A stretch of DNA of 64,000 nt from positions 248,001-312,000 of the forward strand of contig JAOASC010000016.1 of the NCBI GenBank assembly GCA_025210295.1, given 5' to 3'. The stretch is from Flavobacteriales bacterium (GTDB lineage Bacteria > Bacteroidota > Bacteroidia > Flavobacteriales_D > Parvicellaceae). The position numbers were made by a program, and so were the translations under genes. Below are positions 1 to 64,000 of this stretch, in pieces (position 1 is the first letter of the stretch; each line of letters starts with the position of its first letter). Below the pieces are notes generated by a model, which was given only the letters and a program-made list of their open reading frames with translations, searched no databases and was not told where the DNA came from.

Positions 1-2471
1 GTAAACTGGTAAGGTCCATCAGGTAATCCATTCGCTACAAATTTATTACCATTTAATAAACCAGTGTTGGTATTATCAGTCCAATTTCCACCTGCATCAA
101 TAGCACCTGTTAACCCTTCAAATAAATATACATCTCCATTACTACAAGCTTGGAAATTAGAAACTGCAGTTCCTGTATTTGTTTGTGTAGCAGCGTTAAT
201 AACCACAGTTGCAGTATCGGCATCACATGTATTTGTAACAATATAATAAACTTCGTTTCCAACTAAACTAAATGCTCCAGTATTTGCTGTTGTATCATCA
301 ACAATAACTGCCGAATTTGAAGGATATTCCCAATCTCCTGCATTTGTTAATTGATTTGAAAGCTGACTCCATAAATCAATTGTATCTCCAGCACAAGCAG
401 CTAAAGGCTCTTGAGGCCCCTCACCTGCATATCCTTCCATTGAATAATCTGAAACGATTAAGTTGATAATTCCACTTTGAGTAGAAGAAGACCCACCTAC
501 ATAAAATAAGATGGTATCTCCAGGAGTTGCTCCACAAATTTCAACACTTCCGTTACCATACGATCCACAAACACTATATGAAGATGAAGTATAAGCGCTT
601 GCATAAGCAACTTGACCAAAAGTCTCCATACTATCACATATTAAAGTATCATAAGCATAGGCTCCTACAACTGAAGTAAAATCCGAACCACAAGTTCCAA
701 TCACTAAATGACCTGAAGCTGGTATCACAGTCTTAAACCAAGCTGTATTGTATTGAGTTCCAGGTAAACCACTTTCGTCAGTTTGTAAGGTTGCTCCAAT
801 ATTAGAAAATACTCTAGCAGAAAAATCAGTATTTGGAGTAACTAGAATAGCGTCGCATGTCGAATCATTTAAAATTGGTGTAGCATAAACATAAGGACCT
901 ATCCAATCACCTTCATCTCCACCACCACAATCAGCTTGTAAATAGAACTCATAAATTGCTCCTAAGTTTAAGTTAGCAATAGTATCAATAGTATCACCTA
1001 CAGCAATCATTGTACCTGATCCTTGAGCAAATCCTAGTTCTCCATACTCTATATTCCACATTGTTTCTTGATATCCAGCATTCCAGTTAAAAACAACTGT
1101 ATCCATGTTAGCATAAACTTCTGCCATATCATATGGGTTTGGACATGTAGGTTCATAAATATGTACATCATCAATATACCATCCCTCATCTTGAACAGAA
1201 CCATCAGATTCTAATCTAAATCTAAATCGAACGTCAGATACTGTATAACCAGCTAAGCTAAATTGCTCTTTTTTCCAATGCGAATTATCAACATCATCAG
1301 TATTATCCCATTCACTGTATGAATCCTCATTAAAATAACCTGAGTAACCTCCGATTCCTCTGTAAGTAGACGACGGCAATACAGAATAAGTAGCTCCTCC
1401 ATCAGTAGAGATTTCAACAAAAGCTTCATCACAACAACCTTCCAATTCAGCAATATGCCAAAACTCTAATACAGGAGCTCCTGTACCCGATAAATCTAAA
1501 ATACCTGTTTCATGTAAAATATTATCAGCATTTGAACCATAATCATTATAAGCACTTTGGTTTCCTGAATGCGCTAATGCATTAGTTAGTACCCAATCAG
1601 TATTTGAACTTGCATCATTTTCAAAGAATAAAACACTATCCTCAAAATCTTCCATTAATGGGAATGGATGCATGTTTGGTAAAGTAGTTAAACTTAACAC
1701 AGACCAGTTACTTACATCACCAGCTCCACATGAATCTTGTACATAAACATCATAACCAGTATTAGATGTTAACATAGATAAACTATATGGATTGGTAATA
1801 TTCATAACCGTTGTTCCTGACCCAGGTGTAAATCCAGCTGGACCATATTCAATGTTCCAGTTAGTTGAACCACCAGTTGTCCAACCAATATCTGCACCAC
1901 TTGACGTGATATTTGAAGCTGTTAAAGCTGTTGGTTGTGGACATGACGGAGCAGGTCCCTGTGACATTACAATATCATCGATATAGAAATAGTAATCTCC
2001 TGTACCATAATTAGTATAAAACCTCATGTACATGTCTCCAGGTAATGGAGTAAAGGTAACATTAACCGAAGCACAAGAAGTAGACGGCGAATGATTAGAA
2101 GCATCTATTGTGTATGCTGTTGTCCAAGGACCTGAAGCACTTGCAGAATACTGAACCTCAGTAGTTCCAAACGTAACAGGAGTAGCTCCTCCACCAGACC
2201 AGTCTATAACTTTATACATAAAATCTAAAGTTATTAGCCCTCCATTTGATGTTCCTATCGAACTCGATGTTAAGTTACCTCCTGAACTGGTGTAAATATT
2301 ATCCCTTACCGAAGTGCTCGCCTCGCAAGGGTCTGTTGTAGTGGTTGAGTAGGACCCAGACCAGACGCCCATACTACTTTCAAAATCCTCAGAATATGAA
2401 ATCTGAGCATTTGCATTGTAACCTCCTAGTGTCAGTAGAGACAATGCAAAAAATTTGTAAAATCTTTTCAT
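1..2471 (-). CDS. Large secreted T9SS-type protein, C-terminus outside window
   Basis: Partial gene: the reading frame is open from ATG at 2471 to the left edge, so about 823 residues are seen and the C-terminus is missing. The protein starts with a signal peptide (MKRFYKFFALSLL..., cleavage near NANA/Q). It then follows the architecture of the neighbour at 2637-5450 region by region: a SYSEDFES adhesion-like module, a fibronectin type III-like module, a second module beginning LMEDFEDSVLFFEND, another fn3-like module, and a WFKTVIPASGHL module. The two genes are clear tandem duplicates. The sorting domain should lie beyond base 1. Likely cell surface or secreted; substrate or ligand unknown. 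A possible -7 box TATTTTTG lies upstream at 2512-2519. Confident about family, not about role. Confidence 0.85.
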   Translation of the reverse strand, partial: MKRFYKFFALSLLTLGGYNANAQISYSEDFESSMGVWSGSYSTTTTDPCEASTSVRDNIYTSSGGNLTSSSIGTSNGGLITLDFMYKVIDWSGGGATPVTFGTTEVQYSASASGPWTTAYTIDASNHSPSTSCASVNVTFTPLPGDMYMRFYTNYGTGDYYFYIDDIVMSQGPAPSCPQPTALTASNITSSGADIGWTTGGSTNWNIEYGPAGFTPGSGTTVMNITNPYSLSMLTSNTGYDVYVQDSCGAGDVSNWSVLSLTTLPNMHPFPLMEDFEDSVLFFENDASSNTDWVLTNALAHSGNQSAYNDYGSNADNILHETGILDLSGTGAPVLEFWHIAELEGCCDEAFVEISTDGGATYSVLPSSTYRGIGGYSGYFNEDSYSEWDNTDDVDNSHWKKEQFSLAGYTVSDVRFRFRLESDGSVQDEGWYIDDVHIYEPTCPNPYDMAEVYANMDTVVFNWNAGYQETMWNIEYGELGFAQGSGTMIAVGDTIDTIANLNLGAIYEFYLQADCGGGDEGDWIGPYVYATPILNDSTCDAILVTPNTDFSARVFSNIGATLQTDESGLPGTQYNTAWFKTVIPASGHLVIGTCGSDFTSVVGAYAYDTLICDSMETFGQVAYASAYTSSSYSVCGSYGNGSVEICGATPGDTILFYVGGSSSTQSGIINLIVSDYSMEGYAGEGPQEPLAACAGDTIDLWSQLSNQLTNAGDWEYPSNSAVIVDDTTANTGAFSLVGNEVYYIVTNTCDADTATVVINAATQTNTGTAVSNFQACSNGDVYLFEGLTGAIDAGGNWTDNTNTGLLNGNKFVANGLPDGPYQF

Positions 2472-2570
2472 TTTTTAATCGTTATTAGTTAATAAATCGA
2501 AAATAAAAGTACAAAAATAAATTAACATTAGATTAACATAGTGATCACTTAATCTTATTATTAGACAAAA

Positions 2571-2600
2571 AAAGGCCTGTAGAGCTTTCTACAGGCCTTT
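2571..2600 (-). terminator. Rho-independent terminator
   Basis: Perfect 13-bp stem (AAAGGCCTGTAGA / TCTACAGGCCTTT) with a 4-nt loop. It lies just after the stop of the leftward gene 2637-5450 and is followed on the minus strand by a run of T. The T run on the plus side is also long, so it may work in both directions. Confidence 0.85.
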
Positions 2601-2636
2601 TTTTATAAGCTAAATATGATGTTTTATCCAGCTATT

Positions 2637-5450
2637 CTATTCAATAATCACATTTACATTAAACATTTGATTATCTGTCATTAATCGTATTAAATAGATT
2701 CCTAAATCTATGTTTTCTAAAGAAACTTGTTGTTGGCCTCCAGCTTCCATCATAAAAGTGTCAGTATAGAGCACCTTACCTTGAATGTCGATAACTTCCA
2801 TTACAACTGAGTTTTCTTTTTCATTATTTGTAATGATAAAAGTTCCTTTATTTGGATTAGGGTATACATTAAATATGGTAGGTCCATTTTCCGAAATAGT
2901 TGTGCAATCCACTAAATTTACGGTTACTTGGGTAGAGGATGGAGGACAAACACTGTTATCAACAGTATAAGTAAACTGATATGGTCCATCTGGTAAACCA
3001 TCTGCTATAAACTTACTATCGCTACTTAGCAAACCTGTATTCGTATCATCTTCCCATGTTCCTCCAGCATCAATGGTTCCAGTTAGCCCATTAAACAAAA
3101 AGACATCTCCATTACTACAAGCTACAAAGTTTGACAATGCTTCACCTGAATTGGCTGCTGTTACAGCGTTAATAACTACAGTTGCAGTATCAGCATCACA
3201 TAAATTGGCGACAACATAATAAATTTCATCTCCAATCAATGATAGTGCCCCTGTATTTGCAGTGGTATCATTTACAATAACAAATGGATTAGATGGATAC
3301 TCCCAATAACCATTATTTGATTGCTGATTAGAAAGTTGCTCTCGTAAGTTAATGGTATCACCTGCACATACTGACAATGGTTCATCTGGACCTTCTCCAG
3401 CATACCCGTCAAACGAATAGTCTGAAACTACAAGGTGGATGATTCCACTTTCAGAATAACTCGTCCCCCCAACATAAAACATTACTGTATCACCAGGAGT
3501 TGCCCCACAAATTACGACCGCACCATTACCTGAGGCACCGCAAACACTATAGGTTGATGGTGAATAAGCACCTGCATATCCAATTCTATGAAAAGTTTCC
3601 ATACTGTCACATATTAAAGTATCATTTGCAAAAACTCCAACTATTGAATTAAAATCAGAATTACAAGTCTCAATCAACAGATGGCCTGAAGCTGGAATAA
3701 CAGTTTTAAACCACACTGTATTGTATTGTTCACCTGGTAAATTACTTTCACCCGCTTGCAATGAAGTCCCAATATTGGAAAATATTCTAGTTGAAAAATC
3801 TGTATTAGGACTGACAAAAATAGCGTCACATGTTAAATCATTCAATGCCTCTGTAGCGACAATATGAGGTCCCATCCAGTCACTAACATCTCCACTACCA
3901 CAATCAGCTTGGACATAAAATTCATACACAGCTCCTAAATTTAAGTTTACAATTGTATCCTGAATATCATTTGAGGAAACAACGGTTCCTGTTCCTTGAA
4001 CAAAACCTATTTCTCCATACTCAATATTCCACATTGTTTCTTGATTCCCAGCTGTCCAGCTTATAATAACACTATCCATACTAGAATAAGTGTTCACAAA
4101 GTCAAACGGAGTCGGACAACTCGGTTCATATATCTTTATATCATCAATATACCAACCGTTACCATTATGCTGTGAATATCCATCTGCATCTACGACAAAA
4201 CGGATACGAACATTTGAAACGCTATAATTTCTCAAATCAAAAACTTCTTTTTTCCACCAACTATTATCAGGGCTCCCCCCATCTGTACTCCATTGAGTAT
4301 ATGAGAGATTTGCAAAATAACCAAAATAAGCTCCAGCACTTCTATATTCTGAAGAAAGTAAATTATTATAAGTTACACCACCATCAATTGAGATTTGTAC
4401 ACGACATTGATCGAATTGTTCTGTATTAGCAATATGCCAAAATTCTAATACAGGAGCTCCAGCCATTGATAAGTCTAAAATACCTGTTTCGTGCAAAATA
4501 TTATTCTCGTTTGAATGGTAAATATTCTGTACACTGTGATTTCCTGAATGGGCTAATGTATCGGTTAATATCCAATCAGTATTTGAATTTTCATCGCTTT
4601 CAAAAAACAGAACACTATCTTCAAAATCTTCTAATAAAGGAAAAGGGTGCATACTTGGTTGAGTTGTTACACTAATTACTGTCGAGGCACTAACATCTCC
4701 TACCCCGCAAGAGTCCTGAACATAAATATCATAATTTGTATTTGGGTTTAACATTGTTAAACTAAATGGATTGGGCACATTGAAAGCCTTAGTTCCTGAG
4801 CCAGGCATAAATCCTACTGGACCGTATTCTACATTCCAATTAGCTGCCCCTCCACTTGTCCATAATATATCTACTCCATTTGAAGTAATATTTGAAGCTG
4901 AAACATTTAATGGCTGTGGACAAGAAGAAACTGCCCCTTGGATTAAGTTAATATCATCAATATAAAAATAATAGTCTCCAGTATTATAAGTTGTAACAAA
5001 ACGCATATATAAATCACCTGGACTAGGAGTAAAATTCGCATTGATGGTATTACATGAAGAAGACACATTATGGTTAGAAGCATTTATGGTGTAAATTGTT
5101 TGCCAAGGTCCAGAAGCACTAGCTGCGTATTGAACCTCAGTAACTCCAAACGTTGAATGTGTAGGTAAATTTCCATAATAATCAATCACCTTATATTTAA
5201 AATCTAAAGCAATTGTACCACCATTAGAAGTCCCAATAAGGCCTGAAGTCAAATGACCACCTGATGGATTATAAATATTATCTCTTACAGACATTATGCC
5301 TTCACAGGGCATTATGCTCGAAGTAAAATACGAGCCTGACCAAATTCCCATTCCATTTTCAAAATTTTCGGTATACGAAATTTGAGCATACATTTTGTAG
5401 CTCGTCGTTACTATTAGGGATAGTGCAATTAATTTTAATATTCTTTTCAT
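2637..5450 (-). CDS. Large secreted multidomain protein with T9SS C-terminal sorting domain
   Basis: 937 residues. Signal peptide 1-22 (ends KMYA/Q). Visible modules: SYTENFENGMGIWSG module about 25-170 ending in the YYFYIDDI motif; fn3-like about 175-262; second jelly-roll-like module about 268-440, starting LLEDFEDSV and ending WYIDDIKIYEP; second fn3-like about 445-535; a WFKTVIPASGHLLIETC module about 540-680, resembling pre-peptidase or PKD-like surface modules; and a type A sorting domain about 860-937 with the YPNPNKGTF motif. No peptidase or glycosidase catalytic motif was seen, so adhesion or matrix binding is an inference. Exported by Sec, then by the type IX system, and probably anchored on the surface. 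It is the intact tandem copy of the gene on its left. Confidence 0.88.
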   Translation of the reverse strand: MKRILKLIALSLIVTTSYKMYAQISYTENFENGMGIWSGSYFTSSIMPCEGIMSVRDNIYNPSGGHLTSGLIGTSNGGTIALDFKYKVIDYYGNLPTHSTFGVTEVQYAASASGPWQTIYTINASNHNVSSSCNTINANFTPSPGDLYMRFVTTYNTGDYYFYIDDINLIQGAVSSCPQPLNVSASNITSNGVDILWTSGGAANWNVEYGPVGFMPGSGTKAFNVPNPFSLTMLNPNTNYDIYVQDSCGVGDVSASTVISVTTQPSMHPFPLLEDFEDSVLFFESDENSNTDWILTDTLAHSGNHSVQNIYHSNENNILHETGILDLSMAGAPVLEFWHIANTEQFDQCRVQISIDGGVTYNNLLSSEYRSAGAYFGYFANLSYTQWSTDGGSPDNSWWKKEVFDLRNYSVSNVRIRFVVDADGYSQHNGNGWYIDDIKIYEPSCPTPFDFVNTYSSMDSVIISWTAGNQETMWNIEYGEIGFVQGTGTVVSSNDIQDTIVNLNLGAVYEFYVQADCGSGDVSDWMGPHIVATEALNDLTCDAIFVSPNTDFSTRIFSNIGTSLQAGESNLPGEQYNTVWFKTVIPASGHLLIETCNSDFNSIVGVFANDTLICDSMETFHRIGYAGAYSPSTYSVCGASGNGAVVICGATPGDTVMFYVGGTSYSESGIIHLVVSDYSFDGYAGEGPDEPLSVCAGDTINLREQLSNQQSNNGYWEYPSNPFVIVNDTTANTGALSLIGDEIYYVVANLCDADTATVVINAVTAANSGEALSNFVACSNGDVFLFNGLTGTIDAGGTWEDDTNTGLLSSDSKFIADGLPDGPYQFTYTVDNSVCPPSSTQVTVNLVDCTTISENGPTIFNVYPNPNKGTFIITNNEKENSVVMEVIDIQGKVLYTDTFMMEAGGQQQVSLENIDLGIYLIRLMTDNQMFNVNVIIE

Positions 5451-5481
5451 TTTTTCATTCTATTGATTATAAAATTTTAAG

Positions 5482-5497
5482 TACTTTCACGAAAGTA
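5482..5497. promoter_or_regulatory. 16-bp inverted repeat, possible operator
   Basis: TACTTTC-AC-GAAAGTA is a perfect 7-bp inverted repeat with a 2-bp spacer. It lies in the divergent region between the T9SS gene (start 5450, leftward) and the SDR gene (start 5565, rightward). The size fits a dimeric repressor site. No regulator gene is adjacent, so this is only a candidate. Confidence 0.3.
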
Positions 5498-5564
5498 TAT
5501 GATCACGCATTAATAACTAAATTTTTAATAAAATCTATAGTACTACATCAAAACACTAATCTAT

Positions 5565-6353
5565 ATGAATTTAGAACTAAAAAATAAAACAGCTTTTGTT
5601 TGTGGAAGCACCCAAGGAATAGGTAAAGCAACAGCTATTCAATTAGCCCAACAAGGTGCAAACATTGTGCTTATTGCTCGTAATGAAACAGCCTTAATAA
5701 CAATAAAGAATAGCCTACCAACTTCTGAAAATCAAAAACACGATTATATTGCTGTTGATTTCTCTAATCCAGCAAACGTTTCGGCTAAAATTAGCGCGTA
5801 TATCAAAAAACACCCTTATGCTAACATACTTGTCAATAACACTGGTGGCCCTGCTGGCGGATTAGCAATTGACGCCAATACAGATGAATTTATTCATGCT
5901 TTTAACATGCACCTCATTAACAATCAAATTCTTGCTAAGCACTTAGTTCCTTTGATGAAAGAAAATGGTTACGGGCGCATTATTAACATCATTTCAACTT
6001 CTGTAAAACAACCTTTGAACGGTTTGGGGGTGTCTAACACAATAAGAGGAGCTGTTGCTAACTGGTCAAAAACTCTAGCTAATGAACTAGGTCAATACAA
6101 CATCACTGTCAATAATGTATTACCAGGAGCAACCAATACCATTCGTTTAAAAACAATTATTGAAAACAAAGCTTCAAAATCGGGTCAATCAATTGATGAA
6201 GTTAGTCAAACGATGACCAGTCAAGTTCCCATGTTAAGGTTTGCAGAAGCTGAAGAGATAGCCAATGGCGTTGCGTTTCTAGCGTCCCCAGCAGCAAGTT
6301 ATATTAATGGAGTTAACTTGCCTATTGATGGGGGAAGAACAAAGTCACTTTGA
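5565..6353 (+). CDS. Atypical short-chain dehydrogenase/reductase
   Basis: 262 residues, Rossmann-fold SDR. The N-terminal cofactor loop GSTQGIG (about 14-20) and an NNTGG motif are present, and the C-terminus has the usual INGVNLPIDGG. Aligned with FabG at 27468-28208, the catalytic YxxxK is replaced: the region reads GVSNTIRGAVANWSKTLANELG-like, giving SxxxR where Tyr and Lys should be. I recall the same deviation in a divergent group of bacterial SDR proteins, so it is probably subfamily-typical rather than a mutation. The reaction is therefore unknown; 3-oxoacyl-ACP reductase would be a poor label. Stands alone, divergent from the T9SS gene. Confidence 0.85.
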   Translation: MNLELKNKTAFVCGSTQGIGKATAIQLAQQGANIVLIARNETALITIKNSLPTSENQKHDYIAVDFSNPANVSAKISAYIKKHPYANILVNNTGGPAGGLAIDANTDEFIHAFNMHLINNQILAKHLVPLMKENGYGRIINIISTSVKQPLNGLGVSNTIRGAVANWSKTLANELGQYNITVNNVLPGATNTIRLKTIIENKASKSGQSIDEVSQTMTSQVPMLRFAEAEEIANGVAFLASPAASYINGVNLPIDGGRTKSL

Positions 6354-6457
6354 TCTTATAATAAATCAGTTTTAAGGCTGACAAATCTCACTTAAACAGT
6401 TTGCTTGAATAGCTATCTTAGAGGTGTAGAAATTAAATAACACAAAAAAGTAAAAGT

Positions 6458-6877
6458 ATGACGCAAACCGTTGAGATTAATCAAGGAGAGATTAAAATTA
6501 AATTTAATGAGCCAGTTAAAGGAAAAGTTAGTTTAAAAGACCTAGGTATCGAAAGTGAATCAATCACATTAGAGAGTGGGTTATTGAGGCTAGTTTTTGA
6601 TATGGAAGGAATTGGGGAACACCATTATTTTCAGGTACCAACCATGACTATTGTTTATGAAGAAGAAGTTGGAGAAACCCATTGGCAATGTGATTTTAAC
6701 GAGGAAACAATAGTCGATAAGACAGACCACCATGGTCACTCGACAGTGATTTTATTAAATAGAAAAAAATTAAGTGAATTGGAGCATAGACATGAAAACA
6801 CTTTAATTCTACACGCTGAATTCCCTCAGCCTGTTCATTTGAGTACAACAAAGTCTACCATCAATTTCTTTAATTAA
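6458..6877 (+). CDS. Conserved small soluble protein, function unknown
   Basis: 139 residues, no signal peptide or membrane segment. The sequence is mostly predicted beta strand (EIKIKF, SITLESGLLRLVFDM, MTIVYEEEV) with a His/Asp-rich stretch DKTDHHGHS near residue 90 and another HRHEN near 112. The fold could be a small beta sandwich; metal binding by the His-rich loop is possible but not shown. Not recognised. It is followed directly by a hairpin terminator, so it seems to be a single-gene unit. ATG start at 6458, with no Shine-Dalgarno, as elsewhere here. Confidence 0.7.
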   Translation: MTQTVEINQGEIKIKFNEPVKGKVSLKDLGIESESITLESGLLRLVFDMEGIGEHHYFQVPTMTIVYEEEVGETHWQCDFNEETIVDKTDHHGHSTVILLNRKKLSELEHRHENTLILHAEFPQPVHLSTTKSTINFFN

Positions 6878-6910
6878 AATTATTGAATAATTAATTTATA
6901 ACTTATATTT

Positions 6911-6946
6911 ATAATGCCTTGCACCTGAGAAAGTGCAAGGCATTAT
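6911..6946 (+). terminator. Hairpin terminator after 6458-6877 gene
   Basis: Perfect 14-bp stem ATAATGCCTTGCAC / GTGCAAGGCATTAT with an 8-nt loop; the T tract is weak. An upstream TTG at 6919 in frame with the next gene lies inside this hairpin, which argues for the ATG at 6964 as that gene's start. Confidence 0.7.
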
Positions 6947-6963
6947 TTATAAAACCCTTTTAT

Positions 6964-7809
6964 ATGTTTAGTGCCGAAGATTTCCTTTCCATGAAATCAA
7001 AAGAAGATTTTATAGAGATTGCGAATAAAAAAGAGATAAAAATTTCTAAAGTTTTAAAGAAATTAAATTACGAAGAAGAACTTAAAAAACTCCAAGTTGA
7101 ATTGGTTAATTTGCAACAATGGGTTTCCAAAAATAAATTAAGAGTTGCTGTAATTTTTGAAGGACGTGATGCAGCTGGAAAGGGAGGTTCGATTAGACGT
7201 TTTACAGAACACTTAAATCCACGTTCGATGCGTGTTGTTGCCTTAGCAAAACCTACCGAAGTTGAAAAGGGTCAATGGTACTTTAGACGTTACATAAAAG
7301 AATTGCCTAACCCTGGAGAAATTGTTTTCTTTGATAGAAGTTGGTATAACAGAGCTGTTGTTGAGCCTGTTATGGGATTTTGTACAAAAGAACAGTATGA
7401 TAAATACATGGTCCAAGTACCTGAGTTTGAACATATGCTATATGAAGATGGTGTTATTCTTATCAAGTTTTGGTTTTCAATCTCTAAAAATGAACAGATT
7501 AAACGTTTTGAAAGTCGTCTCAATAACCCTTTAAAAATATGGAAGTTTAGTCCTGTTGACAAGCGAGGGCAAGAATTATGGGATGATTATACTTTTTATA
7601 AGGAACAAATGTTTAGTAAAACACATACTTCATACAGTCCTTGGATTATTGTAAAAACCAATGACAAAAAAGAAGCTAGATTGGAAAGTATTAGATATGT
7701 GCTTTCTCAATTTGAATACGATGGAAAAAAAGATGCTTCTACTACCCTATTTCCTGACCCAAATATCATCAATAGATACCATAGACATGTAAAACAAATC
7801 GATAACTAA
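6964..7809 (+). CDS. ppk2: Polyphosphate kinase 2 family protein, copy 1
   Basis: 281 residues. PPK2 transfers phosphate between inorganic polyphosphate and nucleotides, in the cytoplasm. Walker A FEGRDAAGKGG at about 65-75, Walker B FFDRSWYNR at about 122-130, and the downstream lid region with RFESR and WKFSPVD are all intact. The length and the EGRDAAGKGG form fit class I enzymes, which mainly use nucleoside diphosphates; the preferred direction cannot be read from sequence. The ATG at 6964 is chosen because an in-frame TTG at 6919 falls inside a terminator hairpin; ATG 6991 is a further alternative. Only 7 bases separate it from a second PPK2 gene, so the pair is co-transcribed. Confidence 0.93.
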   Translation: MFSAEDFLSMKSKEDFIEIANKKEIKISKVLKKLNYEEELKKLQVELVNLQQWVSKNKLRVAVIFEGRDAAGKGGSIRRFTEHLNPRSMRVVALAKPTEVEKGQWYFRRYIKELPNPGEIVFFDRSWYNRAVVEPVMGFCTKEQYDKYMVQVPEFEHMLYEDGVILIKFWFSISKNEQIKRFESRLNNPLKIWKFSPVDKRGQELWDDYTFYKEQMFSKTHTSYSPWIIVKTNDKKEARLESIRYVLSQFEYDGKKDASTTLFPDPNIINRYHRHVKQIDN

Positions 7810-7816
7810 ATCAATT

Positions 7817-8638
7817 ATGGAACTAGAAACAATAAATTTAACCGAAGAAGACATCAAAGTATTAAATTCCAAAGCTGGTTTAAAACGTTTAATTTCATAC
7901 CCCAAAATTGATTTAAAGAAAACGATTCGTTATGTTAATTACGAAAAGTATTTGGATGAACTACAAGTCGAATTAATTCAATTACACAATTGGGTGATTA
8001 ACAACAATAAAAAAATGATTGTTGTTTTTGAAGGAAGAGATGCAGCTGGTAAAGGTGGAGCTATCCGAAGAATAACGGAACATATCAACCCTCGTCACTT
8101 TAAAATCGTCGCACTTCCAAAACCAGATGAAGTTGAAAAAGGGCAATGGTATTTTCAACGTTATGTCAACCAATTACCCAAAGAAGGCGAAATTGTTTTC
8201 TTTGACCGTAGTTGGTATAATAGAGCAATTGTTGAACCTGTGAATGGTTTTTGTACTCCTGAAGAATACGATACTTTTATGAATCAAGTGAATCATTTTG
8301 AAAAAATGATTACCGAATCAGGAACAATTTTAATCAAACTCTATTTTTCAATCTCAAAGGAAGAACAGGCTAAACGTTTTGAAGACATCAAGAAGAATCC
8401 ACTAAAAAAATGGAAAATGACACCTGTTGATGAAAATGCTCAGGAACTTTGGGATGTGTATACCAAATATAAAAAAGCCATGCAGAAAAAAACTAATACC
8501 AAGTATGCTCCATGGAAAATTATCAAAGCGAATAAGAAGACAAAAGCTAGAATCGCTGCAATTGAACATCTATTAGCTGTAACTCCGTATGACAATAAAA
8601 ATGAGGAATTATTAAATAGTTTTACCAGAGAAGAATAG
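7817..8638 (+). CDS. ppk2: Polyphosphate kinase 2 family protein, copy 2
   Basis: 273 residues, paralogous to the gene just upstream over its whole length. Walker A EGRDAAGKGG is at about 72-81 and Walker B FFDRSWYNR at about 128-136; the lid segment KKWKMTPVD is present. Both copies look catalytically complete, yet they differ along most of their surface, so the duplication is not recent. A heteromeric enzyme, or two enzymes with different nucleotide preferences, are both possible. It ends just before a bidirectional terminator. Confidence 0.93.
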   Translation: MELETINLTEEDIKVLNSKAGLKRLISYPKIDLKKTIRYVNYEKYLDELQVELIQLHNWVINNNKKMIVVFEGRDAAGKGGAIRRITEHINPRHFKIVALPKPDEVEKGQWYFQRYVNQLPKEGEIVFFDRSWYNRAIVEPVNGFCTPEEYDTFMNQVNHFEKMITESGTILIKLYFSISKEEQAKRFEDIKKNPLKKWKMTPVDENAQELWDVYTKYKKAMQKKTNTKYAPWKIIKANKKTKARIAAIEHLLAVTPYDNKNEELLNSFTREE

Positions 8639-8655
8639 CCCTTAAATCAAATCAT

Positions 8656-8692
8656 AAAAAAAGCTGTAATTAAAATTAATTACAGCTTTTTT
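8656..8692. terminator. Bidirectional terminator
   Basis: 13-bp core stem AAGCTGTAATTAA / TTAATTACAGCTT with A and T runs on both sides. It lies between the convergent ppk2 and acyl-CoA dehydrogenase genes and can serve both. Confidence 0.85.
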
Positions 8693-8711
8693 ATTTATAT
8701 GTCTCTAACTA

Positions 8712-9851
8712 TTATTTCAAAATTGATCTTGCGATAACAATGTTTTGAATTTCTGAAGTTCCTTCATAAATCTGAGTGATTTTAGCATCTCTCATTAAAC
8801 GCTCAACATGGTATTCTTTTACGAAACCATAACCTCCATGAACTTGAACAGCCTCTACTGTAGTATCCATAGCTACTTGAGAAGCATATAATTTTGCCAT
8901 AGCTCCAGATGTATTGTAATCCATCCCTTGATCTTTGTGCCAAGCTGATTTATGTACTAATAATCTAGCTGCTTCTATCTCTAAAGCCATTTTTGACAGT
9001 TTAAACTGAATTGCTTGATGATTAGAAATTGTTTTTCCAAATGCTTCTCTTTCTTTTGAATAAGCCAATGCTAATTCGTAAGCTCCTGCTGCTATACCTA
9101 ATGCTTGTGAAGCAATTCCAATACGTCCACCAGCTAAAGTTTTCATAGCAAATTTAAACCCAAATCCATCCTCTCCTATTCTATTCTCTTTAGGAACTTT
9201 TACATCGTTAAACATTAATGTATGTGTATCGGAACCTCTAATTCCTAACTTATCTTCTTTAGCTCCTACTACAAATCCTTCCATATCTTTTTCGACGATA
9301 AAAGCGTTAATACCTCTATGCCCTTTTTCAGGATCAGTTTGTGCAATAACTAAATAGGTTGATGCTGTACTACCGTTAGTAATCCAGTTTTTAGTTCCAT
9401 TTAATAGGTAATAATCCCCTTTGTCTTCTGCTGTAGTTCTCTGAGAAGTCGCATCAGAACCAGCTTCAGGCTCAGATAAACAGAATGCACCTACTTTTTC
9501 ACCTTTAGCTAAAGGAACTAAGTATTTTTGTTTTTGTTCCTCACTACCAAAAGTTTCTAATCCCCAACATACTAAAGAATTGTTAACAGACATTGCAACA
9601 GAAACAGAAGCATCAATTTTTGAGATTTCTTCCATTGCTAAGGCATAAGAAATAGTATCCATACCACTTCCACCATACTTTGGATCAACCATCATTCCCA
9701 TAAAACCTAGTTCTCCTAATTGTTTTAATTGTTCTAAAGGAACTGTTTGATTGGTATCTCTCTCAATTACTCCTGGTTTACAAACGTTTTGAGCAAAATC
9801 ACGTGCTGCATCTCTAACAGCTATTTGCTCTTCTGTTAACTTAAATTCCAT
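8712..9851 (-). CDS. Acyl-CoA dehydrogenase
   Basis: 379 residues, the usual length for this FAD-dependent family, which oxidises acyl-CoA to 2-enoyl-CoA and passes electrons to ETF. Seen: N-terminal helical domain starting MEFKLTEEQ; the middle-domain motif AFCLSEPEAGSDA; C-terminal helical domain with the EAVQVHGGYGF motif; and the YEGTSEIQ segment that carries the catalytic Glu in short- and medium-chain enzymes. The frame is open upstream to 9920, but the start is placed at ATG 9851 because a well-formed promoter occupies 9891-9921 and the protein then begins at the family-typical position. Chain-length preference is unknown. Confidence 0.93.
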   Translation of the reverse strand: MEFKLTEEQIAVRDAARDFAQNVCKPGVIERDTNQTVPLEQLKQLGELGFMGMMVDPKYGGSGMDTISYALAMEEISKIDASVSVAMSVNNSLVCWGLETFGSEEQKQKYLVPLAKGEKVGAFCLSEPEAGSDATSQRTTAEDKGDYYLLNGTKNWITNGSTASTYLVIAQTDPEKGHRGINAFIVEKDMEGFVVGAKEDKLGIRGSDTHTLMFNDVKVPKENRIGEDGFGFKFAMKTLAGGRIGIASQALGIAAGAYELALAYSKEREAFGKTISNHQAIQFKLSKMALEIEAARLLVHKSAWHKDQGMDYNTSGAMAKLYASQVAMDTTVEAVQVHGGYGFVKEYHVERLMRDAKITQIYEGTSEIQNIVIARSILK

Positions 9852-9890
9852 TGTTATATCTTTTTTTAATTCTTTTATAAAATAATCTCC

Positions 9891-9921
9891 CAAATTTAAT
9901 AATAATTCAGCAGAGGACAAA
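9891..9921 (-). promoter_or_regulatory. Bacteroidota-type promoter of the acyl-CoA dehydrogenase gene
   Basis: Read on the minus strand: TTTG (9921-9918), 19-bp spacer, TAAATTTG (9898-9891). This matches the Bacteroidota consensus TTTG-N19/20-TAnnTTTG exactly and leaves a leader of about 33 nt before ATG 9851. Confidence 0.7.
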
Positions 9922-9981
9922 GAAGATCGTTTGTTTAGTTTCTATAAAATCATTTAGCTAAATAGACAAATTAGCACACCT

Positions 9982-10013
9982 TTTGATTGCTCACTAAAAT
10001 ATTCTTATTTTTG
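9982..10013 (+). promoter_or_regulatory. Bacteroidota-type promoter of anmK
   Basis: TTTG at 9982-9985, 20-bp spacer, TATTTTTG at 10006-10013, then a very short leader to ATG 10027. It sits back to back with the promoter at 9891-9921, with about 60 bp between the two -33 elements. Confidence 0.7.
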
Positions 10014-10026
10014 GCAGTAACAACTT

Positions 10027-11094
10027 ATGAAACAAAGTCAGTATTCGATTATTGGATTAATGTCTGGGACATCATTAGATGGGCTTGATATTGCCTTATG
10101 TCACTTTAAACAAACGAATGACCAATGGGATTTTTCAATTGTAGAAAGTAAAACCTACCGTTATTCTAAAGCATGGAAAAAGCGTTTACAAAATATTGAA
10201 AATGAATCTGCTTTAAATTTTGTTAAAACTGATAGCGACTTAGGACTACTCTTCGCTGAAAAAGTCAATACTTTTCTTATTGAATTTGATCTTGAGAAAA
10301 CTTCTATTGATGCAATAGCTTCACATGGACATACTATCTTCCACCAACCTCATTTAGGTTTTTCAACTCAAATAGGTAATGGAGCTCAATTGTGTGCTAA
10401 AACAGGAATCAAAACTATTGTTGATTTTAGAGCAGTAGATGTTGCCCTTGGGGGGCAAGGTGCTCCTCTTGTTCCCATTGGAGATCAACTTTTATTTAGT
10501 GAATATGATTACTGCCTAAACATTGGTGGAATTGCCAATATTTCTTCACAACAAAATGAGTTAAGAATTGCAAAGGACATCACTTTCGCCAACATGATAG
10601 GAAACCATATCTGTCAAAAGATTAATCAAGATTTTGATGACCAAGGAAAATTAGCTCAATCAGGAAGTATTCATCCCCCTTTTTTAGAATTACTAACTAA
10701 AACAGTGGCTATTTCTACAAAAAATAATGCTTCTTTAGGAAAAGAAACTTTTGTAAAACATATACAGCCCTATATTGATCAGCTTAAAATTTCTGTGGAA
10801 GACCAACTCCATACACTAGCCCATCATTTATCTGATAAAATTGCCGACAATATTACCCCTAAAAGTAGTTTACTAATAACTGGCGGAGGTGCATTCAATG
10901 ATTTTTGGATAAAGTTAATTCAAGAAAAAAGCAAAGCTAAAATTACAATTCCTGATCATCAACTGATCGAATTTAAAGAGGCTTTAATTTTTGCTTTTCT
11001 TGGAGCACTTAGGCTAAACAACGTTTACAACTCGCTTTCATCGGTAACAGGAGCTCGTAAAGATGCAATTGGAGGCTGTATTTATACTTTTTAA
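10027..11094 (+). CDS. anmK: Anhydro-N-acetylmuramic acid kinase
   Basis: 355 residues, close to the family's usual length. AnmK phosphorylates 1,6-anhydro-MurNAc to MurNAc-6-phosphate during recycling of cell-wall fragments, in the cytoplasm. The ATP-binding N-terminal motif GLMSGTSLDGLD is at about 10-21, the SHGHTIFHQP and NIGGIAN motifs typical of the family are present, and the C-terminal LLITGGGAFN lies at about 285. It has its own promoter. No murQ or other recycling gene is nearby. Its TAA shares the bases TTAA (11091-11094) with the stop codon of the convergent radical SAM gene. Confidence 0.95.
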   Translation: MKQSQYSIIGLMSGTSLDGLDIALCHFKQTNDQWDFSIVESKTYRYSKAWKKRLQNIENESALNFVKTDSDLGLLFAEKVNTFLIEFDLEKTSIDAIASHGHTIFHQPHLGFSTQIGNGAQLCAKTGIKTIVDFRAVDVALGGQGAPLVPIGDQLLFSEYDYCLNIGGIANISSQQNELRIAKDITFANMIGNHICQKINQDFDDQGKLAQSGSIHPPFLELLTKTVAISTKNNASLGKETFVKHIQPYIDQLKISVEDQLHTLAHHLSDKIADNITPKSSLLITGGGAFNDFWIKLIQEKSKAKITIPDHQLIEFKEALIFAFLGALRLNNVYNSLSSVTGARKDAIGGCIYTF

Positions 11095-12137
11095 AACATT
11101 CGTAATTGATTCGTTATTTTAGGTATAAATAGCGAACAGTCTAATGGCTTACTGGACGAATTTTCCGTAAAATACTTTTTTAATCCTAGTTCATAAGTTT
11201 GTTTAATAATATCTGATATATTTCCTGATCCCGTTCGACTAGATTTATTTTTTAGATTTCCTAACTGACCTTTGTGTAATGTTTTAATCTGATTTAAAAC
11301 CTTATCGGCTCGTTGCGGATAATGAGTTCTCACCCACTCCTCAAATACAGGAGCCACAGTATCGTTTAGACGAACTATAGTCATTCCTACTCCTATTCCT
11401 CCTGCTTTAGCTACTTTCTCCATAATATTCAGAATTTCATGACTATTTAACGCTGGTATTATTGGTCCCATAATCGCAGATGTGGGAATTCCCTTTTCTG
11501 CGAGAATTTCAAGAGCTTTTAATCTATTTTTTATCGTTGATGTTCTAGGCTCCATAGCCATCCTCAAAGATTCATCCAAAGAATTGATACTAAACGACAC
11601 ACTTATCAAATTCTTTTTTGCTAACTCGGAAAGTAAATCCACATCTCTAAGAATCAAAGCATTTTTAGTTAAAATTCTAACTGGATGTTTATGTGCTAAA
11701 CAAGTCTCTAATATTGCTTGTGTCAATTTTAATTTACTTTCAACAGGTTGATAACAGTCAGTATTGCCTGAAAGCGCAATTGGTTTTGGAACATAAGACC
11801 TTTTAGCAAATGTTTTTTGGAGTAACTCTACGGCATTGACTTTATATAAAATTTTACGCTCAAAATCTACCCCCGCATTGTACGACCAATATTCATGAGA
11901 AGGTCTAGCATAACAATAACTACATCCATGTTCACAACCTTGATAGGGATTAACAGAATAGCCAAAAGGCATCCCTTTTACATGGTTCACAATTGTTTTC
12001 GGAAAAACCTTAATTAATTCGACTTTGTTTTGGGGTTGCTCTTCCCAAATTAAATCATCATAATATGCTTGATATTGTACTTTTTGATAGCGTTGTTGAA
12101 TGTTTTGAACTGCCCCTTGTCCCTTTAATTTTTTCAT
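11091..12137 (-). CDS. SPL-like / PA0069-family radical SAM protein
   Basis: 348 residues. The cluster-binding motif CxxxCxxC is at Cys68, Cys72 and Cys75 (NPYQGCEHGCSYCYARPSH), which is the signature of the Rv2578c/PA0069 group related to spore photoproduct lyase. The conserved SGNTDCYQP, ILTKN and IRLND motifs follow. It should bind a 4Fe-4S cluster and cleave S-adenosylmethionine; the substrate of this group is unknown and a DNA repair role would be a guess. Ends convergently on anmK with a 4-base overlap. The beta-barrel gene lies 43 bp upstream on the same strand and may be co-transcribed. Confidence 0.9.
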   Translation of the reverse strand: MKKLKGQGAVQNIQQRYQKVQYQAYYDDLIWEEQPQNKVELIKVFPKTIVNHVKGMPFGYSVNPYQGCEHGCSYCYARPSHEYWSYNAGVDFERKILYKVNAVELLQKTFAKRSYVPKPIALSGNTDCYQPVESKLKLTQAILETCLAHKHPVRILTKNALILRDVDLLSELAKKNLISVSFSINSLDESLRMAMEPRTSTIKNRLKALEILAEKGIPTSAIMGPIIPALNSHEILNIMEKVAKAGGIGVGMTIVRLNDTVAPVFEEWVRTHYPQRADKVLNQIKTLHKGQLGNLKNKSSRTGSGNISDIIKQTYELGLKKYFTENSSSKPLDCSLFIPKITNQLRMF

Positions 12138-12180
12138 TCAACAAAATAACAACGCTAGACCGTATTTTTTTTACGTGGTG

Positions 12181-12855
12181 TTAAAACCTCCATCCCAATC
12201 GAATAACCCCTAAGTTAACCAATTGAAAACTAGTTTTTGTAGATGCAGCAATACTTGTCGTAACATCTGGATCGGTCAAAGAACTCGCATCCTTAACATT
12301 AAACTCGCCACGCTTTTGTTGAAGGGACTGATATGCTAAGCCCAATTCTGTTCCAACATATAAATTTTTATACAAATCAATATCAACTCCAGTAAACAGA
12401 TGAACTCCAAAACCTGTAACGGGAACTTTCGAAGAATAATTATAATTCGGAATAAAATCAACAGAATCTGTTCTTGAACCAAATTCATTATTATTTCCAG
12501 TACTTACTTTTAATTCCCCTCCAACATAAGGAGAAATAATACCGTCTCTAAAATGTTTTTCATATCCTAATGAAAGCGTGAGTAGCGAATTATTTTTTTC
12601 AACTGTACCAACTCCTTCTCCATCTACTTCGTTAATTTCAACCTTAGAGGTCAATGAATGATAATTGATTGTGGTTCTTAAAGCTGATTTCTCAGAAATA
12701 AAACACCTTAATTTCAAGTTTGGGACATAAGAATCATCCCCTAAATTCACTAATCTAAACTGTGTTTCAGCTGTTAAGGCTTTTTCTTTTTTATCTTGTC
12801 CAAAAGCAGCTACTAACATGCTACACATTAATCCAACTACAACGATTTTTTTCAT
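12181..12855 (-). CDS. Outer-membrane beta-barrel protein
   Basis: 224 residues. Signal peptide MKKIVVVGLMCSMLVAAFGQ, then alternating polar/hydrophobic strands (for example LLTLSLGYEKHF, YVGTELGLAYQSL) and a C-terminal strand ending in Phe (VIRLGWRF), as in outer-membrane barrels of about eight strands. Probably an OmpA/OmpW-sized barrel without a periplasmic peptidoglycan domain. The function is unknown. The radical SAM gene follows 43 bp downstream with no terminator between them. Confidence 0.8.
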   Translation of the reverse strand: MKKIVVVGLMCSMLVAAFGQDKKEKALTAETQFRLVNLGDDSYVPNLKLRCFISEKSALRTTINYHSLTSKVEINEVDGEGVGTVEKNNSLLTLSLGYEKHFRDGIISPYVGGELKVSTGNNNEFGSRTDSVDFIPNYNYSSKVPVTGFGVHLFTGVDIDLYKNLYVGTELGLAYQSLQQKRGEFNVKDASSLTDPDVTTSIAASTKTSFQLVNLGVIRLGWRF

Positions 12856-13055
12856 TCTGTAAGCTAATTGTTATTTTCTTCCTAACGACAAGTATAGCAT
12901 AAAATTGTATAAATTCAATATTATGTCGTTTTATAAAACATTCCAATCACATAATGCATCGTTTTTCTATCTTTATTTTTTAACCAAAATAAGCTTCTAT
13001 GTGTCTTATTTAGAAATAATTTAATCTAGACATTACATTTTATTGTTATTTGTAG

Positions 13056-13063
13056 TATTTTTG
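13056..13063 (+). promoter_or_regulatory. Candidate -7 element of mrp
   Basis: TATTTTTG fits TAnnTTTG, 34 bp before ATG 13097; no convincing TTTG lies at the right distance upstream. It supports the start at 13097 rather than the more upstream codon at 13043. Confidence 0.4.
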
Positions 13064-13096
13064 TTTGTACTGTTTAAAATTTCAGTACACAATTTT

Positions 13097-14224
13097 ATGG
13101 AAATATTAGAAAAAGATATTCTTAAAGCTCTTTCTAAAGTAGCTGATCCTGATCGTAAACAAGATATTGTTTCGTTAGGTTCTGTTACTGCTTTAAAAAT
13201 AGAAGGAAGGACAGTTTCCTTTAAGGTTGCCATGCAAAATGCTGCAATGCATGCAAAAAAAAGAATGATTGAAGCTTGTGAATTTGCAATTAATAGAACT
13301 GTTGCAGGAGATATTAAAGTTAATTGCGAAATAGAGGTCATGAAACGCCCCGAACAAGCGAAAAATCCTACAAATAGTAAATTACCTAACATCAAAAACT
13401 TTGTTGCTATTGCTTCTGGTAAAGGAGGGGTTGGAAAATCTACTATGACAGCAAATTTAGCTGTTTCTTTAGCTAAACAAGGGTATAAAGTTGGACTTGT
13501 AGACGCTGATATTTATGGGCCATCAATGCCTTTGATGTTTGATGTTCAACAAGAGAAGCCTTTAGCAAGAGATGTGAATGGTAAACAAATGATTGTTCCT
13601 GTTGAAAGCTATGGGGTAAAATTATTGTCAATTGGATTCTTTGCCGAGGTCAATCAAGCTGTAATATGGAGAGGAGCTATGGCAACTAAGGCGCTTCAAC
13701 AAATGATTTTTGATGCTGACTGGGGAGAATTAGATTATTTATTGATTGATTTACCTCCTGGTACTGGTGATATTCACTTAACATTGGTTCAAGCATTACC
13801 ACTTACCGGAGCAGTTATTGTCAGTACACCTCAAAACATTGCGCTTGCTGATGCTAGAAAAGGGGTTAATATGTTTAAATTGGACAATATTAATGTTCCA
13901 GTTTTAGGTATTATTGAAAACATGGCATGGTTTACTCCTGAAGAGTTGCCAGATAATAAATATTTTATCTTTGGAAAAGAGGGTGCTAAAGATTTAGCTG
14001 CTCAATTGGAAGTTCCTTTATTGGGACAAATTCCATTAGTTCAAAGTATCCGTGAAAGTGGAGATGTTGGAAGACCTGCTATTTTACAAGAAACTACTCC
14101 TGTTGCTCTAGCATTAAAAGAAACTACTGAAAAATTAGTTGAGCAAATAAACTGGAGAAATGGAAATATTGCTCCAACAAAAGTTGTTGAAGTACAGAAT
14201 GAAAAAGCTGCTTGTTCGACATGA
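13097..14224 (+). CDS. mrp: Mrp/ApbC family Fe-S cluster carrier ATPase
   Basis: 375 residues. An N-terminal DUF59 (MIP18-like) domain about 1-85 is joined to a P-loop NTPase about 100-360. The deviant Walker A ASGKGGVGKST is at about 106-116, with LVDADIYGPS and LLIDLPPGTGD after it. Mrp proteins carry Fe-S clusters to target enzymes as dimers. The CxxC that binds the bridging cluster in many homologues is not present in the expected stretch (NMAWFTPEELPDNKYFIFG); I recall this as usual in Bacteroidota. ATG 13097 was chosen over 13043 because the conserved domain starts there and a -7 box lies between. Its TGA overlaps the next gene's ATG (ATGA). Confidence 0.93.
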   Translation: MEILEKDILKALSKVADPDRKQDIVSLGSVTALKIEGRTVSFKVAMQNAAMHAKKRMIEACEFAINRTVAGDIKVNCEIEVMKRPEQAKNPTNSKLPNIKNFVAIASGKGGVGKSTMTANLAVSLAKQGYKVGLVDADIYGPSMPLMFDVQQEKPLARDVNGKQMIVPVESYGVKLLSIGFFAEVNQAVIWRGAMATKALQQMIFDADWGELDYLLIDLPPGTGDIHLTLVQALPLTGAVIVSTPQNIALADARKGVNMFKLDNINVPVLGIIENMAWFTPEELPDNKYFIFGKEGAKDLAAQLEVPLLGQIPLVQSIRESGDVGRPAILQETTPVALALKETTEKLVEQINWRNGNIAPTKVVEVQNEKAACST

Positions 14225-14460
14225 TGGAAAACTTAACAAATAAAGTCAACGCCGCTATTGATGATTTACGTCCTTATTTAATGAGTGACGGAGGTGATAT
14301 GGAATTGGTAGAGATTACAAATGATAACATTGTAAAAGTGAAACTTATTGGCGCTTGTAAAAGTTGTTCGATGAGCCCAATGACATTAAAAGCAGGCTTA
14401 GAAGAAGCTTTAAAAAGTGTGGCTCCTGAAATCAACGGGGTTGAAGCTATTGAATATTAA
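14221..14460 (+). CDS. NifU C-terminal domain (NFU) protein
   Basis: 79 residues consisting of one NFU domain, with the cluster-binding CxxC at about Cys46/Cys49 (GACKSCSMSP) and the MSDGGDMELVE motif before it. Such proteins bind a 4Fe-4S cluster at a dimer interface and deliver it to apoproteins. The ATG at 14221 overlaps the mrp stop by 4 bases (ATGA), so translation is probably coupled; ATG 14224 is the next candidate. The mrp-nfu pairing makes an Fe-S delivery operon. Confidence 0.93.
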   Translation: MMENLTNKVNAAIDDLRPYLMSDGGDMELVEITNDNIVKVKLIGACKSCSMSPMTLKAGLEEALKSVAPEINGVEAIEY

Positions 14461-15153
14461 ATGAAGTTCTTTAGGGTTGAAAGCTTATCAAAAAGCAACA
14501 TTAAAACAACTTCAATGTACCTTTTTACAAATTCTACATTCCCATTAGAAACAAAACTAATGGGAATTTTTATTTTTATATTACTCTTTTTAACAGGTTG
14601 TTCGATGGAAACTAAAGAAACTAACCTTTCACATCAAGAAATACAATTAAAAGCTAAGGAAGCCAATCAATATTGCATTGATCATGGTTTTGATACTACT
14701 TTCTGTATCCTAATAGACATGAAAGTACCTTCTGGGAAATATCGATTTTTCACTTGGGATTTTACTTCAGGTTCAATTGTTGATCAAAGTTTATGTTCCC
14801 ATGGAAGTTGTGCTAACATTGAATTACCTAATGGAGAAAAACTTCCCTATTTTACCAATCAACCCAATTCATATTGTTCATCCTTAGGAAAATATAAAAT
14901 TGGAAAACGTGGTTATAGTAACTATGGTATTCATGTTAACTATAAACTTCACGGTCTTGAAACGAGTAATAGCAATGCTTTTGACAGAATAATTGTCTTA
15001 CATTCTTTTGATGGACTATCAGAAGATGAAATTTTTCCTAATAAAGCGATGACCAGTTGGGGATGTCCAGCTGTCTCAAATGAGATGATGAAAAGAATAG
15101 ATACTAGACTTCAAAAAACAGAAAAGCCTGTTTTACTTTGGATTTATAATTAA
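14461..15153 (+). CDS. Lipoprotein L,D-transpeptidase-like protein (YkuD_2), copy 1
   Basis: Murein L,D-transpeptidase catalytic domain family (PF13645 type). The motif SWGCPAVSN near the C-terminus holds the presumed catalytic Cys, preceded by conserved His residues (IHVNYKLHGL, VLHSF). A lipobox LTGC follows the hydrophobic run GIFIFILLF, so it should be a lipoprotein in the periplasm, acting on peptidoglycan stem peptides. The start is uncertain: ATG 14461 directly abuts the nfu stop (TAAATG), ATG 14518 and ATG 14560 are alternatives, and 14560 leaves a signal peptide with no positive charge. A terminator-like hairpin at 14538-14567 lies inside the signal region. Confidence 0.8.
   Translation: MKFFRVESLSKSNIKTTSMYLFTNSTFPLETKLMGIFIFILLFLTGCSMETKETNLSHQEIQLKAKEANQYCIDHGFDTTFCILIDMKVPSGKYRFFTWDFTSGSIVDQSLCSHGSCANIELPNGEKLPYFTNQPNSYCSSLGKYKIGKRGYSNYGIHVNYKLHGLETSNSNAFDRIIVLHSFDGLSEDEIFPNKAMTSWGCPAVSNEMMKRIDTRLQKTEKPVLLWIYN
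14538..14567 (+). terminator. Terminator-like hairpin overlapping the lipoprotein signal-peptide region
   Basis: Perfect 11-bp stem ATTCCCATTAG / CTAATGGGAAT with an 8-nt loop, followed by a T-rich tract to about 14580. It looks like the end of the mrp-nfu transcript. The same T tract encodes the hydrophobic core of the downstream lipoprotein's signal peptide, and the candidate ATG 14560 lies in the right arm. Confidence 0.6.
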
Positions 15154-15174
15154 TTACTTTTATTACGCGAGTTT

Positions 15175-15831
15175 ATGCTTAAAACAGCTTTTATATCCCT
15201 CAATATTGCATTGATTTCTTGTACAGGATTTTCAGAAAAATCACCTGCTGATCAAAACAAATCTGAACCTATTGTACAACCAACAGAACCTCAATATAAG
15301 TTGGATACGATAAGGCTTCAAAACAAAGCCAAAGAAGCTTTAACCTATTGCAAAAAAAACAAAATGAACAGTAATTATTGCGTTTTAATTGATATGCATA
15401 TTCACTCTGGAAGAAATAGGTTATTCTTATGGGATTTTAAAGCCAATAAAATCGTTTTATCAGGTCTATGTAGTCATGGATGTGGAGATGAACCTTGGGG
15501 ATTAGACAACACCAAGGACTCCCCTATTTTTAGTAACCAACCCGATAGTCACCTTTCATCTTTGGGAAAATATAAAATCGGTAAAAGAGGTTGGAGTAAT
15601 TGGGGGATTCATGTCAATTACAAACTACATGGCCTCGATAAAACAAACAGTAATGCTTACAAACGTATCATTGTTTTACATTCTTGGGAAGCAGTTGAAG
15701 AGAATGAGACCTACCCTTATGGCACTCCTGAAGGTTGGGGATGTCCAGCAATTAATAATGATAAGATGAAAGAGCTTGACGCTTATTTGGAAAAAGAAAA
15801 AACACCTGTTTTACTTTGGATTTATAATTGA
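15175..15831 (+). CDS. Lipoprotein L,D-transpeptidase-like protein (YkuD_2), copy 2
   Basis: 218 residues, tandem paralogue of the preceding gene. Lipobox LISC at about 13-16 after a short MLKTAFISLN signal. The two proteins share YKIGKRG, SNxGIHVNYKLHGL, RIIVLHS, WGCPA and the identical ending PVLLWIYN. In this copy the Ser two residues before the Gly-Cys of SxGC is Gly (EGWGCPA instead of TSWGCPA); the Cys and upstream His residues are kept, so activity is plausible. The ATG at 15175 gives a normal lipoprotein signal. It is 21 bp from copy 1, and the same operon is likely. A long repeat region begins directly after it. Confidence 0.85.
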   Translation: MLKTAFISLNIALISCTGFSEKSPADQNKSEPIVQPTEPQYKLDTIRLQNKAKEALTYCKKNKMNSNYCVLIDMHIHSGRNRLFLWDFKANKIVLSGLCSHGCGDEPWGLDNTKDSPIFSNQPDSHLSSLGKYKIGKRGWSNWGIHVNYKLHGLDKTNSNAYKRIIVLHSWEAVEENETYPYGTPEGWGCPAINNDKMKELDAYLEKEKTPVLLWIYN

Positions 15832-15890
15832 GTCTTACCTAAAACAGGTATACTATTTAGCTGTCATATTTACCACCATCCACACCATCT

Positions 15891-16500
15891 AATTGTCTTT
15901 ATTCTTTATTCTATTTTCTTTATTCTATTTTCTAACTAAATAGGTCGTCTAGTTCTCGATACACCTCCTTTGTCGGAACTCGAACTGACTGGATTAATGC
16001 TGTAATTACATAATGCTATAATAATGGATTGAATCTTCTTCTTTGCTATTTTTCCATCATCTCATTAGCTTATTAGCTCATTCGCTAATTGTCTCTGTTC
16101 TTTGCTCTTTATTCTATTTTCTAACTAAATAGTTCGCCTAGTTCTCGATACTCCTCCTCTGTCGGCACTCGAACTGACTGTATTAATGCTGTAATGACAT
16201 AATGCTATAATAATGGATTGAATCTTCTTCTTTGCTATTTTTCCATCATCTCATTCGCTCATCATCTCATTAGCTAATTATCTCTATTCTTTGCTCTCTA
16301 TTCTATTTTCTAACTAAATAAGTCGCCTAGTTCTCGATACACCTCCTTTGTCGGCACTCGAACTGACTGTATTAATGCTGTAATGACATAATGCTATAAT
16401 AATGGATTGAATCTTCTTCTTTGCTATTTTTCCATCATCTCATTAGCTTATTATCTCATTAGCTAATTGTCTTTATTCTTTATTCTTTACTCTATCTTCT
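15891..16500. repeat. Tandem array of three 189-bp units
   Basis: Three near-identical units. The 40-bp core, which begins AGTTCTCGATAC and ends CTCGAACTGACT, is at 15951-15990, 16140-16179 and 16329-16368, so the period is exactly 189 bp twice. Each unit also contains a CT-rich heptad-like stretch (TATTCTTTATTC type), an AATGCTATAATAATGGATTG block, and an ATCATCTCATTAGCT block. A fourth unit starts at about 16465 and then diverges. The 7-bp surplus at the left end is one extra CT-rich heptad. Confidence 0.85.
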
Positions 16501-16674
16501 ATTCTAGTAGACTCTAGATAACAAGATTGTTTGTTGTATAAGGTTGGGGTGTAACGAACAATGTTTTATTTACTCTAATTCATAATCTATAATTCAAACC
16601 AATTTAAAGGATTTTATTACTCGTTTTTGGGGTGATATTGTATTAGGAGTAATAGTAATAATCATCTGTTGGCG

Positions 16675-16839
16675 TTATTTAATGGTCTTGTGAGATTGTT
16701 TTTCTATCACTATAGGTCTTATAACCCAATCCACCATAAATTTAACCCCAACGGTTACGTTAGTGAGCCCCTCCAGAAAGTTATTTAACCCAGAGCGAGG
16801 AGTAAAATACCCTATTGGATAGATCCAAAATAGCTCCAT
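16675..16839 (-). CDS. Possible small ORF, unsupported
   Basis: 54 codons from ATG 16839 to TAA, in the only non-repetitive part of the region. The product would start MELFWIYPIGYFTP and contain FLEGLTNVTVGVKF and VDWVIRPIVIEK. Base composition here is visibly richer in G and C than in the surrounding arrays, and the frame is open in otherwise AT-rich sequence. No family is recognised. It could be a small protein, the remnant of a larger gene broken by repeat expansion, or chance. Confidence 0.2.
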   Translation of the reverse strand: MELFWIYPIGYFTPRSGLNNFLEGLTNVTVGVKFMVDWVIRPIVIEKQSHKTIK

Positions 16840-16979
16840 ATCATTATTTTACCTTAACAACTGATTAAACAACCTTAATCTATATGATGATACAATGATA
16901 TAATGATGAAATGCTATAATAATTTAATGGGTTGAATCGTCTTCTCTATTCTCTATTCTCTATTCTTTGATCTTAATAA

Positions 16980-17265
16980 CGCTCCCATCATCTCATTAGC
17001 TCATCATCTCATTAGCTAATTGTCTCTGTTCTTTACTCTTTGCTCTCTATTCTATTTTCTCTTTTCTAACTAAATAGGTCGCCTAGTTCTCGATACACCT
17101 CCTTTGTCGGCACTCGAACTGACTGGATTTAATGCTATAATGATGCAATGGATTGAACCTTTTTCTCTATTCTTTATTCTTTACTCTATTTTCTAATTAA
17201 ATAATGCTTCCATCATCTAATTATCACATTAGCTAATCATCTCATTAGCTAATTATTCTATTGTC
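16980..17265. repeat. Degenerate copy of the 189-bp repeat unit
   Basis: The 40-bp core is intact at 17085-17124 (same orientation as the array at 15891-16500). It is preceded by the ATCATCTCATTAGCTCAT block and CT-rich heptads, and followed by AATGCTATAATGATG and again by CATTAGCTAATC blocks. Confidence 0.75.
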
Positions 17266-17391
17266 AAAAAAGCAGTCTTTTAAAACAATTTAACATCCTT
17301 TTGGACAATCTGTCAGCTATTTTGCCTTGGCATATAGTTTGACATTGAGAAAATCAAACGAAAACTTAATTTTTAAAATTTAGATATAACA

Positions 17392-19278
17392 ATGCAAAAA
17401 GGAACGATTAACATTCAAACGGAGAATATTTTTCCTATCATTAAGAAATTCTTGTATTCAGACACTGAAATTTTTGTTAGAGAGTTAGTTTCTAACGCAG
17501 TAGATGCATCACAAAAATTAAAAACACTTGCTTCTGCTGGAGAATTTAAAGGAGAACTAGGAGATTTACAAGTTGAAGTTATTTTAGATAAAGACAACAA
17601 AACTATTACGATTAGAGATAATGGTATTGGGATGACTGCTGATGAAGTCAACAAATACATCAATGAAATCGCTTTTTCTGGGGCAACTGAATTTGTTGAA
17701 AAATACAAAGACAAAGATGCCAACTCGATTATTGGTCATTTTGGATTAGGGTTCTACTCTGCTTTTATGGCTGCTGATAAAGTACATATCAGAACTTTAT
17801 CCCATAAAGATGGTTCTCAAGCTGTACAATGGGAATCAGATGGAACACCTGAGTTTACAATTACTGAAATAGAAAAAGATACCCGAGGAACTGATATTGT
17901 ACTATTTGTATCTGAAGATGCTAGCGAATTTTTAGAAGAAGCACGTCTAAGTACCATCTTAAATAAATACTGTAAATTCTTACCAGTAAATATTGTTTTT
18001 GGAGAGAAAAGTGAATTTAATGATGACCCATCTGGAGAAAAAGATGAGGAAGGGAATGTAAAGAAAATTGAAACTAAAGTTCCTAACATCTTAAACAATA
18101 CCAAACCTGCTTGGATTAAGAAACCAGCTGATTTAAGTGACGAAGATTATAAATCATTCTATAATGAATTATACCCTTTTACAGAAGATCCATTATTCAA
18201 TATTCATTTAAATGTTGACTATCCATTTAACCTTACTGGAATTTTATATTTCCCTAAATTAAAGAACAATGTAGAGGTTCAGAAAAATAAAATTCAATTA
18301 TATAGTAATCAAGTATTTATTACTGATTCTGTAGAGAATATCGTTCCTGATTTCTTAACATTATTACATGGTGTTATTGATTCTCCTGATATTCCATTAA
18401 ATGTATCTCGTTCTTATTTACAAAGTGATAGTAATGTTAAAAAGATTAGCACTTACATCACTAAAAAAGTAGCTGATAAATTAGCTCAAATGTTTAAAAA
18501 CGATAGAGCTGATTTCGAAGCAAAATGGGATGATATCAAAGTCTTTATTCAATATGGAATATTATCGGATGATAAATTTGAAGATAAAGCTCAAAAATTC
18601 AATTTATTTAAAGATACGGATGGAAAATATTATACTTCCGAAGAATATCAAGAAGCTGTTAAAGACAGCCAAACAGATAAAAACGGTAAATTAGTCTATT
18701 TGTATACACACAATATTGAAGAACACCATTCAATTATCGAAAGTGCTAAAGAAAAAGGATATAATGTACTAGTAATGGACAGTCCTCTTGACAGCCATTT
18801 GATTACAAAATTAGAACAAAAATTAAATGTAAGTTTTGCTCGTGTTGATGCTGATACTTTAGATAAATTAATTACTAAAGAAGAAGAATTACCTTCTAAA
18901 CTTTCAAAAGAAGATGAGGAAAAATTACAACCAGTTTTTGAAGCTAGTGTTAATAAAGAAAAGTTCACTGTACAATTCGAAAGTTTAAGTGAAACAGAAA
19001 AACCTGTTTTAATTACACAAAGTGAGTTTATACGTAGGATGAAAGAACAACAAGCTTTAGGTGGAGGAATGCACATGATGGGGAACTTCCCTGAAATGTT
19101 TAACCTAGTGGTTAACAACAATCATCCATTAGTCTCTAAGATTTTAAATGAATCTGATGCTGCTAAAAAAGAAAGTTTAGCAAAACAAGCTATTGATTTG
19201 GCTTTACTTTCCAATGGGATGTTAAAAGGTGCAGATTTGACCAACTTTATCAACCGAAGTTTAAACTTGATTGATTAA
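17392..19278 (+). CDS. htpG: Molecular chaperone HtpG (Hsp90)
   Basis: 628 residues, the normal bacterial length. N-terminal GHKL ATPase domain with ELVSNAVDAS (about 31-40, containing the Asn that binds Mg-ATP), DNGIGM and GHFGLGFYSAFM; middle domain with NVSRSYLQ; C-terminal dimerisation domain from about 500. A dimeric ATP-dependent chaperone in the cytoplasm. It forms its own transcription unit, with a terminator directly behind it. It is framed by repeat arrays in opposite orientation (15.9-17.3 kb and 20.6-21.0 kb), which could allow inversion of the block. Confidence 0.97.
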   Translation: MQKGTINIQTENIFPIIKKFLYSDTEIFVRELVSNAVDASQKLKTLASAGEFKGELGDLQVEVILDKDNKTITIRDNGIGMTADEVNKYINEIAFSGATEFVEKYKDKDANSIIGHFGLGFYSAFMAADKVHIRTLSHKDGSQAVQWESDGTPEFTITEIEKDTRGTDIVLFVSEDASEFLEEARLSTILNKYCKFLPVNIVFGEKSEFNDDPSGEKDEEGNVKKIETKVPNILNNTKPAWIKKPADLSDEDYKSFYNELYPFTEDPLFNIHLNVDYPFNLTGILYFPKLKNNVEVQKNKIQLYSNQVFITDSVENIVPDFLTLLHGVIDSPDIPLNVSRSYLQSDSNVKKISTYITKKVADKLAQMFKNDRADFEAKWDDIKVFIQYGILSDDKFEDKAQKFNLFKDTDGKYYTSEEYQEAVKDSQTDKNGKLVYLYTHNIEEHHSIIESAKEKGYNVLVMDSPLDSHLITKLEQKLNVSFARVDADTLDKLITKEEELPSKLSKEDEEKLQPVFEASVNKEKFTVQFESLSETEKPVLITQSEFIRRMKEQQALGGGMHMMGNFPEMFNLVVNNNHPLVSKILNESDAAKKESLAKQAIDLALLSNGMLKGADLTNFINRSLNLID

Positions 19279-19291
19279 TATAAACACAACA

Positions 19292-19325
19292 AAAAAGCCT
19301 TTTCTAACATTAGAAAAGGCTTTTT
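19292..19325. terminator. Bidirectional terminator of htpG and the 19324-19740 gene
   Basis: 14-bp stem AAAAGCCTTTTCTA / TAGAAAAGGCTTTT with A and T runs on both sides. The leftward gene's stop codon (19324-19326) lies in the T run. Confidence 0.85.
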
Positions 19326-19740
19326 ATTGTTTTTTTGAAATAACGATACGATTCCCTTTGATTTCTTTATTCCAATTGGAATCGAATAATAATGGTAAGT
19401 AACGTTGATATAGATTCAATCGCTTTTGAGGAAACTCTGTATCTTCATCAGCTGTTGGTTCTCCTGCAAATTCAAACCTATTAATGTGAGGATGCTCTTT
19501 AAAATAATTCTGAATAATAGCAACTATAGTAGCCATTACTCGATAAGCCTCTCCTTTATTGGTTAAAGCATATTCTTCGCCTTCATATTCATCATTTAAA
19601 ACACCAAAAACAATAGAAACATGTAATGGATTTCCTTCTTTTCGAGCAAAACGCACTTCATATTCAACGCCTTTAGCTGAAGTAAATTTGTAAATTTGCC
19701 CCGATGGGATTGGTGGATATTCAATAGGAAAACCGTTCAT
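19324..19740 (-). CDS. Conserved hypothetical protein
   Basis: 138 residues, starting MNGFPIEYPPIP. No signal peptide. Alternating strands and helices: IYKFTSAKGVEYEVRFARK, VSIVFGVLND, then a helix AYRVMATIVAIIQNYF, then HINRFEFAGEP, and a basic C-terminus. Similar small proteins occur across Bacteroidota and their phages, but I know no function. ATG 19740 is preferred to an in-frame codon at 19764 because a -7 box (TATTTTTG, minus strand, 19760-19753) lies between them. Transcribed towards htpG and divergently from the J-domain gene. Confidence 0.75.
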   Translation of the reverse strand: MNGFPIEYPPIPSGQIYKFTSAKGVEYEVRFARKEGNPLHVSIVFGVLNDEYEGEEYALTNKGEAYRVMATIVAIIQNYFKEHPHINRFEFAGEPTADEDTEFPQKRLNLYQRYLPLLFDSNWNKEIKGNRIVISKKQ

Positions 19741-19752
19741 AAGAATTAACAA

Positions 19753-19760
19753 CAAAAATA
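19753..19760 (-). promoter_or_regulatory. Candidate -7 element for the 19324-19740 gene
   Basis: TATTTTTG on the minus strand, 13 bp before ATG 19740. No clear TTTG partner. It decides the start of the gene. Confidence 0.4.
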
Positions 19761-19790
19761 GCACTTAATATTTTAAACTAATAGTAACGA

Positions 19791-20591
19791 ATGAATTTTA
19801 TAGGAATATTAGCAGGAATTATCATTTACTCTAGAACGCATAGCTTTTTATTGGCTATTGTAAGTTACTATTTGGTGAATTTAGTTGTTAAACAATTTAC
19901 CAATCAAAATAACAATAACTCCAATTCTCAAAGGCGTTATAGAGACTTTCAGCAACAGTTCCAACAACAATACCAACAACAAAATTCCAACTATTATAGA
20001 CAACGAATCTCCCAACATGATTTTGCTACTGCTTTATTAGTTTTATCAGCTGAAGTCATGAAATCTGATGGAAACCCTCTTAAATCGGAGTTAAATTATG
20101 TCAAACAGTTTTTTAATCAACAATTTTCACCCGAATTTGCTAAAAAACAAATGCTCGCTTTTAGAGATATTTTAAAGAAAAACTTTGATATACAACAAGT
20201 CTGTAATTTAATTAAACAAGCTCAGCCTCCCCAACAAAGAAGTGTCTTAGTACAATATTTATTTGGCATTGCTCAAGCCGACGGTCATGTCTCTGATGCT
20301 GAAGTAAAAACAATCAACAGAATTGCTGTTTTACTTGGTATTTCTTCCTATGAATTTGAACAGTTAAAAGCAATGTTTTATAAAAGTACGAGTAGTGCTT
20401 ACAAAACATTAGGGATTGATAAGAATGCAACTAATGATGAAGTTAAAAAGGCCTATAGAAAAATGGCTGTTAAACACCATCCTGATAAGTTTGCTCAAAT
20501 GGGTGAAGAATACCAAAAAGCTGCAAAAGAAAAATTCCAAAAAATACAAGATGCCTACGAAAACATAAAAAAAGAACGTGGAATGAATTGA
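19791..20591 (+). CDS. Membrane-anchored TerB/J-domain protein (DjlA-like)
   Basis: 266 residues. One N-terminal hydrophobic segment (about 3-33), then a Gln/Asn-rich linker (about 38-70), a TerB-like helical domain (about 75-180, with AQADGHVSDAEV) and a C-terminal J domain (about 198-262) with the HPD motif at about 230-232. The same order as E. coli DjlA: membrane anchor, TerB, J. It should stimulate a DnaK ATPase at the inner membrane. Its neighbour htpG is also a chaperone gene, though on the far side of a leftward gene. The repeat array starts right after its stop codon. Confidence 0.9.
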   Translation: MNFIGILAGIIIYSRTHSFLLAIVSYYLVNLVVKQFTNQNNNNSNSQRRYRDFQQQFQQQYQQQNSNYYRQRISQHDFATALLVLSAEVMKSDGNPLKSELNYVKQFFNQQFSPEFAKKQMLAFRDILKKNFDIQQVCNLIKQAQPPQQRSVLVQYLFGIAQADGHVSDAEVKTINRIAVLLGISSYEFEQLKAMFYKSTSSAYKTLGIDKNATNDEVKKAYRKMAVKHHPDKFAQMGEEYQKAAKEKFQKIQDAYENIKKERGMN

Positions 20592-21000
20592 GGGAAATTA
20601 GGTAATGAGATAATTAGCTAATGAGATGATGAGCTAATGGGATGATGAGCTAATGGGATGATGCAAGCATTATTAAGATTGAAGACGATAAAACTCAACC
20701 TTCTGCTAGTCAGTTCGAGTGCCGACAAAGGAGGTGTATCGAGAACTAGGTGGCTTGTTGAAATAGAAAATAGAATAGAGAATAGAGAACAGAGACAATT
20801 AGCTAATGTGATAATGAGCTAATGAGATGATGGAAGCATTATTAAGATTAAAGATGATAAGACTCAACCTTCTGCTAGTCAGTTCGAGTACCGACAGAGG
20901 AGGTGTATCGAGAACTATACGGCTTGTTGAAATAGAAAATAGAATAGAGAACAGAGATAATTAGCTAATGAGCTAATGAGCTAATGAGCTATAAATTATA
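20592..21000. repeat. Second repeat array, inverted relative to 15.9-17.3 kb
   Basis: About 410 bp without a gene. Two copies of the 40-bp core on the minus strand at 20708-20747 and 20877-20916 (period 169 bp). Between them are GAGCTAATGAGATGATG-type runs, AATAGAGAATAGAG heptads and a GCATTATTAAGATT block. The array runs from the last bases of the J-domain gene to the first codon of the rhomboid gene, so any promoter of the latter must lie within it. Confidence 0.85.
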
Positions 21001-21005
21001 AAATT

Positions 21006-21713
21006 TTGAAAAGACAAAGAAAACATACCATTTTAGCTGCTTTAGAATATCCTTTGATTATTCTTGCTTTGATGTGGTTAGTCTTTTTGATTGACTACCT
21101 CTTCCCTATTCAATTGGCACAATACGGAATTTTACCACGAAATAAAAGTGGATTAATTGGTATTCTTTTTTCCCCTCTACTTCACAGTACCAGAGATTTT
21201 ACCCACATTATCAATAATTCACCGCCATTTTTGATTCTAGGTTGGACACTTTTTTACTTCTATAGAAAGATTGCCTGGCAGATTCTCAGTTTATCATGGC
21301 TAGTAGGTGGATTATTCGTCTGGCTAGCAGCACGTAGCAACTATCATATAGGAATGAGTGGAGTCATTTATAGTTTAGCTTTTTTTCTATTTTTTAGTGG
21401 CGTATTTCGTAAAGAACTAAAACTAATGGCTATTTCGCTCTTTGTTGTATTTCTGTATGGAAGTATGGTTTGGGGGATTTTTCCTGGAGACCCTGGAATC
21501 TCATTTGAAGGCCATTTATTTGGTGCTATCGTTGGCGTAATACTAGCCTATTACTATAAAAAAGAAGGAGCTACTTTAAAAAAAAAAGTTTATGATTGGG
21601 AACGTGAAGAAGCCTTAGATAAAGAAATGGAAGCCAAAGGGTATAAAAAAGTAGTAGATCCAGAATCTGGCTTTACAGTCCACTACGAATACCAAGAAAA
21701 CTCCGAAAAATAA
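21006..21713 (+). CDS. Rhomboid family intramembrane serine protease
   Basis: 235 residues with about six membrane segments. The catalytic Ser is in the GMSG motif (about Ser118) and the catalytic His is in FEGHLFG (about His170). A HIINN segment at about 67-71 matches the conserved HxxxN of the second transmembrane region. It cleaves transmembrane substrates within the inner membrane; targets unknown. The start is TTG at 21006: the frame is closed by TGA at 20985-20987, and the next ATG (codon 23) would remove most of the first membrane segment. The upstream sequence is entirely repeat array. Confidence 0.88.
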   Translation: MKRQRKHTILAALEYPLIILALMWLVFLIDYLFPIQLAQYGILPRNKSGLIGILFSPLLHSTRDFTHIINNSPPFLILGWTLFYFYRKIAWQILSLSWLVGGLFVWLAARSNYHIGMSGVIYSLAFFLFFSGVFRKELKLMAISLFVVFLYGSMVWGIFPGDPGISFEGHLFGAIVGVILAYYYKKEGATLKKKVYDWEREEALDKEMEAKGYKKVVDPESGFTVHYEYQENSEK

Positions 21714-21958
21714 ATCATCAAACATTATAAGGTCGCTCTCACTGGCTTTATATACACACATTGTCTTTTAACACTTTTATTCCACTATTGAAAGGTTTTT
21801 ATCAATCGTATAAAAGTAAACCTTATAAACAATCAAAAGACAAACAGCACTTTTATTTCGTTAAACAGTATGATTCATTAATTATTTTAGTTAGTTTTAT
21901 AACTAAAAGAATCCTGAAGTCTTTCTTCATGGAACAATAGTTAATAAAATAATAAATC

Positions 21959-22441
21959 ATGAAACACAAAAAAACAAGTACAAGTGTGGCGTTCCTTCTA
22001 TTGGTTTTAGGAGGAGTGAATGCACAAGAAGCCCTTCCTGCATCAGGGGGGGACGCGTCTGGAAGCGGAGGATCAGCTAGTTATTCTATTGGACAGGCGG
22101 TTTACTCAAGCCAAACAGGTTCTGAAGGTTCTGTATTACAAGGTGTCCAACAGCCTTATGAAATTTCGACGACTGTTGGTATAGAAAAAACTGAAATTAG
22201 TTTAAACCTATCTACCTACCCTAACCCAGCAACTGACCGACTCACATTGAATATTGATAATTACTCAAAAGAAGCGTTAATATTCCAATTGTATGATTTA
22301 AACGGGAAAGTATTGGCTACAGAAAAAATTACGGATAACATCTCTGAAATAGACATGCAGGCTTTTCCAGCAGGAACCTATTTATTGAACGTTATGAATA
22401 ACAAGGAATTAATTAAAACATTTAGAATTCTAAAAAATTAA
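21959..22441 (+). CDS. Small secreted protein with T9SS sorting domain
   Basis: 160 residues. Signal peptide to about residue 22 (GGVNA/QEA). A Gly/Ser-rich segment SGGDASGSGGSASYSIGQ, then a short GVQQPYEIS motif, and a type A sorting domain about 80-160 with YPNPATDRLTL. This layout, a short SYSIGQ...GVQQPYE head plus sorting tail, is common in Flavobacteriales and usually sits beside a larger repeat or tail-fibre-like secreted protein, as here (20 bp upstream of the next gene). The role is unknown. Confidence 0.85.
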   Translation: MKHKKTSTSVAFLLLVLGGVNAQEALPASGGDASGSGGSASYSIGQAVYSSQTGSEGSVLQGVQQPYEISTTVGIEKTEISLNLSTYPNPATDRLTLNIDNYSKEALIFQLYDLNGKVLATEKITDNISEIDMQAFPAGTYLLNVMNNKELIKTFRILKN

Positions 22442-22460
22442 AATCTTAAAACAGAAAAAT

Positions 22461-23912
22461 ATGAAAAAATTATACATTTTAGTAGCAAGCATCATGTTAG
22501 CTGCTAGTACTTATGCACAGGCTCCAGAAAAAATGAGCTACCAAGCAGTTGTTAGAAACTCAAGTAATACGCTTATCACTAACCAAGCAGTTGGAATGCA
22601 AATAAGTATTTTACAAGGTTCTACCTCTGGTTCAGCTGTGTATGTTGAAACACAAACACCTAGCACCAATATAAATGGATTAGTTAGTATTGAAATAGGA
22701 ACAGGAACAGTCGTTTCAGGCACATTTAACAGTATAGACTGGAGTGCTGGGCCATACTTTATAAAAACAGAAACTGATCCAGCAGGTGCAACAAACTACA
22801 GTATCACTGGAACAAGTCAGTTAATGAGTGTTCCTTATGCATTCCACGCTAATACAGCTGAAAATGTAACCAATGATTTAGTAGATGATGCCGATGCTGA
22901 CCCTACTAATGAAATGAATACTTCTGTAGTACTAAACGGAACTGACCTTGAAATTACAGATGGAAATGGGACTATAACAACAGATTTATCAAGCTTGGCA
23001 GGTTCAGGGTCAGGAAATTGGACGTTAAATGGTACGAATATCAATAATTCTAATGCAGGCAATGTTGGTATTGGAAGCACAGCTCCAGATCACTTACTTG
23101 AAGTTGGTAGTGCTGATACCAACTCAGTAGTAACCATCGGTCATATTGGCGGATTTAATGAGCCTTATTCATCTGAATTAATTTTTGAAGAAAATTTAGA
23201 TTATAACGGTTTTTGTGGTGTTAAATTTCAATTAAATGGTCTATCTAATGATTTACACTTAATTGGAGGTTGTCCAACTCCTGATACTATAGCTAGATTT
23301 AATCGATCAGGACATAGCAACCTACAATCACTAAGAATAGGAAGTGATATTTTAACCAATGCTACATCAACCCTAACAGTAGACGGAGATATTCAAGTAA
23401 ATGGTAATGTAAATATAACAGGAAACATAGCTAAAGGTGGTGGAACATTTAAAATTGATCACCCTTTAGATCCTGAAAACAAATATTTAATCCACAGTTT
23501 TGTTGAGTCTTCAGAAATGTTAAACATTTATAGTGGAAACATCACTACAGATGCTAATGGATTTGCACATGTTCAAATGCCTGAATATTTTGAAGCTGCT
23601 AATAAAGATTTTAGATATCAACTTACTGTTATAGGATCTTTTGCTCAAGCTATCATTAAAGAGAAAGTAAAAGGAAATAAATTTGTTATTCAAACGAACC
23701 AACCTAATGTTGAAGTTAGTTGGTCTGTAACAGGTGTTAGAGCTGATAAATATGCTGAAAAGTATCCAATTATTACCGAAAAAGAAAAAGAGTTAAAAGG
23801 TTCTTATATTCACCCTGAATTATTTGGAGCCAATAAAGACCAATCTGAAGATAACATGAAATTGAAAGAAATCAATTCAAAATTAAACACTAACGATGCT
23901 GATCGTAAATAA
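22461..23912 (+). CDS. Secreted tail-fibre-like protein
   Basis: 483 residues. Signal peptide about 1-19 (STYA/Q), then a PEKMSYQAVVRNS module about 22-130 that is widespread in secreted Bacteroidota proteins, a short Asp/Asn-rich spacer, an NVGIGSTAPDHLLEVG segment resembling phage tail-fibre head repeats, and a C-terminal module from about 325 (GGGTFKIDHPLDPENKYL). The last domain is found in tail-fibre-like and fimbria-like proteins of several phyla. There is no sorting tail, so it may rely on the partner gene upstream. The end of the protein is charged and non-globular. Probably a surface filament or adhesin; inference only. Confidence 0.8.
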   Translation: MKKLYILVASIMLAASTYAQAPEKMSYQAVVRNSSNTLITNQAVGMQISILQGSTSGSAVYVETQTPSTNINGLVSIEIGTGTVVSGTFNSIDWSAGPYFIKTETDPAGATNYSITGTSQLMSVPYAFHANTAENVTNDLVDDADADPTNEMNTSVVLNGTDLEITDGNGTITTDLSSLAGSGSGNWTLNGTNINNSNAGNVGIGSTAPDHLLEVGSADTNSVVTIGHIGGFNEPYSSELIFEENLDYNGFCGVKFQLNGLSNDLHLIGGCPTPDTIARFNRSGHSNLQSLRIGSDILTNATSTLTVDGDIQVNGNVNITGNIAKGGGTFKIDHPLDPENKYLIHSFVESSEMLNIYSGNITTDANGFAHVQMPEYFEAANKDFRYQLTVIGSFAQAIIKEKVKGNKFVIQTNQPNVEVSWSVTGVRADKYAEKYPIITEKEKELKGSYIHPELFGANKDQSEDNMKLKEINSKLNTNDADRK

Positions 23913-23927
23913 AACTGTTTAGAACAG

Positions 23928-23962
23928 AAAAAGCCATCTTTCTTTGATTGATGGCTTTTTTT
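23928..23962 (+). terminator. Rho-independent terminator
   Basis: 11-bp stem AAAAAGCCATC / GATGGCTTTTT with an 11-nt loop and a T run. It closes the two-gene unit 21959-23912. Confidence 0.85.
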
Positions 23963-24027
23963 ATACCTATTCTTGAGATAAAATCTCAAAACAATCCATT
24001 AAATTTGGGGACTATTCAATCTGAATT

Positions 24028-24396
24028 ATGAAAACAACTCCAGAACACGACGAACGTATTGCAAAAATGACTTTTGCTTCAGTTTACCCTCATTACATTA
24101 CCAAAATAGAAAAGAAAGGCAGAACTCTACAAGAATTGCTAGAGGTTATTGAATGGCTTACTGGTTTTAATGAAACGAAATTAGAACAACTCATAAAAGA
24201 AGAAGTTACTTTTAAAACTTTCTTTGAACAAGCTCAAATTAATCCAAACGCCAAACTGATTAAAGGTGTAATCTGTGGTTATCGTGTAGAGGAATTAGAA
24301 ACTCCTCTAACGCAGCAAGCCAGATACCTAGACAAACTTGTTGATGAATTAGCAAAAGGAAAAAAAATGGAGAAAATCCTTAGAAAAGCTTTATAA
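24028..24396 (+). CDS. DUF2200 family protein
   Basis: 122 residues, matching the full length of DUF2200: starts [21 protein letters not shown], has [15 protein letters not shown] in the middle and ends in a basic helix [12 protein letters not shown]. Small, soluble, mostly helical. The family has no established function. Its TAA overlaps the ATG of the methyltransferase gene by one base (TAATG), so the two are co-translated. Confidence 0.9.
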
Positions 24397-24905
24397 TGCT
24401 CCAAACTTCTCAATTAATTGCTGTTTTAGAAAACCCAAATTTTATTCTTAATATTGGTAGTGTTGTTAGAAACATCAATGGCCTTGGAATAGACCAATTA
24501 CTTGTTGTTGATGGTTTGAACCGTCTAGAAAATAACCTAGAGGAATTACGACAACGGAAATCCATTTTAAAACACTCTAATGGGGCCATTAAATGGACTG
24601 AAGTAAAAGTATTGAATACAACCATCGAATGTTTTGATTATTTAGATCAATTAGGTTTTGTGTCTATAGGTACTACCCCTCATCCACTATGTAAGAACCA
24701 AACTTTATTAAGACATGCTGATTTAACAACACCTAAGTTAGCCATCTGGTTTGGAAACGAATCGAGCGGATTAAGTTCAACAGCTATCGAAAAATGTCAA
24801 TCCTGTGTATCAATAGCAATGAATGGAAAAGTAGAAAGTCTAAATTTATCAACGACTACAGGGATTGTTTTATATGAAGCACTTCGACAACGAAAAACAG
24901 TTTAA
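24396..24905 (+). CDS. TrmH/SpoU family RNA 2'-O-methyltransferase
   Basis: 169 residues with a SPOUT knot fold. Motif 1 NIGSVVRN, motif 2 AIWFGNESSGLS, motif 3 ISIAMNGKVESLNLST-like stretch (about 138-155). It uses S-adenosylmethionine to methylate a ribose in tRNA or rRNA; the exact site cannot be told. The size fits the short TrmH group without an extra N-terminal RNA-binding domain. Its stop shares TTAA (24902-24905) with the convergent gene's stop. Confidence 0.88.
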   Translation: MLQTSQLIAVLENPNFILNIGSVVRNINGLGIDQLLVVDGLNRLENNLEELRQRKSILKHSNGAIKWTEVKVLNTTIECFDYLDQLGFVSIGTTPHPLCKNQTLLRHADLTTPKLAIWFGNESSGLSSTAIEKCQSCVSIAMNGKVESLNLSTTTGIVLYEALRQRKTV

Positions 24906-26989
24906 TACCCTCCATTTCGTTTACGTAAAAACCATTCTATAGTCAGCAATAGTATAACTAAACCAAAAATCCATTTCCACTGAATTAGGTCTTCAACTGT
25001 TTGTTGAGTATAAGAAATTGGAACAATATTATCTTGTGTATAGATTTCTTCCGCTAATGCTTTCAACTCATTAGGATAAAACATTTTTCCATTTTTTGAT
25101 ACGGATAAATTGTACAGCAGTTTATGATTAGCGACTAAATCTACATACTCTACTTTTAATTCTTTTACAGAAAACTTTCCTTTCTTTTCATAAACCTTTC
25201 CATCGAAAGACGTAGATGCAATATAAGTATATTCACCTGCTTTAAACTTCCCTGCATTTAATCGGTAAGCATTCCCTGATTTAGCCATTGTTTTAGCAGG
25301 ATATTCCTCTCCTTGATTATTGCTTATTTTAACGATTACATCAGCCGTATTTACTAATTCATAACTATCATTATAGAGCTCTGCATCAATAACTAATGCT
25401 TCATTTTCTAAAATTAATGATCGATTAGAAATTCTAAATTGACTTTTATCTTTTTTAGCGACTAAGTATTGTACAGTTTTCTGAATTAATTCATTAAAAT
25501 TATTATTGCTTCCATTTTTTAAATGATCCAAATATTTCCATCTCCAAATTCCTTCTCCTAGTAAAAAACCTAATTTTTGACCATCATTTTCGTTAAAAGT
25601 CAATAAAGGATAATTCGTTATTGTACCTCCTATCTTTTGATACAACAAAACATTATTACGTTGTCCAATCTTATACCCATTAGCAAAAGGAACTTGTAAA
25701 GGTGTAAAATCACTTAAATCATTTCTCAATGCATCAGATATGGTAAACTTATTAAAACTAGCGTTTAAACTACCTGTAGCATTAGAATACCCATTGGCTC
25801 CAATAACTGTTAATTGTTGCTTTAACTGATTTAGTTTATTATAATTAGTATGTTCAGTAGCACAAATCAATAGTGGAATTTTTTCTTTTAATAACTCCTC
25901 TACTACTCTATTGTTCTTTTCGAGATAATTTGGGATACCATGTAAGATTACAAGGCTATATTTTCCTATTTTATCTTTGAAATCATCAACAAGTTTTACT
26001 TCAGTATTATAATTTTTATTTTGATTTAAAACTCCCCTTATTGCGGCGATATCAGGATGAGGAGCATCAGCTAAGATCAAAATATCTTGCTTATTTTCAA
26101 TCACATTGATATAAAAATCTTTTGTATTATTAAGATTGGTGAGTTCTCCAGCTAATTCAGACACATTTACCCGATATTTCTGTTTACCACTAGCCGTTGC
26201 CGGTAAAAGGAAGTTAGTAGAAAGTATAAATTGCTCTCCTTGTATAACCGCCTTTTTTTCTTGAAGTTTTTTACCATTTTTCCAAATAGACACCAATGCA
26301 TTTTCCCCAGACAAATAATTAGCTTTGATGTTCACCTCTACAGGAAACTCATTTCCTTTATAAGCAATATCATTATTGTGAATCTCTTGTATAATAAGGT
26401 CTTTACGAATAGCTGTATCCCCCATTGCAATGGTGTAAACTACCGTATTCTTAATATTTTTTGCTGCATATTCAGGAGATAGTCCTTTGTTGATGATACC
26501 ATCTGAGGCTAAGATCACTCCACCTAAATTTCTTCCGTAATATTTCTGTTCAATATTTTCAAATAAATCTGAAATATCAGTTTGTTTTAAGTCATAATCA
26601 AACTTTAAACTATCAGCTGTTTTACCGCCAAAATGAAATGTTTCTACGGTATACTTTTCAGATAGTTTTTCCTTTAAAACTGTCAATTCTTTTGGATACT
26701 CCTTTATATAAAAGCTAGAATCTTTTGACAATTGAATACTTTCAGAATTATCCTGAGCAATAACTATTATTGGCTTTTCAATAATCTGATTTTCGGTCTT
26801 TACCAAAGGTTCTAGTAATAAAAACGCCAGAATAGAAACACTAAAAAAGCGCAATGCTCCTAAAAAGTATGGCAAAATTTTAGTTTCCTCACCAAAAGCT
26901 TTATCTTTTCGGTACAACAAAACAGCATATCCTATTCCTAATAGAACGCAAAAGAGTATATACCATAAAGGATAAACAGACGTAAGCAT
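24902..26989 (-). CDS. VWA-like membrane protein
   Basis: 695 residues. Two N-terminal membrane segments (about 8-28 and 40-60), one at the C-terminus (about 670-688), and a large periplasmic part between. A VWA-like fold is suggested by IIVIAQDNSES (DxSxS, MIDAS-like, about 75-90) and GGVILASDG (about 155-163). Beyond it are beta-rich, Ig-like stretches and a segment about 300-500 that resembles the glutamine-amidotransferase-like region in Bacteroidota proteins related to the Bat (aerotolerance) type. Function not established. The gene upstream ends exactly where this one begins (TAA then ATG), so they form an operon. Confidence 0.8.
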   Translation of the reverse strand: MLTSVYPLWYILFCVLLGIGYAVLLYRKDKAFGEETKILPYFLGALRFFSVSILAFLLLEPLVKTENQIIEKPIIVIAQDNSESIQLSKDSSFYIKEYPKELTVLKEKLSEKYTVETFHFGGKTADSLKFDYDLKQTDISDLFENIEQKYYGRNLGGVILASDGIINKGLSPEYAAKNIKNTVVYTIAMGDTAIRKDLIIQEIHNNDIAYKGNEFPVEVNIKANYLSGENALVSIWKNGKKLQEKKAVIQGEQFILSTNFLLPATASGKQKYRVNVSELAGELTNLNNTKDFYINVIENKQDILILADAPHPDIAAIRGVLNQNKNYNTEVKLVDDFKDKIGKYSLVILHGIPNYLEKNNRVVEELLKEKIPLLICATEHTNYNKLNQLKQQLTVIGANGYSNATGSLNASFNKFTISDALRNDLSDFTPLQVPFANGYKIGQRNNVLLYQKIGGTITNYPLLTFNENDGQKLGFLLGEGIWRWKYLDHLKNGSNNNFNELIQKTVQYLVAKKDKSQFRISNRSLILENEALVIDAELYNDSYELVNTADVIVKISNNQGEEYPAKTMAKSGNAYRLNAGKFKAGEYTYIASTSFDGKVYEKKGKFSVKELKVEYVDLVANHKLLYNLSVSKNGKMFYPNELKALAEEIYTQDNIVPISYTQQTVEDLIQWKWIFGLVILLLTIEWFLRKRNGGY

Positions 26990-27382
26990 TTACTTCAAAT
27001 AATTTATTGAGAACAATATTACTAAAAATCCCAACAATGTCACACCAGTTGATAACAAATAAGCGCTAATGTATGCTTCGGGGATTTGATTTTCTTTCAT
27101 TTTTTTACTGGATATAAAATATTTTACCAGCATATAAATCAATAAAATAGCAAAGTATATGTTCGTTATGACATGGTGATTAATTACTGCTAATTTTAGT
27201 AAAATAAAATAACATAAAATCAGTAAAAAAATTCCAATGTAAGTATAAGTTCTATTGGTACTGAATAGCTCCATTAAAAGCACTTTTTCTTCAGTACTCA
27301 ATTTCTGTTGTCCCTGATTCAATATAATTCTAGAAAGAAATATACAACCAATAAACACTAGAAAGTAAGTCATATTGTCCAT
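26990..27382 (-). CDS. Small four-helix membrane protein, unknown
   Basis: 130 residues, four predicted membrane segments (about 4-20, 47-68, 72-92, 105-128). No recognised motif. The TAA is directly followed by the ATG of the VWA-like gene, so the two are translated together; it may be a partner of that protein in the membrane. A start at ATG 27382 gives a normal first segment; a second Met follows at codon 4. Confidence 0.7.
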   Translation of the reverse strand: MDNMTYFLVFIGCIFLSRIILNQGQQKLSTEEKVLLMELFSTNRTYTYIGIFLLILCYFILLKLAVINHHVITNIYFAILLIYMLVKYFISSKKMKENQIPEAYISAYLLSTGVTLLGFLVILFSINYLK

Positions 27383-27403
27383 ACAAAGCCTGTCTTAATG
27401 CTA

Positions 27404-27440
27404 CAAAAAAACCAACTTCAAGTCAAGTTAGAAGTTGGTT
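27404..27440 (-). terminator. Terminator of fabG
   Basis: 10-bp stem AACCAACTTC / GAAGTTGGTT with an 11-nt loop, followed on the minus strand by a run of T (A run on plus, 27404-27410). It lies 28 bp after the fabG stop. Confidence 0.8.
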
Positions 27441-27467
27441 GATTTAAATTTATTGATTCACCAATGA

Positions 27468-28208
27468 TTATCTCAACATTCCACCGCAAACACTTAATGT
27501 TTGTCCAGTAACGTATGTACTTAAATCAGATGCTAAGAATAAAGCTGCGTTAGCAACATCTTCTGGTTTACCACCTCTTTTCAACGGGATTTCTTTTACC
27601 CAACCTTCTACCACAGCAGGATCTAAAGCTCCTGTCATTTCAGTTTCGATAAAACCTGGTGCTATGGCATTACATCTAATATTTCTAGAACCTAATTCTT
27701 GAGCAGTAGACTTCGTAAAACCAATTACACCAGCTTTAGAAGCTGCGTAATTAGCTTGTCCTGCATTTCCTTGAATACCTACAACAGATGTCATATTGAT
27801 AATAGATCCTGCTTTATTTTTTAGCATCGTTCTCAAAACAGCTTTCGTCATGTTGAAAATAGATTTTAAGTTAATCGCAATAACAGCATCAAAATTTTCT
27901 TCAGACATTCTCATTAATAATCCATCTTTAGTGATTCCTGCATTATTAACCACCACATCGATTGTTCCAAAATCTTTTAATACTTGATCAACTAAATCTG
28001 TAGCTGACTGCATATCAGCAGCATTCGATTTATACCCTTTAGCTTTTACACCTAAAGCAGCTAATTCTTCTTCAACTAATTTTGCTTTTTCTTCGCTACT
28101 CACGTAAGTAAATGCAACATCTGCTCCGTTTTCAGCAAATTTTAATGCCACACCTTTTCCTATTCCTCTTGTAGCTCCTGTTATAATAGCAACTTTACCT
28201 TTTAACAT
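27468..28208 (-). CDS. fabG: 3-oxoacyl-[acyl-carrier-protein] reductase
   Basis: 246 residues, the classic FabG length. NADPH loop TGATRGIGKG (about 10-19), NNAGIT (about 87-92), catalytic Ser in NMTSVVG (about 139) and YAASK with Tyr152 and Lys156 approximately; C-terminal VTGQTLSVCGGM. Reduces 3-oxoacyl-ACP in fatty acid elongation. No other fab genes are near. On the minus strand a -7 box TATCTTTG (28279-28272) lies about 64 bp upstream of the ATG. Confidence 0.95.
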   Translation of the reverse strand: MLKGKVAIITGATRGIGKGVALKFAENGADVAFTYVSSEEKAKLVEEELAALGVKAKGYKSNAADMQSATDLVDQVLKDFGTIDVVVNNAGITKDGLLMRMSEENFDAVIAINLKSIFNMTKAVLRTMLKNKAGSIINMTSVVGIQGNAGQANYAASKAGVIGFTKSTAQELGSRNIRCNAIAPGFIETEMTGALDPAVVEGWVKEIPLKRGGKPEDVANAALFLASDLSTYVTGQTLSVCGGMLR

Positions 28209-28352
28209 AGTCTATTTTTTTATTGTCTCAATTTATTTATAGCCTTGAACTCAACATGGCTATTTAGCGACCAAAGATAAAAAGATAATACACCATATAA
28301 AATAATTTAAACTAATTTTCCAAAAAGACTTAATATTCCTATATTTAGCCAC

Positions 28353-29078
28353 ATGAAACAAACATTTACTATAATTGCTTTTTTACTAATCTCCTTAATT
28401 TTCAACGCTCAAACTTGGGTTGATTTAGGCATTAAAGGAGGAGTTGGCGCCAACTTTCTTATGAATCAAAACATTTGGAAAGATGTCGATTATAATCATA
28501 CCTTTTCTTCTGGATACTCTTTTGGTGGTAAAATCGGGTTTAATTTCAATCAAGAACATGAAGTAACTTTTGATGCCATGTTTGGAAATTTTAAACAAAA
28601 ATTTGATTATAGTATCACTGATACCATTTCTGATGAAACAACCAATTATTTTTCTGAAATGGGATTTAATAGGACAGACCTCTCCCTAATGTACCGTCAT
28701 AATAAAAACGGTAGTTATTTGGAGTTTGGCCCTTGTATTGCTTTACTCAGCTCTCCTTATCGAAAAGATAGTCGAATTGTTAATGTTGAATTTAATGATT
28801 CCCATGTTAACCTGATGAATAAAGGTTTAATCTTAGGTTTTGGAAACTATGTAATGGGGACAGAAAGTTTTGGTATAACAGCCGGAATGCGTATTACCCA
28901 ATATTTTGATGACTTTATTTCACCTAAAGGTCAAACAGCTTTACTGCCAACATTAACTAAATATGAAACGTATACTGCCTCTCGTCCATTATTTATTGAA
29001 TTAATGTTTGAAGCCAATTTTGACTTTGCCTATGTTGCCAAAGCAAAATGTGGAAGAAAAAAATTAATGTTTTTCTAA
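28353..29078 (+). CDS. Outer-membrane beta-barrel protein
   Basis: 241 residues. Signal peptide MKQTFTIIAFLLISLIFNA/Q. The rest is a run of amphipathic strands (FGGKIGFNFNQEHEVTFDAMFG, RTDLSLMYRH, SYLEFGPCIALL, LFIELMFEANFDFAYV). The C-terminus does not end in Phe at the canonical spot but in a basic tail KCGRKKLMFF. Probably an 8-strand porin-like barrel; function unknown. Divergent from fabG; a weak -7 box TATATTTA is 6 bp before the ATG. Confidence 0.75.
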   Translation: MKQTFTIIAFLLISLIFNAQTWVDLGIKGGVGANFLMNQNIWKDVDYNHTFSSGYSFGGKIGFNFNQEHEVTFDAMFGNFKQKFDYSITDTISDETTNYFSEMGFNRTDLSLMYRHNKNGSYLEFGPCIALLSSPYRKDSRIVNVEFNDSHVNLMNKGLILGFGNYVMGTESFGITAGMRITQYFDDFISPKGQTALLPTLTKYETYTASRPLFIELMFEANFDFAYVAKAKCGRKKLMFF

Positions 29079-29102
29079 AAATTTTATTTAAGTATTTTGA
29101 TT

Positions 29103-29588
29103 ATGAAAATTATTGTAACTACACTTTTATTTACCCTTTCTATAATGAGCTTTAATGCGCAAAGCTTAACAGAAGAAACTCATCAAGCTATTCACACCTT
29201 TTTGAGTGAGTTTAAGGTTTTAGCAAAAGCCAGTCAAAGAGCTCAATTGCTTGAAATGGTTGAACCTTACGAAATTGAAAGTAAAAAAGTAAATGAGTTT
29301 ATAGTTGATCAAGCAATTGCTGGAGAACAAAGCTTAACAAAAAACTTTTCATACTCCGATCAAGCTATGCAAATCTTATTAGATGATTTAGTGGTAGAGT
29401 TTGAACCTTTATCGGAAAAAGTTAGAGAAATACTCAATCATAATGATGAGTTTCATAAAATTATTCATCAATTGCCTAATGATAAAGTAGCCATGTTAAA
29501 CCACAATAAAGTGCGTGTTCTGTTAACATTAAAAGATTCTGGAATTAAGTTATTATTTTGGGAAAATATGAATAATTTAATTCAGTAG
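29103..29588 (+). CDS. Small exported protein, unknown
   Basis: 161 residues. Signal peptide MKIIVTTLLFTLSIMSFNA/QS, then an all-helical, charged mature part with no Cys. A TTG six bases upstream is in frame, but ATG 29103 gives the better signal. Not recognised. It lies 24 bp after the beta-barrel gene on the same strand, so it may be its co-expressed periplasmic partner. Confidence 0.7.
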   Translation: MKIIVTTLLFTLSIMSFNAQSLTEETHQAIHTFLSEFKVLAKASQRAQLLEMVEPYEIESKKVNEFIVDQAIAGEQSLTKNFSYSDQAMQILLDDLVVEFEPLSEKVREILNHNDEFHKIIHQLPNDKVAMLNHNKVRVLLTLKDSGIKLLFWENMNNLIQ

Positions 29589-29674
29589 TCTTCATTTTCT
29601 AGTCTAATAAGACTATTCACATTTTTTAACTTAAAGTGTAATGAAAATCACAAAAGAGTGACTTATTTAATTAT

Positions 29675-29682
29675 TACCTTTG
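29675..29682 (+). promoter_or_regulatory. Candidate -7 element of trxB
   Basis: TACCTTTG fits TAnnTTTG exactly, 47 bp before ATG 29730; the -33 region is not conserved. Confidence 0.4.
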
Positions 29683-29729
29683 TAGGGTAAAAAATAAACC
29701 GCAAATAAACACATTAAAAATAGTATTAA

Positions 29730-30674
29730 ATGATAGAAAAAGTAAAATGTTTAATCATTGGATCAGGTCCAGCTGGTTTTACAGCAGCAATTTACGCAGC
29801 AAGAGCAAATATGAGTCCTCTACTTTACCAAGGGCTTCAACCAGGAGGGCAGTTAACGACTACAACTGAAGTAGACAACTTCCCTGGATATCCAGAAGGA
29901 ATCAACGGTACCGAAATGATGATGCAATTAGAAGCTCAAGCCAAAAGGTTTGATACTGATGTGCGTTCTGGTATGATTACTAAAGTGGATTTTACTGGGC
30001 CAGTTCACAAAGCATGGGTAGATGGTGAAAAAGAAATTCACGCTGATACAATTATCATTTCAACTGGAGCTTCAGCTCGTTATTTAGGGCTGGAGTCTGA
30101 GCAACACTACCTTAAAAATGGTGGAGGTGTTTCAGCATGTGCTGTATGTGATGGCTTCTTTTATAGAAATCAAGAAGTTGTTATTGTTGGTGCTGGAGAT
30201 TCTGCTTGTGAAGAAGCTGCTTACTTAGCAAATATCTGTACTAAAGTAACAATGTTAATTCGTAAAGATCACTTTAGGGCTTCTAAAATAATGGAAGAAA
30301 GAGTTAGAGGAATTGAAAATATTGACATTAAATTCAACGCTGAAATAGACGAAGTTTTAGGAGATGGGAATGTTGTTACTGGATGTAGAATTATTAATAA
30401 CCAAACAAAAGCAACAGAAGAAATCGATGTAACGGGAGTATTTATCGCTATTGGACATACTCCAAATACCGCTATCTTTAAGCCTTATATTGATATGGAT
30501 GAAACGGGTTATATCATTAATCAACCTGGTACTTCTAAAACAAATGTAGAGGGAGTGTTTGTTGCAGGTGATGCTGCTGATCATGTATACAGACAAGCAA
30601 TTACTGCTGCAGGTACTGGATGTATGGCAGCTCTAGATGCTGAACGTTATTTAGCTTCTAAAGGATTACATTAA
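29730..30674 (+). CDS. trxB: Thioredoxin-disulfide reductase
   Basis: 314 residues, normal for the low-molecular-weight type. FAD-binding GSGPAGFTAAIYAARA (about 11-26), redox-active CAVC in SACAVCDGFF (about 135-144), NADPH-binding GAGDSACEEA, and the C-terminal FAD motif GVFVAGDAAD. Reduces thioredoxin with NADPH in the cytoplasm. Single-gene unit with its own promoter element and a hairpin behind it. thioredoxin (trxA) is not in the window. Confidence 0.96.
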   Translation: MIEKVKCLIIGSGPAGFTAAIYAARANMSPLLYQGLQPGGQLTTTTEVDNFPGYPEGINGTEMMMQLEAQAKRFDTDVRSGMITKVDFTGPVHKAWVDGEKEIHADTIIISTGASARYLGLESEQHYLKNGGGVSACAVCDGFFYRNQEVVIVGAGDSACEEAAYLANICTKVTMLIRKDHFRASKIMEERVRGIENIDIKFNAEIDEVLGDGNVVTGCRIINNQTKATEEIDVTGVFIAIGHTPNTAIFKPYIDMDETGYIINQPGTSKTNVEGVFVAGDAADHVYRQAITAAGTGCMAALDAERYLASKGLH

Positions 30675-30702
30675 GTCTAAAAATTAGTCTAATACCTATT
30701 TA

Positions 30703-30738
30703 AAAGCTCGTCGTTATTTAGTAACTTCGAGCTTTTGT
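30703..30738 (+). terminator. Terminator of trxB
   Basis: 9-bp stem AAAAGCTCG / CGAGCTTTT with a 17-nt loop; the T tract is short. Confidence 0.55.
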
Positions 30739-30761
30739 CATTTATATAACCCAAATTAAGC

Positions 30762-31277
30762 ATGGACGAACAATACCAATTTAATCAAGAACATATTGAT
30801 TTTATCAAAAAAACATTCAATAATAAATCCAAGTTTAAACTCCTTCTTTTCAAAATTCTTCCTATGGGATTTTTATCTGGAATGAAAATTACTGAATTGA
30901 GTGAAGAACGCTGTATCGTTACTGTACCTTATAAAAGGTTAAATAAAAACCCTTTCAAATCAACTTTTTGGGCTGTACTTGGAATGGCAGCAGAGATGAG
31001 TTCTGGAGCATTAATGACTCTGTATACACATAAACAGAAACCATCTATATCAATGCTTGTAGCTAATTGTGAAGGAGAGTTCATAAAAAAAGCTACAGAT
31101 ATTACCACTTTCACATGTAATGATGGGCCCTTAATCAAAGCTAAAATAATTGAAGCTATTAAAACTAAAGAAGGCCAAATTATCCCTACAACAATGGTTG
31201 GAAAAAACAAAGCTGGTGAAGTGGTTGCAAATTTTAAATTTACTTGGACTGTAAAAGCTAGAAGTCCCAAAAAGTAA
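30762..31277 (+). CDS. DUF4442 family (hotdog-fold) protein
   Basis: 171 residues. Hotdog-fold family DUF4442, related to acyl-CoA thioesterases (PaaI-like). The characteristic NKNPFKSTFWAVLGMAAEMSSG-like segment (about 60-83) marks the central helix where thioesterases hold their catalytic acid; here Glu in AAEMSSG is a candidate. The substrate is unknown. Stands alone between the trxB hairpin and the coiled-coil gene. Confidence 0.85.
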   Translation: MDEQYQFNQEHIDFIKKTFNNKSKFKLLLFKILPMGFLSGMKITELSEERCIVTVPYKRLNKNPFKSTFWAVLGMAAEMSSGALMTLYTHKQKPSISMLVANCEGEFIKKATDITTFTCNDGPLIKAKIIEAIKTKEGQIIPTTMVGKNKAGEVVANFKFTWTVKARSPKK

Positions 31278-31354
31278 AATTATTGTTAATCTTTACAATA
31301 ATTGTCTGAATCGTTTATCTTTACAATACTATTCATTTCATTAAAAACAGAATT

Positions 31355-32683
31355 ATGAAGAAAAATATAATCATTGTAGCTACTTTATTAGCTAGTCTTT
31401 CTATACAAGCAAGCGCTACAACAACAACGTTGACCCCTATATATATTAATGAAGCAGAAGCAATTAATGTTTCTGTAATTGTTGTCACCAATAATACTCC
31501 TTTAAGTGGAGCAACTGTATCGATACTTCAAAACAATAAAGAAATTGGTGGAGCGATCTCTGATGCTAGAGGAAATACACACATCAAAATTGACAACTAT
31601 AATGGTAAAGCTGTAAACCTTAGAATCTCTAAAAATGGTTTTCAAACCGTTATTATGAGGGGAGCATTATTAAATCAAAGAAGTAAATTCAATGTTTCTT
31701 TGGCAAAAATGATGGTCAATACTCCAACTTCTACAACCATAGAATTAGACAATAATTTAGATCAAATTCAATCTAACTCTGAAGAAAAAGTTAATAACTT
31801 AAACGAAAAGGCCGACAGTCACTCAGAAAAAGCTGAAGCTACAAAGCAGGAAGCTGAAAAATATGTTTCTGAAAAAGAAAAAACTGCTGAAGAACATCGT
31901 AAAGCAGCAGAAGAAAAAGCTAAAAAAGCAAAAGAAGATGCTGATAAAGCAAAAACTGCACAAGATAAAGCCGACCAAACAATGAAACAAGTTGAAGAGG
32001 CTAAAGATCAACGTGAAAAAGATGCAATGGATGCTAAAGCACAAAGAGAGTATGAAGCCAAACAGCGTGCAGAAGATGAGAAAAAACGTCAAGAAAATCT
32101 TGCTAAGTTAAAAGAAGAACAAGCCCAAAAAGCTGCCCAAGAAGAAGCTGAAAAAATGAAAAAAGAGGCTGAAAAACAAACTTCTAAAGCAGAAAAGGAA
32201 GCTAAAAGCAAGGCGAAAGAGGCTGAGAAAGAAGCTAAAGAAAAGGCTGATGCTGAAAAAGAGAAACTAAAAACGGCTGAAGAAAAAGCAAAAGAGGAAA
32301 AAGATAACGCTAAAGAAGCTGAAAAAGAGGCTAAAGCAAAAGCTAAAGAAGAAGCAGAAAAAGCAAAAACTGCTGCAGCAGAAAAAGCTGCTGCTGAAAA
32401 GGCAGAAAAAGAAGCTGCTAAGGCTAAAGCTACCGAAGCAAAATTTCAAAGTGCTTTATCTAAATTAGATAGTAAACAATCAAAACTAGAAGCGAAAAGA
32501 AATAAAATCAAATCAAGTCAAAGTAAACTAGATAAAAAAATTGCTAAGGGAAAAATAGACGCATCAAAAGCAACTGAAGCTCAACACAAAATAGATGGTC
32601 AAAATCTAAAGTTAGATGCTGCTCAGAAAAAATTAGATGCTGCTAGAGAAAAGCTTAATAGAAAGTACAAAAAAAAGAAGTAG
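31355..32683 (+). CDS. Secreted long coiled-coil protein
   Basis: 442 residues. Signal peptide about 1-22 (IQASA/T). A small beta domain about 35-115 with PLSGATVSIL and GNTHIKI resembles the carboxypeptidase-regulatory-like fold. The remaining 320 residues are almost only Ala, Lys, Glu, Gln and Asp in helical heptads, with repeated KEAEKEAKAKA and EKAEAEKAA-like blocks, and a last stretch (about 365-442) of the type KLDAAQKKLDAAREKL. No sorting tail or lipobox. An extended periplasmic or surface rod is likely. Low-complexity composition means database matches will be unspecific. Confidence 0.8.
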   Translation: MKKNIIIVATLLASLSIQASATTTTLTPIYINEAEAINVSVIVVTNNTPLSGATVSILQNNKEIGGAISDARGNTHIKIDNYNGKAVNLRISKNGFQTVIMRGALLNQRSKFNVSLAKMMVNTPTSTTIELDNNLDQIQSNSEEKVNNLNEKADSHSEKAEATKQEAEKYVSEKEKTAEEHRKAAEEKAKKAKEDADKAKTAQDKADQTMKQVEEAKDQREKDAMDAKAQREYEAKQRAEDEKKRQENLAKLKEEQAQKAAQEEAEKMKKEAEKQTSKAEKEAKSKAKEAEKEAKEKADAEKEKLKTAEEKAKEEKDNAKEAEKEAKAKAKEEAEKAKTAAAEKAAAEKAEKEAAKAKATEAKFQSALSKLDSKQSKLEAKRNKIKSSQSKLDKKIAKGKIDASKATEAQHKIDGQNLKLDAAQKKLDAAREKLNRKYKKKK

Positions 32684-32709
32684 ACAATTTCTAACTCATT
32701 TAAACACTA

Positions 32710-32740
32710 AAGCTACCTGTTGTAACAGGTAGCTTTTTTT
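32710..32740 (+). terminator. Rho-independent terminator
   Basis: 12-bp stem AAGCTACCTGTT / AACAGGTAGCTT with a 2-nt loop and a T run; closes the coiled-coil gene. Confidence 0.85.
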
Positions 32741-32894
32741 ATACAAAAAAGTCATTGGTCTCACTATAAATCCAATAAATTATAGTTGATCTTTAATTTC
32801 AAAATTAGAATTTACTATTTTTAGCACTGTTTTTGATTTATTGCTGTAACTAATCTTAATAAAAGACAGTAAAGCATTAAAATTTCTAGATATT

Positions 32895-33629
32895 ATGAGA
32901 GTACTTATTTACATTTTTCTTTGTTTTCCGTTGACCTTAATCAGTCAAAATAAGACCGACGATAAGGGAAAACAAGGGAGCTGGTTGGTAAAATATGATG
33001 ATGGTAGCTCTATTCGCTATAAAGGTCAATTTAAAAACGATATCCCTGTAGGAAAATTTATCTACTACTACCCTACTGGTGAAGCTTCTAGTGTAATGCT
33101 ATTTTCCAATGATGGAAAGAAAGCGGAATGCAAAATGTATCACAAAAATGGGGAACTCATGGCTATAGGAAACTATATTGATAGAAAAAAAGATAGTACG
33201 TGGTGGTTTTTTAATGATCGTAAAGAAGTGCTTAGGAAAGAAAATTATCAAAATGATTTACTGCATGGAGAGTCTGTTGTTTATTTTCCTGCTAACCCCA
33301 AAGAAGAAAAAGTCTTAAAATCTGAAGTGACAAATTTTGATCGCGGTTATTATCACGGTGAATGGACGCAGTACTTTAAATCTGGAAAAGTAAAAGCGCA
33401 TGGTGTGTATAAAAATGGTTATTTTGACGGCCAAGTTAAGTACTACTACCCTAATGGAAAGGTAGAAACCTCAGGTTGGTATAAACACAACGTAAGAAAT
33501 GGTTACTGGAAAACATTTGATCCAGAAGGTGATGTTGACACCAAAACCTACTATTATAATGATAAAGTATTAGAAGGTGAAAAATTAGAAAAACATCTAG
33601 AAAAAATTCGAGCTGAAAAAAACAAATAA
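32895..33629 (+). CDS. Secreted MORN-repeat protein
   Basis: 244 residues. Signal peptide MRVLIYIFLCFPLTLIS/Q. At least seven MORN-type beta-hairpin repeats of the form YKNGYFDGQVKYYYPNGK, spanning about 28-230, then a Lys/Glu-rich tail. Such proteins are often labelled YwqK-family antitoxins in databases; nothing here supports a toxin-antitoxin role. Probably a periplasmic binding scaffold. It resembles the MORN lipoprotein at 35666-36439. Confidence 0.82.
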   Translation: MRVLIYIFLCFPLTLISQNKTDDKGKQGSWLVKYDDGSSIRYKGQFKNDIPVGKFIYYYPTGEASSVMLFSNDGKKAECKMYHKNGELMAIGNYIDRKKDSTWWFFNDRKEVLRKENYQNDLLHGESVVYFPANPKEEKVLKSEVTNFDRGYYHGEWTQYFKSGKVKAHGVYKNGYFDGQVKYYYPNGKVETSGWYKHNVRNGYWKTFDPEGDVDTKTYYYNDKVLEGEKLEKHLEKIRAEKNK

Positions 33630-33714
33630 TTGGTTTAAAATCAATATTCTCAACTATACTAACTAGCATTGAAAATAAAAACCGATTCTTTTCCTATACC
33701 TCTGTAACAAAAAA

Positions 33715-34131
33715 ATGCTAGATCAACATAACAACCACTCTTCAACGCTTTTATACACCTTGTGTATTTTAACCATTGTTGGCTCTATTTTTACAATGGC
33801 TAGAGCTTTTTTATATGAAATAGTTTCTATGATCGATAACAATAGCGATTATTATAGGGGCTGGATATATGGACTAACATCTGTGGGTACCTTAATTGGT
33901 GCAGTACTAATGATTCAAAAGTTGTTGATTGGTCTTTATGTATACAGCATCGCTCAAGTGCTATATATTATCACTGTTATTCTTGCTGTCTATTCATACC
34001 AATATGCTTTTGGTCCTCATGATAATAATTCCATTTTTATAGCGACTACAATCGCATTAATTTTTCTTATCCCATCCATTATCTTTTTAGTATTGTATTG
34101 GACTAATATGATAAAAAAACATTTATCCTAA
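33715..34131 (+). CDS. Four-helix membrane protein, unknown
   Basis: 138 residues with four predicted membrane segments (about 13-34, 48-67, 72-95, 105-130). A short polar N-terminus MLDQHNNHSS. No motif recognised. Only 10 bp before the sirtuin gene on the same strand, so they are probably co-transcribed. Inner membrane by prediction. Confidence 0.72.
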   Translation: MLDQHNNHSSTLLYTLCILTIVGSIFTMARAFLYEIVSMIDNNSDYYRGWIYGLTSVGTLIGAVLMIQKLLIGLYVYSIAQVLYIITVILAVYSYQYAFGPHDNNSIFIATTIALIFLIPSIIFLVLYWTNMIKKHLS

Positions 34132-34141
34132 AATCTTAATC

Positions 34142-34981
34142 ATGAATTCCTCCATCGTTGCTCAATTAAAAACTTGTCTAACAAATAATAGTCAAATTAC
34201 TTTTTTGGTCGGCGCAGGGATTTCAGCAGAAAGCGGGATTCCAACTTTTAGAGGAGCAGATGGTTATTGGACTGTAGGATCTGTAAATTATAAGGCCGAA
34301 GAAATCGGAACTTACAATATGTTTTCTCAATCTCCACAAGAAGTATGGAAATGGTACTTATACCGTAAAAGTATTACACATAAAGCTCAACCTAACGCTA
34401 GTCATAAAGCCTTAGTAAACATTGAGCAACTTTTGGGACAACAATATGCTTTAATTTCTCAAAATGTTGACAGCCTTCACAGAAGAGCTGGTAGTTCAGA
34501 AGAACATACTTTTTTGATACATGGCGACTTTGATTTTGTAAGATGTGCTAGTGAATGCACATCAAAATTAATCCCCTTTCCTAATGAAATAAATTTAGAA
34601 AACAGGGATAAACATACAATGAGTGCTCATGATTGGGAAGCATTAACTTGTCCAAATTGTGGAGATAAATTACGACCTCATGTATTATGGTTTGATGAAT
34701 ATTACAATGAAGTCTACTATAAGTTTGATACCGCTTTAAGGACTGCAGAAAAATCTCAACTGCTGTTTATTTTAGGATCATCAGGAGCTACAACCTTACC
34801 TCAAATGATTGCTGAACGCGTACTTGCTAAAGGCGGTATGGTTGTAGAGGTAAATATCAATGAAAGTTATTTTAGTCAATTACTGAAAAGTCAAAAAAAT
34901 GGAATTGTGATCAACAGCAAGAGTTCCCCTTTTTTACTTGAACTTGAAAGTGAGCTAAAAGCACTTATTCATAATTATTAA
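34142..34981 (+). CDS. Sir2 family NAD-dependent protein deacylase
   Basis: 279 residues, a single sirtuin domain. NAD-binding GAGISAESGIPTFRG (about 23-37), SQNVDSLHRRAG (about 110-121), catalytic His in FLIHGDF (about 130), and Zn-type cysteines: CASEC and CPNC. The first Cys pair is spaced CxxxC rather than CxxC. Removes acyl groups from lysines with NAD in the cytoplasm; acyl preference cannot be read. No partner nuclease or TIR domain is fused or adjacent, so a defence role is not suggested. The stop shares TTAA (34978-34981) with the convergent glycosyltransferase. Confidence 0.9.
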   Translation: MNSSIVAQLKTCLTNNSQITFLVGAGISAESGIPTFRGADGYWTVGSVNYKAEEIGTYNMFSQSPQEVWKWYLYRKSITHKAQPNASHKALVNIEQLLGQQYALISQNVDSLHRRAGSSEEHTFLIHGDFDFVRCASECTSKLIPFPNEINLENRDKHTMSAHDWEALTCPNCGDKLRPHVLWFDEYYNEVYYKFDTALRTAEKSQLLFILGSSGATTLPQMIAERVLAKGGMVVEVNINESYFSQLLKSQKNGIVINSKSSPFLLELESELKALIHNY

Positions 34982-35676
34982 CGTGAATATTTAAAAATCG
35001 TAGTAATAATTTTATAACCAGCCATAATTGTTCCTTTTAAGGTTCCAGATACTTTTGATTTTCCAATTCTCACTCTATAGTCAACAGGCAACTCTGTACA
35101 TTTCATTTTTAACTTTGCAGCTTTAACCTGCATTTCAACCGTCCAACCATAGGTACGGTCTTTCATATCAATTGTTAGTAAGCGATCATACCTGATTGCT
35201 CTAAAAGGGCCTAAATCAGTAAATTCAACACCATAGATCAACTTAATTAAAAAAGTCGCTAACCAATTTCCAAAAATTTGTTGTGGAGTCATCGAACTCT
35301 TTTCCTTTTTACCCAAGGCTCGAGATCCAATCACCATGTCTACCCCATCATTGATAATCGGTTGTACCAAATCTATTAACTGTTCAGGATAATCGGAATA
35401 ATCGGCATCTAAAAACACAACAATGTCAGGTTTAATATTATTTTCTACCAAATAAGCCATTCCTTTTAAACAAGCATTCCCATATCCTTGAATGGGTTCA
35501 TCTACAACAATGGCACCTGCTTTTTTAGCATTAATAGGTGTTAAATCATTTGAATTATTATTGGCTACAATGATTTCTTTTACCCAATCTTTTGGGATGT
35601 CTCTAACAACTTTTCCAACAGAATTTTCCTCATTAAATGCAGGAATAATTACAACTATATGTGGTTTAGTCTTCAT
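34978..35676 (-). CDS. Family 2 glycosyltransferase (dolichyl-phosphate mannosyltransferase-like)
   Basis: 232 residues, GT-A fold. N-terminal VVIIPAFNEENSVGKVV, DEPIQGYGNACLKG, and the metal-binding DADYSDYPE (DxD, about 90-98); a GSRALG motif follows. No membrane segments, so soluble or peripheral. It likely moves a sugar from a nucleotide or to a polyprenyl carrier. Its ATG overlaps the upstream MORN lipoprotein gene by 11 bases; third gene of a tightly coupled trio. Confidence 0.9.
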   Translation of the reverse strand: MKTKPHIVVIIPAFNEENSVGKVVRDIPKDWVKEIIVANNNSNDLTPINAKKAGAIVVDEPIQGYGNACLKGMAYLVENNIKPDIVVFLDADYSDYPEQLIDLVQPIINDGVDMVIGSRALGKKEKSSMTPQQIFGNWLATFLIKLIYGVEFTDLGPFRAIRYDRLLTIDMKDRTYGWTVEMQVKAAKLKMKCTELPVDYRVRIGKSKVSGTLKGTIMAGYKIITTIFKYSR

Positions 35677-36439
35677 TTCTTTCTGATATTATTTTTCCTT
35701 CAGCATTATACTCTCTCCATATCCCTACTCTTTCTCCCTCTTTATAAGTCCCCTCACAAAAGAGATGCCCATCAATATATAATTTATACCCTCCGTTTTT
35801 GATCCCACGAAAATAAGAACATTCTTCTCTTAGTGTTCCATCATTATTATAAAATTCAAACCAACCGTCTTTTTTTCCTTTAGAATAATTCCCTTTTTCA
35901 ATTAAAATAGAATCCTGAATATAGTGCTTTGATAAGCCATTTTGAATATTATTCTTAAAGTTCATCTCACTCTGTTTTTGTCCAAGAGCATCATAAGCCA
36001 ACCATAGTCCCTCTTTTTTCCCTTGATTAAAAGCTCCTTTTTCTTTCAGTGTTCCATTAGGATTGTAATACATCCAAAAACCATCTAATAAATTGTCTCG
36101 GTAGCTCCCTTTGGATTCAAAGGTTCCATTTTCATAAAAATATTCCCACCAGTCTTCTTTACGACCTAAAACATAAGCTCCTTGTGTTTTTAATTGTTGA
36201 TTAACATAAAAAGTCTTACAATATCCATGTGGAATTGAATCTATTTTCTGTCCATAAAACTGAATGGTTCCATTTTCATAATACACTTTTACAAATCGTT
36301 GTCTAATCGTATCTTTCAAAGTCAAATTTTGCTCTATCTGCTTTTTCTCATTCACATAACCTTCTTCATTATGTTCACGTTTATGACCACAACTAATTAG
36401 TAATTGAACGACAACAAATATGATGTAAACTTTATGCAT
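35666..36439 (-). CDS. MORN-repeat lipoprotein
   Basis: 257 residues. Lipobox LISC at about 14-17. About nine MORN-type hairpins (for example YNPNGTLKEKGAFNQGKKEG, YRDNLLDGFWMYY) cover about 50-250. It overlaps both neighbours: 8 bases with the CslA-like glycosyltransferase upstream and 11 bases with the second glycosyltransferase downstream, so all three are translated in step. This links an outer- or inner-membrane lipoprotein with polysaccharide or glycolipid synthesis; the link is inference from the overlap. Confidence 0.85.
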   Translation of the reverse strand: MHKVYIIFVVVQLLISCGHKREHNEEGYVNEKKQIEQNLTLKDTIRQRFVKVYYENGTIQFYGQKIDSIPHGYCKTFYVNQQLKTQGAYVLGRKEDWWEYFYENGTFESKGSYRDNLLDGFWMYYNPNGTLKEKGAFNQGKKEGLWLAYDALGQKQSEMNFKNNIQNGLSKHYIQDSILIEKGNYSKGKKDGWFEFYNNDGTLREECSYFRGIKNGGYKLYIDGHLFCEGTYKEGERVGIWREYNAEGKIISERNED

Positions 36440-37913
36440 TTTGAGGTTTAAACTGAAAAACCGAATAAATAAAAATTAGACTATACCCCAAAAATAGCAT
36501 AAAATGAAATGGTATTAGACCAAAATCTCCCATTTGGATACCTTTAAATATTCCAAAAGCAAAATAAATTGCCAAGATTCCTTCTAAAAAAGATAACCAG
36601 CCAATATTACTTGGAATGTATATGTTCTTCTTAAAACTATTATCGTTAACATTGATATTAAACTTTGGCGTCCTTACAAAAGGAGTTTTACGTCCCAAGT
36701 AGCCTTCTATTACAGCTATTGCATTATGCAACGATAAGCCCATTGACATTGCCAAAAAGAACGGAAATAGAAAGATAAATTCAAATACAGTCGCCAGTGA
36801 TTTTCCTTTAATTTTTAATACTGAGGTCAGGTAAAATGATGCTAAGACAATAAAACTAATTAAAAACACTGAAGCAATAACAAACACATTTTGAAATTGA
36901 GGTAAACTGTCTTTTATTGCTAATAAAGGAACACTAAGTATTGCACACAATAATATACAAACAAATACTGCACTATTCATTAAATGCATTACTCCATGCC
37001 ACTTAATTCCCAATGATTTATCACTTTTAATAACATTTGGAATATGTTTTCTAGCGGTTTCAGCTCCTCCTTTTGTCCATCTGTATTGTTGTGATTTCAA
37101 TGCACTCATAACCGGTGGTAATTCAGCAGGAGATTCAACATCTTCTAAATAAACAAACTCCCAATTTTTCAGTTGAGCTCTGTAACTTAAGTCTAAATCT
37201 TCAGTTAATGTATCAGGTGACCAATTTCCACTATTGACAATACATTCCTTTCGCCATACACCAGCTGTACCATTAAAGTTAATAAAACCATCCGAAGCAT
37301 TTCTTCCCACTTGTTCAACTGTAAAATGAGCATCCAAAGCAAATGCTTGTAATTTTGTCAACAAACTATAATTCCTATTGATATGCCCCCATCTTGTTTG
37401 TACTAATCCTACATTAGCTTGTTTAAAATGTGGAATTGTTTTTTCTAAAAAATCAGGAGTTGGCAGAAAATCAGCATCAAATATTGCTATAAACTCTCCT
37501 TTTGCAAACTCCAAAGCTTCTTCTAAAGCTCCCGCTTTAAACCCTTTTCTATTCGTTCTATGAATGTGAGAAATATCATACCCTCTAGCTTGCCATTCAG
37601 TTACTTTTCTTGCAATTACAGCTTTTGTCTCATCTGTCGAATCATCCAATACCTGTATTTCCAATTTATTTAAAGGGTACTCAACAGCGCAAACTGTATC
37701 AATTAAACGTTCTACAACATAGATTTCGTTAAATACTGGAAGTTGAATGGTGACATGTGGCTTAAATGTTTTTTTAATGCCTTTTTCAACCTTAAACCTT
37801 TTTCTTTTTGTAAGATATTTCCATACCAGTGTCAACTGGGTTAAAGAATAAACGAACAAAAATAATGATGCTATAAAATAAATAGCTAAGACAAAAATCA
37901 TAATGACTTTCAT
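36432..37913 (-). CDS. Membrane family 2 glycosyltransferase (cellulose synthase/CslA-like)
   Basis: 493 residues. One N-terminal membrane segment (about 5-28), cytoplasmic GT domain, then about four C-terminal membrane segments. The processive-type D,D,D,QxxRW signature is intact: DDSTDE, IFDADFLP, TEDLDLS and QQYRWTKGG. Similar to plant CslA glucomannan synthases and bacterial beta-glycan synthases, so it probably builds a polysaccharide across the inner membrane. The frame extends to a GTG at 37958, but ATG 37913 (MKVIMIFVL) gives the normal start just before the first membrane segment. First gene of the trio. Confidence 0.9.
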   Translation of the reverse strand: MKVIMIFVLAIYFIASLFLFVYSLTQLTLVWKYLTKRKRFKVEKGIKKTFKPHVTIQLPVFNEIYVVERLIDTVCAVEYPLNKLEIQVLDDSTDETKAVIARKVTEWQARGYDISHIHRTNRKGFKAGALEEALEFAKGEFIAIFDADFLPTPDFLEKTIPHFKQANVGLVQTRWGHINRNYSLLTKLQAFALDAHFTVEQVGRNASDGFINFNGTAGVWRKECIVNSGNWSPDTLTEDLDLSYRAQLKNWEFVYLEDVESPAELPPVMSALKSQQYRWTKGGAETARKHIPNVIKSDKSLGIKWHGVMHLMNSAVFVCILLCAILSVPLLAIKDSLPQFQNVFVIASVFLISFIVLASFYLTSVLKIKGKSLATVFEFIFLFPFFLAMSMGLSLHNAIAVIEGYLGRKTPFVRTPKFNINVNDNSFKKNIYIPSNIGWLSFLEGILAIYFAFGIFKGIQMGDFGLIPFHFMLFLGYSLIFIYSVFQFKPQNA

Positions 37914-38083
37914 AAACCTGTAAGTGTTTTTGTGTTTTCGTCTAATTGGACGTAACACTTACCTTTTACTTACAGATAAAAGTCATTTTTTTATAAAAAA
38001 TTATTTCTAAAGTTTTACAACTAAAAAGCTGAAGAAATAAAGCTTTTATTAGAAGCATTATTAAATGCGATATTGTTTAAAAA

Positions 38084-39916
38084 TTAAAGGTTTAACTTTC
38101 CTATATTATTTTCAAAGATAATTGGGTTATCGTCTACTTTTTTAGGAGCTGCCGAATTTTCTAATTTTAGAACACCTCTTGGGCAAACTGCTGAACAAAC
38201 TCCACAACCTACACAAGATGCACGAATTATGTCTTCTCCTTTCTGAGCATAAGCTCTTACATCTATTCCTTGTTCACAATAAGTAGAACAATTACCACAT
38301 GAAATACACTGTCCTCCATTAGTTGTAATTCTAAATCGAGCAGATTTGATACGTTGCACAATTCCCATATATGCAGCTAAAGGACATCCAAATCTACACC
38401 AAGTTCGGCTTCCAAAAATTGGATAAAATCCAGTTCCTATAACACCTGAGAAAATTGAACCAATTAAGAATTTATATGTTTTTTGAATCCCATACATATC
38501 AATTCCTAAAAAACTAGTACTTCCTGTAAAAAAACCATACAAAGTAACCAAGGTCATTACAACGGCAAAAACTAAAACGCTATGTACTATATACCTTTCA
38601 AACTTCCATGCTTTTAATGATTTATCTGAATGTTGACGGTAAGGATCTCCCAATGTTTCGGCTAAACCACCACAGCCACAGACCCAACTACAATACCAAC
38701 GTTTTCCATAAAAATAAACCAATGTTGGAATAATGATTAGAGAAAGTAATACGCCCCAAACAAACATAAACAAACCTAAACTATTATGCGCTATTAAACT
38801 TCTGATATTCCAATCAAAAAAGAAGTCATAATCTAAAGGCCAAGCATTTTTAAAATCAAAATAAGGTTGATCTAAACGCACTAGTATCTCTGGGATTAAA
38901 AAAGCGAAAATAATTTGGAAAAAAAGTACCACCGCAGTTCTAACCAGCTGATAATTATTGTGTCTATATTTAATAAACATTCTTATGGCCATTAAAGTCA
39001 TGGCTACACAATAAATAAAACCATATAAAAACCAATGTCCAGCTGGGTTACCACTTAACGAAAAGCTAATTGGGTCGACTAAAATGATACTATTCGCAAG
39101 GTATTGTGGCCAGAAATACAACAATAAATAAAACCCAACCAAATAAACGAGTACTAACCAAGCTACCCAACCTCTGTTAGTAATATGACTATGGTATATC
39201 CCATTGTGTTTTATTCCTGCAACTCCTAACAATTTTATATTGGGTAAGTTATAAGCTATGGAACCGATAATAACCAATCCAAAAGTTAGAAAAAACCACC
39301 AACCAGTATTGGATTTAGCCCCACTTTCTATCAAAACTTTATTTAAAGTTAATAAGGTATTGGGTTCATTTTTCACGAAATACTCTTGCCCTACCTTACT
39401 ATTAAGTTCAGTAACCTTATTGCTTAAATCATTTTTAAAATGCTGAACCTCAGTATAAGTTCTCGACTCCGTAAACATCCAACTCGTATTGTCTGTTAGC
39501 AACTTGATTTTATTAGTTTGAGCTCCAAATACACTATTCAACACTTCAGCACTATAAACAATGTTTCCTGATGACTGAACAGCAGAGATCACTTGTTCTA
39601 CTTCATTTTCAGTAATCCCATCTGAAGCAATCATTTGTTCAGAAATTTTGGCATTGTGCAATGTTATAATTTTGGGCAATGCAGCATTAAAACTAATTAG
39701 ATCTGTTGTTGCCATCGAATTCTGACTCGAATATTCATCTACAGCTTTCAAAAAAACTTGAGCGATAGTATCTCCACGATCAATTTTCTCTGTAGCATCA
39801 AAATGTGCTTTAAGTTTATTAGCATCAAAAGAATAAGTTCCTAAGAAGCTATTCACTGTGAAAAGTATTATTCCAATAAGGAATAAGTATAAACCTGTTT
39901 TTTGTATATATTTCAT
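38084..39916 (-). CDS. NosR/NapH-like membrane polyferredoxin
   Basis: 610 residues. One N-terminal membrane segment (about 8-27), a periplasmic domain about 28-205 with no recognised motif, then about seven further membrane segments. Two cysteine motifs, YCSWVCGCGG (about 412-421) and WCRFGCPLAAYMG (about 512-524), are typical of NapH/NosR/CcoG. Two C-terminal 4Fe-4S motifs follow: CISCGNCSTYC and CVGCGVCSAVCP. It should pass electrons across the inner membrane. It lacks the FMN-binding domain of NosR. It is 7 bp behind an FAD oxidoreductase gene, and together they look like an electron-input and membrane-relay pair. Confidence 0.88.
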   Translation of the reverse strand: MKYIQKTGLYLFLIGIILFTVNSFLGTYSFDANKLKAHFDATEKIDRGDTIAQVFLKAVDEYSSQNSMATTDLISFNAALPKIITLHNAKISEQMIASDGITENEVEQVISAVQSSGNIVYSAEVLNSVFGAQTNKIKLLTDNTSWMFTESRTYTEVQHFKNDLSNKVTELNSKVGQEYFVKNEPNTLLTLNKVLIESGAKSNTGWWFFLTFGLVIIGSIAYNLPNIKLLGVAGIKHNGIYHSHITNRGWVAWLVLVYLVGFYLLLYFWPQYLANSIILVDPISFSLSGNPAGHWFLYGFIYCVAMTLMAIRMFIKYRHNNYQLVRTAVVLFFQIIFAFLIPEILVRLDQPYFDFKNAWPLDYDFFFDWNIRSLIAHNSLGLFMFVWGVLLSLIIIPTLVYFYGKRWYCSWVCGCGGLAETLGDPYRQHSDKSLKAWKFERYIVHSVLVFAVVMTLVTLYGFFTGSTSFLGIDMYGIQKTYKFLIGSIFSGVIGTGFYPIFGSRTWCRFGCPLAAYMGIVQRIKSARFRITTNGGQCISCGNCSTYCEQGIDVRAYAQKGEDIIRASCVGCGVCSAVCPRGVLKLENSAAPKKVDDNPIIFENNIGKLNL

Positions 39917-39923
39917 AGTATTA

Positions 39924-41267
39924 TTATCCCTTTACAGTAAATAAATTTCTCCAATTTTTCTTTTTAACAACAAGGTTAGTTCCGTTCTCTCTATTAAACT
40001 GATCAACAATTTCTTTTTCATGCAGTTTAAAAAACTCAGGATCAAAATTAGCATCAGCAAGATGCTCTAATACATACTCGACACTTCGCTGTTCATTTAA
40101 CCATTTATCAAAAGCTTGGTGACGCATACGAATTCCAAAAGTATTAATCCCTATAAATCTTCTTGTTTGATGATCATAATTTAATCGAACAGACTTTTTA
40201 CCTTCTCCGTGCTCCCAATAAAAATGTTGCTCATTCTCTTTGGGTTTAGGAAATACCCAACCATAAGTTTGATATTCAATATCCATAAACTTGGCAGAGT
40301 TAAACCAATGACCAGGGTTATATTGTAATCGTGAATTACAGATGGTTTGCGCCAATGTTTTTCCCATAATTTTACCAGTGTACCAAACTTGCTCAATAGC
40401 TCTTCTATCTCCTGATGGGTGTTCTCTAAACTCAGCACAATCACCAATAGCATATACATCAGGAATATTGGTTTCTAAAAACTCATTTACCAATACGCCT
40501 CTATTGGTCTCTATTTCAGATTTTTTTATAAACGCAATATTTGGACTTACACCAGCAGTTAACCCTACTATTTGACATGGGATTTCTTCTCCTTTATTCG
40601 TAATGATGGCCCTTGCATTTCCATTAGCATCAGATAACACTTCTTTTAACTCTGTATTTAAACGTAAATCAATATGATGTTCTTTCATATGACGTTTAAT
40701 CATCTCACTTTCTTCTGTTGGTAAAACGTTCCCCCAAAAAGCAGACTCTCTCACCAAAAAAGTTACAGGAAAATTACGGGATAATAACATTTCTGCCATT
40801 TCAATTCCTATTAGGCCTCCCCCAACAATTACCGCTCTATTGATCCCATTCTTCGTATTTTCTTCTAAAGATTCTAAATCTTGTTTACTATACAAGCCTT
40901 GTACACCATTTAAATCTTGCCCAGGCCAACCAAATTTATTGGGCTTAGACCCTGTCGCAATTACTAATTTTGAATACTTTACTTGCGCCCCATTGTCTAA
41001 AATTAAGATCTTTTCCTGTGTATTTACAGCTGTAACTAAAGCTTGTTTTAAGTCGATGTTATTTTTCTCCCAAAACCAATTTTCATAGGGTTGAGTATGT
41101 TCAAACTTCATGTGTCCCATGTAGACATACATCAATGCAGTTCTAGAAAAAAAGTATTGACTTTCAGATGAAATTATGACTATTTCATGATCAGAATATT
41201 TTCGAATATAACGTGCACAAGTTACACCTGAAATCCCATTACCTATGATGACTATTTTTTCTTTCAC
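39924..41267 (-). CDS. NAD(P)/FAD-dependent oxidoreductase
   Basis: 447 residues, class of nitrite/rubredoxin-type reductases. FAD-binding GNGISGVTCARY near residue 9, the second nucleotide-binding motif VGGGLIGIEMAE near 148, the FAD motif VYAIGDCAEF near 270, and an extended C-terminus of about 100 residues unlike plain NADH oxidases. No redox-active cysteine pair. Starts with GTG at 41267; no in-frame ATG lies nearby and the N-terminal KEKIVIIGNG strand starts at once. A -7 box TATTTTTG is 40 bp upstream on the minus strand (41314-41307). Co-transcribed with the polyferredoxin. Confidence 0.88.
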   Translation of the reverse strand: MKEKIVIIGNGISGVTCARYIRKYSDHEIVIISSESQYFFSRTALMYVYMGHMKFEHTQPYENWFWEKNNIDLKQALVTAVNTQEKILILDNGAQVKYSKLVIATGSKPNKFGWPGQDLNGVQGLYSKQDLESLEENTKNGINRAVIVGGGLIGIEMAEMLLSRNFPVTFLVRESAFWGNVLPTEESEMIKRHMKEHHIDLRLNTELKEVLSDANGNARAIITNKGEEIPCQIVGLTAGVSPNIAFIKKSEIETNRGVLVNEFLETNIPDVYAIGDCAEFREHPSGDRRAIEQVWYTGKIMGKTLAQTICNSRLQYNPGHWFNSAKFMDIEYQTYGWVFPKPKENEQHFYWEHGEGKKSVRLNYDHQTRRFIGINTFGIRMRHQAFDKWLNEQRSVEYVLEHLADANFDPEFFKLHEKEIVDQFNRENGTNLVVKKKNWRNLFTVKG

Positions 41268-41306
41268 TACAATTGGGTTTTAAAAATTGAATTACCTCTT
41301 AGTAAT

Positions 41307-41314
41307 CAAAAATA
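41307..41314 (-). promoter_or_regulatory. Candidate -7 element of the FAD oxidoreductase-polyferredoxin operon
   Basis: TATTTTTG on the minus strand, 40 bp before GTG 41267, with TTTC about 17 bp further upstream in place of TTTG. Confidence 0.4.
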
Positions 41315-41424
41315 AGAATTCCTTACAAGGAGAAACTCATAATAATGACTTTATTTTGACAAAAAACGTGGAAAACATCTTAAAAATGGTACAGTTTGTG
41401 CAGTCGATAAAAAAACATTTTATT

Positions 41425-42024
41425 ATGAGATATTCAGTTTTATTCCTTTTGATCCTTACCCTTATCTTAAAAAGTTGTGCTCCATCAATACGGCAATTAG
41501 AGCATTATGAACTTGTTCAATCGCTTGAAGATGGGTACTTAATTGTAACCTTAGAAAACCACTCTGAGGAAATTCTATTGCTGAAAAAATATGGACAACA
41601 TAAGAAAGCAGAACGAATAGCCAAAAGAGATGCGAAACATAATTCTCACATTAAGCAAGCTATCGCTAAAAACTATGATTTTTCAGAAGTTGTGTTTACA
41701 TACGCCAATAAGCATTCAGATAGTATCATATATGAAACTATGCATGGCGAAACAGTAACCTTATCGAATAAAAATAAAGTATTTAATCTTTCTTTTTATA
41801 ATACTATTAATTATAGTAATAGTGACAATGGTAACGATGAAGAATTGTTGGCCTTAAAAATTGCACCAAAATACGATTCATTTTTAGAATCTTCATCTAT
41901 TACAGTAGAAGCAAATGTTAACCATGGACTACACGGATATAGCCATCTTCTAAAAAGAATGAACCAAAAATTATATCGACTCGAACAAAGTGCTGAGGAA
42001 AATTTAGTTTATAGCCAACCCTAA
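41425..42024 (+). CDS. Lipoprotein, unknown
   Basis: 199 residues. Starts MRYSVLFLLILTLILKSC with the lipobox LKSC at about 15-18. The frame is open from 41287, but only ATG 41425 puts the signal peptide at the N-terminus. The mature part is charged and begins with a helical region (KKYGQHKKAERIAKRDAKHN), followed by strand-rich sequence. No family recognised. Neighbours are a divergent operon and a convergent T9SS gene, so it is a single unit. Confidence 0.75.
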   Translation: MRYSVLFLLILTLILKSCAPSIRQLEHYELVQSLEDGYLIVTLENHSEEILLLKKYGQHKKAERIAKRDAKHNSHIKQAIAKNYDFSEVVFTYANKHSDSIIYETMHGETVTLSNKNKVFNLSFYNTINYSNSDNGNDEELLALKIAPKYDSFLESSSITVEANVNHGLHGYSHLLKRMNQKLYRLEQSAEENLVYSQP

Positions 42025-42030
42025 TTATTA

Positions 42031-43893
42031 TTATTCAATAATAACTGTTCTTGTTAAACTTGTATTTCCGTTTTCTATAACCACTAAATAAAAGCCTTTA
42101 TCCATAGCTGTAGTATTTAATGTCATTTTATTACCAGAATAAGTCATAGGTAACTCCATCAATTGTCCTACAGAGTTATATAACTTAACACTAAAAGAAG
42201 TCTCATCTTCAATGACCACATTCAAAATATCTTTTGTTGGGTTAGGGTAAATAGACGCCTCCAGCTCTTGCTCATTAATAATTGTTTTAATTTTAAAAAT
42301 GGTTAGTGTACCATCAAAATCTACCTGCTTTAAACGGTAATAAGAAACCCCATATAAAGGATTATTGTCATAAGCAACATAATCAATATTAGTTACAGAA
42401 TTCCCCTCAGCTAATACTTTGGCTACTTCTTCCCAATCATATCCGTCTTGTGAACGTTCTACAATAAAATGAGAATTATTCAATTCGGTAGAAGTTACCC
42501 ATTTTAACTCAACTAAACTTTCTTTTATCAACTCGGCATCAAAAGATTGTAATAATATTGGCAAAGGTCCACCAGTACTACCTCCTGAGATTCCAGAACC
42601 ATTGGTACCACTACCTGTACCAGCAACAGAATTACAAGGATTACTGTTATTAGAACATCCCCCTGTACCATTGTTGGTAGTTGTTGTAGTATTGGTTGTT
42701 GGAACAGCAATAGAATAGATTACGACACCTTGTCCACCTCCACCGCCTCCACCGTGCGTTCCAGAGTTTACATTACCACCATCTCCACCATTAGCTTCAA
42801 TATTAATAGGGCAAGTTCCTGATATATTCCAAGTATTCACTTCTATCACAATACTACCTCCAGCTCCTGCTCCTCCTGCTCCATCATTACCAATATTCAA
42901 AGCATCTTCTCCATTGGCACTTATCGATATTCCACCACAAAATCCAGACGTTCTAACTTCATCAGCTTTGATTAAGATGATTCCACCACCATCTCCTCCA
43001 GAAGTATTCCATCCGTTATTTCTTTCTCCAGCACCAGCTCCACCTCCTAAAAATACTCTAGCAGAAGAAATGTGCGCACTTAAAGCTATACCGCCCAATC
43101 CACCTGATGATCGACCAGACGTATTTCTACATCCCCAACCAACTCCACCGTCACCACCAGCAGTGAAGTTACCTCCACCGCCACCGCCGCCGTTGTGCGA
43201 TGATCCTCCACCACCACCGTTCAAGATTTTTCCTCTTGCTGCTTCGAATGATGAACTTGTATTTTTGTAAATTCCTTCTCCTTTATATGCTCTTGATGTC
43301 CATGAAGAGATAAACACATTATCTTCACAATTTCCATTCGTTTGGTTTTTATCCGTAGAACCTCCGCGAAACCCATCTCCATCAGCAGAAATATCATGAG
43401 CCAATGTAAAAATTCCATCAACATTAAACGCTAATACTCCACCAACATTTCCATTCCAATCAAGAGCTGTCATATTAGCCGTTGTAGTATAATCTGGGCT
43501 TCCCAATGTAGGGAAAGAGATAATTTGAACAGATGTATTAGAACTAATGTTAGGAGTAAATTTTAAAGGTCTAGAAAAAGTTATCGTATTCGGAACTCCA
43601 CCACTTTCAGTATGTGAAACGATATCTACAATATCATATAATCCAGCAGACTCAATAGAAGATAGATTTCCAAAACTTGAATTATTGGAGGTATTCGCTC
43701 CAATCACATCATCTTGCATTTGCATTACAATTACAAACTCTCCATCCTCAAAGGTATCATTCGTTTCGTTGATGTTAGCGACATTAATAGTATTACCAGA
43801 TAAGTTGGTTACTTTTCCGTAGGCGTTTACCGCTTGAGCATATACATTAGCTGTAAGAAAAGCAGCTAAAATGGTAGAATAGATATATCTCAT
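42031..43893 (-). CDS. Glycine-rich secreted protein with T9SS sorting domain
   Basis: 620 residues. Signal peptide about 1-19 (NVYA/Q). A first beta-rich part about 20-165 with NTINVANI and EFVIVMQMQDD, then a Gly-rich core about 170-425 with runs such as GGGGGSSHNGGGGGGG and GGAGAGG and a Thr/Asn-rich spacer, then LLQSFDAELIKESLVELKW (about 445), a domain that often precedes sorting tails, and a type A sorting domain about 545-620 with YPNPTKDIL. Gly-rich repeats suggest a surface or matrix protein. A possible -7 box TAAATTTG lies about 65 bp upstream (43965-43958, minus). The high-GC Gly codons make this the least AT-rich gene of the window. Confidence 0.85.
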   Translation of the reverse strand: MRYIYSTILAAFLTANVYAQAVNAYGKVTNLSGNTINVANINETNDTFEDGEFVIVMQMQDDVIGANTSNNSSFGNLSSIESAGLYDIVDIVSHTESGGVPNTITFSRPLKFTPNISSNTSVQIISFPTLGSPDYTTTANMTALDWNGNVGGVLAFNVDGIFTLAHDISADGDGFRGGSTDKNQTNGNCEDNVFISSWTSRAYKGEGIYKNTSSSFEAARGKILNGGGGGSSHNGGGGGGGNFTAGGDGGVGWGCRNTSGRSSGGLGGIALSAHISSARVFLGGGAGAGERNNGWNTSGGDGGGIILIKADEVRTSGFCGGISISANGEDALNIGNDGAGGAGAGGSIVIEVNTWNISGTCPINIEANGGDGGNVNSGTHGGGGGGGQGVVIYSIAVPTTNTTTTTNNGTGGCSNNSNPCNSVAGTGSGTNGSGISGGSTGGPLPILLQSFDAELIKESLVELKWVTSTELNNSHFIVERSQDGYDWEEVAKVLAEGNSVTNIDYVAYDNNPLYGVSYYRLKQVDFDGTLTIFKIKTIINEQELEASIYPNPTKDILNVVIEDETSFSVKLYNSVGQLMELPMTYSGNKMTLNTTAMDKGFYLVVIENGNTSLTRTVIIE

Positions 43894-44119
43894 AAAATTA
43901 ATTATTTAGTTAACTATTGGGCAGTCAAATAATTAATTTTCAAAGGGTTTAATCCAACAAATTTAATCATTTTATTTAATCAACCTTTCTCTCAAGGTCA
44001 TTTTATTGTTAATTGTATGTTATTCATGTTGAAAATCTATTAATTATAAACTAATCAATTCAAAAAATTATTTTGTTATTTTGTGGTAACAAACTAAATA
44101 CGCTACATAACACAGAATT

Positions 44120-44776
44120 ATGAAACATCTTATAGCCCCTTCCTTATTAGCCGCTGATTTCGCTAATTTACAAGCAGAATGTGAAATGATTAACAACAGT
44201 GATGCTGATTGGTTTCACTTAGATATTATGGATGGAATGTTCGTTCCCAATATCTCATTTGGGATGCCAGTTATCGAAGCTATTAATAAACATACGTTAA
44301 AACCTCTTGATGTACATTTAATGATTGAAAACCCTGATCGTTATATTAAAGATTTTAAACGAGTGGGTGCCAATATTCTTACTGTTCATTATGAGGCTTG
44401 CACACATCTTCATAGAACACTTCAAGCTATTAAAGCTGAGGGAATGAAAACAGGAGTTGCTTTAAACCCGCATACATCAATCGATTTAATTGAACCAATT
44501 TTAGAGGATATTGATTTAGTATGTATTATGAGTGTTAACCCAGGGTTTGGGGGACAATCTTTTATTGAGGGAACTTACAGAAAAGTGGCTAAACTAAAAG
44601 AACTTATTACTAAATACAATTTAGAAACTAAAATAGAAATAGATGGAGGTGTGACATCAACCAATGCTAAAGCTCTTCTTGAATGTGGTGCTGATGTATT
44701 AGTTGCTGGTAGTTTTGTATTCAAATCAGAAAACCCAACACAAACCATTAAAGAACTAAAAGAAATTACACTTTAA
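44120..44776 (+). CDS. rpe: Ribulose-phosphate 3-epimerase
   Basis: 218 residues, TIM barrel of normal length. LLAADFANL at the start, metal-binding HLDIMDGMFVPNISFG (about 34-49), LDVHLMIENP, MSVNPGFGGQSF and the C-terminal phosphate loop EIDGGVTS and VAGSFVF. Interconverts ribulose 5-phosphate and xylulose 5-phosphate in the pentose phosphate pathway. The FMN reductase gene follows 15 bp downstream. Confidence 0.96.
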   Translation: MKHLIAPSLLAADFANLQAECEMINNSDADWFHLDIMDGMFVPNISFGMPVIEAINKHTLKPLDVHLMIENPDRYIKDFKRVGANILTVHYEACTHLHRTLQAIKAEGMKTGVALNPHTSIDLIEPILEDIDLVCIMSVNPGFGGQSFIEGTYRKVAKLKELITKYNLETKIEIDGGVTSTNAKALLECGADVLVAGSFVFKSENPTQTIKELKEITL

Positions 44777-44791
44777 AATTAATTTATATCA

Positions 44792-45301
44792 ATGATAACG
44801 ATTATCGCTGGAACCAACAGACCTGACAGTAACTCTGAAAGAATTGCAAATTTTTATCACCACTTACTTCCCGATGAAAGTCAAGTTCTCGCTCTAAAAG
44901 ATTTACCAAGGGATTTTGTATATGCCGATACTTATGGAGATGGATCGGATGCTTTTAATGCTATTGTTGATTCTAATATAATCAAGGCTGACAAATTTAT
45001 TTTTATTATTCCAGAATATAACGGTGGTTTTCCAGGAGTTTTAAAAGCTTTTATAGATGCTGTTCATCCCAAACATTTTAATGACAAAAAAGCTGCTTTG
45101 GTAGGACTTTCATCTGGTCATTCAGGAGCCTTAAGACCAATGGACCAGTTTTCTGATATCTTACACTATTTAAAAGTTGAAGTACTTTCAGCTAAGCCAA
45201 AATTATCTGGTATAGAAAATTTAATTACAGACAATCAACTCACTGATGAAAGAGCTATTGGTTTATTAAAAGATCAAATAGACCGATTTGCTAAATTTTA
45301 A
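44792..45301 (+). CDS. NADPH-dependent FMN reductase family protein
   Basis: 169 residues, flavodoxin-like fold. N-terminal phosphate loop GTNRPDSNSERIA (about 7-19), and PEYNGGFPGVLKAFIDAV (about 77-94), the signature of the SsuE/ChrR-type quinone and FMN reductases. Binds FMN and reduces quinones or other acceptors in the cytoplasm; the substrate is unknown. Likely co-transcribed with rpe. Confidence 0.9.
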   Translation: MITIIAGTNRPDSNSERIANFYHHLLPDESQVLALKDLPRDFVYADTYGDGSDAFNAIVDSNIIKADKFIFIIPEYNGGFPGVLKAFIDAVHPKHFNDKKAALVGLSSGHSGALRPMDQFSDILHYLKVEVLSAKPKLSGIENLITDNQLTDERAIGLLKDQIDRFAKF

Positions 45302-45351
45302 TTCAACATCAGCTGAATTAAGTAATTTCTTTTTTGTAATTACCAATAAGG

Positions 45352-45924
45352 ATGTATAAAGGAAAAGAACCCATTAAAGGCTTGAAAGATACCAGCATTA
45401 TTGATTTCTGGCAATGGACCTATTCCGATATATTAATCAATAAAAACAGAGAAGATTTAAGTCTATTTCTAATTGCTAAGGCTTTAGAACTGACCGATAT
45501 GCCAAGAATCGAATGGCAAGGCTGTGAGTTGCGTTATCGAAAGAAAAAAATCGCAGTTAAAACTTCTGGCTACATTCAAAGCTGGAAACAAACCAAACCT
45601 AAAAGGGTGCTTTACGATATTGCTCCCAAAAAAGGAATTGACGCTAAGCGAAAAGATTCAATGACCTTTAGAAATCGTGAAGCTGAACTCTATATTTTCG
45701 CGCTCGCTATCGAAAAAGACGTTAAAAAAATCGATATTTTAAATCTTGATCAATGGCGTTTCTATATTGTACGAACAGCAGTACTGGATGACGAGTTTGA
45801 AACCCAAAAAAAAATAGGTTTACGTGCCCTAAATAAATTAGCAACCCCTATTCACCATAGTAGAATAAAAGAACAAATCGATATTTTAATTGATCTAGAA
45901 CTGACCGAAAGAATGGTGCTATAA
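45352..45924 (+). CDS. Conserved protein, possibly a degenerate PD-(D/E)XK nuclease-like domain
   Basis: 190 residues. The start IIDFWQWTYSDILINKNREDLSLFLIAKAL resembles a bacterial family that I recall as reading FWxWAxSDLLxNTxRGxLAEFLVAxAL followed by an ExK strand (VEVKSAAYLQSW). Here the matching parts are LSLFLIA, without the Glu, and IAVKTSGYIQSWKQ, with Ala for the Glu of ExK. If the memory of the family is right, this copy has lost acidic catalytic residues. Gln-Ser-Trp and the basic middle region suggest nucleic acid contact; this is inference. Convergent with fmt, 11 bp apart. Confidence 0.7.
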   Translation: MYKGKEPIKGLKDTSIIDFWQWTYSDILINKNREDLSLFLIAKALELTDMPRIEWQGCELRYRKKKIAVKTSGYIQSWKQTKPKRVLYDIAPKKGIDAKRKDSMTFRNREAELYIFALAIEKDVKKIDILNLDQWRFYIVRTAVLDDEFETQKKIGLRALNKLATPIHHSRIKEQIDILIDLELTERMVL

Positions 45925-45935
45925 AAAATTATTAA

Positions 45936-46880
45936 TTAAGCAAAACAATCGCTCCCCTCCTCTAACTTAAATCCATTTAAAAACGATTTGATATCAACTC
46001 GTTTTTTCCCTGGCAATTGGAGCGATAATATCGAAACACTTCCTTCTTTACACCCAACGGTCAAAAAGGTTTTATTGTCTGTAATAATTTCTCCTGATTC
46101 AAGCTTATCTTCAGCAATTCTTGTTTCATATATTTTAGCTACAACAGTCTTTCCTTTCATTGTAAAATTAGACCATGCAACAGGATAAGGTGATAAACCT
46201 CTTACTTTATTGTGTATTTTCTGAGCAGATTCATTCCAATCTATCTGACAAGTTTCCTTAAATATTTTTGGAGCTGGTTTTTCGTTTCCTTTTATGAGTT
46301 GATTCTGTGGAATTCCATTGGCTGCTCCACTTTCTATTTTATCTAATGTTCCGATTAGCGTTTTTGCCCCCAACAACATCATTTGATCATGCAGCTCTCC
46401 AGCTGTCATATTTTCTCCAATTGGCAATTTAGCGATATCAATGACTTCTCCTGTATCAATCTCTTTTTCGATAAAAAATGTAGAGACCCCCGTTTCTTGA
46501 TCGCCATTTATAATTGCCCAGTTAAGCGGTGCAGCACCTCTATAATTTGGTAAAATAGATCCATGTAAATTTATCGTTCCCTTTGGAGGCATTGCCCAAA
46601 CGACTTCTGGCAACATTCTAAATGCAACGACTACAAAAATATCAGCTTCTAAAGCTGCTAATTCAGTAAGAAAATCTTCATTTTTAAACTTTTCTGGTTG
46701 CAATAACTTCAAATCATTTTCAACCGCATATGTTTTTACAGCAGAAACAGATACTTTCTGTCCCCTCCCCGATTTCTTATCGATATTAGTAACAACACCA
46801 ACAACTTCATGCCCACTTTTATGAATTGCATCTAAACTTGCAACAGCAAAATCGGGAGTTCCCATAAAAACAACTTTCAT
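45936..46880 (-). CDS. fmt: Methionyl-tRNA formyltransferase
   Basis: 314 residues, normal length. N-terminal formyl-transfer domain with FMGTPDFAVASL (about 4-15), HGSILPNYRGAAPLNWAI (about 106-123, including the catalytic His and following loop) and DTGEVID; C-terminal OB-like domain from about 205 (VRGLSPYPVAW). Formylates Met-tRNA for initiation. No def (peptide deformylase) gene is adjacent. Confidence 0.95.
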   Translation of the reverse strand: MKVVFMGTPDFAVASLDAIHKSGHEVVGVVTNIDKKSGRGQKVSVSAVKTYAVENDLKLLQPEKFKNEDFLTELAALEADIFVVVAFRMLPEVVWAMPPKGTINLHGSILPNYRGAAPLNWAIINGDQETGVSTFFIEKEIDTGEVIDIAKLPIGENMTAGELHDQMMLLGAKTLIGTLDKIESGAANGIPQNQLIKGNEKPAPKIFKETCQIDWNESAQKIHNKVRGLSPYPVAWSNFTMKGKTVVAKIYETRIAEDKLESGEIITDNKTFLTVGCKEGSVSILSLQLPGKKRVDIKSFLNGFKLEEGSDCFA

Positions 46881-47054
46881 ACTTCCTCTTATTTTTAGTT
46901 ATGAACGCGAAAATAGTTTTTTATACCATATTAACCCTCAAAATGCGCTAAATAAATCTATTTCTTTTAACCACATTTTGAAAGCTAATTGGTATTGTTC
47001 ATAATCCCATAAATTTTATGTTTAGTTTTTTATTTCATTTTTAGCATTTAACCT

Positions 47055-47062
47055 TACTTTTG
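47055..47062 (+). promoter_or_regulatory. Candidate -7 element of lipoprotein gene 47084
   Basis: TACTTTTG fits TAnnTTTG and lies 21 bp before ATG 47084. It overlaps the in-frame TTG at 47060, which rules that codon out as the start. Confidence 0.45.
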
Positions 47063-47083
47063 TTGCCGATTAAAACAACACTT

Positions 47084-47635
47084 ATGAAAATTAATTTCTT
47101 CTCCCTTATTCTATTATTTGGAACAATTTTGTTTGCTTCTTGTGAAGAAGAGCTCCCTACCGAACCTCAAAAAAGGATGACTATTGAAGCGATCTTAGAA
47201 GAGTATCAACAATGTAAACAGAATGAATCCTCTTCTTTTTGTAAAACATTTACAGCTAGAGCTATTTGTGAATATAATGGTGTTGACGATTTAAAAGAGG
47301 AAGGAGAATTCATCGAATATCACGATATTCACAATAAAATTTTAACAGATGATACATGGAAAAATTTGGGGATGGCTGATTCTCAAGAAGCACTCGACAA
47401 TGCTCAACTCATGGCTAATAAAGGTTTTCCTGTTGTTGCTATTGACACTAAAGATAAGCACAAGTTTAGTGTATTAGTCCTACAGGGAAAACAAGCTAAA
47501 TCAGGTAAATGGGGACTGAATGTTCCTAACTGTGCAGCCTTTTTTCCTACAAACTATAAACGTTCTTTTATCAATAAAACCTTAAATTACGCTTGGAAAA
47601 AGCCTAATGGAATTCAGCTGTGGGTTAGGAAATAG
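47084..47635 (+). CDS. Lipoprotein, unknown
   Basis: 183 residues. Signal MKINFFSLILLFGTILFASC with the lipobox FASC at about 17-20. The mature part has a conserved-looking set of Cys (QQCKQNESSSFCKTFTARAIC, VPNCAAFF) that could form disulfides in the periplasm. A mixed alpha/beta domain follows. The start was chosen from the signal peptide and the promoter element just upstream. No family recognised. The GNAT gene begins 9 bp after its stop. Confidence 0.75.
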   Translation: MKINFFSLILLFGTILFASCEEELPTEPQKRMTIEAILEEYQQCKQNESSSFCKTFTARAICEYNGVDDLKEEGEFIEYHDIHNKILTDDTWKNLGMADSQEALDNAQLMANKGFPVVAIDTKDKHKFSVLVLQGKQAKSGKWGLNVPNCAAFFPTNYKRSFINKTLNYAWKKPNGIQLWVRK

Positions 47636-47644
47636 TCTAATAAT

Positions 47645-48160
47645 ATGCTTGTTTTTAAAACGCAACGTTTATCGATTAAAGTACTAGAAGAAAAAGACCA
47701 AAAATTCTTTATCGAATTATTATCTGCTCCAGAAATTATCAAGCCTGTTCCACAAAAAGAATGGAGCTTGACAAAAATTCTTGAACATTTTAGGTTAGCT
47801 ATTAATGCTCCAAAAATTACACCTTCAAATGACAAAGTAGTTTGGGGAATATATGAGTTGGATAAAGATGAACTAATTGGTTTATGTGCCATTCTCAAAA
47901 ATGATGAACAACAAAGAGAAATTGGCTATCGTTTTAGAAAAAAATACTGGAAAAAAGGTTATGGAACTGAGTTAACACAACATTTAATCGATTACTGTTT
48001 TAATACATTAAAATTTGAACTGATTACGGCTGATGTCAACATTACCAATACAGGTTCTGTCAAAATATTAGAGAAATTTCTAAAACCAATAAAAGAGTTC
48101 TATAATGAGAATGACAACTGCATTGACCGAAGGTATCTTCTAAAAAAACAAGAGTACTAA
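47645..48160 (+). CDS. GNAT family acetyltransferase (RimJ/RimL-like)
   Basis: 171 residues. Starts LVFKTQRLSIKVLEEKDQ in the style of RimJ/RimL N-acetyltransferases. The acetyl-CoA-binding loop is YRFRKKYWKKGYGTELTQ (about 99-116), followed by the helix and ADVNITNTGSVKILEKF strand-helix. The substrate is unknown. Probably co-transcribed with the lipoprotein upstream. Confidence 0.85.
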   Translation: MLVFKTQRLSIKVLEEKDQKFFIELLSAPEIIKPVPQKEWSLTKILEHFRLAINAPKITPSNDKVVWGIYELDKDELIGLCAILKNDEQQREIGYRFRKKYWKKGYGTELTQHLIDYCFNTLKFELITADVNITNTGSVKILEKFLKPIKEFYNENDNCIDRRYLLKKQEY

Positions 48161-48212
48161 TTCTGTTAATATTTAACCTCTTATAAAATACTAAGATATC
48201 AACTTTCTGGCT

Positions 48213-48220
48213 TACCTTTG
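48213..48220 (+). promoter_or_regulatory. Candidate -7 element of aroE
   Basis: TACCTTTG, 19 bp before ATG 48240; no clear TTTG partner. Confidence 0.4.
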
Positions 48221-48239
48221 ATGAAACTAAGATAAGCAT

Positions 48240-48992
48240 ATGAAACTAGGATTAATTGGTAAAACATTAGCACATTCATTCTCGAAACAATATTTCAATG
48301 ACAAGTTCAAGCAAAAAGCTTTGTCTGGATATTCCTACAAAAACTTTGAAATGGATACTGTCGATACAATTAGAGACTTAGTAAAAGAACATCGACTAGA
48401 TGGTTTTAATGTTACCATTCCCTACAAAGAAGCTATTCTTCCTTATTTAGACCATGTTGATTCTTCAGCTCAAGAAATTGGTGCTATTAATACGGTAAAA
48501 GTTGATTGGTCTGAAGAACGTTTTAAACTTACTGGATATAATACCGACGTTTTTGGTTTTCATCAACTCATCAAACCTTTTTTTAAATCTCGTCACGAAC
48601 GCATTTTAATTTTAGGTACTGGAGGAGCTTCTAAAGCAGTAGCATATCTTTTAAAAAAACAATATGGAGCAACAGTTATGTATGCTTCTAGAAAAGCTAC
48701 CAACGGTGCTGTCATAAATTGGGAAGATATCAATGATAATGTGATTCATTTTCATAAAATGATTATCAATACGACTCCATTGGGTACTTTTCCCAATGTG
48801 AACGAAGCTCCCAAAATTCCCTTGGATAAAGTTACCAATGAACATCTTTTTATAGATTTAATTTACAACCCAAAAGAGACGCTTTTCTTAAAAAATGGAA
48901 AAGCGAAAGGAGCTGTTGTATTAAATGGTCTTACCATGCTACACCAACAAGCTGAAAAGGCTTGGGAAATATGGCATACTAACGTTTCCTGA
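48240..48992 (+). CDS. aroE: Shikimate dehydrogenase
   Basis: 250 residues, slightly shorter than E. coli AroE. Shikimate-binding HSFSKQYFN (about 12-20), the catalytic Lys and Asp environment NVTIPYKEAILP (about 61-72) and GYNTDVFGF (about 103-111), NADPH loop GTGGASKAV (about 130-138), and GLTMLHQQAEKAW. Reduces 3-dehydroshikimate in aromatic amino acid synthesis. Other aro genes are absent nearby. The next gene begins 2 bp after its stop. Confidence 0.95.
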   Translation: MKLGLIGKTLAHSFSKQYFNDKFKQKALSGYSYKNFEMDTVDTIRDLVKEHRLDGFNVTIPYKEAILPYLDHVDSSAQEIGAINTVKVDWSEERFKLTGYNTDVFGFHQLIKPFFKSRHERILILGTGGASKAVAYLLKKQYGATVMYASRKATNGAVINWEDINDNVIHFHKMIINTTPLGTFPNVNEAPKIPLDKVTNEHLFIDLIYNPKETLFLKNGKAKGAVVLNGLTMLHQQAEKAWEIWHTNVS

Positions 48993-48994
48993 AT

Positions 48995-49861
48995 ATGGAT
49001 AAAAAAAGACAAGATATTATTGATAAAATTTTTGCAAAAAGAAACAACGAAGGCTTATGGGAACTACTTCCTGAAAACCATAAACACTATCCTGATTATT
49101 TACACTATGTGCCCAATTACAGAGCGACATTGTGGACACTTATCTTACTTGCGGAACTTAAGTGTGATCCTAATGATGAACGAATTATTCATCCCTTAAA
49201 AACGATCCAAAATCATTTTTATGATCAAGAGCATAAAATTTACACTTTAAAAGAAGACCACTTCCCTATTCCTTGCCTCAATGGAAATATGCTTTTTTTG
49301 GACGGTTATTTTAATGCACAACCCAATGAAAAAAGTTTAGAATTATTAGCGTTCTTTTCTAAATACCAACGGTTTGATGATGGGACTTATGAAACGCCTA
49401 AAAATCGTTTTTGCTCCAACAAAAGTTGTTATGGAAAACATACGTGTTATTGGGGAGTTGTTAAACTTTTAAAAGGCATCTCTTTTATCCCCAAAACCTA
49501 TAGAACACCATCAATACAAAGCTTAAGGTCTAAATGCATTGATTTTATTTTAAAACATCAAGTTTGTTATAGCTCCAGAAACCCTGAGCACATCATGATT
49601 AAAAAGTTAGATCAATTGACTTTTCCAAATTTCTATAAGGGTGATTTTCTTGAAATTCTCTGGATTCTTAAAAGAGAAAATGTTCGTTCCGAAAAACTTG
49701 AACCTGCTATAAAACTACTAAAATCTAAACAACGAAAAGATGGTCAATTTGAGCTGGAACGTACAATGAATAATATGATCACTTCAGTAGGAAAAATCAA
49801 CTTTCCTAACCCTTTTATTACTGAACGTGCTACAGAAGTTTTAAATTTCTACAATAGTTGA
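48995..49861 (+). CDS. Conserved protein with alpha/alpha-toroid-like repeats
   Basis: 288 residues, no signal peptide, mostly helical. The pattern of helix pairs with GLWELLPENHKHYPDYLHY, TLWTLILLAELKC, NGNMLFLDGYF, LAFFSKYQRFDDGTYETP, CYWGVVKLLKGI and KSKQRKDGQFE suggests repeats of the prenyltransferase/squalene-cyclase toroid, in which such proteins bind rather than necessarily cyclise substrates. A Cys cluster FCSNKSCYGKHTCYW (about 137-151) could bind metal. No catalytic DxDD was seen. Function unknown. Co-transcribed with aroE (2-bp gap). Confidence 0.65.
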   Translation: MDKKRQDIIDKIFAKRNNEGLWELLPENHKHYPDYLHYVPNYRATLWTLILLAELKCDPNDERIIHPLKTIQNHFYDQEHKIYTLKEDHFPIPCLNGNMLFLDGYFNAQPNEKSLELLAFFSKYQRFDDGTYETPKNRFCSNKSCYGKHTCYWGVVKLLKGISFIPKTYRTPSIQSLRSKCIDFILKHQVCYSSRNPEHIMIKKLDQLTFPNFYKGDFLEILWILKRENVRSEKLEPAIKLLKSKQRKDGQFELERTMNNMITSVGKINFPNPFITERATEVLNFYNS

Positions 49862-49872
49862 GCACTGTTTAG

Positions 49873-49966
49873 TTAGAAGAGAGAAGAGAGAGAAGAGAAC
49901 AAAGAACAGAGAACAGAGAGAACAGAGAACAGAGAGAATAGAGAATAGAGAATAGAGAATAGAGAC
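49873..49966. repeat. Purine-rich heptad microsatellite
   Basis: Tandem 7-mers of the type AGAGAAC and GAATAGA (the last four copies are perfect) and interspersed AGAGAGA. It lies between the stop codons of the rightward toroid-like gene and the leftward elaA gene. The same heptads occur inside the arrays at 15.9-17.3 and 20.6-21.0 kb, but here without the 40-bp core. Confidence 0.85.
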
Positions 49967-49978
49967 AGCCCTAAAAAA

Positions 49979-50449
49979 TCAAGAATTAACAGCTTTAAAT
50001 AACATTCCTACGTGAGGGATATCATCTTCATAATACATTTCTGTTACCACCTTAAAACCGTGTAACTCATAGAACCTAGTTAAATGTTCTTGTGCTGAAA
50101 TTCTAATATCATTATCTCCATATTTTTCAACTGAAAATTGCATCACTTTATCCATTAGGATGTGTCCTACATTTTTCCCACGCTCCTCTTCTACAACCAA
50201 TACCCTACCTATTGAAACCTGAGGGTAACTAACACCTTTAGCCAACAGTCTAGCATAAGCAACAACCTCATTGTGCTTAGTTCCATAAATATGAAAAGCA
50301 TCTAAGTCTTTATCATCCAAATCTAAATAATGACAATCTTGTTCTATGATAAAGACTTCCATTCTTTTTTTAGCTAACGCATACCATTCTTCAGCTGAAA
50401 GTTCTGAAAAATGTTTAAAATCCCAGTTAATTCCCGTATTTTTAGTCAT
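49979..50449 (-). CDS. elaA: ElaA-like GNAT acetyltransferase
   Basis: 156 residues, full-length match in layout to E. coli ElaA: FSELSAEEWYALAKKRMEVFIIEQ-like start (about 14-37), EVVAYARLL, IGRVLVVEEERGKNVGHILM (the acetyl-CoA loop, about 85-104), AQEHLTRFYELHGF and the ending DIPHVGMLF. The acceptor is unknown. Sits between a heptad microsatellite (downstream) and a MITE-like palindrome (upstream). Confidence 0.9.
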   Translation of the reverse strand: MTKNTGINWDFKHFSELSAEEWYALAKKRMEVFIIEQDCHYLDLDDKDLDAFHIYGTKHNEVVAYARLLAKGVSYPQVSIGRVLVVEEERGKNVGHILMDKVMQFSVEKYGDNDIRISAQEHLTRFYELHGFKVVTEMYYEDDIPHVGMLFKAVNS

Positions 50450-50469
50450 TATAAAAAAGTATTAATATC

Positions 50470-50632
50470 GAAGTTGTTTAAAGTCGACCTCAAATAGTGT
50501 TTTCACTCTCTTTAGAATTTATTCTTTAGTTAATTTTTATTCTGTAGCTAAGGCTACGCCACTAAAATGAAACTTCAAATAAATCCAAAATTTGAGAAAA
50601 ACCTTTATTTAATTTCAACTTTAAACAACTTC
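50470..50632. repeat. 163-bp imperfect palindrome, MITE-like
   Basis: The outer 15 bp are a perfect inverted repeat (GAAGTTGTTTAAAGT / ACTTTAAACAACTTC). Arms of about 79 bp match imperfectly over their whole length, for example CTCAAAT/ATTTGAG and ATTTATT/AATAAAT, up to a central GTAGC-TAAG-GCTAC hairpin at 50544-50557. The symmetry centre of the ends (50551) coincides with that hairpin. It holds no ORF. No clear target-site duplication was seen. It lies between elaA and meaB (divergent). Confidence 0.7.
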
Positions 50633-50692
50633 AGCACAAAAGTAATCATCTCGATTGATGGAAATCTATAAAACTGCTATTTTAATTTTGTT

Positions 50693-51709
50693 ATGAGTTC
50701 TCCTTCATTAAATAAAAACTATAAAATACCCAAAGTCAAACCCATTAATGCTCAAGACTTAATCAAAAGCTTAATAAAAGGCGATATTGTTGCTTTAAGT
50801 AAAGCCATCACTTTATTAGAAAGTAGATTGGAAAAGCATAAAAGCATTGCAAATCAAATTATTGATCAAACACTTCCTTATACTGGTAAATCTATACGTA
50901 TTGGAATTACTGGCGTTCCTGGCGTTGGGAAAAGTACATTTATTGAAGCATTTGGAAACTACCTAACTAATAAAGGTAAAAAAGTAGCTGTTTTGGCGAT
51001 TGATCCAAGCAGCCAAAAAAGAGGAGGTTCAATCCTAGGGGATAAGACCAGAATGGAAACTTTAGTCAATAACCCTAATGTATATATTAGACCTAGTCCA
51101 TCAAAAGGTGCTTTAGGTGGTGTTGCTCAACAAACTAGAGCTTCTATTCTGTTATGTGAAGCAGCTGGTTTTGACGTGATTATTGTCGAAACCGTTGGGG
51201 TTGGACAATCTGAGATTGCTGTGCATGGAATGGTTGATTTTTTTCTACTACTCATGTTGTCTGGTGCAGGTGACGAGCTTCAAGGAATAAAACGAGGAAT
51301 CATGGAAATGGCAGATAGCATAGCCATAACCAAAGCTGATGGAGATAATGTCATCAATGCAAAAAAAGCTAAACAACGTTATAAAAACGCCATGCACCTC
51401 TTCCCTGCTAATGCAAATGAATGGATTCCTGAAGTGGTACACTGTAGCTCAATCGAACAAAAAGGTATAGAAGATGTATGGGGGATTATTGAAAAATTTG
51501 AGCGTCATACTAAACTCAAAGGATATTTCGAAGACAATAGAAACAAACAAGCTAAATATTGGATGTATGAGAAAATTAATGAAGAGCTCAAAAGACGATT
51601 TTATGAAAATGAAAATATAGCCAATCAATTACCTGAACTTGAACAACAGATTATTGAAGGTCGAATCAGTCCATATACTGTTGCTGATAAACTATTAAAA
51701 AATGATTAA
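50693..51709 (+). CDS. meaB: Methylmalonyl-CoA mutase-associated GTPase MeaB (ArgK)
   Basis: 338 residues, G3E GTPase of normal length. Walker A GVPGVGKST (about 77-85), DPSSQKRGGSILGDKTRM (about 104-121), ETVGVGQSE (about 167-175) and the guanine motif ITKADGD (about 204-210). A chaperone of B12-dependent methylmalonyl-CoA mutase, protecting and reloading the cofactor. The mutase genes are not in the window. The final codons overlap an in-frame-different ATG at 51702. Confidence 0.95.
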   Translation: MSSPSLNKNYKIPKVKPINAQDLIKSLIKGDIVALSKAITLLESRLEKHKSIANQIIDQTLPYTGKSIRIGITGVPGVGKSTFIEAFGNYLTNKGKKVAVLAIDPSSQKRGGSILGDKTRMETLVNNPNVYIRPSPSKGALGGVAQQTRASILLCEAAGFDVIIVETVGVGQSEIAVHGMVDFFLLLMLSGAGDELQGIKRGIMEMADSIAITKADGDNVINAKKAKQRYKNAMHLFPANANEWIPEVVHCSSIEQKGIEDVWGIIEKFERHTKLKGYFEDNRNKQAKYWMYEKINEELKRRFYENENIANQLPELEQQIIEGRISPYTVADKLLKND

Positions 51710-51710
51710 T

Positions 51711-52715
51711 ATGAAAAAAATTATTGCCTTATCAATTTTAATAGTTGCTTTTTTAGATCTTTTCAGCTGCACTACTTTTGTACTTAAAGATGAGCACAGC
51801 TTATTATTTGGAAGAAACTTAGATTGGGTTTCTGACAACGGATTAATCGTTGTAAACAAACGTAATATTTTAAAGAAATCTATTGTCTTCCCTCCTGAAT
51901 CATCAACCATTTGGACTGCTAAATATGGAAGTATTACTTTCAATCAATTTGGAAAAGAATTTCCTTTTGGTGGAATGAATGAAAAAGGGTTAGTGATAGA
52001 AATTATGCTCGTTGCTGGTCAATACCCTGAATTTGATGACCGTACAGCAGTTAATGAACTTCAATGGATTCAATACCAATTAGACAATGCTCAATCCGTG
52101 GAGGAAGTGATAAAAAATGATCAATTAATTCGCATTAGCAAAATCAATCAAAATTTGCATTTTCTTGTATGTGATAAAGAAGGAAATATCGCTGTCATTG
52201 AATTCGATAGCAAAGGGATAAAAGTATATAAAGATCAGTCACTACCTTTTCCTGTTCTTGAAAACGACACTTATTCTACTTCACTAAGAAAAAATAAACA
52301 ACAACAATCTTGTCGTTTTAATACTGCTATATCGATGTTAGATAACTACCAACATTCATCTCATGAAAATGCTGTTGATTACGCTTTTAACATATTAAAC
52401 AAAGTAGCTCTAGATGGTTCTTGGTCTATTGTTTACGACATTAAGAACATGGAAATTCATTACAAAACAGCATCTAAACAAAACATCAAAAAAATTAAAT
52501 TCAATTACTTTAATTTGAGCTGTATTGCTCCTGCATTAATATATGACTTAAAAAGAAATCAAGCAGGATGGGTTCATGAAAATTTTATCCCATTTACTGA
52601 TAATTTTAATCAAAAGCAATTTAATGCCGCCATAAAAAGTAATGCGATTCGACTTCCTCAACCTATTTTACAGCAATTTTATAATTACAATGCTACTTGT
52701 AACTGTAAAGAATAG
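51711..52715 (+). CDS. Exported choloylglycine hydrolase-like Ntn amidase
   Basis: 334 residues. Signal peptide MKKIIALSILIVAFLDLFS, then CTTFVLKDEHSLLFGRNLDW, the start of the Ntn fold: the Cys is the N-terminal nucleophile after cleavage, and FGRNLDW is the family motif. Later motifs include FGGMNEKGLVIEIM and the NELQWIQYQLDNA helix. Members cleave linear amide bonds such as bile salts, penicillin V or acyl-amides; the substrate is unknown. The same Cys could be misread as a lipobox (DLFSC). ATG 51711 is preferred, but ATG 51702 overlapping meaB is possible. Co-transcribed with meaB. Confidence 0.85.
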   Translation: MKKIIALSILIVAFLDLFSCTTFVLKDEHSLLFGRNLDWVSDNGLIVVNKRNILKKSIVFPPESSTIWTAKYGSITFNQFGKEFPFGGMNEKGLVIEIMLVAGQYPEFDDRTAVNELQWIQYQLDNAQSVEEVIKNDQLIRISKINQNLHFLVCDKEGNIAVIEFDSKGIKVYKDQSLPFPVLENDTYSTSLRKNKQQQSCRFNTAISMLDNYQHSSHENAVDYAFNILNKVALDGSWSIVYDIKNMEIHYKTASKQNIKKIKFNYFNLSCIAPALIYDLKRNQAGWVHENFIPFTDNFNQKQFNAAIKSNAIRLPQPILQQFYNYNATCNCKE

Positions 52716-52724
52716 CTAATTTTG
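52697..52724 (+). promoter_or_regulatory. Promoter of the GNAT gene 52755
   Basis: TTG (52697-52699), 17-bp spacer, TAATTTTG (52717-52724), overlapping the end of the preceding gene. It contains the TTG at 52722, so the start of the GNAT protein must be the later ATG 52755. Confidence 0.5.
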
Positions 52725-52754
52725 TCAATTCTTAATTTACAAAGACAAAAAGTT

Positions 52755-53234
52755 ATGATTAGATCGGCAAAGGTAGAAGATGCAGAGGTTATTGCTCATA
52801 TTTATAATGTATATGTAAGACAAGGAACATCAACAATGGACGCTGAAAAAACAGCTGATGACATCCAAAGCTGGATGAGCCAATTTAGCGAACGAGAAGG
52901 GATTTTTGTATTGGAGGAAAATGATACCATAAAAGGTTGGGCGATTCTTAAAAAATATTCAGATAGATACGGTTATCGTTTTGCTTGTGAGACTTCAATA
53001 TATGTACACAACAATTATTTAAGAAAAGGGATTGGAGATCTGCTGAATACTTTTATTATTGAAAAAGCAAAAGCATTGGCGTACAAACATATGACAGCCA
53101 AAATCTTTTCAATTAACCAAGCTAGCATTCGGTTCTTTGAAAAATATGGTTATACCATCGTAGGGCAACAAAATAAGATTGGATTTCGTAATGAACAGTG
53201 GATTAATATTGTAATTATGGAAAAATTACTTTAA
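52755..53234 (+). CDS. GNAT family acetyltransferase (phosphinothricin acetyltransferase-like)
   Basis: 159 residues. MIRSAKVEDAEVIAHIYNVYV start, ETSIYVHNNYLRKGIGDLLNTF (about 89-110) with the acetyl-CoA loop R-K-G-I-G, and SINQASIRFFEKYGYT. Similar to the Pat/YncA group that acetylates amino acid-like amines. The substrate is unknown. Ends convergently on asnB with a 9-base overlap. Confidence 0.87.
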   Translation: MIRSAKVEDAEVIAHIYNVYVRQGTSTMDAEKTADDIQSWMSQFSEREGIFVLEENDTIKGWAILKKYSDRYGYRFACETSIYVHNNYLRKGIGDLLNTFIIEKAKALAYKHMTAKIFSINQASIRFFEKYGYTIVGQQNKIGFRNEQWINIVIMEKLL

Positions 53235-55094
53235 TAAGTACCGCTTCACCCAGTGTTGAAAGACCACCAAAGCCCAAGTTGAAGAAACAGCATCTTTTGG
53301 ACTTTTACTATGTAATAGCTGCTCAATTTTAGCTACTTCCCCCCAATTTAAAAAGCCTTGAGCTTCTATTAACTCTTGATTAAACACATTTTGTTTTAAA
53401 TAAGCTGCCATTTCATTTTTAAACCATTTTAACAAAGGAACTTCAAAACCATGTTTAGGTCTATGGAATAGCTCTTCAGGTAATTCAGCTTTAAAAGCAT
53501 CTTTCAATATTTTCTTTCTAGAAGACGCATCAATCTTATAATCCTCAGGTAAAGAAAATACATATTCTACTAAATCATGTTGTAGAAAAGGTGTTCTTAC
53601 TTCTAAACTATTGGCCATACTCATACTGTCTACTTTTCTGAGCATATCGTTGGTTAAGACCAAGTTAAAATCAGCATATAATACCGCATTCATTGAATCA
53701 ATTTCAAATGGTAAAAGTGTACTATTTCGTTGACCAAATGTCAAATTATCTTTTACCAAGCTATTGGCTTTTTTTTCTTCCATAAAGGATGCCCAAGCTA
53801 TATAACGATCTCTTTGAGATAGCGATAATCCCTTAGCATATTTATCTAACTGACGGGCTAAATTCCCTAACTTATTTTGTCTAGATTGAGGAATCAATTG
53901 ATAGAATGGTTTTCCTGTTTTAATTAAGGTATTTTTAAGCGATTTTTGGCTCGCTATTCTCAATGCTTCATGCTTGTTATAACCACTAAATAATTCATCT
54001 GCCCCATCGCCAGATAAAGCAACAGTGACTTGCTCTTTAGTATATTTACTCAATAAAAAAACGTTAATAGCAGAAGAATCAGCAAATGGCTCATCGATAT
54101 AATCTAATACCTGTTCGAAATGTTCGTATAGGTCGTTATTTGACAATGAAAATACAGTGTGTTCCGATTTTATTTTATTAGCAACCAATCGTGCATATTT
54201 GGTCTCATCAAAATACGGTTCGTCTTTAAATCCAATGGAAAAAGTATGTAAGTTTTTGGTCAAACGAGACGAAATTGTTGCAATAATACTCGAATCGATT
54301 CCACCACTTAAAAAAGAGCCTATGGGAACATCAGCTACCATTCTTTTTTCTACAGAAGATGCTAATAACTCTCGAACTTTTTTCTTAGCTACAGCATAAG
54401 AATCTTGGTTAGGTTCTTGGTTAATATAGTAGGTATAATAACGCTCTATTTTTACTGAATCTCCCTTGATTTCGATAAAATGTCCAGGTAATAGTTTTTT
54501 AACATTTGTAAAAATAGTATTGGGCTCGGGAATATAATTAAATTGAAAAAACTGAGTTAAAGATGCTCGATCAACTGTTTTATCAATTGGAAATTGAAGA
54601 ATAGCTTTCATTTCAGAGCTAAAAATAAATTGCTCTTTATCTTGATAATACAATAAGGGTTTTATTCCAAAACGATCTCTTGCAATAAAATAAGTTTCTT
54701 CTTCTTTATCGTAAATACAAAAAGCAAAAAAACCATCTAAATCCTGCAAGGCTTCTTTCCCTTTTTGGATGTATAAGTGTAATAGAACTTCAGTATCAGA
54801 TTGAGTCGAAAATACTACACCTTTATTTTCGAGTCTTTTTTTGATTTCAAGATAATTATAAATTTCACCATTAAAAACAATAGTATAACGACCTGTAACA
54901 TCCGACATCGGCTGATTCGCTCCATTCGTGGTATCAATTATTGACAAACGTGCATGCCCAAGCCCACCTGAGGAAGTGGTATAACTCGCTGCGAAGTCTG
55001 GTCCTCTTTTATTTAATTGTTGGATGGCTTCTTGTAGGCTTTCCACTTTCCTATCCTGCCCTTCAAAAACAATATTACCTACTATACCACACAT
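53226..55094 (-). CDS. asnB: Asparagine synthase (glutamine-hydrolysing)
   Basis: 622 residues, full-length AsnB type. The N-terminal nucleophile Cys2 (MCGIVGN), glutaminase motifs FNGEIYNYLE and DGFFAFCIYD; the synthetase domain has the PP-loop SGGIDSS (about 262-268) and SGDGADELFSGY. Uses glutamine and ATP to amidate aspartate; homologues also act in surface polysaccharide or peptide modification. Last gene of a leftward cluster with an aminotransferase and a beta-barrel protein. Confidence 0.93.
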   Translation of the reverse strand: MCGIVGNIVFEGQDRKVESLQEAIQQLNKRGPDFAASYTTSSGGLGHARLSIIDTTNGANQPMSDVTGRYTIVFNGEIYNYLEIKKRLENKGVVFSTQSDTEVLLHLYIQKGKEALQDLDGFFAFCIYDKEEETYFIARDRFGIKPLLYYQDKEQFIFSSEMKAILQFPIDKTVDRASLTQFFQFNYIPEPNTIFTNVKKLLPGHFIEIKGDSVKIERYYTYYINQEPNQDSYAVAKKKVRELLASSVEKRMVADVPIGSFLSGGIDSSIIATISSRLTKNLHTFSIGFKDEPYFDETKYARLVANKIKSEHTVFSLSNNDLYEHFEQVLDYIDEPFADSSAINVFLLSKYTKEQVTVALSGDGADELFSGYNKHEALRIASQKSLKNTLIKTGKPFYQLIPQSRQNKLGNLARQLDKYAKGLSLSQRDRYIAWASFMEEKKANSLVKDNLTFGQRNSTLLPFEIDSMNAVLYADFNLVLTNDMLRKVDSMSMANSLEVRTPFLQHDLVEYVFSLPEDYKIDASSRKKILKDAFKAELPEELFHRPKHGFEVPLLKWFKNEMAAYLKQNVFNQELIEAQGFLNWGEVAKIEQLLHSKSPKDAVSSTWALVVFQHWVKRYLLK

Positions 55095-55116
55095 ACAATT
55101 ATACTATCAGTAAATC

Positions 55117-55533
55117 TTAAAATTTTCGTGTCAATTTTTTAATAAACTCTTTTTTTCTAAAACGTAAAGCGCTCCAATCTTCATCAATCGCTACCATTCT
55201 AACTCCCAATAGATCTTTGGCTTTAAATTGATCCCAACCATTATCTCGATTAAAATCACAGGTATATTTTTTAGAAGTGCCTTTAGGGTAACACATCCAT
55301 ACTTTTGCATCTCCCTCTAATTTATTCTCTAACTGTGCTGCAATTTGATCTACTTCAGTTTTTTTTGTTACAAAAGCAATAACAAAAGACGTTTTTTCTA
55401 TAGCCTCTATTTTCGTTTCTAATACACAGTTCTCAGGCAAATTCTCCAATACAGATTCAAAAGATTGAGGAGCATTAATTGCTACAACTAGTGGCTCTTC
55501 TCTATAATTTAATTTCTTTAAAACGGGATGCAT
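55117..55533 (-). CDS. Conserved hypothetical protein
   Basis: 138 residues, soluble. VLKKLNYREEPLVVAINAPQ start, central alpha/beta region, then VWMCYPKGTSKKY and AIDEDWSALRFRKKEFIKK at the C-terminus. I recall similar proteins in many Bacteroidota and other phyla with the WxAYPKGTSKKY and DEDWSALRFR motifs, but know no function. Between asnB (22 bp downstream) and the aminotransferase (2 bp upstream), hence co-transcribed. Confidence 0.8.
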   Translation of the reverse strand: MHPVLKKLNYREEPLVVAINAPQSFESVLENLPENCVLETKIEAIEKTSFVIAFVTKKTEVDQIAAQLENKLEGDAKVWMCYPKGTSKKYTCDFNRDNGWDQFKAKDLLGVRMVAIDEDWSALRFRKKEFIKKLTRKF

Positions 55534-55535
55534 TC

Positions 55536-56717
55536 TTATTTACTTTTTTGTGAAACAGTATCAATGACTTCATGAATTATAGCCGCTGTTTTACGAACTT
55601 CTTCTAATGTAATCGTTAAAGGTGGTGCAATTCTAAAACTCTCTGCATTGGACAAAAACCAATAGCTCAAGACTCCCTTTTCTCTACACCCCAAAACGAT
55701 ATCTTGTACTGTATCAGGGTGATCCATTTCAATGGCAAAAAAGAGTCCCTTTCTTCTAATCTCAATAATAGATGGATGTTGAATAATTGTTTCAAACAAG
55801 TGTCCTTTTTCCTCTACCTCATCTATTAATGTGCCCTCTGTTAAAATCCTTAAGTTCTCATAAGCCGAAGCACAACAAACTGGATGCCCTCCAAAAGTAG
55901 TGATATGACCTAAATTAGGATTATAAGTCAATTCATGCATATTTTTATGAGCAGAAATAAAAGCCCCTATTGGCATACCTCCCCCCATAGCTTTAGCAAT
56001 AGTTAAAATATCTGGGACGATATCAAAATGCTCAAAAGCAAATAATTTTCCAGTTCTACCAAACCCAGTTTGAATTTCATCAAAAATTAACATTGCTCCT
56101 GTTTCATCACATTTTTTCCTTAAAGCTTTCATATAAGATAATGAGGGAATTCTCACTCCTGCATCACCTTGTATTGGCTCTATAATTACAGCCGCTGTTT
56201 GATCTGTTATTAAACTTAAATCAGCTTCATTATTAAACTCCATAAAGGACACTCCTGGCAATAAAGGACGAACATGATATTTTTTCTGTTCATTACCGGT
56301 CACACTAAGAGCGCCATGCGTACTGCCGTGATACGACCTATGACAACTAACGATTTCTGTTCTTCCTGTTACACGTTTAGCTAACTTTAAAGCAGCTTCA
56401 TTTGCTTCTGTCCCAGAATTCACAAAAAAAGTAGAGTTCAGTTGTTCAGGCAAAACTTCAGCCAATAAATTTGCTAAGTTTTGCTGAGGGTTTTGCTTAT
56501 ACTCACCATAGACCATTACATGTAAATACTTATCTACTTGATCTTGAATAGCTTTCTTAATACGTCGATTATTATGCCCCAGATTACTCACTGAAATACC
56601 AGAAATTAAATCTGCATACCTCTTTCCCTCCTTATCATATATATAGATTCCATCCGCATAGTCCACATCAATTTCAAATGGAGTTTGCGACGTTTGTGCT
56701 AAATGTATATTACTCAC
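55536..56717 (-). CDS. Class III aminotransferase, aspartate aminotransferase family
   Basis: 393 residues, PLP fold type [16 protein letters not shown] (about 101-115), [36 protein letters not shown] (Asp pairs with the PLP ring) and the PLP-lysine in [16 protein letters not shown] (about 240-255). Related to acetylornithine/succinylornithine and ornithine aminotransferases (ArgD/RocD), but the exact substrate is unclear. Overlaps the beta-barrel gene by 8 bases and is 2 bp before the next gene. Confidence 0.9.
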
Positions 56718-57381
56718 TTTTTGGTGATTTATTTCTTAATTTTATTGTTAACCCGATATTAGCATATCCCCCTCTCATAAGGAACTTAACATCTTCTGCT
56801 TTAATATTTCCTAGATACTCCTCTGTATTTCCATTGTGTGTAAAAGTATCTACTCTAATTCCTTGTCCCATATAACCTACTTGCCCATATAGTCCCAAAA
56901 TATTTCCAAAGTACTTATTCAATCCTATACTAAAGGAGTTATAACTTCCTCTCCCACTTATAGATGCTGGATTTGTTTCTTCCTTATTGCCCCAATTAAA
57001 ATTTAACCCTCCCATATTGGCCTCTATATATACATTCATCTTAGGCTTATTAACAATATAATACTGAGCTATAACTCCTAAGCCTCCTGAATTATAAACT
57101 GTGTCTACATTTTCAGCAGAATGTCCTAAAAAATCAATACCCAAAGAAAAATTTTTGTGTGTATTATAATGTAAGGTTAAACGATTCTGAAAAGCTCCAA
57201 AATTAGTTGCTCCTCCATTTTGAAGACTTCCTGATTCATTAAAATGATAAGAAGATAGTATACTACCCAGATAAATTCCCTTAGCAACTTTTAGCTGAAC
57301 CCTTCCTTTATCAACAGAGGTTTGAGCTTTTGTTATACTATTTAAAGAAATAATAACTAAGAGTGCTATAATATACTTCAT
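56710..57381 (-). CDS. Outer-membrane beta-barrel protein
   Basis: 223 residues. Signal peptide MKYIIALLVIISLNSITKA/Q. Amphipathic strands throughout (NRLTLHYNTHKNFSLGIDFLG, GLGVIAQYYIVN, NSFSIGLNKYFGNILGLYGQVGYMG) and a last strand ANIGLTIKLR. Function unknown. It is the first gene of the leftward cluster; its 3' end overlaps the aminotransferase start by 8 bases, which ties a barrel protein to amino acid enzymes in one transcript. Confidence 0.78.
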   Translation of the reverse strand: MKYIIALLVIISLNSITKAQTSVDKGRVQLKVAKGIYLGSILSSYHFNESGSLQNGGATNFGAFQNRLTLHYNTHKNFSLGIDFLGHSAENVDTVYNSGGLGVIAQYYIVNKPKMNVYIEANMGGLNFNWGNKEETNPASISGRGSYNSFSIGLNKYFGNILGLYGQVGYMGQGIRVDTFTHNGNTEEYLGNIKAEDVKFLMRGGYANIGLTIKLRNKSPKSE

Positions 57382-57461
57382 ATTGTTACTTTATAAATTC
57401 CTAAAAGGTAAAAATAACAAAATTATATTTAATTTTATCACCCCATCTAACGATAGTATAA

Positions 57462-58994
57462 ATGAATGTAAGAAAGACTTTTTTAATCATCGCCATTACT
57501 TTAATTACTGTAATCATCGGAACTTCCATTTTTTGGAAGCCAATAATGTGGAGCCTTATTATTATCGGTCCAATTTTAATTATTGGATTTAGAGATATTT
57601 CCCAAAAAAAGCATACCATTAAAAAGAATTTTCCTGTGATAGGAAACTTTAGATATTTATTGGAAAAAATCAGACCTGAAATCATGCAGTATTTTGTAGA
57701 AACAGATACGGAAGGTCGCCCAATAAACCGTATCAAAAGAAGTCTTGTATATCAACGTGCTAAAAAAGTAACAGATACTACACCGTTTGGAACACAACTC
57801 GATGTTTATGCTACTGGATATGAGTGGATGGCACATTCAATTTATGCGAAAGATGCTCATAATTTGGACCTATCTCCTCGAGTTACTATAGGAGGAAAAG
57901 ATTGTAAGCACCCCTACTCTGCTAGTATCTTGAATATCTCCGCAATGAGTTTTGGTTCATTGAGTAAAAATGCAGTGCTCGCAATGAATGGTGGTGCAAA
58001 AGAAGGTAATTTTGCCCAAAATACAGGAGAAGGAGGAGTTAGTCCCTATCACTTAAAACACGATGGTGATTTGATTTGGCAAATAGGAACAGGGTACTTT
58101 GGTTGTAGAACCAAAGATGGTAACTTTAGCGAAGAAGGTTATCAACAGACTGTTAGTCACCCGTCTGTAAAAATGGTGGAATTAAAAATTTCTCAAGGTG
58201 CTAAACCAGGCCACGGCGGCATTCTTCCTGCTAAGAAAAACACATTAGAAATTGCTAAAATCAGACATGTAGAACCCTATAAAGCTGTTCATTCACCTCC
58301 TGGTCACAGTGCTTTTAACGATTCTAAAGGTCTTCTTCTCTTTATCAAAAAATTAAGAGATTTATCTGGCGGAAAACCTGTCGGTTTTAAATTATGTATT
58401 GGTCAAAAAGAAGAATTCATTGATATTATCAGCACGATTAAAGAAACTGGAATAGCGCCAGATTTTATTACAATAGATGGTGGTGAAGGAGGTACTGGAG
58501 CTGCTCCTATTGAGTTTTCAAACTCACTCGGTATGCCATTAAGGGATGGACTAGCTTTTGCAATCAATACTCTAAAAGAATTTGGTTTAAGAGAAGAAAT
58601 TAAGGTGTTTGCTGCTGGGAAAATTCTAACAGGTTTTGACATGGCTAGAGTGATGGCCATTGGAGCTGATGTTTGCTATAGCGCTAGAGCGATGATGTTA
58701 GCTACAGGATGTATTCAAGCTCTTCTATGTAATACCAATACTTGCCCAGTAGGTATCGCCACTCAAAATGAAGCATTAATGAATGGATTAAACGTTCCTG
58801 ATAAGATTAGTCGTGTAGCCAACTACCACGAAGAAACAGTCAAGAGTTTTATCGAAATGCTTGCAGCAAGTGGATTAGAATCTCCTCAAGAATTGGAAAG
58901 AAAACATATCTTAAGAAGAATGAATAGTAAAGATGTTATTAGCTATGCTGAGATTTTTCCTGAGCAACAACTTACTTCACATCTAGCTCACTAA
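57462..58994 (+). CDS. FMN-binding glutamate synthase-like protein
   Basis: 510 residues. One or two N-terminal membrane segments (about 5-45), then a glutamate synthase FMN/Fe-S domain (about 85-480): NISAMSFGSLSKNAVLAMN, NTGEGGVSPYH, SQGAKPGHGGILP, DGGEGGTGAAP and the 3Fe-4S-type cysteines in CIQALLCNTNTCPVGIATQ. No glutaminase or reductase domain. Members of this GltB2-like group are found in many bacteria; the substrate is uncertain. Its last 23 bases overlap the end of the convergent capD-like gene. Confidence 0.9.
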   Translation: MNVRKTFLIIAITLITVIIGTSIFWKPIMWSLIIIGPILIIGFRDISQKKHTIKKNFPVIGNFRYLLEKIRPEIMQYFVETDTEGRPINRIKRSLVYQRAKKVTDTTPFGTQLDVYATGYEWMAHSIYAKDAHNLDLSPRVTIGGKDCKHPYSASILNISAMSFGSLSKNAVLAMNGGAKEGNFAQNTGEGGVSPYHLKHDGDLIWQIGTGYFGCRTKDGNFSEEGYQQTVSHPSVKMVELKISQGAKPGHGGILPAKKNTLEIAKIRHVEPYKAVHSPPGHSAFNDSKGLLLFIKKLRDLSGGKPVGFKLCIGQKEEFIDIISTIKETGIAPDFITIDGGEGGTGAAPIEFSNSLGMPLRDGLAFAINTLKEFGLREEIKVFAAGKILTGFDMARVMAIGADVCYSARAMMLATGCIQALLCNTNTCPVGIATQNEALMNGLNVPDKISRVANYHEETVKSFIEMLAASGLESPQELERKHILRRMNSKDVISYAEIFPEQQLTSHLAH

Positions 58995-60861
58995 ATTCTG
59001 AGTTATTGCTTACAAACTCAGGAACTAAAGCTTTCATTTGCTTTACAATAGCATAATTATCTTGAGAATTGTAATCTTGAATTAGTTGTTCGATTTGTTG
59101 CGCAACAGTTTCGTAGCAATATTCCTTTACTTTCCCTACCATAATTTTTTTATGGTGAGTTGGCAAAGTGGTCTCCTCCTGATTTAAGAGTTCTTCATAC
59201 AATTTTTCTCCTGGTCTTAGCCCTGTAATTTTTATAGCTATATCTACTCCTTCTTTTAATCCAGATAATTGAATCATTTTTCGTGCTAAGTCAATAATTT
59301 TAACACTCTCTCCCATATCAAACACAAAGATTTCACCACCTTTTCCCATACTACCTGCTTCTAATACTAGTTGGCAAGCTTCTGGAATCGTCATAAAATA
59401 TCGGGTTACTTTTTCATGTGTAACCGTTAAAGGTCCTCCTTTTTCAATTTGTCTTTTAAACAAAGGAATTACTGAACCATTACTTCCTAATACATTACCA
59501 AAACGCGTGGTGATAAATTGTGTCGAAGAATTCTTATTTAAAGCCTGAATATAAATTTCTGCAATTCTCTTAGAGGCTCCCATCACATTCGTTGGATTTA
59601 CAGCTTTATCTGTCGAGATCATTACAAACGACTCCACATTGAACTGATGAGCCATATCCGCTAATATTTTACTTCCATTAATGTTAACTTTAATGGCTTC
59701 TGAAGGGTTATCCTCCATCAAAGGAACATGTTTATAAGCTGCTGCGTGGAATACAATTTCTGGTTTAAAATGTTGAAAAACATTTTTCATCCGAACTGGA
59801 TTAGAAACATCTGCAATAACAACCGTCTTTTTAATTGTACTACCAGTACTTTTTAATTCAATATCCAAATTATATAAAGGACTTTCGGCTTGATCCAATA
59901 AAATCACTTCTGAGGGTTGAAAATTTAAAATTTGACGCGCCATCTCACTACCTATAGAACCAGCAGCTCCAGTAATTAAAACGACTTTTCCATTAATCTG
60001 ATTTTCGATATTTAGGGTACTCAATTCAATTTGGTCACGTCCTAATAAATCCTCAATTTTCACCTTCTTTATTTGATTGGAAGAAAATTGACCATTGATC
60101 CAATCCTCAATTGGAGGGACAGATAAAACCTCTACCTCAAGTTCTAAACAAATATCTATTAGTTTTCTTGTATTAACTGGATTAGGAGACTTTATCGCAA
60201 TAATAACATGGTCAATTTGATTCTTTTCGACCCATTTTTTAATAAAACGTTTAGATTTTATTGGCGTTCGTTCCAATAGTTTCCCCCTTAGCTTTGGATT
60301 CTCATCAACAAAACCAATTACATTATATAAAATATTGGTATCACGTTCTAAGGTTCTTTTAGTAATCAATCCCATTTCCCCTGCCCCATAAATAATCACA
60401 TTTTTAGTAGCTCCTCTCGATTTTTGAGTTTCTACATATACCAACTTCACCAGTATTCTAGAAGTAATTAACAAAAAAATAGTTGCTAAGTAATCCACCA
60501 GTATAATTGAAAGTGGTAGAAAGAAAAAACCATCACCATAATAAAAACGAATAGGAACTAATCCTAAGAAAAATAAGCTACCAATAGTAACCACTAAAAA
60601 TATACGTTTAGCATCTTGTGTACTGGTATATCGAATAATTCCAGCATACGTTTTTCCCAAAACAAAAGATATTGCTCTTACCAGAACATAAATTGGTAAA
60701 GCTAATTTTAAAATCTCCCATTCTTTTATGGCTTTAGCTGTATCAATATTTACAAAATCAAACCTAATCAAATAAGCTGTTCCTAAAGCCAAAAAGCAAA
60801 GGAGCATATCAATTAAAAAAATAACCCAACGAGGAGTGTTTTTCTTTGGTAAAAGGTTCAT
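58972..60861 (-). CDS. CapD/WbpM-type nucleoside-diphosphate-sugar epimerase/dehydratase
   Basis: 629 residues. Four N-terminal membrane segments (about 10-140), a first Rossmann domain (NVIIYGAGEMGL, about 150-162), then the catalytic SDR domain with LITGAAGSIGSEMARQIL (about 290-307), YKHVPLMEDNP and STDKAVNPTNVMGASKR. The catalytic Tyr of YxxxK is Met (MGASK), which is normal for WbpM/PglF-type 4,6-dehydratases. Acts on a UDP-sugar for surface polysaccharide or glycan synthesis at the inner membrane. ATG 60861 is the start: the further upstream TTG at 60868-60870 lies in the -7 box (TAACTTTG, 60875-60868). Confidence 0.92.
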   Translation of the reverse strand: MNLLPKKNTPRWVIFLIDMLLCFLALGTAYLIRFDFVNIDTAKAIKEWEILKLALPIYVLVRAISFVLGKTYAGIIRYTSTQDAKRIFLVVTIGSLFFLGLVPIRFYYGDGFFFLPLSIILVDYLATIFLLITSRILVKLVYVETQKSRGATKNVIIYGAGEMGLITKRTLERDTNILYNVIGFVDENPKLRGKLLERTPIKSKRFIKKWVEKNQIDHVIIAIKSPNPVNTRKLIDICLELEVEVLSVPPIEDWINGQFSSNQIKKVKIEDLLGRDQIELSTLNIENQINGKVVLITGAAGSIGSEMARQILNFQPSEVILLDQAESPLYNLDIELKSTGSTIKKTVVIADVSNPVRMKNVFQHFKPEIVFHAAAYKHVPLMEDNPSEAIKVNINGSKILADMAHQFNVESFVMISTDKAVNPTNVMGASKRIAEIYIQALNKNSSTQFITTRFGNVLGSNGSVIPLFKRQIEKGGPLTVTHEKVTRYFMTIPEACQLVLEAGSMGKGGEIFVFDMGESVKIIDLARKMIQLSGLKEGVDIAIKITGLRPGEKLYEELLNQEETTLPTHHKKIMVGKVKEYCYETVAQQIEQLIQDYNSQDNYAIVKQMKALVPEFVSNNSEFSELDVK

Positions 60862-60867
60862 AGACTT

Positions 60868-60875
60868 CAAAGTTA
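60868..60875 (-). promoter_or_regulatory. Candidate -7 element of the capD-like gene
   Basis: TAACTTTG on the minus strand, 7 bp before ATG 60861, giving an almost leaderless message. No clear TTTG partner. Confidence 0.4.
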
Positions 60876-60897
60876 TATATATCTTAATTTTAGATCA

Positions 60898-61464
60898 CTA
60901 AATCATTAAAAAATTCTCTATTATTTTTAATCCATACGGAGTTAAGACTGATTCAGGGTGGTATTGTACACCATAAATCGGTAATTCTTTATGTTTAAAA
61001 CTCATTATTTGTTCATCCTTAGTAACAGCAGTAACTAATAAATCTGACGATAGTTGCTTTTCATCTACACACCAAGAATGATATCTTCCTACTTCAATAT
61101 TTCGTGGTATTCCCTTATAAATTCCTGAAAAGTTTTTTATTAACATGTCACTGGCTACTCCGTGTTTAACTGAATTCAATTGTTTTAAACTTGAACCAAA
61201 ATGCTCAGCTATAGCTTGGTGTCCTAAACAAACTCCTAATATTTTCTTTGACTTTTCATATTGCTTTAAGACCTCCATCATCAATCCAGCTTCTGAAGGT
61301 AAGCCTGGGCCTGGAGAAAAAACAATGGCATCATATTCCTCAATTTCTTCAATTTTAAATGTGTCATTTCTAACTACAGTAGGTTTTTCACCCGACACAA
61401 TGTGGATATAACGCACCAAATTGTAAGTAAATGAATCGTAATTATCTATGACTATAGTTTTCAC
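60898..61464 (-). CDS. Class I glutamine amidotransferase, TrpG/PabA type
   Basis: 188 residues. IDNYDSFTYNLVRYI start, FSPGPGLPSEAG, nucleophile Cys in LGVCLGHQAIAEHFG (about 76-90), and the catalytic His-x-Glu in VQYHPESVLTP (about 165-175). Supplies ammonia to anthranilate synthase or aminodeoxychorismate synthase; the two cannot be told apart alone. No trpE or pabB is beside it, so PabA or a shared subunit is possible. 36 bp upstream of the capD-like gene on the same strand. A -7 box TATTTTTG lies 39 bp upstream (61511-61504). Confidence 0.9.
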   Translation of the reverse strand: MKTIVIDNYDSFTYNLVRYIHIVSGEKPTVVRNDTFKIEEIEEYDAIVFSPGPGLPSEAGLMMEVLKQYEKSKKILGVCLGHQAIAEHFGSSLKQLNSVKHGVASDMLIKNFSGIYKGIPRNIEVGRYHSWCVDEKQLSSDLLVTAVTKDEQIMSFKHKELPIYGVQYHPESVLTPYGLKIIENFLMI

Positions 61465-61641
61465 TATTTCAAGTTATTTAAAATGTTATCAAAAAACAGG
61501 TTGCAAAAATAGAAGAATAATCCGAAAACACTCGCTTAAAATAATCTATTCATATTCAATTTAAACATTCTAAACCTCAATTATTAACGTTAAAAAATCA
61601 AAATTAACACGCTCAGAAGAGTTAAATCAAACTCAGGTTAT

Positions 61642-61649
61642 TATCTTTG
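61642..61649 (+). promoter_or_regulatory. Candidate -7 element of thiH
   Basis: TATCTTTG, 24 bp before the TTG start at 61674; supports a start at this position. No TTTG partner is seen and there is no TPP riboswitch-like structure between it and the gene. Confidence 0.4.
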
Positions 61650-61673
61650 TCTACTCATTATTAGACATAAAAA

Positions 61674-62783
61674 TTGAGCTTTAATACAGAAATACAAAAA
61701 TATAATTGGGCAGCCATAACAGATAGTATCTATAGTAAAACAGCTACAGATGTTGAAAATGCACTTCAAAAAAAGAATAGAGATTTAGAAGATTTTAAAG
61801 CTTTAATTTCTCCTGCTGCAGCGCCTTACTTAGAAGAAATGGCTCAATTAAGCAACCGCTTAACCCAAGAACGTTTTGGTAAAACCATTCAATTTTATAT
61901 CCCTTTATATTTATCTAATGAATGTCAAAACATTTGTACCTATTGTGGCTTTAGTTTAGATGTAAAAATTCCAAGAAAGACCCTTACAGATGAGGAAATT
62001 ATAAAAGAAGTTGAAGTCATCAAATCTTATGGATACGATCATGTTTTGATTGTTACTGGAGAAGCGAATAAAACTGTTGGTGTAGACTATTTTAAAAATG
62101 CAATACGTCTTATTAAACCCTATTTTTCGAATATCGCAATTGAGGTTCAGCCCTTACAACAAAACGAATACGAAGAATTAATTGAAGAAGGAATTAATAC
62201 AGTATTGGTTTACCAAGAAACTTATCATAAAGAAAATTATAAAATACATCACCCAAAAGGTAGAAAATCAAATTACGAATACCGCTTAGAAACTCAAGAT
62301 AGATTAGGGAGAGCTGAAATCCATAAAATGGGCCTTGGAGTATTAATTGGATTAGAAGATTGGAGAACTGACAGTTTTTATTGTGCTGCTCATTTAGATT
62401 ATTTAGAGAAAACTTATTGGAAATCTAAGTATACGATCTCTTTCCCTAGACTTAGACCTTGCGCTGGAGGTGTTGAATTAAAGTCAGTGATGACAGACAA
62501 GCAGCTCGTACAATTGATCTGTGCCTATCGTATCTTTAATCAAGAAGTAGAACTTTCAATGTCGACAAGAGAATCTCAGAAGTTTAGAGAGCATTGTGTA
62601 AAATTTGGAATTACATCGATTAGCGCTGATGCCAAAACTGATCCTGGTGGTTATGCTAACCCTAAAGTAAATTTAGAACAATTCGAAATCAATGATAAGC
62701 GCCCTACAAGTGAATTTGTAAAAGCTATTGAAGCACAGGGCTATGAGCCTGTTTTTAAAAATTGGGATAAAAGCTTACAGTAG
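61674..62783 (+). CDS. thiH: 2-iminoacetate synthase (tyrosine lyase) ThiH
   Basis: 369 residues, radical SAM fold. The cluster motif CxxxCxYCGF (NECQNICTYCGFS, about 82-94) is typical of ThiH. EVQPLQQNEYEEL, YQETYH and GLEDWRTDSF follow, all ThiH-like. It splits tyrosine to dehydroglycine for thiazole synthesis. The start codon is TTG at 61674; no ATG is available near it, and the sequence SFNTEIQKYNWAAI matches the normal N-terminus. No thiG, thiF or other thi genes are in the window. Confidence 0.92.
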   Translation: MSFNTEIQKYNWAAITDSIYSKTATDVENALQKKNRDLEDFKALISPAAAPYLEEMAQLSNRLTQERFGKTIQFYIPLYLSNECQNICTYCGFSLDVKIPRKTLTDEEIIKEVEVIKSYGYDHVLIVTGEANKTVGVDYFKNAIRLIKPYFSNIAIEVQPLQQNEYEELIEEGINTVLVYQETYHKENYKIHHPKGRKSNYEYRLETQDRLGRAEIHKMGLGVLIGLEDWRTDSFYCAAHLDYLEKTYWKSKYTISFPRLRPCAGGVELKSVMTDKQLVQLICAYRIFNQEVELSMSTRESQKFREHCVKFGITSISADAKTDPGGYANPKVNLEQFEINDKRPTSEFVKAIEAQGYEPVFKNWDKSLQ

Positions 62784-62918
62784 TTATACAGAATTGTTCT
62801 TATAGCCATTGAAAAAGCTAAGATCACTTTTTTATCGATTATTTCAACTTTAAGTAAATTCCATACCTTCAGATTCCGTATATTTCTTTATCTTAGCGGT
62901 CTTTATTAATAAAAAATT

Positions 62919-64000
62919 ATGTTTGAAAATTTATCCGATAAGTTTGACAGGGCCTTTAAAGTATTAAAAGGACATGGTCAAATCACAGAAATAAATGTTG
63001 CAGAAACCTTAAAAGAAGTCAGAAGAGCTTTATTAGATGCCGATGTAAACTTTAAGACTGCTAAGGAATTTACAAACAGGGTTAAAGAGAAAGCATTAGG
63101 ACAAAATGTTCTTACATCAATATCTCCAGGTCAGTTAATGATTAAAATCACCCATTCAGAGTTGAAAGACTTAATGGGAGGTACTTCTACTGAAATTAAT
63201 GCTAAAGGAAATCCTGGTATTATCTTAATGTCTGGATTACAGGGATCTGGTAAAACCACTTTTTCAGGAAAATTAGCAAATTTCCTTAAAACAAAGCAAA
63301 ATTTAAAACCACTATTAGTTGCTTGTGATGTTTATCGTCCTGCTGCAATCGATCAGTTACATGTAGTGGGTGATCAAATTGGCGTTGAAGTCTTTTCTGA
63401 TAGAGAAAATAAAAAACCTGAAAGTATTGCTCAAAATGCGATCAACTATGCTAAAAGCAATGGTTTTAATGTTGTAATTGTGGATACTGCAGGTCGTTTG
63501 GCTGTAGATGAGCAAATGATGGACGAGATTGAATTGGTTAAAAACACCATCAATCCAACAGAAACATTATTTGTAGTAGATTCTATGACAGGGCAAGATG
63601 CTGTAAACACAGCTAAAGCATTTAACGAAAGAATCGATTTTAACGGAGTAGTCTTAACGAAATTAGATGGTGATACAAGAGGTGGTGCTGCAATTTCCAT
63701 TAAATCAGTGGTAGATAAACCAATTAAATTTATTGGTACTGGTGAAAAAATGGAAGCCATTGATGTTTTCCACCCTGAACGTATGGCTGACCGTATATTG
63801 GGAATGGGAGATGTTGTTTCTTTGGTAGAAAGAGCACAAGAGCAATTTGATGAGGAAGAGGCGAAAAGAATTCATAAAAAAATCCAGAAGAATCAATTTG
63901 ATTTTAATGATTTCTATAACCAGATTCAACAAATTAAGAAGATGGGGAATATGAAAGATTTAGTCGGAATGATTCCTGGTATGCGTAAAGCAATGAAAGA
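62919..64000 (+). CDS. ffh: Signal recognition particle protein Ffh, partial
   Basis: Partial: cut by the right edge after about 360 codons. N domain about 1-85, NG GTPase domain with GLQGSGKTT (about 106-114), ACDVYRPAA, VDTAGRL and TKLDGDTRGG, GTGEKMEAI; the M domain has begun with MGNMKDLVGMIPGM. Binds the SRP RNA and signal sequences of nascent membrane proteins. The C-terminal part of the M domain is beyond the window. ATG at 62919 starts at the normal FENLSDKFDRAF. Confidence 0.97.
   Translation, partial: MFENLSDKFDRAFKVLKGHGQITEINVAETLKEVRRALLDADVNFKTAKEFTNRVKEKALGQNVLTSISPGQLMIKITHSELKDLMGGTSTEINAKGNPGIILMSGLQGSGKTTFSGKLANFLKTKQNLKPLLVACDVYRPAAIDQLHVVGDQIGVEVFSDRENKKPESIAQNAINYAKSNGFNVVIVDTAGRLAVDEQMMDEIELVKNTINPTETLFVVDSMTGQDAVNTAKAFNERIDFNGVVLTKLDGDTRGGAAISIKSVVDKPIKFIGTGEKMEAIDVFHPERMADRILGMGDVVSLVERAQEQFDEEEAKRIHKKIQKNQFDFNDFYNQIQQIKKMGNMKDLVGMIPGMRKAMK

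Follow-up and report, generated by a model that had tools for sequence, protein, structure and literature searches.

What is the origin of the evenly spaced repeats that lie upstream of htpG in this genome, and does their period carry any meaning? The window analysed here is a 64,000 nt stretch of DNA (C16:248001-312000) from a 4.2-Mb draft genome that is 95% complete, and the repeat array has a YkuD_2-domain gene and htpG as its immediate neighbours. The original prediction described three exact 189-bp units in non-coding DNA and read them as a recent tandem duplication of a compound unit or as a selected structure. Analysis with TRF returned a tandem repeat at 15903-16501 (period 189, 3.2 copies, 91% matches, 0% indels, score 1023), and the core starts (15951, 16140 and 16329) are exactly 189 bp apart, twice. 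The period is exact, as claimed, but the units vary in sequence, with identities to unit 1 of 92% (unit 2) and 94% (unit 3), and the copies of the 40-bp core, correctly placed but taken to be identical, differ at 1-3 positions. A scan of the gap between YkuD_2 and htpG confirmed that the array is non-coding, with no ORF reaching 100 aa from 15831 to 17392. The unit is compound and no microsatellite, as had been proposed, and combines a core of ~45 bp with octad blocks and a CT-rich heptad block (Table 1). Promoter-like sites are slightly more numerous in the array than in shuffled sequence (12 vs 7.7 ± 3.0), although the sigma-70 consensus is poorly suited to Bacteroidota, and the array holds no terminator-like sites. 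The family extends past the three units to a fourth core and a second array of opposite orientation. Elsewhere in the window (49875-49965), a degenerate AGAAGAG/AGAACAG heptad tract without a core adjoins a GNAT acetyltransferase gene.

Table 1. Array components and neighbouring genes in the window, and related elements nested in Flavo-1-like hairpins.
Feature	Position	Strand	Basis
Array, three 189-bp units with leading and trailing heptad/octad sequence	15891-16513	.	TRF, core positions
Core 1 (GTCAGTTCGAGTTCCGACAAAGGAGGTGTATCGAGAACT)	15951-15989	-	
Core 2	16140-16178	-	
Core 3	16329-16367	-	
Unit 1 post-core octad block (TAATGCTGTAATTACATAATGCTATAATAATGG...), bounds approximate, recurs in units 2 and 3	15990-16035	.	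24-unit alignment
Unit 1 second octad block (ATCATCTCATTAGCTTATTAGC...), bounds approximate, recurs in units 2 and 3	16056-16093	.	TRF and 24-unit alignment
Unit 1 CT-rich heptad block (CTGTTCTTTGCTCTTTATTCTATTTTCT), bounds approximate, recurs in units 2 and 3	16094-16125	.	24-unit alignment
Related octad and heptad stretch that includes core 4	16880-17260	.	
Core 4	17085-17123	-	
Second array of the family, inverted relative to the first, period 169, flanked by TerB/DnaJ-domain and rhomboid genes	20603-20991	+	TRF
Cores of second array	20709-20747, 20878-20916	+	
Upstream neighbour, YkuD_2 L,D-transpeptidase-domain gene	15175-15831	+	
Downstream neighbour, htpG/HSP90	17392-19278	+	
Elements as exact apical insert of a Flavo-1-like hairpin, congener G002	L300:1957-2079, L299:1969-2083, L305:2003-2113, L304:1931-2048		Rfam
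Element as apical insert of a Flavo-1-like hairpin, this genome (C1:63.3k)	L231:4285-4402		Rfam

A genome-wide search with the core, as had been suggested, found it conserved at other sites. There were 30 core matches (≤3 mismatches) against 0 for a reversed control pattern, so its recurrence is not due to chance, and 54 matches to the array unit. The 30 cores, found on both strands, are grouped into roughly a dozen arrays or stubs, the periods of which range from 169 to 209 bp, and represent one inner stem type, GCCGAC-AAA-GGAGG, mostly accompanied by octad/heptad spacers. Within a unit, the core is followed by octads (AATGCTGT AATGATTT ...), a linker, a second run of octads (ATCATCTC ATTAGCTT ...), the CT-rich heptads and, ahead of the next core, a short segment. 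Across 24 aligned units, core identity was 0.94 within arrays and 0.89 between them, and non-core identity was 0.78 within and 0.64 between. The greater likeness within arrays fits the prediction of recent local duplication, and this part of the original reading is upheld. Gaps in the alignment are largely octad or heptad steps (judged by eye), so that the 189-bp period looks like a lack of slippage among recent copies and not like a length constraint. A reading of the period as a sign of selection is not supported, given the spread of periods among arrays of the same family. The first observation was thus right and the duplication reading mostly right, but the 189-bp period is nothing special; periods vary, yet the core is conserved and has copies elsewhere, and what is conserved appears to be the hairpin core rather than the period. 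The palindromic nature of the core and its spread across the phylum had been missed.

Dispersal of the whole compound unit to about a dozen loci might indicate a MITE or other transposon with fixed ends, of which the 189-bp repeat would be the unit, but arrays start and stop at differing unit phases and isolated copies consist of the core only, both of which argue against a mobile unit with fixed ends. Spacer lengths change as well, and such an origin is very unlikely. Octad and heptad blocks also occur without a core elsewhere in the genome. There is next to no likelihood that this is a CRISPR or integron-type array, even though a palindromic core recurs at regular spacing: judged by its spacers the array is no CRISPR, as these are repeated within arrays (at the non-core identity given above) instead of unique and are far longer than CRISPR spacers, and since the stretches that separate the cores hold no ORF reaching 100 aa, there are no integron cassettes.

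Further tandem sets in the same genome have unrelated inner stems (C45, five copies at 166-168 bp; C47, four copies at 185-216 bp; and a pair on C48), and tandem growth is therefore a trait of this kind of element and not of one sequence. All of the arrays here are of a single type and head-to-tail only. Several contig ends fall inside arrays; two of these ends, the starts of C4 and C45, border a region that in a congener is intergenic and uninterrupted. The arrays therefore probably broke the assembly, suggesting a reason for the positions of its breaks, and array copy numbers should be taken as minima.

On the minus strand, the core reads as a bulged hairpin, GTCAGTTCGAGT-(inner stem)-TATCGAGAACT, and the general form of the dispersed intergenic element is YGTCA-N-TTCGAG-(variable inner stem)-TCGAGAA-N'-T. 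The stem consists of 5 bp (A-N-T-T-C), a GA bulge, 2 bp and a hypervariable inner stem, with an inner length of 8-45 nt. The box pair N:N' is G:C in 165 cases, C:G in 68 and A:T in 16, and across 263 unique elements it is of Watson-Crick type in 95.1%, compared with 49.3 ± 2.5% after shuffling. Inner arms match their own counterpart far better than a swapped one (longest stem 5.36 bp against 2.44 ± 0.14 bp; 67 non-redundant elements), and the second inner pair in this genome's family is C:G in 24 copies, T:A in four and C:A in one, pointing to compensatory change. The asymmetric GA bulge is kept, with 204 asymmetric and 0 symmetric copies in 0.92 Mb of loci that were chosen by the asymmetric pattern. 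The tag preceding the stem is TGTC in 138 and CGTC in 96 of the 263 unique elements (YGTC in 234), while the cores of the window bear AGTC on the tag side; the 3' flank after N' is mostly TTT or TAT.

The fold (N:N' pairing, inner-arm pairing and an unrepaired GA bulge) has been kept while the inner stems differ. Part of the covariation could have come from template-switch correction of imperfect palindromes and not from selection, although the bulge, being left unrepaired, argues against that source. When folded alone, the 91-nt region was not distinctive (z = -1.5 as DNA and -0.3 as RNA), and the evidence for the hairpin is thus comparative. Extended outer stems are striking in single elements (L134, L097) and weak on average, and wobble pairs, used as a test for strand preference, gave no clear signal.

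Boxes with other inner stems were present in 34 of 399 genomes of the order, and the generic box form in 38 of 395 genomes across the phylum, with one control hit. Many named Flavobacteriia carry them, including Tenacibaculum, Polaribacter, Chryseobacterium, Winogradskyella and Psychroflexus. A Psychroflexus curvus locus (L183) shares its element coordinates with genome G449, which falls in the class of the window but in a different order; the window would therefore come from a Bacteroidota bacterium of the class that includes Flavobacteriaceae, though of another order under that taxonomy. Polaribacter has tandem arrays with other stems, and Olleya and Winogradskyella have arrays of dimers. 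In a further genome of the order (L103/G075, C417:4598-4942), elements sharing a single stem type (GCCGCGCATTTTCGCGCGGTG) recur three times at exactly 152 bp, forming an independent array of exact period. An element was also found on a contig labelled Candidatus Dojkabacteria (L172:2353-2396), a label that is doubtful because the other named carriers are all Bacteroidota, and which is probably a binning error. A search for phage, plasmid or viral copies of the element found none. In the named Flavobacteriia, pairs of elements are inverted (90 +- and 58 -+) more often than they share the same orientation (51), and inverted neighbours are often of different N type. A strict heterodimer rule for inverted pairs was considered and dropped, as a smaller independent sample contained five G/G pairs, leaving a tendency only.

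Among the named loci, 132 of 136 element clusters lie outside ORFs. Gaps that hold elements are convergent in 30 cases, co-directional in 67 and divergent in eight, compared with 39, 162 and 79 for element-free gaps (p = 6e-6), and at the median an element lies 67 bp from a gene 3' end and 140 bp from a 5' end. Within co-directional gaps, 45 single-orientation elements are sense and 24 antisense (sum over three sets), a difference that is suggestive only. This placement near 3' ends, the avoidance of divergent gaps and the sense excess would suit a functional 3'-end hairpin (acting on RNA as stabiliser or attenuator, or bound by a protein or by gyrase, as in E. coli BIMEs) that is selected at its sites and of which the arrays are extra copies, as would conservation of the fold without the sequence and the sites held in common with a congener despite different stems (see below). 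Avoidance of promoter gaps is, however, also expected if insertions are harmful there, and both orientations are found, the htpG array being antisense to its neighbouring genes and the TerB-rhomboid array sense. The array also lacks an Rfam match, copy number varies between congeners, and the distribution across the order is patchy. Selection of the hairpin at its sites is, on this evidence, an unlikely explanation of the arrays; the core may act as an RNA hairpin at 3' ends or as a binding site for a protein.

Comparison with the congener G002 showed that four of its nine element sites are also element sites in the present genome, with stems and copy numbers that differ. The shared sites lie upstream of htpG, at the C4/C45 junction, at C47:93k and at C48:217.8k. 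Other sites are empty in congeners (the TerB-rhomboid site in G005 and G006; C16:436k and C20:110k in G002), absences that are tentative since the congener assemblies are fragmented. Shared sites with other stems, together with empty sites, suggest that some sites are old and persistent, and that the GCCGAC-AAA-GGAGG stem type is a recent expansion. At the C47:93k site, where the present genome has a single element, G002 carries an independent tandem array of another core variant with a period of ~90 bp (L304:1450-1750), another case of arrays arising at element sites. Beside a further G002 element (L302:1945-2000) there are about six successive copies of the octad TAGTCAGT. This octad is similar to the element's own 5' box (AGTCAGTT), a hint that the core can itself give rise to octad tracts.

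The elements are dispersed hairpins of conserved fold, with local tandem duplication, VNTR-like spacers and an intergenic, 3'-biased placement, and the array in the window is probably a non-coding, lineage-specific, head-to-tail amplification of a REP-like Bacteroidota hairpin element. Such an element would first have been mobilised to new sites and then amplified locally. To judge from the repeat patterns, a hairpin formed on one strand during replication may favour template slippage, and the resulting direct repeats could then shift copy number by unequal recombination; the two processes together would give variable periods and variable start and end phases. Slippage of octads and heptads would alter unit length, so that three neighbours at exactly 189 bp would be recent, unslipped copies, and elements would be tolerated mainly downstream of genes. 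Counting against local amplification is the sharing of sites with a congener, as some copies evidently persist and this is less well explained by pure neutrality. Persistence of sites between species, with turnover of stem and copy number, might instead reflect a hairpin-specific recombinase or repair activity that recognises the conserved asymmetric boxes and swaps or rebuilds the inner stem in place, leaving tandem arrays as by-products, but this is rather improbable.

As for the mobilisation step, the REP-like size, intergenic placement and inverted dimers recall REPs moved in trans by a RAYT (TnpA_REP, a Y1 HUH transposase), and Y1 genes are somewhat commoner in carriers (21 of 34) than in non-carriers (152 of 365). 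Movement of this kind is nonetheless highly improbable. The present genome, at its 95% completeness, has no Y1_Tnp match, 13 of the 34 carriers have no Y1 gene, and 17 Y1 genes in carriers have no element nearby; a Y1 gene flanked by repeats, the arrangement of RAYT-associated REPs (REPtrons), was found neither in this genome nor among those 17. Furthermore, CGTC-tagged REPs, which are reported in Bacteroidetes, have no known dedicated transposase (Di Nocera et al. 2013, PMC3733652).

At the gathering threshold, Rfam gave no match in the window or in nine array-bearing loci, and a permissive scan of 15700-21100 returned scattered sub-threshold matches, none of them over 15891-17260. The window arrays do not match Flavo-1 RNA (RF01705) at its 42-bit gathering cut-off, while some elements of the genus form the apical insert of a Flavo-1-like hairpin (37.4-42.5 bits; Table 1). 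In 13 sampled loci elsewhere there was one Flavo-1 match, away from any listed element, and a regular-expression test found no nesting beyond the genus, although within the genus it picked up just part of the nested copies known from Rfam. Published RNA-seq data show Flavo-1 matches in sense or antisense indistinctly (PMC9723704), so Flavo-1 may be a DNA repeat rather than an RNA.

The element family is the interesting part, beyond the array itself. A local curiosity becomes a phylum-wide hairpin family that is defined by its boxes and fold and not by sequence, and two questions become testable: by what means CGTC-type palindromes (for which no transposase is known) move, and why palindromes of this sort nucleate tandem arrays. 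Searches of the accessible literature, by sequence as well as by topic, turned up no account of the element or its family, and the nearest known kinds are CGTC-tagged REPs and BIME-like inverted dimers. In the BIMEs of E. coli, REPs of different types alternate as inverted pairs, at times in tandem. Such pairs, some of them in tandem, are also seen in the present family, but the sequences are unrelated, the arrays of the present genome are single-type and head-to-tail, and partner types differ as a tendency only (for BIMEs and RAYTs, see PMC2817692). CGTC-REPs have an unpaired CGTC/TGTC tag, an 8-9 bp stem that opens with A-T pairs, a 4-5 nt loop and a short unpaired 3' tail, mostly CCA; they occur mainly as head-head dimers, with head-to-tail pairs and clusters negligible or rare, and lie in intergenic regions between co-directional or convergent genes, near 3' ends (PMC3733652). 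The present elements resemble them in the YGTC tag before the stem (AGTC in the window cores), in their intergenic, 3'-biased placement and in having no dedicated transposase known. They differ in having a 5 bp stem that pairs A-N and not A-T at its start, followed by the GA bulge, 2 bp and a long hypervariable inner stem, and in ending mostly in TTT or TAT without a CCA tail. In arrangement the picture is mixed: inverted dimers predominate in the named Flavobacteriia, and the arrays of this genome are all head-to-tail. With stem, loop, 3' tail and clustering all different, the element is best placed as a variant of the REP kind that lies outside the published CGTC families.
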